From positions 1 through 14,128 of the forward strand of contig JAQSXN010000024.1 in assembly GCA_029256665.1 (NCBI GenBank): a DNA stretch of 14,128 nt, given 5' to 3'. The translations under genes were made by a program, and so were the position numbers. Positions 1-14,128 of this stretch are shown in pieces. Each line of letters starts with the position of its first letter. Position 1 is the stretch's first letter. A model generated the notes under the pieces. That model was not told the DNA's origin and made no database searches. It worked only from the letters and a program-made list of their open reading frames with translations. The stretch comes from Paenibacillus sp. GTDB lineage: Bacteria > Bacillota > Bacilli > Paenibacillales > Paenibacillaceae.

Positions 1-2
1 CC

Positions 3-245
3 GAGATGGAGCTGCTCAACGTCATGAATTTGGGCTCGCCGGTGTCCGCGATATTGTCGGCGCTGATCTTTAATGCGGTTATTATCCCTCTGTTGATACC
101 GCTCGCGATGCGTGGCGTGCGATACAAACCGATGAGCGCTTCGAAGCTGTTAAGCCGCAATATGTTCATGTTCGGTCTTGGCGGGGTGATCGTGCCCTTT
201 ATCGGTATTAAGGCAATCGATCTGTTGGTTCACCTTTGGGTGTAA
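3..245 (+). CDS. kdpB: KdpB, potassium-transporting ATPase subunit B, C-terminal end (partial)
   Basis: This is the last 80 codons of the catalytic P-type ATPase subunit of the high-affinity KdpFABC potassium pump in the cell membrane. The reading frame is open to the left edge, so the start and the phosphorylation and nucleotide domains lie outside the window. What remains matches the family C terminus: the stretch [20 protein letters not shown], then a hydrophobic helix, the conserved loop [14 protein letters not shown], and a last membrane helix rich in glycine ([18 protein letters not shown]). The stop codon is 17 bp before kdpC, whose ribosome binding site (AAAGGAAGG, around 247-255) lies in that gap, as in a standard kdpABC operon. 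Identification rests on this C-terminal pattern and on the kdpC, kdpD and kdpE genes that follow. Confidence 0.95.
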
Positions 246-262
246 GAAAGGAAGGGTAACAT

Positions 263-889
263 ATGGCTAATCATTCGGAAAATCATTCGGAAAATCATTC
301 GGATCGTCCAGGCAGGGCATCCTGGGTCGTCGCCGTCAGGGCCGGAATCACGTTTATCGTGTTGTGCGGGCTGCTTTACCCGCTTCTATGCACGGGATTG
401 GCGCAGCTGTTGATGCCTGCAAACGCGAACGGAAGCTTGATCCGTGACGCGAACGGGGAAGCCGTCGGCTCGGAGTTGATCGGACAGAAGTTCAGCAACC
501 CCGCTTTTTTCCAAGGACGCGTTTCCAGCATCGACTACAAAGCCGAAGCATCCGGCTCCAACAATTACGCGCCGTCGAACCCGGATATGCTGGCGCGGAC
601 GGAAGAATCCATCGCGGCTTGGCGAAAGGCCAATCCCGATGTTCCGATCGACCGCTTGCCGATCGCGCTCGTCACCAACTCGGGATCGGGCCTGGATCCG
701 CATATCACGCCGGCGTCGGCAACCGTGCAGATTCCGCGGATCAGCCGATTGACGGGCATCCCGGAGGACAGATTGCAGTCGCTCGTCGATGCGCATACGG
801 AAGGCCGCGATCTCGGCGTGTTCGGCGAACCGCGCGTCAACGTGCTTAAGCTTAATATGTCGCTTCAAGAAGCCGTCGCCGCGCAATGA
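263..889 (+). CDS. kdpC: KdpC, potassium-transporting ATPase subunit C
   Basis: KdpC is the single-pass membrane subunit of the KdpFABC potassium pump; in the family it stabilises the complex and affects ATP use. The 208-residue product is slightly longer than the usual 190 or so. One membrane helix spans roughly residues 22-50 ([15 protein letters not shown] at its core). Family motifs follow in order: [58 protein letters not shown], and a C-terminal [11 protein letters not shown]. The extra length is at the N terminus, where the cytoplasmic tail begins with three copies of Asn-His-Ser-Glu/Asp encoded by a 12-bp tandem repeat at 269-304. The ATG at 263 follows an AAAGGAAGG site at suitable distance. 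Overlapping antisense frames are shadows. Confidence 0.96.
269..304 (+). repeat. Three tandem 12-bp repeats within the start of kdpC
   Basis: Three head-to-tail copies of AATCATTCGGAA, the last ending GAT, encode Asn-His-Ser-Glu/Asp three times just after the kdpC start codon. The unit is a multiple of three, so gain or loss of copies by slippage would keep the frame. The first two copies are identical and the third differs only at its last base, suggesting recent duplication. Confidence 0.9.
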
Positions 890-898
890 CGCCGGGTA

Positions 899-926
899 CC
901 CTGCCCGTTCTTCGGAACGGACGGGG
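899..926 (+). terminator. Stem-loop with UUCG tetraloop between kdpC and the kdpD sensor gene
   Basis: A 12-position stem (CCCTGCCCGTTC with GAACGGACGGGG, one C-A mismatch and one U-G wobble) closes on a UUCG tetraloop, an exceptionally stable RNA loop. No U run follows directly (the next bases are TATTGCCGTTTTCG), so it is a poor intrinsic terminator. It could act as a partial terminator or an RNA-end stabiliser that lowers expression of the downstream sensor genes relative to the pump genes. The hairpin is seen; its role is inferred. Confidence 0.5.
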
Positions 927-965
927 TATTGCCGTTTTCGTGAAGGAATAGGGGAGTGAGGAATC

Positions 966-3293
966 ATGGACACGTTCAGACGCAAGTCTCCCGAGGACAT
1001 TTTGTTATCCATCGCGAAGCTGCACCGCGGGAAACTGACGGTCTTTATCGGCGCGGTAAGCGGATCGGGCAAAACTTACCATATGCTGCGGGAAGGCCAA
1101 GCGCTGAAGGCGCAAGGCGTGGACGTCGTGCTCTGCGCGGTTTCCACGATGGGGCGTCCGGGGACGAAGGAGCAGCTCGGATCGCTGGAACGGATACCAA
1201 GCATTCGCTGGCGCAAAGGCAGCGTCGACAAAAAGGATTTGAACCTGGAGGCGTTGATCGCCCGCAATCCCGAAGTCGTGCTCATTGACGGGCTTGCCCA
1301 TCGCAATCGCAAAGAGGCGGCCTATCCGACACGGCTCGAAGATATTCGTTATCTGCTCGGCAGGGGCATTAGCGTTATGACGACGGTCAACGTCTACGAG
1401 CTTGAGGATGTCCATCATGTCGCTCAGCGATTAACGGGCATCCATGCCGAAGAAACGCTGCCGGCCGACACGCTTGATTCTGCCGACGAAGTCAGGCTGA
1501 TCGACGTCACGCCCGAGACGATGCTGAAGCGGATCGAAGAAGGAAATCTGCGCGACTTCCAGTCATCGCCCATGTTCAGGAGAGGCAATCTCGGCGTGCT
1601 TCGGGAGCTCGCTCTTAGGCAGATGGCCGAAGACGTAGGCGGCTCGCTGGAGAAACACCGGGAGGAGCTGGGGTTGACGGGGCCTTCCGGCGCGTCGGAG
1701 CGCATATTGGTATCCGCCCAGTACCACTGGAACGGATCCATCTATATCCGTCGGGGCCAACAGATCGCGAAACGGCTGAACGGCGATCTGCTCGTCGTTT
1801 CTTTCGCGAAACCGAGCGCCGCGTTAAGCAAGGAAGAGAGCATGTTCAAGCGTTCGATCGAGAAGCTTGCGGACAAAATAGGAGCCGGCTTTGCGGAGTT
1901 GCCGTTCACGGGCAGGAGGCAAATGGCTGCCGCGCTGGTCAGGCATGCCCAAGCGAACGGCGTCACCCGGATCGTCCTAGGACACTCCAAACACGTTCCT
2001 TGGAAGGAGTGGCTGCAAGGCTCCATCGCGGGCGGTTTACTTAAACGGATACGAAACGTCGACGTTTTTTTTGTAGCGGACAGAGCCGATCATGACGGCG
2101 AACGCATCCTGCCCGCGAAGTCGGATCGCGGAAGCGACGCCGCGTCGGCCTACAGAAGATTGAACGAACAAGAAGTGGAACGAGAGATTCATCGTTTGCG
2201 ACGCGGAACCTTCAAGGTCTATATCGGGGCGGCGCCTGGCGTCGGCAAAACCTATACGATGTTAAGAGAAGGTGGCGAGCTGCTGCGCAAGGGAATTCAT
2301 ATCATAATCGGCTTGCTGGAAACGCACGGGCGGGAAGAGACGATCGCCCAGATCGGCAATCTGCCGCGTATCCCCGAAGCCATCATCGATTATCGCGGCA
2401 CAAAGTTGAAAGAAATGGACGTGCAAGCTATATTGGCTCGCAATCCCGAGGTGGTGCTCGTCGACGAACTCGCTCATACCAACGTTCCGGGCAGCAGGAA
2501 CAAGAAGAGGTACGAGGACGTCCTGGAGCTGCTGGAAGCTGGCATCTCGGTTATTTCGACGATGAACGTCCAGCATCTGGAGAGCTTGAACGACGCTGTA
2601 GAGCAAATCACCGGCGTCCGGGTCCGGGAGACGGTTCCCGACCGCATCCTGCAAGTGGCCGACGAAGTCGAGCTGATCGACGTCACGCCGGATCGGTTGC
2701 GGCAGCGGATGCGCGAAGGGCGCATCTATGCCGCGGGCAAGATCGACCAGGCGCTTGGCAACTTCTTCACCACCGGCAATCTGATCGCCCTGCGCGAGCT
2801 TGCCCTCAGAGAAATCGCGGACGATGTGGACGAACGCCTCGAAGCATGGAATCGAAAGGAATATTTGCGCGGGCCTTGGAGAAGCCGGGAAAACATCTTC
2901 GTCGCGGTAACGATGCGTCCGAGCGCGGAAAGGCTGATCCGGAGGGGGTTCCGCATCGCGCATCGGCTCAAGGCGGAATGGCATGTCGTCTACGTTCACG
3001 CCGAGTCCGGGCTCAAGGAAGCCGAAGAAAAACGGTTGGCGGTCATAAGGGAAATGACGGAACGGCTGGGTGGCAGATTCGAATTGGCGTTCTCGAAATC
3101 CGTGCGCGACGTGGCGCGAATGCTGCTCCAGCAAGCCTTCGACCGAAAGAGCACGCAAATGATCGTCGGTCAGACGACCAGGCCATGGTGGCATTACGCG
3201 CCGCGCAGGTCGATCGTCAAGGATATTTTGAGCAAGGGACGCCATATGGACGTGCTTGTCGTTGCCGATTACGAAAAAGAATCAAAGCCGTGA
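966..3293 (+). CDS. kdpD: Stand-alone KdpD sensor protein with two tandem KdpD-USP modules, no kinase domain
   Basis: This 775-residue soluble protein corresponds to the N-terminal cytoplasmic input region of the potassium sensor KdpD, present twice. Module A (about residues 8-373) and module B (about 400-770) each have a P-loop KdpD domain followed by a universal-stress-protein (USP) domain. Module B has textbook motifs: GAAPGVGKT (421-429), ETHGR (452-456), VVLVDELAHTN (496-506), STMNVQHLES and NFFTTGNLIALRELALRE. Module A keeps a P-loop (GAVSGSGKT, 29-37) and RGNLGVLRELALR, but has DGLAH in place of DELAH (G109 for E501) and STMGR in place of ETHGR, and lacks about five residues before RGNL. 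In the family this region senses or modulates the potassium signal. Histidine kinase and membrane parts are absent; they are in the next gene. The ATG at 966 follows AGGGGAGTGAGG. Split KdpD proteins are known in some bacilli and cyanobacteria; I do not know of a described doubled version. Confidence 0.9.
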   Translation: MDTFRRKSPEDILLSIAKLHRGKLTVFIGAVSGSGKTYHMLREGQALKAQGVDVVLCAVSTMGRPGTKEQLGSLERIPSIRWRKGSVDKKDLNLEALIARNPEVVLIDGLAHRNRKEAAYPTRLEDIRYLLGRGISVMTTVNVYELEDVHHVAQRLTGIHAEETLPADTLDSADEVRLIDVTPETMLKRIEEGNLRDFQSSPMFRRGNLGVLRELALRQMAEDVGGSLEKHREELGLTGPSGASERILVSAQYHWNGSIYIRRGQQIAKRLNGDLLVVSFAKPSAALSKEESMFKRSIEKLADKIGAGFAELPFTGRRQMAAALVRHAQANGVTRIVLGHSKHVPWKEWLQGSIAGGLLKRIRNVDVFFVADRADHDGERILPAKSDRGSDAASAYRRLNEQEVEREIHRLRRGTFKVYIGAAPGVGKTYTMLREGGELLRKGIHIIIGLLETHGREETIAQIGNLPRIPEAIIDYRGTKLKEMDVQAILARNPEVVLVDELAHTNVPGSRNKKRYEDVLELLEAGISVISTMNVQHLESLNDAVEQITGVRVRETVPDRILQVADEVELIDVTPDRLRQRMREGRIYAAGKIDQALGNFFTTGNLIALRELALREIADDVDERLEAWNRKEYLRGPWRSRENIFVAVTMRPSAERLIRRGFRIAHRLKAEWHVVYVHAESGLKEAEEKRLAVIREMTERLGGRFELAFSKSVRDVARMLLQQAFDRKSTQMIVGQTTRPWWHYAPRRSIVKDILSKGRHMDVLVVADYEKESKP

Positions 3294-3316
3294 TGGTCGA
3301 GAAGGGGAAGCTTCGG

Positions 3317-3346
3317 TTGCCATAACTTGCCTCTCCTGTGTATGAT
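3317..3346 (+). promoter_or_regulatory. Sigma-A-like promoter before the KdpD kinase gene
   Basis: TTGCCA (3317-3322) and TATGAT (3341-3346) are separated by 18 bp, a good fit to a vegetative sigma-A promoter. It lies in the gap after the sensor-domain gene and would start transcription near 3353, just upstream of the preferred kinase start at 3383. It would let the kinase and KdpE be made at a basal level without the pump. Predicted from sequence only. Confidence 0.5.
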
Positions 3347-3369
3347 GGTGTTTATATAAGAAAACGGAT

Positions 3370-3375
3370 GAGGGA
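3370..3375 (+). promoter_or_regulatory. Ribosome binding site that sets the KdpD kinase start at 3383
   Basis: GAGGGA lies 7 nt before the ATG at 3383. No comparable site precedes the in-frame GTG at 3338 or the ATG at 3368, and the GTG overlaps the predicted promoter, so 3383 is the better start. Confidence 0.65.
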
Positions 3376-3382
3376 TGGAACG

Positions 3383-4909
3383 ATGAAGCAGCGGGCTTAC
3401 TTTGGCGCAACAATCGCGATCTCGGCCATGACGTACGTCTTATTGCAGTGGTTGCCTGCGTTCGATCTGGTCAACGTCGCCTTGCTCTATTTGTTGCCGG
3501 CATTGCTGAGCGCCGCATACGGCGGCAAGGGACCTTCCTTGTACGCGGCGACGCTGGGCTTGCTGGCGTTCGATTTCTTTTTTGTCCCTCCGTTTTTCAG
3601 CTTTGCGGTTTCCGACCTTCGGTACGTATTCACTTTCGTCGTGTATTACATCGTAGCCGTGATGACGGCAAGCCTGGCTGCCCGTTTGAAGCAGCAGTTG
3701 CTCGACTCCAAGAGGAAGGAAGCCTATACGGCATCGTTATTTGCAGTCAGCAAGGAAATGAGCTCTTATTCGGACATCCAATCCTTGCTTCGAAACGTGT
3801 CGGAGCATGTCTCCCTTAACGTTGACACGCCGGCGGTTATCTACCTGCCGGATGCCCAAGACGAATTGACGCTTGCGATATCCGCCGCTTCTCCGGCGGA
3901 GTGGGGAGGCGGAGACTCGGAGCTTGCGATCGCGGACTGGGTTTATCGTCATGGCCGCACCGCGGGCAAAGGAACGCCAACGTTAAACGGCTCGCCGGGA
4001 TTGTATTTGCCTCTGCGCACGGAGGATCGCGTGCACGGCGTGCTTGGCGTCAAGCTCGGGGACGTCGTGCTGTCCAAGGACCGACGATCGTTCCTGGAGG
4101 CGCTCGCGGGGTTAGCCGCGATCGCGATCGCCAGGGTAAAGTTAGGCGAAGAGGCGAAGATCGCCCAGCTGACGGCGGATTCGGAACGGCTTCGAACGGC
4201 GATTCTCGACTCCGTGTCGCATGAGCTGAGAACGCCGCTTGCGACGATGATCGGTTCGGCTACGGCAATGATCGAGAACGACGGATTGTTTACGCCGCAA
4301 GACCGGATGGAACTGCTTGGCGCCATTCGGGAAGGCGCGCTGCGCATGAACCGCCTTGTCTCCAATCTGCTCGGGATGGTTCAGTTGGAGAGCGGAATGC
4401 TTAGGCTTCGGCAAGACTGGTGCGACGTCGAGGATATGATCAGCGTTGTGCTGAAGCAGGTAAGGGATTTCCAGCAGCGGCGCGAGATGATTGTTCGGCT
4501 GCCGGAGCAAAATTTGCTTATTCCGGGAGACGAGGTGCTGCTGGAACAGGTGCTGACGAACGTCGTCAGCAACGCGATCAAATATTCGCCGGACGGCTCG
4601 ACGATCGAGATCTCGGTAGCCCAAAACAACGATTACGCGACGATAACCGTAGCGGATGAAGGGATCGGGATCGACGCGGCGGTTAGCGAGCGGGTATTCG
4701 ACAAATTTTTCCGCTCTGCGCGAACACAGCATTTGCCCGGGACCGGACTAGGATTAGCCATATGCAAAGGGATCGTGGAGCTGCACGGAGGCTCGATATC
4801 CGCCGCGCCTAACGGAACGCGAGGAACGATCGTATCGATCGCGCTGCCCGTAACCCGGCAAGAACCCGCGCCGCGAAGTCATGAAGAGAGGAGCGCCGAA
4901 CAACGATGA
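3383..4909 (+). CDS. kdpD: KdpD C-terminal half: membrane sensor histidine kinase
   Basis: This 508-residue protein is the membrane and catalytic half of KdpD as a separate gene. Residues about 4-100 form the DUF4118 four-helix membrane unit, with the family pattern NVALLYLLPALLSA and LAFDFFFVPPFFSFAVSD. A weakly conserved GAF-like region (about 115-255) follows. The kinase core then has the H box SVSHELRTPLA with His280 as the phosphorylated residue, the N box TNVVSNAIKYSP, the G1 box ADEGIGI, an F box (FDKFFR) and the G2 box GTGLGLAI. The known role is to phosphorylate KdpE under potassium limitation or osmotic stress. It presumably needs the separate sensor-domain protein encoded upstream as its input partner. 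The start at 3383 is chosen over upstream in-frame codons because of its ribosome binding site. The stop overlaps the kdpE start by 4 bp (ATGA), implying translational coupling. Confidence 0.94.
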   Translation: MKQRAYFGATIAISAMTYVLLQWLPAFDLVNVALLYLLPALLSAAYGGKGPSLYAATLGLLAFDFFFVPPFFSFAVSDLRYVFTFVVYYIVAVMTASLAARLKQQLLDSKRKEAYTASLFAVSKEMSSYSDIQSLLRNVSEHVSLNVDTPAVIYLPDAQDELTLAISAASPAEWGGGDSELAIADWVYRHGRTAGKGTPTLNGSPGLYLPLRTEDRVHGVLGVKLGDVVLSKDRRSFLEALAGLAAIAIARVKLGEEAKIAQLTADSERLRTAILDSVSHELRTPLATMIGSATAMIENDGLFTPQDRMELLGAIREGALRMNRLVSNLLGMVQLESGMLRLRQDWCDVEDMISVVLKQVRDFQQRREMIVRLPEQNLLIPGDEVLLEQVLTNVVSNAIKYSPDGSTIEISVAQNNDYATITVADEGIGIDAAVSERVFDKFFRSARTQHLPGTGLGLAICKGIVELHGGSISAAPNGTRGTIVSIALPVTRQEPAPRSHEERSAEQR

Positions 4910-5619
4910 CAACCTCCGAGAAAGGCGCCAAAATATTAATAATCGATGACGAGCCCCAAATCCGCAAGCTTCTTAAGGTGACGCTGCAGGCCCATCGTTA
5001 CGATACGTTCGAAGCGGCTGACGGAGCGGATGGCATTATTCAAGCATCGATGTCGCATCCCGACCTGATCGTGCTGGATCTCGGTCTGCCGGATATGAGC
5101 GGCATGGAGGTGTTGGTCCGCGTACGCGAATGGTCCTCCGTTCCCGTCATCGTGCTGACCGCCAAAGACAGGGAAGCGGATAAAATCGCCGCTCTCGACG
5201 GAGGCGCGGACGATTACGTGACCAAGCCGTTCGGCATGGGCGAGCTTGTCGCCCGCATTCGCGTGGCGTTGCGCCACGTCGCGGGTTCCGCGCACGAGCC
5301 CGTGCTGCGCTTCGGGCCGCTGATGATCGATCTTGCCCAGCGGAACGTAGAGCTTGGAGGGGAAAGGGTCAAGCTGACGCCGACCGAATACGATTTGCTT
5401 AAAGCGTTGGCTGCTAACGCGGGGAAGGTCATGACGCAGCGGCAGCTTCTTCAACAAGTGTGGGGGAATCATTACGGGGAAACCGAGCAGCATTATCTGC
5501 GCGTCTACGTCGGCCATCTCCGCAAGAAGCTGGAAGCCGACACGACGAGGCCCGCGTACATCTTGACGGAGCCGGGAATCGGATACCGCTTCGCGGCGCA
5601 AGACGGATCAAACGACTAA
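4906..5619 (+). CDS. kdpE: KdpE, OmpR-family response regulator
   Basis: KdpE is the DNA-binding partner of KdpD that switches on the kdp operon. The 237-residue protein has an N-terminal receiver domain with acidic pocket residues Asp14 and Asp15 (IIDDEPQ), the phospho-acceptor Asp58 (LIVLDLGLPDMSG), Thr85 and Lys107 (VTKPFG). An OmpR/PhoB winged-helix domain follows from about residue 130, with LTPTEYDLLKALAANAGKV, RQLLQQVWG, the recognition-helix region YLRVYVGHLRKKLE and the terminal wing GIGYRF. Its ATG overlaps the kinase stop codon; an AGAGAGGAG site lies upstream inside the kinase gene. The gene ends with a double stop (TAATAG). No KdpE operator can be placed because the main kdp promoter is outside the window. 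Confidence 0.96.
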   Translation: MTTSEKGAKILIIDDEPQIRKLLKVTLQAHRYDTFEAADGADGIIQASMSHPDLIVLDLGLPDMSGMEVLVRVREWSSVPVIVLTAKDREADKIAALDGGADDYVTKPFGMGELVARIRVALRHVAGSAHEPVLRFGPLMIDLAQRNVELGGERVKLTPTEYDLLKALAANAGKVMTQRQLLQQVWGNHYGETEQHYLRVYVGHLRKKLEADTTRPAYILTEPGIGYRFAAQDGSND

Positions 5620-5641
5620 TAGGGAAAGGGATGGTTACATC

Positions 5642-6526
5642 ATGAGAATTGGAGCGATCGAGGGCGGAGGCACAAAGTTTGTATGCGGCATCGGCAATGA
5701 ACGGGGAGAAATCGAAGATCGGATCAGCTTTCCGACAGAGTCCCCGGACGTCGTGATGGGGCGGATTATCGATTATTTTATGGGGAAACAAGTGGAGGCC
5801 ATCGGCATCGGGACGTTCGGACCGATCGATATCGATCCTTCAAGCCATACATACGGGTATGTGACGACGACGCCGAAACCGGGCTGGTCCGGCTTCCCGT
5901 TCGTCGAAACGTTGAAGCAAAGCTTTGACGTGCCGATGGGCTGGGACACGGACGTAAACGCCGCAGCTTACGGCGAATCCGTATGGGGAGCCGCGGCGGG
6001 ATTGGATAGCTGCGTTTACTTTACGATCGGGACGGGCATCGGCGTCGGCGTTTATTCCGAAGGCCGGTTGGTTCACGGGTTGGCGCATCCCGAGGGCGGG
6101 CATATTCTGCCAAGGCGACATCCGGATGACCGATACGAAGGCGCTTGTCCGTATCACGGGGATTGTCTCGAAGGACTCGCCGCAGGACCGTCGCTCGAGA
6201 AGCGCTGGGGCGTTAAAGGTCACGAGCTGCCTCCGGATCATCCCGCCTGGGCAATGGAGGCGCATTATATCGGACAAGCCGTCACGTCGACGATATTGCT
6301 GTTGTCCCCGAAAAGGATTATCTTAGGCGGCGGCGTTATGCAACAGAAGCAGTTGTTGCCGCTAGTCCGTGAAGAAGTACGTCGGAATCTGAATGGATAC
6401 GTGTCGGTTGATGCGATAGTTAACGGCATAAACGATTATATCGTCTCGCCCGGACTTGGCGACAATGCTGCATTGTGCGGATCCTTGGCGCTTGGTGTCG
6501 AGGCGTTTAACCGAAGAAAACATTAA
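5642..6526 (+). CDS. ROK-family fructokinase (GmuE-like zinc fructokinase)
   Basis: This 294-residue cytoplasmic sugar kinase belongs to the ROK family and resembles the Bacillus GmuE/YdhR fructokinase along its whole length, as far as I can judge from memory. The N-terminal phosphate loop is AIEGGGTKFVC. The catalytic Asp is Asp104 in DTDVNAAAYGE, and the second ATP-binding segment is FTIGTGIGVGV. The ROK zinc site is complete: His154 (GGHILPRRH), then Cys169, His172 and Cys175 in ACPYHGDCLEGLA. The ILGGGVMQQKQLLP segment near residue 225 is typical of this subgroup. The expected reaction is ATP-dependent phosphorylation of fructose to fructose 6-phosphate; mannose or another hexose cannot be excluded. 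It starts 22 bp after kdpE with GGGAAAGGG upstream and ends before a strong terminator, so it is probably read through from the kdp operon, without obvious functional linkage. Confidence 0.9.
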   Translation: MRIGAIEGGGTKFVCGIGNERGEIEDRISFPTESPDVVMGRIIDYFMGKQVEAIGIGTFGPIDIDPSSHTYGYVTTTPKPGWSGFPFVETLKQSFDVPMGWDTDVNAAAYGESVWGAAAGLDSCVYFTIGTGIGVGVYSEGRLVHGLAHPEGGHILPRRHPDDRYEGACPYHGDCLEGLAAGPSLEKRWGVKGHELPPDHPAWAMEAHYIGQAVTSTILLLSPKRIILGGGVMQQKQLLPLVREEVRRNLNGYVSVDAIVNGINDYIVSPGLGDNAALCGSLALGVEAFNRRKH

Positions 6527-6623
6527 CTGCATTAACTATCGTTGAGGCGATGTTTTGTTGTCGAAATAACCCTAAATAGATCTTCGTCATCGTTGAACTG
6601 GCGTTGCGCAACAAACTTTTCGC

Positions 6624-6663
6624 CGATCGCAGAAGAGAATACTCTTCCGCGGTCGTTTTTTTT
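6624..6663 (+). terminator. Rho-independent terminator after the fructokinase gene
   Basis: A 14-position stem (6624-6637 with 6642-6655; one A-C mismatch and one T-G wobble) with an AATA loop is followed directly by eight T residues. It ends the kdp-fructokinase transcription unit. The rest of the 239-nt gap (6527-6765) holds a 10-bp palindrome GTTGCGCAAC (6603-6612), a 12-bp palindrome (6718-6729) and the leader of the next gene. Confidence 0.9.
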
Positions 6664-6717
6664 GTTACACTAGAGATTATAGCAACCGGGCATCCGTCAA
6701 GTGCGTATGACTACTAC

Positions 6718-6729
6718 TCGGATATCCGA
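6718..6729. promoter_or_regulatory. Perfect 12-bp palindrome upstream of the isoprenoid gene, possible operator
   Basis: TCGGATATCCGA is a perfect palindrome 36 bp before the start of the two-domain isoprenoid gene. Its position suits a repressor or activator site. I could not place a convincing sigma-A promoter beside it: a TG-T-TACACT stretch at about 6663-6671 is a possible extended -10 without a good -35. The binding protein is unknown. Confidence 0.3.
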
Positions 6730-6765
6730 ATGAATGATAACGTACACATCTAAGGGGCGTTTCCA

Positions 6766-9162
6766 ATGAATAACGTTACAGCGACTATGGAGCATGCCAA
6801 CGCTTGGTATGCCAAAGCGGAGAGCAAAGCCGGCCGTTACTTGGCGCTGCTCCAACAAGAAGTCGAACGCAAGTCATATATTGCCGCGCTAAACGCGGAT
6901 TTCACGATCTGGAAAAAGGGGCACATCCGGTCGCAGCGATGGCAATCCGCCATGTCGGCGGCAAGCCGCAAACCCGATTCGCGGGATTACGGCAAGTTTC
7001 TCCGCTGGCAGCGGCTAACGGGCAATTTGGACGACTACCTGGAGCGCAGCGTCACCTATATGTACATGCGCGATCTGGGCAAGGACCCTTCTGAGCCGGG
7101 CACGGGAGCCAGAATCGCAAGTCTGGTCCAGTTCATCAAACAGAACCTGATCCCGAAGCCGGATTCCGGCGCGGAGAACAGCGGCGAGCCCGATTACATG
7201 AGCCTTTCCGGTCTCTATAGATGGGCGCAGAAGGAAGGCGTCGAAACCGCGATGATCTGGGCGATCCAGAAGCTGAGAAACGTAGCGGCGAATATTCCGG
7301 ACGAAATGAATGCGGAGCATGCGGTTCGCAAGCTGATCAAAATCATGATCGGCGTCGTCCTGCACGTCATGGACGACATGGACGAAACCGTCCCGAGCAC
7401 GGAACGATCACGCCGGTTGGACGAGGGGATTCGGTTAGGATATTCCTATGGCCTTACGTATCCGTTCATCGACGACCTGCTCGATTCAAGCGTATTGGAG
7501 GATGCCGAGAAAGCCCAATACGCGCGCATGATCCGTCATACGCTATTGCATGGCTCCGTTCCCGACGTGTTGGATTGGAACGGCAAGAGCGCAGCGCTTA
7601 TCAGGTACGTGCATGGCGAACTGCGCGAAGCGTTCGAATGGATCAGGACGCATCAAAGCGCGGAAACATTGCCCGTTTTCTACGAACAATCCTATGTGTT
7701 CTTCGAATCGCAGGATATCGACCGCGGCAAGTCGCTTGCCGATCCGTCCTATACGAACGAAGAGCTGCTTCTGCCCATTATTATCAAATCCGCTTCATCC
7801 AGATTAATCGTCCGATCCGTCATCGGCGCCGAAACGGACGAAGCGTTCGACGAAAGAACGTTCTACTACGGCATCTACAATCAGCTGGCGGACGACTTCG
7901 CGGATCTGTACGACGACATGAATGAAGGCGCGGTGACTCCCTATACGTATTACTGGCGCTATCATAACGAACGCCGAGACTTGCTGAACCCGTACGAGCT
8001 CTATTGGGCGGTCATCTCGCATTTGATCCATCGGGTGTACCGTTCGAACGAAACCGCGCGCAACGTTATTTTGGAAAGAGCGGTAGGGGGGCTCAAACGA
8101 TTCAAAGCCCGCGTAGGATCGGAAACGTACCGCGAATTTATGGACGTGTTCGCTTCGGAACCGACCTCGTTCAACCTCGCGATCGACCAGTTGATTCTCA
8201 AAGCCGAGAAAGTGGACTTCTTCGATAAGCTGCTTAGAGAGCAAATGGTGACGGTGCTGCGCCGCGGCCGCGAACAGAAGGAATATTTTATCGCCACCGT
8301 TCAATCCGTGCGGGAGCAGATTAATGCGTTGCTCCCGTTCCCCAGCCAAGGAGGAGACCCGCTGCTGGGCGAGTCGTTGACGGAAGCCGCCAATTACAGC
8401 TTGGAAGGCTCGGGGAAACGAATAAGGCCGATCGTGGCATGGGTAATGTGCGTCGAGGAGTACGGAATGAAGCCCGCTTCCATCGTGCCGCTGATCCGAT
8501 CGCTTGAATATATGCACACGGCTTCGCTGATCTTCGACGACTTGCCTACGCAAGACAATGCCTCCTCTCGCAGGGGACGGCCGACGCTGCACCGCGTGCA
8601 TGACAGCGCGACTGCCGAGCTGACGGGCTTGTTTATGATACAGAAGGCCATCGAGGAGCAGTCCTCGCTTACCGACTTCAACCCCAAGACCGTGCTTGAG
8701 CTCATCCATTATTCTTCGTCCAAGGCGGCGGACATGTGCCGGGGGCAAGAGATGGACCTGCGCACGAGAGGGCAGTTGCTGTCGATCGAACAGCTGAATA
8801 CGCTGTGTTATTACAAGACCGGCATCGCGTTCGAGGCATCGCTTATGATGCCGGCTATCTTGGCAGGGGCCGGCGCGAAGGAGATCGAGACGCTTAAGAC
8901 TTACGCCTATCATGCGGGTATCGCCTTCCAAATCAAGGATGATCTGCTTGACGCGGAAGGAAACGTCGCGGTACTCGGCAAACCTGCGGGTCAAGACGCG
9001 AGCAACAGCAGTTCGACCTTCGTTACCTTGTATGGGCGAGACGGCGCGGCCAAACAAATGTGGGAGCATTATTGCCTGGCTTCGGAAGCTTTAAGAGGTT
9101 TGCCGAGACAATCCGTATTTTTAACTCAATTGCTGAATTATTTGATCGCCAGACAGTCATGA
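6766..9162 (+). CDS. Two-domain isoprenoid enzyme: terpene-synthase-like N-terminal part fused to a polyprenyl diphosphate synthase
   Basis: The C-terminal part (about residues 520-798) of this 798-residue protein is a trans-prenyltransferase: SLEGSGKRIRP (545-555), first Asp-rich motif DDLPTQD (591-597) followed by RRGRPTLHRVH, GQEMDLRTRG, YYKTG, and second Asp-rich motif FQIKDDLLD (721-729). The DDLPxxD form is typical of short-chain (farnesyl/geranylgeranyl) synthases. Two conserved features differ: the usual GDALL reads GLFMI, and the lysine after the second motif (GKDxxxxKxTYP region) is Ser749. The N-terminal 500 residues carry FIDDLLD (234-240) and NQLADDFADLYDD (372-384), 140 residues apart, the normal spacing of paired Asp-rich motifs in class I isoprenoid synthases. 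The second motif and its VTPYTYYW follow-on recall the YtpB/DUF2600 large terpene synthases. I infer a terpene synthase or second prenyl-binding domain; the product is unknown. AAGGGGC at 6752-6758 precedes the ATG. Confidence 0.85.
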   Translation: MNNVTATMEHANAWYAKAESKAGRYLALLQQEVERKSYIAALNADFTIWKKGHIRSQRWQSAMSAASRKPDSRDYGKFLRWQRLTGNLDDYLERSVTYMYMRDLGKDPSEPGTGARIASLVQFIKQNLIPKPDSGAENSGEPDYMSLSGLYRWAQKEGVETAMIWAIQKLRNVAANIPDEMNAEHAVRKLIKIMIGVVLHVMDDMDETVPSTERSRRLDEGIRLGYSYGLTYPFIDDLLDSSVLEDAEKAQYARMIRHTLLHGSVPDVLDWNGKSAALIRYVHGELREAFEWIRTHQSAETLPVFYEQSYVFFESQDIDRGKSLADPSYTNEELLLPIIIKSASSRLIVRSVIGAETDEAFDERTFYYGIYNQLADDFADLYDDMNEGAVTPYTYYWRYHNERRDLLNPYELYWAVISHLIHRVYRSNETARNVILERAVGGLKRFKARVGSETYREFMDVFASEPTSFNLAIDQLILKAEKVDFFDKLLREQMVTVLRRGREQKEYFIATVQSVREQINALLPFPSQGGDPLLGESLTEAANYSLEGSGKRIRPIVAWVMCVEEYGMKPASIVPLIRSLEYMHTASLIFDDLPTQDNASSRRGRPTLHRVHDSATAELTGLFMIQKAIEEQSSLTDFNPKTVLELIHYSSSKAADMCRGQEMDLRTRGQLLSIEQLNTLCYYKTGIAFEASLMMPAILAGAGAKEIETLKTYAYHAGIAFQIKDDLLDAEGNVAVLGKPAGQDASNSSSTFVTLYGRDGAAKQMWEHYCLASEALRGLPRQSVFLTQLLNYLIARQS

Positions 9163-9184
9163 TACAAGAAGCGGACTAACTGGC

Positions 9185-9189
9185 GGAGG
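9185..9189 (+). promoter_or_regulatory. Ribosome binding site that sets the HAD phosphatase start at 9196
   Basis: GGAGG lies 6 nt before the ATG at 9196. The in-frame TTG at 9190 abuts the site and cannot be served by it. Confidence 0.8.
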
Positions 9190-9195
9190 TTGAAT

Positions 9196-9717
9196 ATGAA
9201 AGCTTTTATATTGGATCGGGACGGAGTCATCAATAAGGGCGGCAATATTAACCGGAAGTCCGAGCTTGTCTTGCTGCCCGGCGTGACGGACGCCATCAAG
9301 CTGATGGGGGAACTGGGATTCGAGGTGTTCGTTGCGTCCAATCAAGGCGGCGTCGGATTGGGATACATGACCAAATCGGCTTTAAAGAGCATACACGGCT
9401 ACATGGTGACGCTAATTAGGGAAGCAGGCGGCGACATCCGAGACGCCAGATATTGCACGCATAAACCGCAAGCGCGCTGCGCCTGCCGGAAGCCGGAGGC
9501 AGGCATGCTGTTTGATCTAATAAACAAATACGGGATCGATCGCAGTCGAAGTTATATGGTTGGCGACAGGGATACGGATGTGATGGCTGGTGAACGGGCA
9601 GGGGTCCGTACCATACTGCTAGGCGAGTCGATTCCCGGCGGAATCCATCCCGATTTTCTGTTCAGCGATTTATTCGATGCCGTAACCTCGCTGCATGAGC
9701 AACATAAGTTATTGTAG
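9196..9717 (+). CDS. HAD-superfamily phosphatase of the HisB-N/GmhB type
   Basis: This 173-residue phosphatase has the full motif set of the HisB N-terminal/GmhB branch of the HAD superfamily. Asp7 and Asp9 are in DRDGVIN (Asp7 as nucleophile), Ser48 is in SNQGGVG, Lys99 in CRKPEAGM, and the magnesium-binding Asp124 and Asp128 in MVGDRDTDVMAG. A zinc-binding cluster is formed by Cys87, His89, Cys95 and Cys97 (CTHKPQARCAC). Named relatives act on heptose bisphosphate or histidinol phosphate, but there are no heptose or histidine genes here, so the substrate is open. It starts 33 bp after the prenyltransferase-fusion gene with no terminator between, so the two are probably one operon, and a prenyl or terpenyl phosphate is a reasonable but unproven substrate. 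The ATG at 9196 is chosen over a TTG two codons upstream. Confidence 0.88.
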   Translation: MKAFILDRDGVINKGGNINRKSELVLLPGVTDAIKLMGELGFEVFVASNQGGVGLGYMTKSALKSIHGYMVTLIREAGGDIRDARYCTHKPQARCACRKPEAGMLFDLINKYGIDRSRSYMVGDRDTDVMAGERAGVRTILLGESIPGGIHPDFLFSDLFDAVTSLHEQHKLL

Positions 9718-9758
9718 TTTCAACGATCGTACTGCAAGTCGGTTTCCGCTGACGGAAT

Positions 9759-9798
9759 AACAAGAAAAGGCAGCCGATGATCGGCTGCCCTTCTTGTT
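9759..9798. terminator. Bidirectional terminator between the HAD gene and the SASP gene
   Basis: A perfect 9-bp GC-rich stem (GGCAGCCGA with TCGGCTGCC, loop TGA) is extended by a second 8-bp stem (AACAAGAA with TTCTTGTT) across a small internal loop. T-rich flanks on either strand allow it to end both the plus-strand isoprenoid unit and the minus-strand SASP gene, which converge here. Confidence 0.9.
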
Positions 9799-9819
9799 TG
9801 TTGCATCGTAAGCCGGTTT

Positions 9820-10035
9820 CTAGAAACGTTGGCCGCCGAGTTGTTGCTCTGCGATTTGAACCAATTTTTTCGTGATGTAGCCACCGATGGAACCAGCTTC
9901 GCGAGTTGTCAGGTTGCCGTTATATCCGTCTTGGGAGAGGGATACGCCAAGCGTCGAAGCCGCTTCTGCTTTCATTTGGTTAATCGCGTTTTTTGCTTGT
10001 GGCACAACTAGTTGATTTGAACTTTGTCTACTCAT
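9820..10035 (-). CDS. Alpha/beta-type small acid-soluble spore protein
   Basis: The 71-residue product is an alpha/beta-type SASP, a DNA-binding protein made in the forespore that coats spore DNA, protects it from UV and heat, and is later degraded for amino acids. Family features are the N-terminal LVVPQAKNAINQMKAEAAS with the region cut by the germination protease GPR (around EAAS), LGVSLSQDGYNGNLTTREAGSIGG, and the C-terminal YITKKLVQIAEQQLGG. It is read from the minus strand, with a strong AAGGAGTGAT ribosome binding site (10041-10050) and a sigma-G-like promoter upstream. It marks the organism as an endospore former. It is divergent from the ABC-F gene and converges on the terminator it shares with the HAD gene. 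Confidence 0.96.
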   Translation of the reverse strand: MSRQSSNQLVVPQAKNAINQMKAEAASTLGVSLSQDGYNGNLTTREAGSIGGYITKKLVQIAEQQLGGQRF

Positions 10036-10065
10036 GTTTGATCACTCCTTAATGGGATGTGAGGT

Positions 10066-10094
10066 TATTTTGCGCACGATAGAAAAGGATATGC
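10066..10094 (-). promoter_or_regulatory. Sigma-G-like forespore promoter of the SASP gene
   Basis: On the minus strand, GCATA (10094-10090) and CAAAATA (10072-10066) are separated by 17 bp, close to the sigma-G consensus GHATR and CATNHTA. The predicted start would leave a short leader of about 20 nt before the AAGGAGTGAT site. Forespore expression fits the SASP product. Confidence 0.65.
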
Positions 10095-10486
10095 ATGCCT
10101 TATAAAAAATCTTTGATGTAAATACTGGAAATTTTATTTTCGATCGTCTAAAGCGAATAATGGCATGTTTTTTATGATTCGACCCGAACGTCGGCGGTTG
10201 TCAACGAGCGGTGCTTGTGATAAGCTACAATTAATTTTTACGAATGGAGCTGAAGCGAAGATGTAGGATTTCTTGACTGTTGGTAACGGAAGCAAGCTTG
10301 GCCGGATTGCTGGCATAGGTTTGTTAGGTTATGCACAGACAAGAAAGTTACCTCTTCGAATCAGACGTATTCGGCATACCCTTATTCCCGCGTTTCTGTT
10401 ATGCGGGATTTGCGTTGCATGGATTCGAGCTGCGAGAATGTAACTTTCTTGCGGCTTATTTTAATTTCTCCATGCGGAGGTGTTGC
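10095..10486 (+). promoter_or_regulatory. Long structured leader region of the ABC-F gene
   Basis: This stretch between the SASP promoter and the ABC-F start holds no convincing gene. A possible -10 TACAAT (10226-10231) lacks a well-spaced -35. A 10-codon frame (10244-10276) without a good ribosome site and an ATG-TAG start-stop (10261-10266) are possible leader peptides. The most notable structure is a perfect 12-bp inverted repeat (CAAGAAAGTTAC 10340-10351, GTAACTTTCTTG 10440-10451) enclosing a second pairing (10355-10362 with 10422-10429) and a TCCCGC/GCGGGA hairpin (10386-10408). CGAAT at 10357-10361 can alternatively pair with ATTCG at 10369-10373. The pattern resembles leaders of antibiotic-induced ABC-F genes; regulation is inferred. 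Confidence 0.5.
10467..10480 (+). promoter_or_regulatory. Ribosome binding site of the ABC-F gene, inside a small hairpin
   Basis: GGAGG (10476-10480) is the ribosome binding site for the ATG at 10487. It can pair with TCTCC at 10467-10471 across an ATGC loop, which would partly hide it. It fixes the start at 10487 (or the adjacent ATG at 10490) rather than the in-frame ATG at 10331, which has no good site. Confidence 0.6.
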
Positions 10487-11983
10487 ATGATGGCATTAAT
10501 TCAAGTGTCGAACTTATCGTTCGCCTACGACGGCAGTTACGATCTCATCTTCGACAATACGAGCTTTGGGCTCGATACCGATTGGAAATTGGGCTTTACC
10601 GGAAGGAACGGCCGGGGCAAAACGACCTTCCTGCAGCTTCTGCTTGGCAAGCACGAATACGGAGGAACGATTACGACTCCGGTCGACTTTGATTATTTTC
10701 CGTTTCTCGTCGAAGACAAAAGCAGGATGGCCATCGAAATCGTGGAGGATATCGTGCCTGATTACGAGCACTGGAAGCTGTCCAAGGAACTTAACTTGCT
10801 GCAGGTCGGCGAAGAAACGTTGTACCGGGCATTCGATACGCTATCCAATGGCGAACAAACGAAGCTGCTGCTGGCCGCGTTGTTCTTGAAGGATAATAAT
10901 TTTCTCCTTATCGACGAACCGACGAATCATCTCGATATGGAGGCGAGGGCGGTCGTCAGCGATTATTTGAGAGGGAAAAAAGGGTACATCCTCGTGTCGC
11001 ATGATCGTTCGTTCCTCGACAACTGCGTCGATCACATCTTATCCATCAACAAAACCGACATCACGATCCAGAAGGGCAGCTTCTCCGATTGGCTCGAGAA
11101 CAAGCAGCGGCAGGACGAGTACGAGCTGGCCGAGAACGACAAGCTCAAGAAGGATATCAAGCGGTTAACTGACGCGGCAAGACGAACTAGCGATTGGTCC
11201 GACCAGGTCGAGAAATCGAAAAACGGAACACGCAACTCGGGCTCCAAGATCGATAAAGGTTACGTCGGGCATAAAGCGGCCAAAATGATGCAGCGTTCCA
11301 AGTCGATCGAACAGCGGCAGCAGAGCGCCGTCTCGGACAAATCGAAGCTGCTCAAAAACATCGAACACGCCGAAAGTCTTAAGGTTTCGCAGCTGCGTTA
11401 TCACAAAAGCAGGCTTGTCGAGCTGGATCGCGTCTCCGTCTATTACGGGGATAAAGCCGCATGCGAAGCGATCAGCTTCGACATCGATCAAGGCGAACGG
11501 ATCGCGCTGACGGGTCGCAACGGGTCGGGCAAGTCCAGCCTCCTGAAGCTGATCAGCGGCGAAGAGCTGTCCTACACAGGGACGATCCGGAAGGGGAGCG
11601 GGCTGCGCGTTTCCTACGTCTCCCAAGACACCTCCCATCTTATCGGCGACTTAAGCGACTACGCCCGTCGATACGGCATTGAAGAAAGTTTGTTCAAGTC
11701 CATTCTGAGAAAGCTCGACTTCGCCAGGGTTCAGTTCGAGAAGGACATTTCTTCCTATAGCGGCGGGCAAAAAAAGAAGGTGCTTATCGCCAGAAGCTTG
11801 TGCGAGCAAGCCCATCTGCATATCTGGGACGAACCGCTTAATTTTGTCGACGTCATCTCCCGGATGCAGATCGAGGAGCTTCTGCTGGACTACGAACCGA
11901 CGCTGCTCTTCGTGGAGCATGACCGGGAATTTGCTAGCCGAATCGCGACCAAGCACGTCCATCTGACGGTTGAGCGGGCGTAA
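10487..11983 (+). CDS. ABC-F ribosome-protection protein, Lsa type
   Basis: This 498-residue cytoplasmic protein has two ATP-binding cassettes and no membrane domain, the ABC-F layout, and matches the length and layout of Lsa-type proteins. Cassette 1 has Walker A GRNGRGKTT (39-47), signature LSNGEQTKLLL and Walker B LLIDEPTNHLD. The linker (about 203-305) is lysine- and glutamine-rich. Cassette 2 has Walker A GRNGSGKSS (343-351), signature YSGGQKKKVLIA and a shortened Walker B IWDEPLNFVD, as usual in this branch. In the family such proteins bind the ribosomal E site and release lincosamides, streptogramin A and pleuromutilins from the peptidyl-transferase centre. The start at 10487 follows GGAGG and begins MMALIQVSNLSFAYDG, like Lsa N termini; 52 further in-frame codons upstream belong to the leader. 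Resistance activity of this copy is not shown by sequence alone. Confidence 0.9.
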   Translation: MMALIQVSNLSFAYDGSYDLIFDNTSFGLDTDWKLGFTGRNGRGKTTFLQLLLGKHEYGGTITTPVDFDYFPFLVEDKSRMAIEIVEDIVPDYEHWKLSKELNLLQVGEETLYRAFDTLSNGEQTKLLLAALFLKDNNFLLIDEPTNHLDMEARAVVSDYLRGKKGYILVSHDRSFLDNCVDHILSINKTDITIQKGSFSDWLENKQRQDEYELAENDKLKKDIKRLTDAARRTSDWSDQVEKSKNGTRNSGSKIDKGYVGHKAAKMMQRSKSIEQRQQSAVSDKSKLLKNIEHAESLKVSQLRYHKSRLVELDRVSVYYGDKAACEAISFDIDQGERIALTGRNGSGKSSLLKLISGEELSYTGTIRKGSGLRVSYVSQDTSHLIGDLSDYARRYGIEESLFKSILRKLDFARVQFEKDISSYSGGQKKKVLIARSLCEQAHLHIWDEPLNFVDVISRMQIEELLLDYEPTLLFVEHDREFASRIATKHVHLTVERA

Positions 11984-12073
11984 CTTGGGCCAATGTATGA
12001 TAAACTGTTAGTCCGAGAGGAATTCTAAGAAGATCAGATTCAGAGGATTAAGTTCGAGGAGTGGAGGAACACG

Positions 12074-13558
12074 ATGGAAGCAGAGAAACGTAAATATAAA
12101 GGCGGCTTGAAGGCGCTGCGGCTATTCGAAGAGCTGTCCGTCATTCCGCGCGGCTCGGGCAACGAGAAGGCGGCGAGCGATTACGTAGCGGAATTCGCCA
12201 AGCAGCGGGGATGCGAAGTGATGCAGGATGAACGCCATAATCTCATTATTCGCAAGCCGGCATCCCCTGGCTACGAATCCGCTCCAGCCGTCATCTTTCA
12301 GGGACATCTCGACATGGTGTGCGAGAAAAACAAAGGGACGGAACATGATTTCTCCAAGGACCCCATTTCGTTCCGGGTCGAAGATGACTTTATTTATGCC
12401 GAAGGAACGACGCTTGGCGCCGATAACGGCATTGCGGTGGCAACCGCTCTCGCCCTGATCGATTCGCCGGAGCTGGCGCATCCGGAGCTGGAAATCCTGA
12501 TGACCACGGAAGAGGAAACGACGATGGGAGGGGCGTTCGGCCTGGACGTCTCGCCGCTCAAAGGTCGCAGAATGATCAATTTCGACTCCGACCGGGAAGG
12601 CGTATTGTTCGTCAGCAGCGCGGGCGGCATTAATTTGTACCATACCGTGCCCATTGGCAAACGAGCGTTGACGCGGGGCGATGGAGAAAGCTATACGATC
12701 ATCGTTCATGGATTGCGCGGCGGACATTCCGGCGACGATATCATTCATGAGCGCGGCAACGCGAACAAGCTGCTTGGACGTGTCTTGGACGACTTGAGGC
12801 GGCATGTCCCGTTTGCGTTGGCAAGCGTTAACGGGGGCATGAAAGCCAACGCGATCCCGCGCGAGGCGGAAGCCGTCGTCTACCTGGGCGATAATGCGAA
12901 GGTGGAAGCGAAGAAACGGATCGGCGAGTGGAGCAACCTGCTGCGGGAGGAATTCCAAGCGACGGACGCAGAGGTGGAGGTCGCGATGCGGCCAGGCGTG
13001 CAGTCCGCAAACGGTACGGAAGTCAATGAAATTGTCTTTGACGATGCTACGAAAGCGGCGGTCATTCAACTTCTTGCGCTTATTCCAAACGGCGTGCTGA
13101 GCATGGACAAGGCGATCCCGAATTTGGTGCGAACATCGTCCAATCTGGGAGTCGTAACGACGAACGAAGACAGCGTCGTCATGCAAAGCCTGGCTCGCAG
13201 CTCGCTGCGTTCGCAAACGGACGACGTGCAACGCATTCTGGCGACGTTGGCGGAGACGGTTGGCTGCGAATTCCGTGCCGACAGCTACTTCCCGGGATGG
13301 CCTTACCGTGCCGATTCGGAGCTTCGTCCCGTTTTTCAGCAAGTATACGAACGGCAATTCGGGACGCCGCTCGACGTCAAAGCCATTCATGCGGGCCTCG
13401 AATGCGGCGTGCTGATCGGAAAGCTGCCGGACCTCGACGCCGTATCCTACGGACCGAACCTCTATGACATTCATACGCCGCAGGAACATCTGTCGATTTC
13501 GTCCGTCGAACGCTCCTGGTCGTTTCTGACTGCCGTGTTAAGCGAGCTGAAGCAATAA
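12074..13558 (+). CDS. pepD: PepD, aminoacyl-histidine (Xaa-His) dipeptidase, M20 family
   Basis: This 494-residue metallopeptidase is close to the usual PepD length of about 485. It hydrolyses dipeptides, typically Xaa-His such as carnosine, in the cytosol using two metal ions. The M20 metal and catalytic residues are present: His78 and Asp80 in FQGHLDMVCEK, the bridging Asp117 in TLGADNGIAVA, the glutamates around 146-148 in MTTEEETTMGG (catalytic base and metal ligand), Asp173 in NFDSDREGVLF, and His467 in LYDIHTPQEHLS near the C terminus. GLRGGHSGDDI marks the start of the inserted dimerisation (lid) region. The ATG at 12074 follows GGAGG at 12063-12067. A TGTATGAT stretch at 11994-12001 is a possible -10, without a well-spaced -35, so it may be co-transcribed with the ABC-F gene 90 bp upstream or have its own promoter. 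A terminator follows. Confidence 0.95.
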   Translation: MEAEKRKYKGGLKALRLFEELSVIPRGSGNEKAASDYVAEFAKQRGCEVMQDERHNLIIRKPASPGYESAPAVIFQGHLDMVCEKNKGTEHDFSKDPISFRVEDDFIYAEGTTLGADNGIAVATALALIDSPELAHPELEILMTTEEETTMGGAFGLDVSPLKGRRMINFDSDREGVLFVSSAGGINLYHTVPIGKRALTRGDGESYTIIVHGLRGGHSGDDIIHERGNANKLLGRVLDDLRRHVPFALASVNGGMKANAIPREAEAVVYLGDNAKVEAKKRIGEWSNLLREEFQATDAEVEVAMRPGVQSANGTEVNEIVFDDATKAAVIQLLALIPNGVLSMDKAIPNLVRTSSNLGVVTTNEDSVVMQSLARSSLRSQTDDVQRILATLAETVGCEFRADSYFPGWPYRADSELRPVFQQVYERQFGTPLDVKAIHAGLECGVLIGKLPDLDAVSYGPNLYDIHTPQEHLSISSVERSWSFLTAVLSELKQ

Positions 13559-13573
13559 GTCATTTATCAAAGC

Positions 13574-13612
13574 AAAAGGCTCTGATCCTCGCAAGGAGGA
13601 CAGAGCCTTTCG
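13574..13612. terminator. Bidirectional terminator between pepD and the minus-strand small gene
   Basis: A perfect 10-bp stem (AAAGGCTCTG 13575-13584 with CAGAGCCTTT 13601-13610) continues, after one bulged A, into TCCTC/GAGGA with a GCAAG loop. A TTT end on the plus strand and TTTTGCTTTG on the minus strand let it end both converging genes. Confidence 0.88.
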
Positions 13613-13652
13613 TTATGACTCGTCAGGTGCGAATGCTACGGCAACAGCGACA

Positions 13653-13850
13653 TTAAAACAGCTTGCCGAGACGCTCACGGGCAATTTCTTTGCCTGCGGC
13701 AAATGCTCCCGACTTCAAAGAGGCGACAACGTTGCTAAGGACGACATCGGAAGGCTGATTGGCGTTGTCGACGGCATTCAGCAGTCCGTTGCCGATGTGA
13801 TTTGCGCCGATTTTAAGCGCCATCAGAATAAAAGATTTGTTTTTCGCCAT
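13653..13850 (-). CDS. Small protein of unknown function, 65 residues
   Basis: I do not recognise this 65-residue protein. It begins MAKNKSFILMALKIGANHIG, continues with NAVDNANQPSDVVLSNVVAS and ends basic (GKEIARERLGKLF). It has no clear membrane helix, signal peptide or cysteine, and is probably a small helical protein; it lacks the GPR-site pattern of alpha/beta SASPs. Coding support comes from a near-perfect GAGGAGGTG ribosome binding site (13857-13865) 6 nt before the ATG at 13850 and a shared terminator just downstream. A GTG at 13859 in the same frame overlaps that site and is rejected as start. It lies 46 bp downstream of another minus-strand gene and may be in its operon. Confidence 0.75.
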   Translation of the reverse strand: MAKNKSFILMALKIGANHIGNGLLNAVDNANQPSDVVLSNVVASLKSGAFAAGKEIARERLGKLF

Positions 13851-13856
13851 TTCTTT

Positions 13857-13865
13857 CACCTCCTC
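13857..13865 (-). promoter_or_regulatory. Strong ribosome binding site setting the start of the 65-residue gene
   Basis: GAGGAGGTG on the minus strand is nearly fully complementary to the 16S rRNA tail. Its spacing of 6 nt fits the ATG at 13850 and excludes the GTG at 13859, which is part of the site itself. Confidence 0.85.
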
Positions 13866-13896
13866 TACAGAGTGATCGAGAGAGCTGGCGCTGGTT

Positions 13897-14127
13897 TTAT
13901 CGCCGGATTTGGATATTGGAATACGTTTTGGAGCTTTGTTTTTTCTTTCCCTTTTTGTCGTACTTCTTTTCGTTTTTCTTATTGTTTTTCTTTTCGTTTT
14001 CCCTTTCGTTTTTTCGATTCAGCTTTTCGGTTTTTTTGGATTTTTTGCCCTTTTTTCCTCCGCCCGACCAGTCGACAAGCACCGCTCCAACCGTCCGGCT
14101 AGCTTCGATCAGCCCGTTGAACGGATT
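13897..14127 (-). CDS. C-terminal end of a protein with a very lysine/asparagine-rich tail (partial)
   Basis: A minus-strand frame is open from the right edge of the window to a stop at 13897, giving 76 visible residues. The first part, NPFNGLIEASRTVGAVLVDW, looks like ordinary folded-protein sequence. After SGGG comes a low-complexity tail dominated by Lys, Asn and Glu (for example KKNNKKNEKKYDKKGKKK) ending SNIQIRR. The tail makes the plus strand almost pure pyrimidine from about 13926 to 14060. An internal GTG at 14082 could be read as a start, but the frame and sensible sequence continue upstream, so I treat the gene as truncated by the window. I do not recognise the family. The tail suggests binding to nucleic acid or another polyanion, or a disordered linker; this is inference. 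Confidence 0.55.
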   Translation of the reverse strand, partial: NPFNGLIEASRTVGAVLVDWSGGGKKGKKSKKTEKLNRKNERENEKKNNKKNEKKYDKKGKKKQSSKTYSNIQIRR

Positions 14128-14128
14128 G

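Follow-up and report, generated by a model that had tools for sequence, protein, structure and literature searches.

Chimeric terpene synthases make a wide variety of di- and sesterterpenes and have been described as confined to fungi (PMC8307374); the terpene pathway of Paenibacillus has been stated to be unknown (PMC7829367). A 798-residue protein encoded on a Paenibacillus contig raises the question of whether a single bacterial protein can both build a prenyl diphosphate and convert it. Judging from its sequence and structural models, the protein looks able to assemble a terpene precursor chain and to turn it into a terpene, and its gene is a direct candidate for the Paenibacillus pathway. 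The layout proposed in a preliminary description of the locus, a cyclase-like N-terminal domain fused to a C-terminal prenyltransferase, was supported by the predicted folds and the conserved motifs.

The chimeric gene and its surroundings

The window, that is the whole stretch of DNA analyzed, comprises 14,128 bases from a genome rated at 64% completeness, which its closest relatives place in Paenibacillus; coordinates below refer to the window and, for genes and their parts, to its forward strand unless indicated. The chimeric gene (6766..9162) starts with ATG and encodes 798 amino acids plus a stop codon, with a sequence resembling a ribosome-binding site, AAGGGG (6752..6757), 8 bases 5' of the start. 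On the 5' side were found kdpC, a tandem KdpD-like sensor, a histidine kinase with a response regulator, and a ROK sugar kinase, and on the 3' side a HAD phosphatase, a spore protein gene on the opposite strand, an ABC-F gene, and an M20 peptidase. In the search for relatives, 7998 candidates were scored and the best 120 of 1373 matches were taken. Among these, the nearest named relative was from Paenibacillus sp. BS8-2, with 81% identity over the first 500 residues, and the usual label in named source records was "polyprenyl synthetase family protein," a name that conceals the 500 N-terminal residues of the chimera.

Some features of the neighboring genes were also recorded. The HAD-IIIA phosphatase (9190..9717, forward strand) starts 28 bases past the chimera, and co-transcription is possible; a relative of it lies ∼4 kb from the chimera in the locus designated L063. 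A 13-pair hairpin at 9765-9793 separates this gene from the convergent SASP gene, the number of hairpins in the scan overall being not above that in shuffles. The 775-aa protein encoded at 966..3293 (forward strand) contains two tandem copies of the "KdpD-like non-kinase potassium sensor" (two stretches, NF038185) and is followed by a separate histidine kinase (3338..4909; DUF4118-GAF-HisKA). This tandem sensor is common among relatives: 10 of 21 genomes, counting that of the window, gave matches over at least ∼700 residues. The ABC-F gene (10331..11983, forward strand) is near the Lsa family of ribosomal protection proteins (744 bits versus the Lsa cut-off of 750) and passes the general cut-off for ribosomal protection ABC-F proteins (477 versus 380); its true start is probably ∼50 codons downstream of the open reading frame start, because the profile begins at residue 54.

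Distribution of the chimera

A scan of one genome per species across 84,980 species detected 431 stretches encoding a relative of the chimera. The best 80 of the 431 comprised 74 from Paenibacillus, 3 from Neobacillus, and 1 each from Fontibacillus, Brevibacillus, and another member of the Paenibacillaceae. A prenyltransferase part with DDLPxQD was found in the same frame in 80/80 loci, one of which (L089) breaks off at 646 aa, short of the last motif. These 80 loci and the window protein made up the 81-protein alignment used below. In a family-wide sample of Paenibacillaceae, a match was obtained in 163/295 genomes, as a single copy in 159 of them, while the full-length chimera was present in 24 of 60 relatives (the window's genome counted) and in 8 of 398 Bacillota genomes. 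The copy of Neobacillus mesonae (L148) was nested within a group of Paenibacillus copies in a quick tree with support of 100, which suggests that the chimera was transferred between genera. Plasmid records gave 363 matches, none over 80% of the query, and the best 10 of the 363 matched the prenyltransferase part only.

A conserved gene cluster was sought in 19 loci, namely the window, 14 of the 23 other full-length relatives, and 4 of the 7 other Bacillota fusions. The chimera alone was common to all; the next most shared neighbors, a cluster of ABC-type proteins, occurred in 7/19 loci at no fixed position. The closest of the loci, L063, retained the order ROK kinase, chimera, HAD phosphatase, spore protein, and ABC-type protein, with extra genes inserted to both sides of the chimera. 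Since no neighboring gene was shared across the 19 loci, no tailoring enzymes could be named.

The C-terminal domain

Residues 505-798 (8278..9159) form a trans-prenyl diphosphate synthase domain, as had been proposed, belonging to PF00348 with 169.5 bits against a cut-off of 27. Both Asp-rich motifs were present and conserved: DDLPTQD (residues 591-597; 8536..8556), with D591, D592, and D597 in 81/81 proteins, and DDLLD (residues 725-729; 8938..8952), with D725, D726, and D729 in 80/80, L089 ending earlier. Under the curated NCBIfam scores, the domain reached 202 of 275 bits for FPPsyn and 149 of 460 for CrtE, and it fell below the cut-offs of all 16 models listed. Its best sequence matches in the PDB were bacterial FPP synthases. 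Five residues ahead of the first Asp of DDLPTQD, Ala586 (8521..8523) was found in 81/81 proteins, and Tyr in 7/7 of the IspA-like proteins compared. In the full-length model, a continuous helix was predicted to bridge the two domains (residues 486-522; 8221..8331), with block pLDDT values of 71 to 86 over residues 481-520.

Motifs and conservation in the N-terminal domain

The terpene-synthase-like N-terminal domain (N-domain) covers residues 1-500 (6766..8265), with a class I core at approximately 94-495 and extra helices at 1-93. Its first Asp motif, FIDDLLD (residues 234-240; 7465..7485), contains DDLLD, of the DDxxD form, and lies at the C-terminal end of a predicted helix (231-240). The second, NQLADDFADLYDD (residues 372-384; 7879..7917), falls on predicted helices 359-379 and 381-387 and carries two registers, N-x3-D-x3-D and D-x3-D-x3-D. 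Set against the register N-x3-[S/T]-x3-E of the NSE/DTE metal motifs, its NQLADDFAD portion has D in place of S/T and D in place of E. Directly past this motif is TPYTYY (residues 391-396; 7936..7953), in which T391, T394, and Y395 were found in 81/81 proteins and P392 in 80/81. The preliminary description had placed FIDDLLD at 234-240 and QLADDFAD at 373-380, and both were located there; VTPYTYYW, which it had put downstream of the second, lies at 390-397. DDLPTQD was located at 591-597 and DDLLD at 725-729, and the stated spacings of 140 residues from D236 to D376 and 134 from D591 to D725 were correct.

The N-domain motifs were also conserved in homologues. D236, D237, D240, N372, Q373, L374, A375, D376, D377, D380, and D384 were identical in 81/81 aligned proteins, and the invariant residues were likewise found in 21/21 and 33/33 proteins of two sets from other searches, which partly overlap the 80-locus set. 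Loci in the 80-locus scan had been selected by the peptides YGLTYPFI and GIYNQLAD, a bias toward N372-D376, whereas the two extra sets were chosen without them. Strict word patterns missed the first N-domain motif in 9/80 loci and the last C-domain motif in 8/80, but the aspartates are seen there in the alignment. Comparison with the relative L081 gave pN/pS values of 0.16/0.81 for residues 141-485, 0.13/0.73 for 505-798, and 0.25/0.63 for 1-140; synonymous sites were saturated, so these give no exact ratio. Together with a second relative, L082, the comparison indicates that both halves of the chimera are under purifying selection. Residues 1-140 change faster than the remainder, and residues 1-93 (6766..7044) form helices outside the class I core in most fold matches.

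Predicted fold of the N-terminal domain

The AlphaFold2 model of the N-domain (pLDDT, 86.2; pTM, 0.88) and fold comparison gave an all-alpha class I isoprenoid synthase fold, in agreement with the earlier proposal, with matches covering residues 94-495. In the VIA list, terpene synthases occupied rows 1 to 30 and the first prenyl diphosphate synthase stood at row 31, with a Z score only 2.4 below the top, while Foldseek placed prenyl diphosphate synthases at the top and human squalene synthase at row 44. YtpB, fungal cyclases, and other families were absent from these lists, and their absence was not counted against kinship.

At the sequence level, no Pfam or NCBIfam match was obtained in residues 1-500, and a search of PDB chains with the N-domain profile, at E values up to 10, brought up no isoprenoid synthase. 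The same profile gave no significant match to the C-terminal prenyltransferase domain; the best local alignment of the two profiles set NQLADDFAD over FQIKDDLLD with a nonsignificant probability of 0.6.

Free-standing relatives of the N-terminal domain

In the Bacillota genome G413, an open frame of 399 aa, truncated at the edge of its contig, matched the N-domain with an E value of 1e-5; its complete form is a 416-aa protein (P0122). The kin family comprised 2338 proteins, from a search whose length window left out proteins over ∼700 aa. Two of the best 120 of the 2338 are named "class 1 isoprenoid biosynthesis enzyme" by NCBI, and most of the 120 are nameless or hypothetical. A profile-profile comparison (hhalign) of the N-domain with this class 1 family gave a probability of 93.7 and an E value of 1.9e-7 across 154 columns, in which both motifs lined up. 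Pfam searches of 28 class 1 members returned only scattered weak matches, and the class 1 profile, like that of the N-domain, found no isoprenoid synthase among PDB chains. No product of proteins so named was reported in the portions of the papers found.

A second search, confined to proteins of at most ∼605 aa and giving 118 of them, yielded P0356, a 504-aa protein without a prenyltransferase part that carries IDDLLD, LVDDFRDFPED, and TPFTYY. Its free-standing status is by recorded length; many of the 118 are labeled "partial" or include some of PF00348 and resemble fragments of the fusion, and four of them were read in sequence. When P0356 was searched against 398 Bacillota genomes, the only matches were 8 chimeras (E values of 6e-28 to 1e-35) and 2 class 1 proteins (1.1e-9 and 3.5e-8), and a search of viral contigs gave no match. 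The N-domain is thus homologous to the class 1 proteins, both Asp motifs included, with P0356 bridging the two groups. Because of this homology, and because P0356 lacks a prenyltransferase part and matches both groups, the N-domain seems to be an autonomous domain, found on its own as well, and the chimera seems to be two enzymes fused. D236, D240, D376, D377, D380, and D384 recur in this kin, while D237 is replaced by Asn in the class 1 proteins and N372 is not kept. No prenyltransferase gene was found near free-standing relatives in stretches of 15 and 18 kb around two loci. A partial 459-aa protein (P0308) from a MAG labeled Enterobacterales is a further relative of the N-domain, free-standing or fused, with 38% identity and both motifs; it may represent the family outside Bacillota or a mislabeled bin.

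Proposed function and alternative explanations

The chimera is probably a bifunctional bacterial terpene synthase, in which the C-domain builds a prenyl diphosphate and the N-domain converts it. This reading is based on the fusion itself, both motif sets, their conservation, the predicted folds, and the kinship of the N-domain to class 1 proteins. We infer that a single protein both builds and converts the prenyl diphosphate, and the scheme for substrate length, Mg2+ ligands, cyclization, any transfer of substrate between domains, and biological role is a proposal. The C-domain would condense DMAPP with IPP to an all-trans prenyl diphosphate, GGPP (C20) being the likeliest product and a longer chain possible. 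The N-domain would act as a class I terpene synthase in a sequence family of its own, with D236/D240 and the triad D376-D380-D384 (or N372-D376-D380) binding Mg2+; the failure of N372 to recur in the kin favors the former triad. It would ionize the allylic diphosphate, and the carbocation would be cyclized or quenched to give a hydrocarbon or an alcohol. Precursor supply and conversion in one gene would fit the absence of conserved neighboring genes.

A catalytic N-domain need not be a cyclase. It could be a second condensing enzyme acting on the C-domain product, whether a head-to-head enzyme like squalene or phytoene synthase, a chain elongase, or a prenyl transferase to another acceptor. 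Its two DDxxD-like motifs do resemble those of prenyl diphosphate synthases, the nonsignificant alignment of NQLADDFAD with FQIKDDLLD points the same way, and so does the Foldseek order. We nevertheless consider this unlikely, given the lead of terpene synthases in the VIA list, small as the Z gap is, the lack of a significant profile match to the prenyltransferase domain, and a first motif that has neither the DDxxxxD form nor the RRG coming after that form in the C-domain. The direct fusion to the prenyltransferase, with a continuous helix predicted across the joint, would also suit an N-domain that has the fold and makes no product of its own, regulating the prenyltransferase or setting its chain length as small subunits do in heteromeric prenyl diphosphate synthases; the superfamily is known to include one small subunit that controls chain length, HexA (PMC7839719). 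The 11 invariant motif residues would be unneeded in a dead partner, and related proteins recorded without a prenyltransferase part retain most of the aspartates. These invariant aspartates argue against a noncatalytic partner, which is rated as quite improbable.

A true fungal-type synthase (PTTS) acquired by horizontal transfer would account for the like domain order, with an N-terminal synthase and a C-terminal prenyltransferase (PMC8307374). The lack of an isoprenoid synthase among N-domain profile matches to PDB chains speaks against it, as do the bacterial FPP synthases matched by the C-domain and the N-domain kin found here, all in bacterial genomes or unnamed records. Such a transfer is hardly credible.

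Beyond the bifunctional reading itself, it is quite possible, and suggested here tentatively, that an assembly-line terpene synthase arose independently in Paenibacillus, by convergence with the chimeras of fungi, and that its N-domain and the class 1 proteins of Clostridia form a new sequence class of class I cyclases. One gene would then suffice to turn C5 units into a cyclic diterpene or sesterterpene not seen before, made in about half of Paenibacillaceae species. A widespread bifunctional chimera in bacteria, with a synthase domain from another sequence family, would mean a second origin of the chimeric architecture; it would suggest a function for a protein family without a Pfam or NCBIfam model and provide compact enzymes, maybe easier to express in bacteria.

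Comparison with known systems

The statement that no bacterial equivalent is well described agrees with the open-access literature searched: no bacterial chimeric terpene synthase was recognized there, mostly in titles and the beginnings of abstracts, with most subscription papers and all bioRxiv preprints outside the search. The excerpted text of a genome-mining study that included one Paenibacillus (PMC12654598) likewise contained no mention of a chimeric or bifunctional enzyme. The working principle would be that of the fungal chimeric synthases; the lineage and the synthase family differ, and an earlier report is possible.

A kinship to YtpB/DUF2600 proteins had also been suggested, and here only the resemblance of the second motif held. 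The D-x3-D-x3-D register followed by YY is common to both in a gap-free alignment (register from PMC7839719), and a class I-like structure has been reported for BalTS (PMC7839719). The first motif is unlike, YtpB is not fused, and the DUF2600 motifs DYLDNLxD and DY(F,L,W)IDxxED (PMC7839719) are absent from the N-domain, which has FIDDLLDS and ADDFADLYDD, the spacing of the second being conserved. Membership in DUF2600 (PF10776) was rejected, with no Pfam match at E values up to 1 and an hhalign probability of 0.3. A separate YtpB/DUF2600 gene was present in 29/30 genomes, all except the window's own, which is incomplete.

The class 1 proteins of Proteiniborus and Alkaliphilus have D-[DN]-x-x-D and QLxDDxxDxxxD motifs that align with the N-domain, but are single-domain proteins (402 to 466 aa among the best 120 of the 2338), whereas the chimera is fused and has 798 aa. 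The C-domain shares family, motifs, and fold with the bacterial FPP/GGPP synthases of PF00348 and differs from them in being fused and in having Ala where the IspA-like proteins compared have Tyr, 5 residues before DDxxxxD. By analogy, the fungal chimeric family is the nearest functional parallel. Fungal PTTS combine an N-terminal class I synthase fold with a C-terminal prenyltransferase, and the chimera has both, the N-terminal fold being predicted. They are found in Dikarya (PMC8307374), whereas the chimera occurs in Paenibacillus and other Bacillota, with a different second N-domain motif and an N-domain for which sequence comparison found no PDB isoprenoid synthase. Fusicoccadiene synthase (PaFS) has a flexible 70-residue linker around its prenyltransferase core (PMC8190136); in the chimera, the continuous helix predicted over the joint implies that the domains may be held more rigidly.
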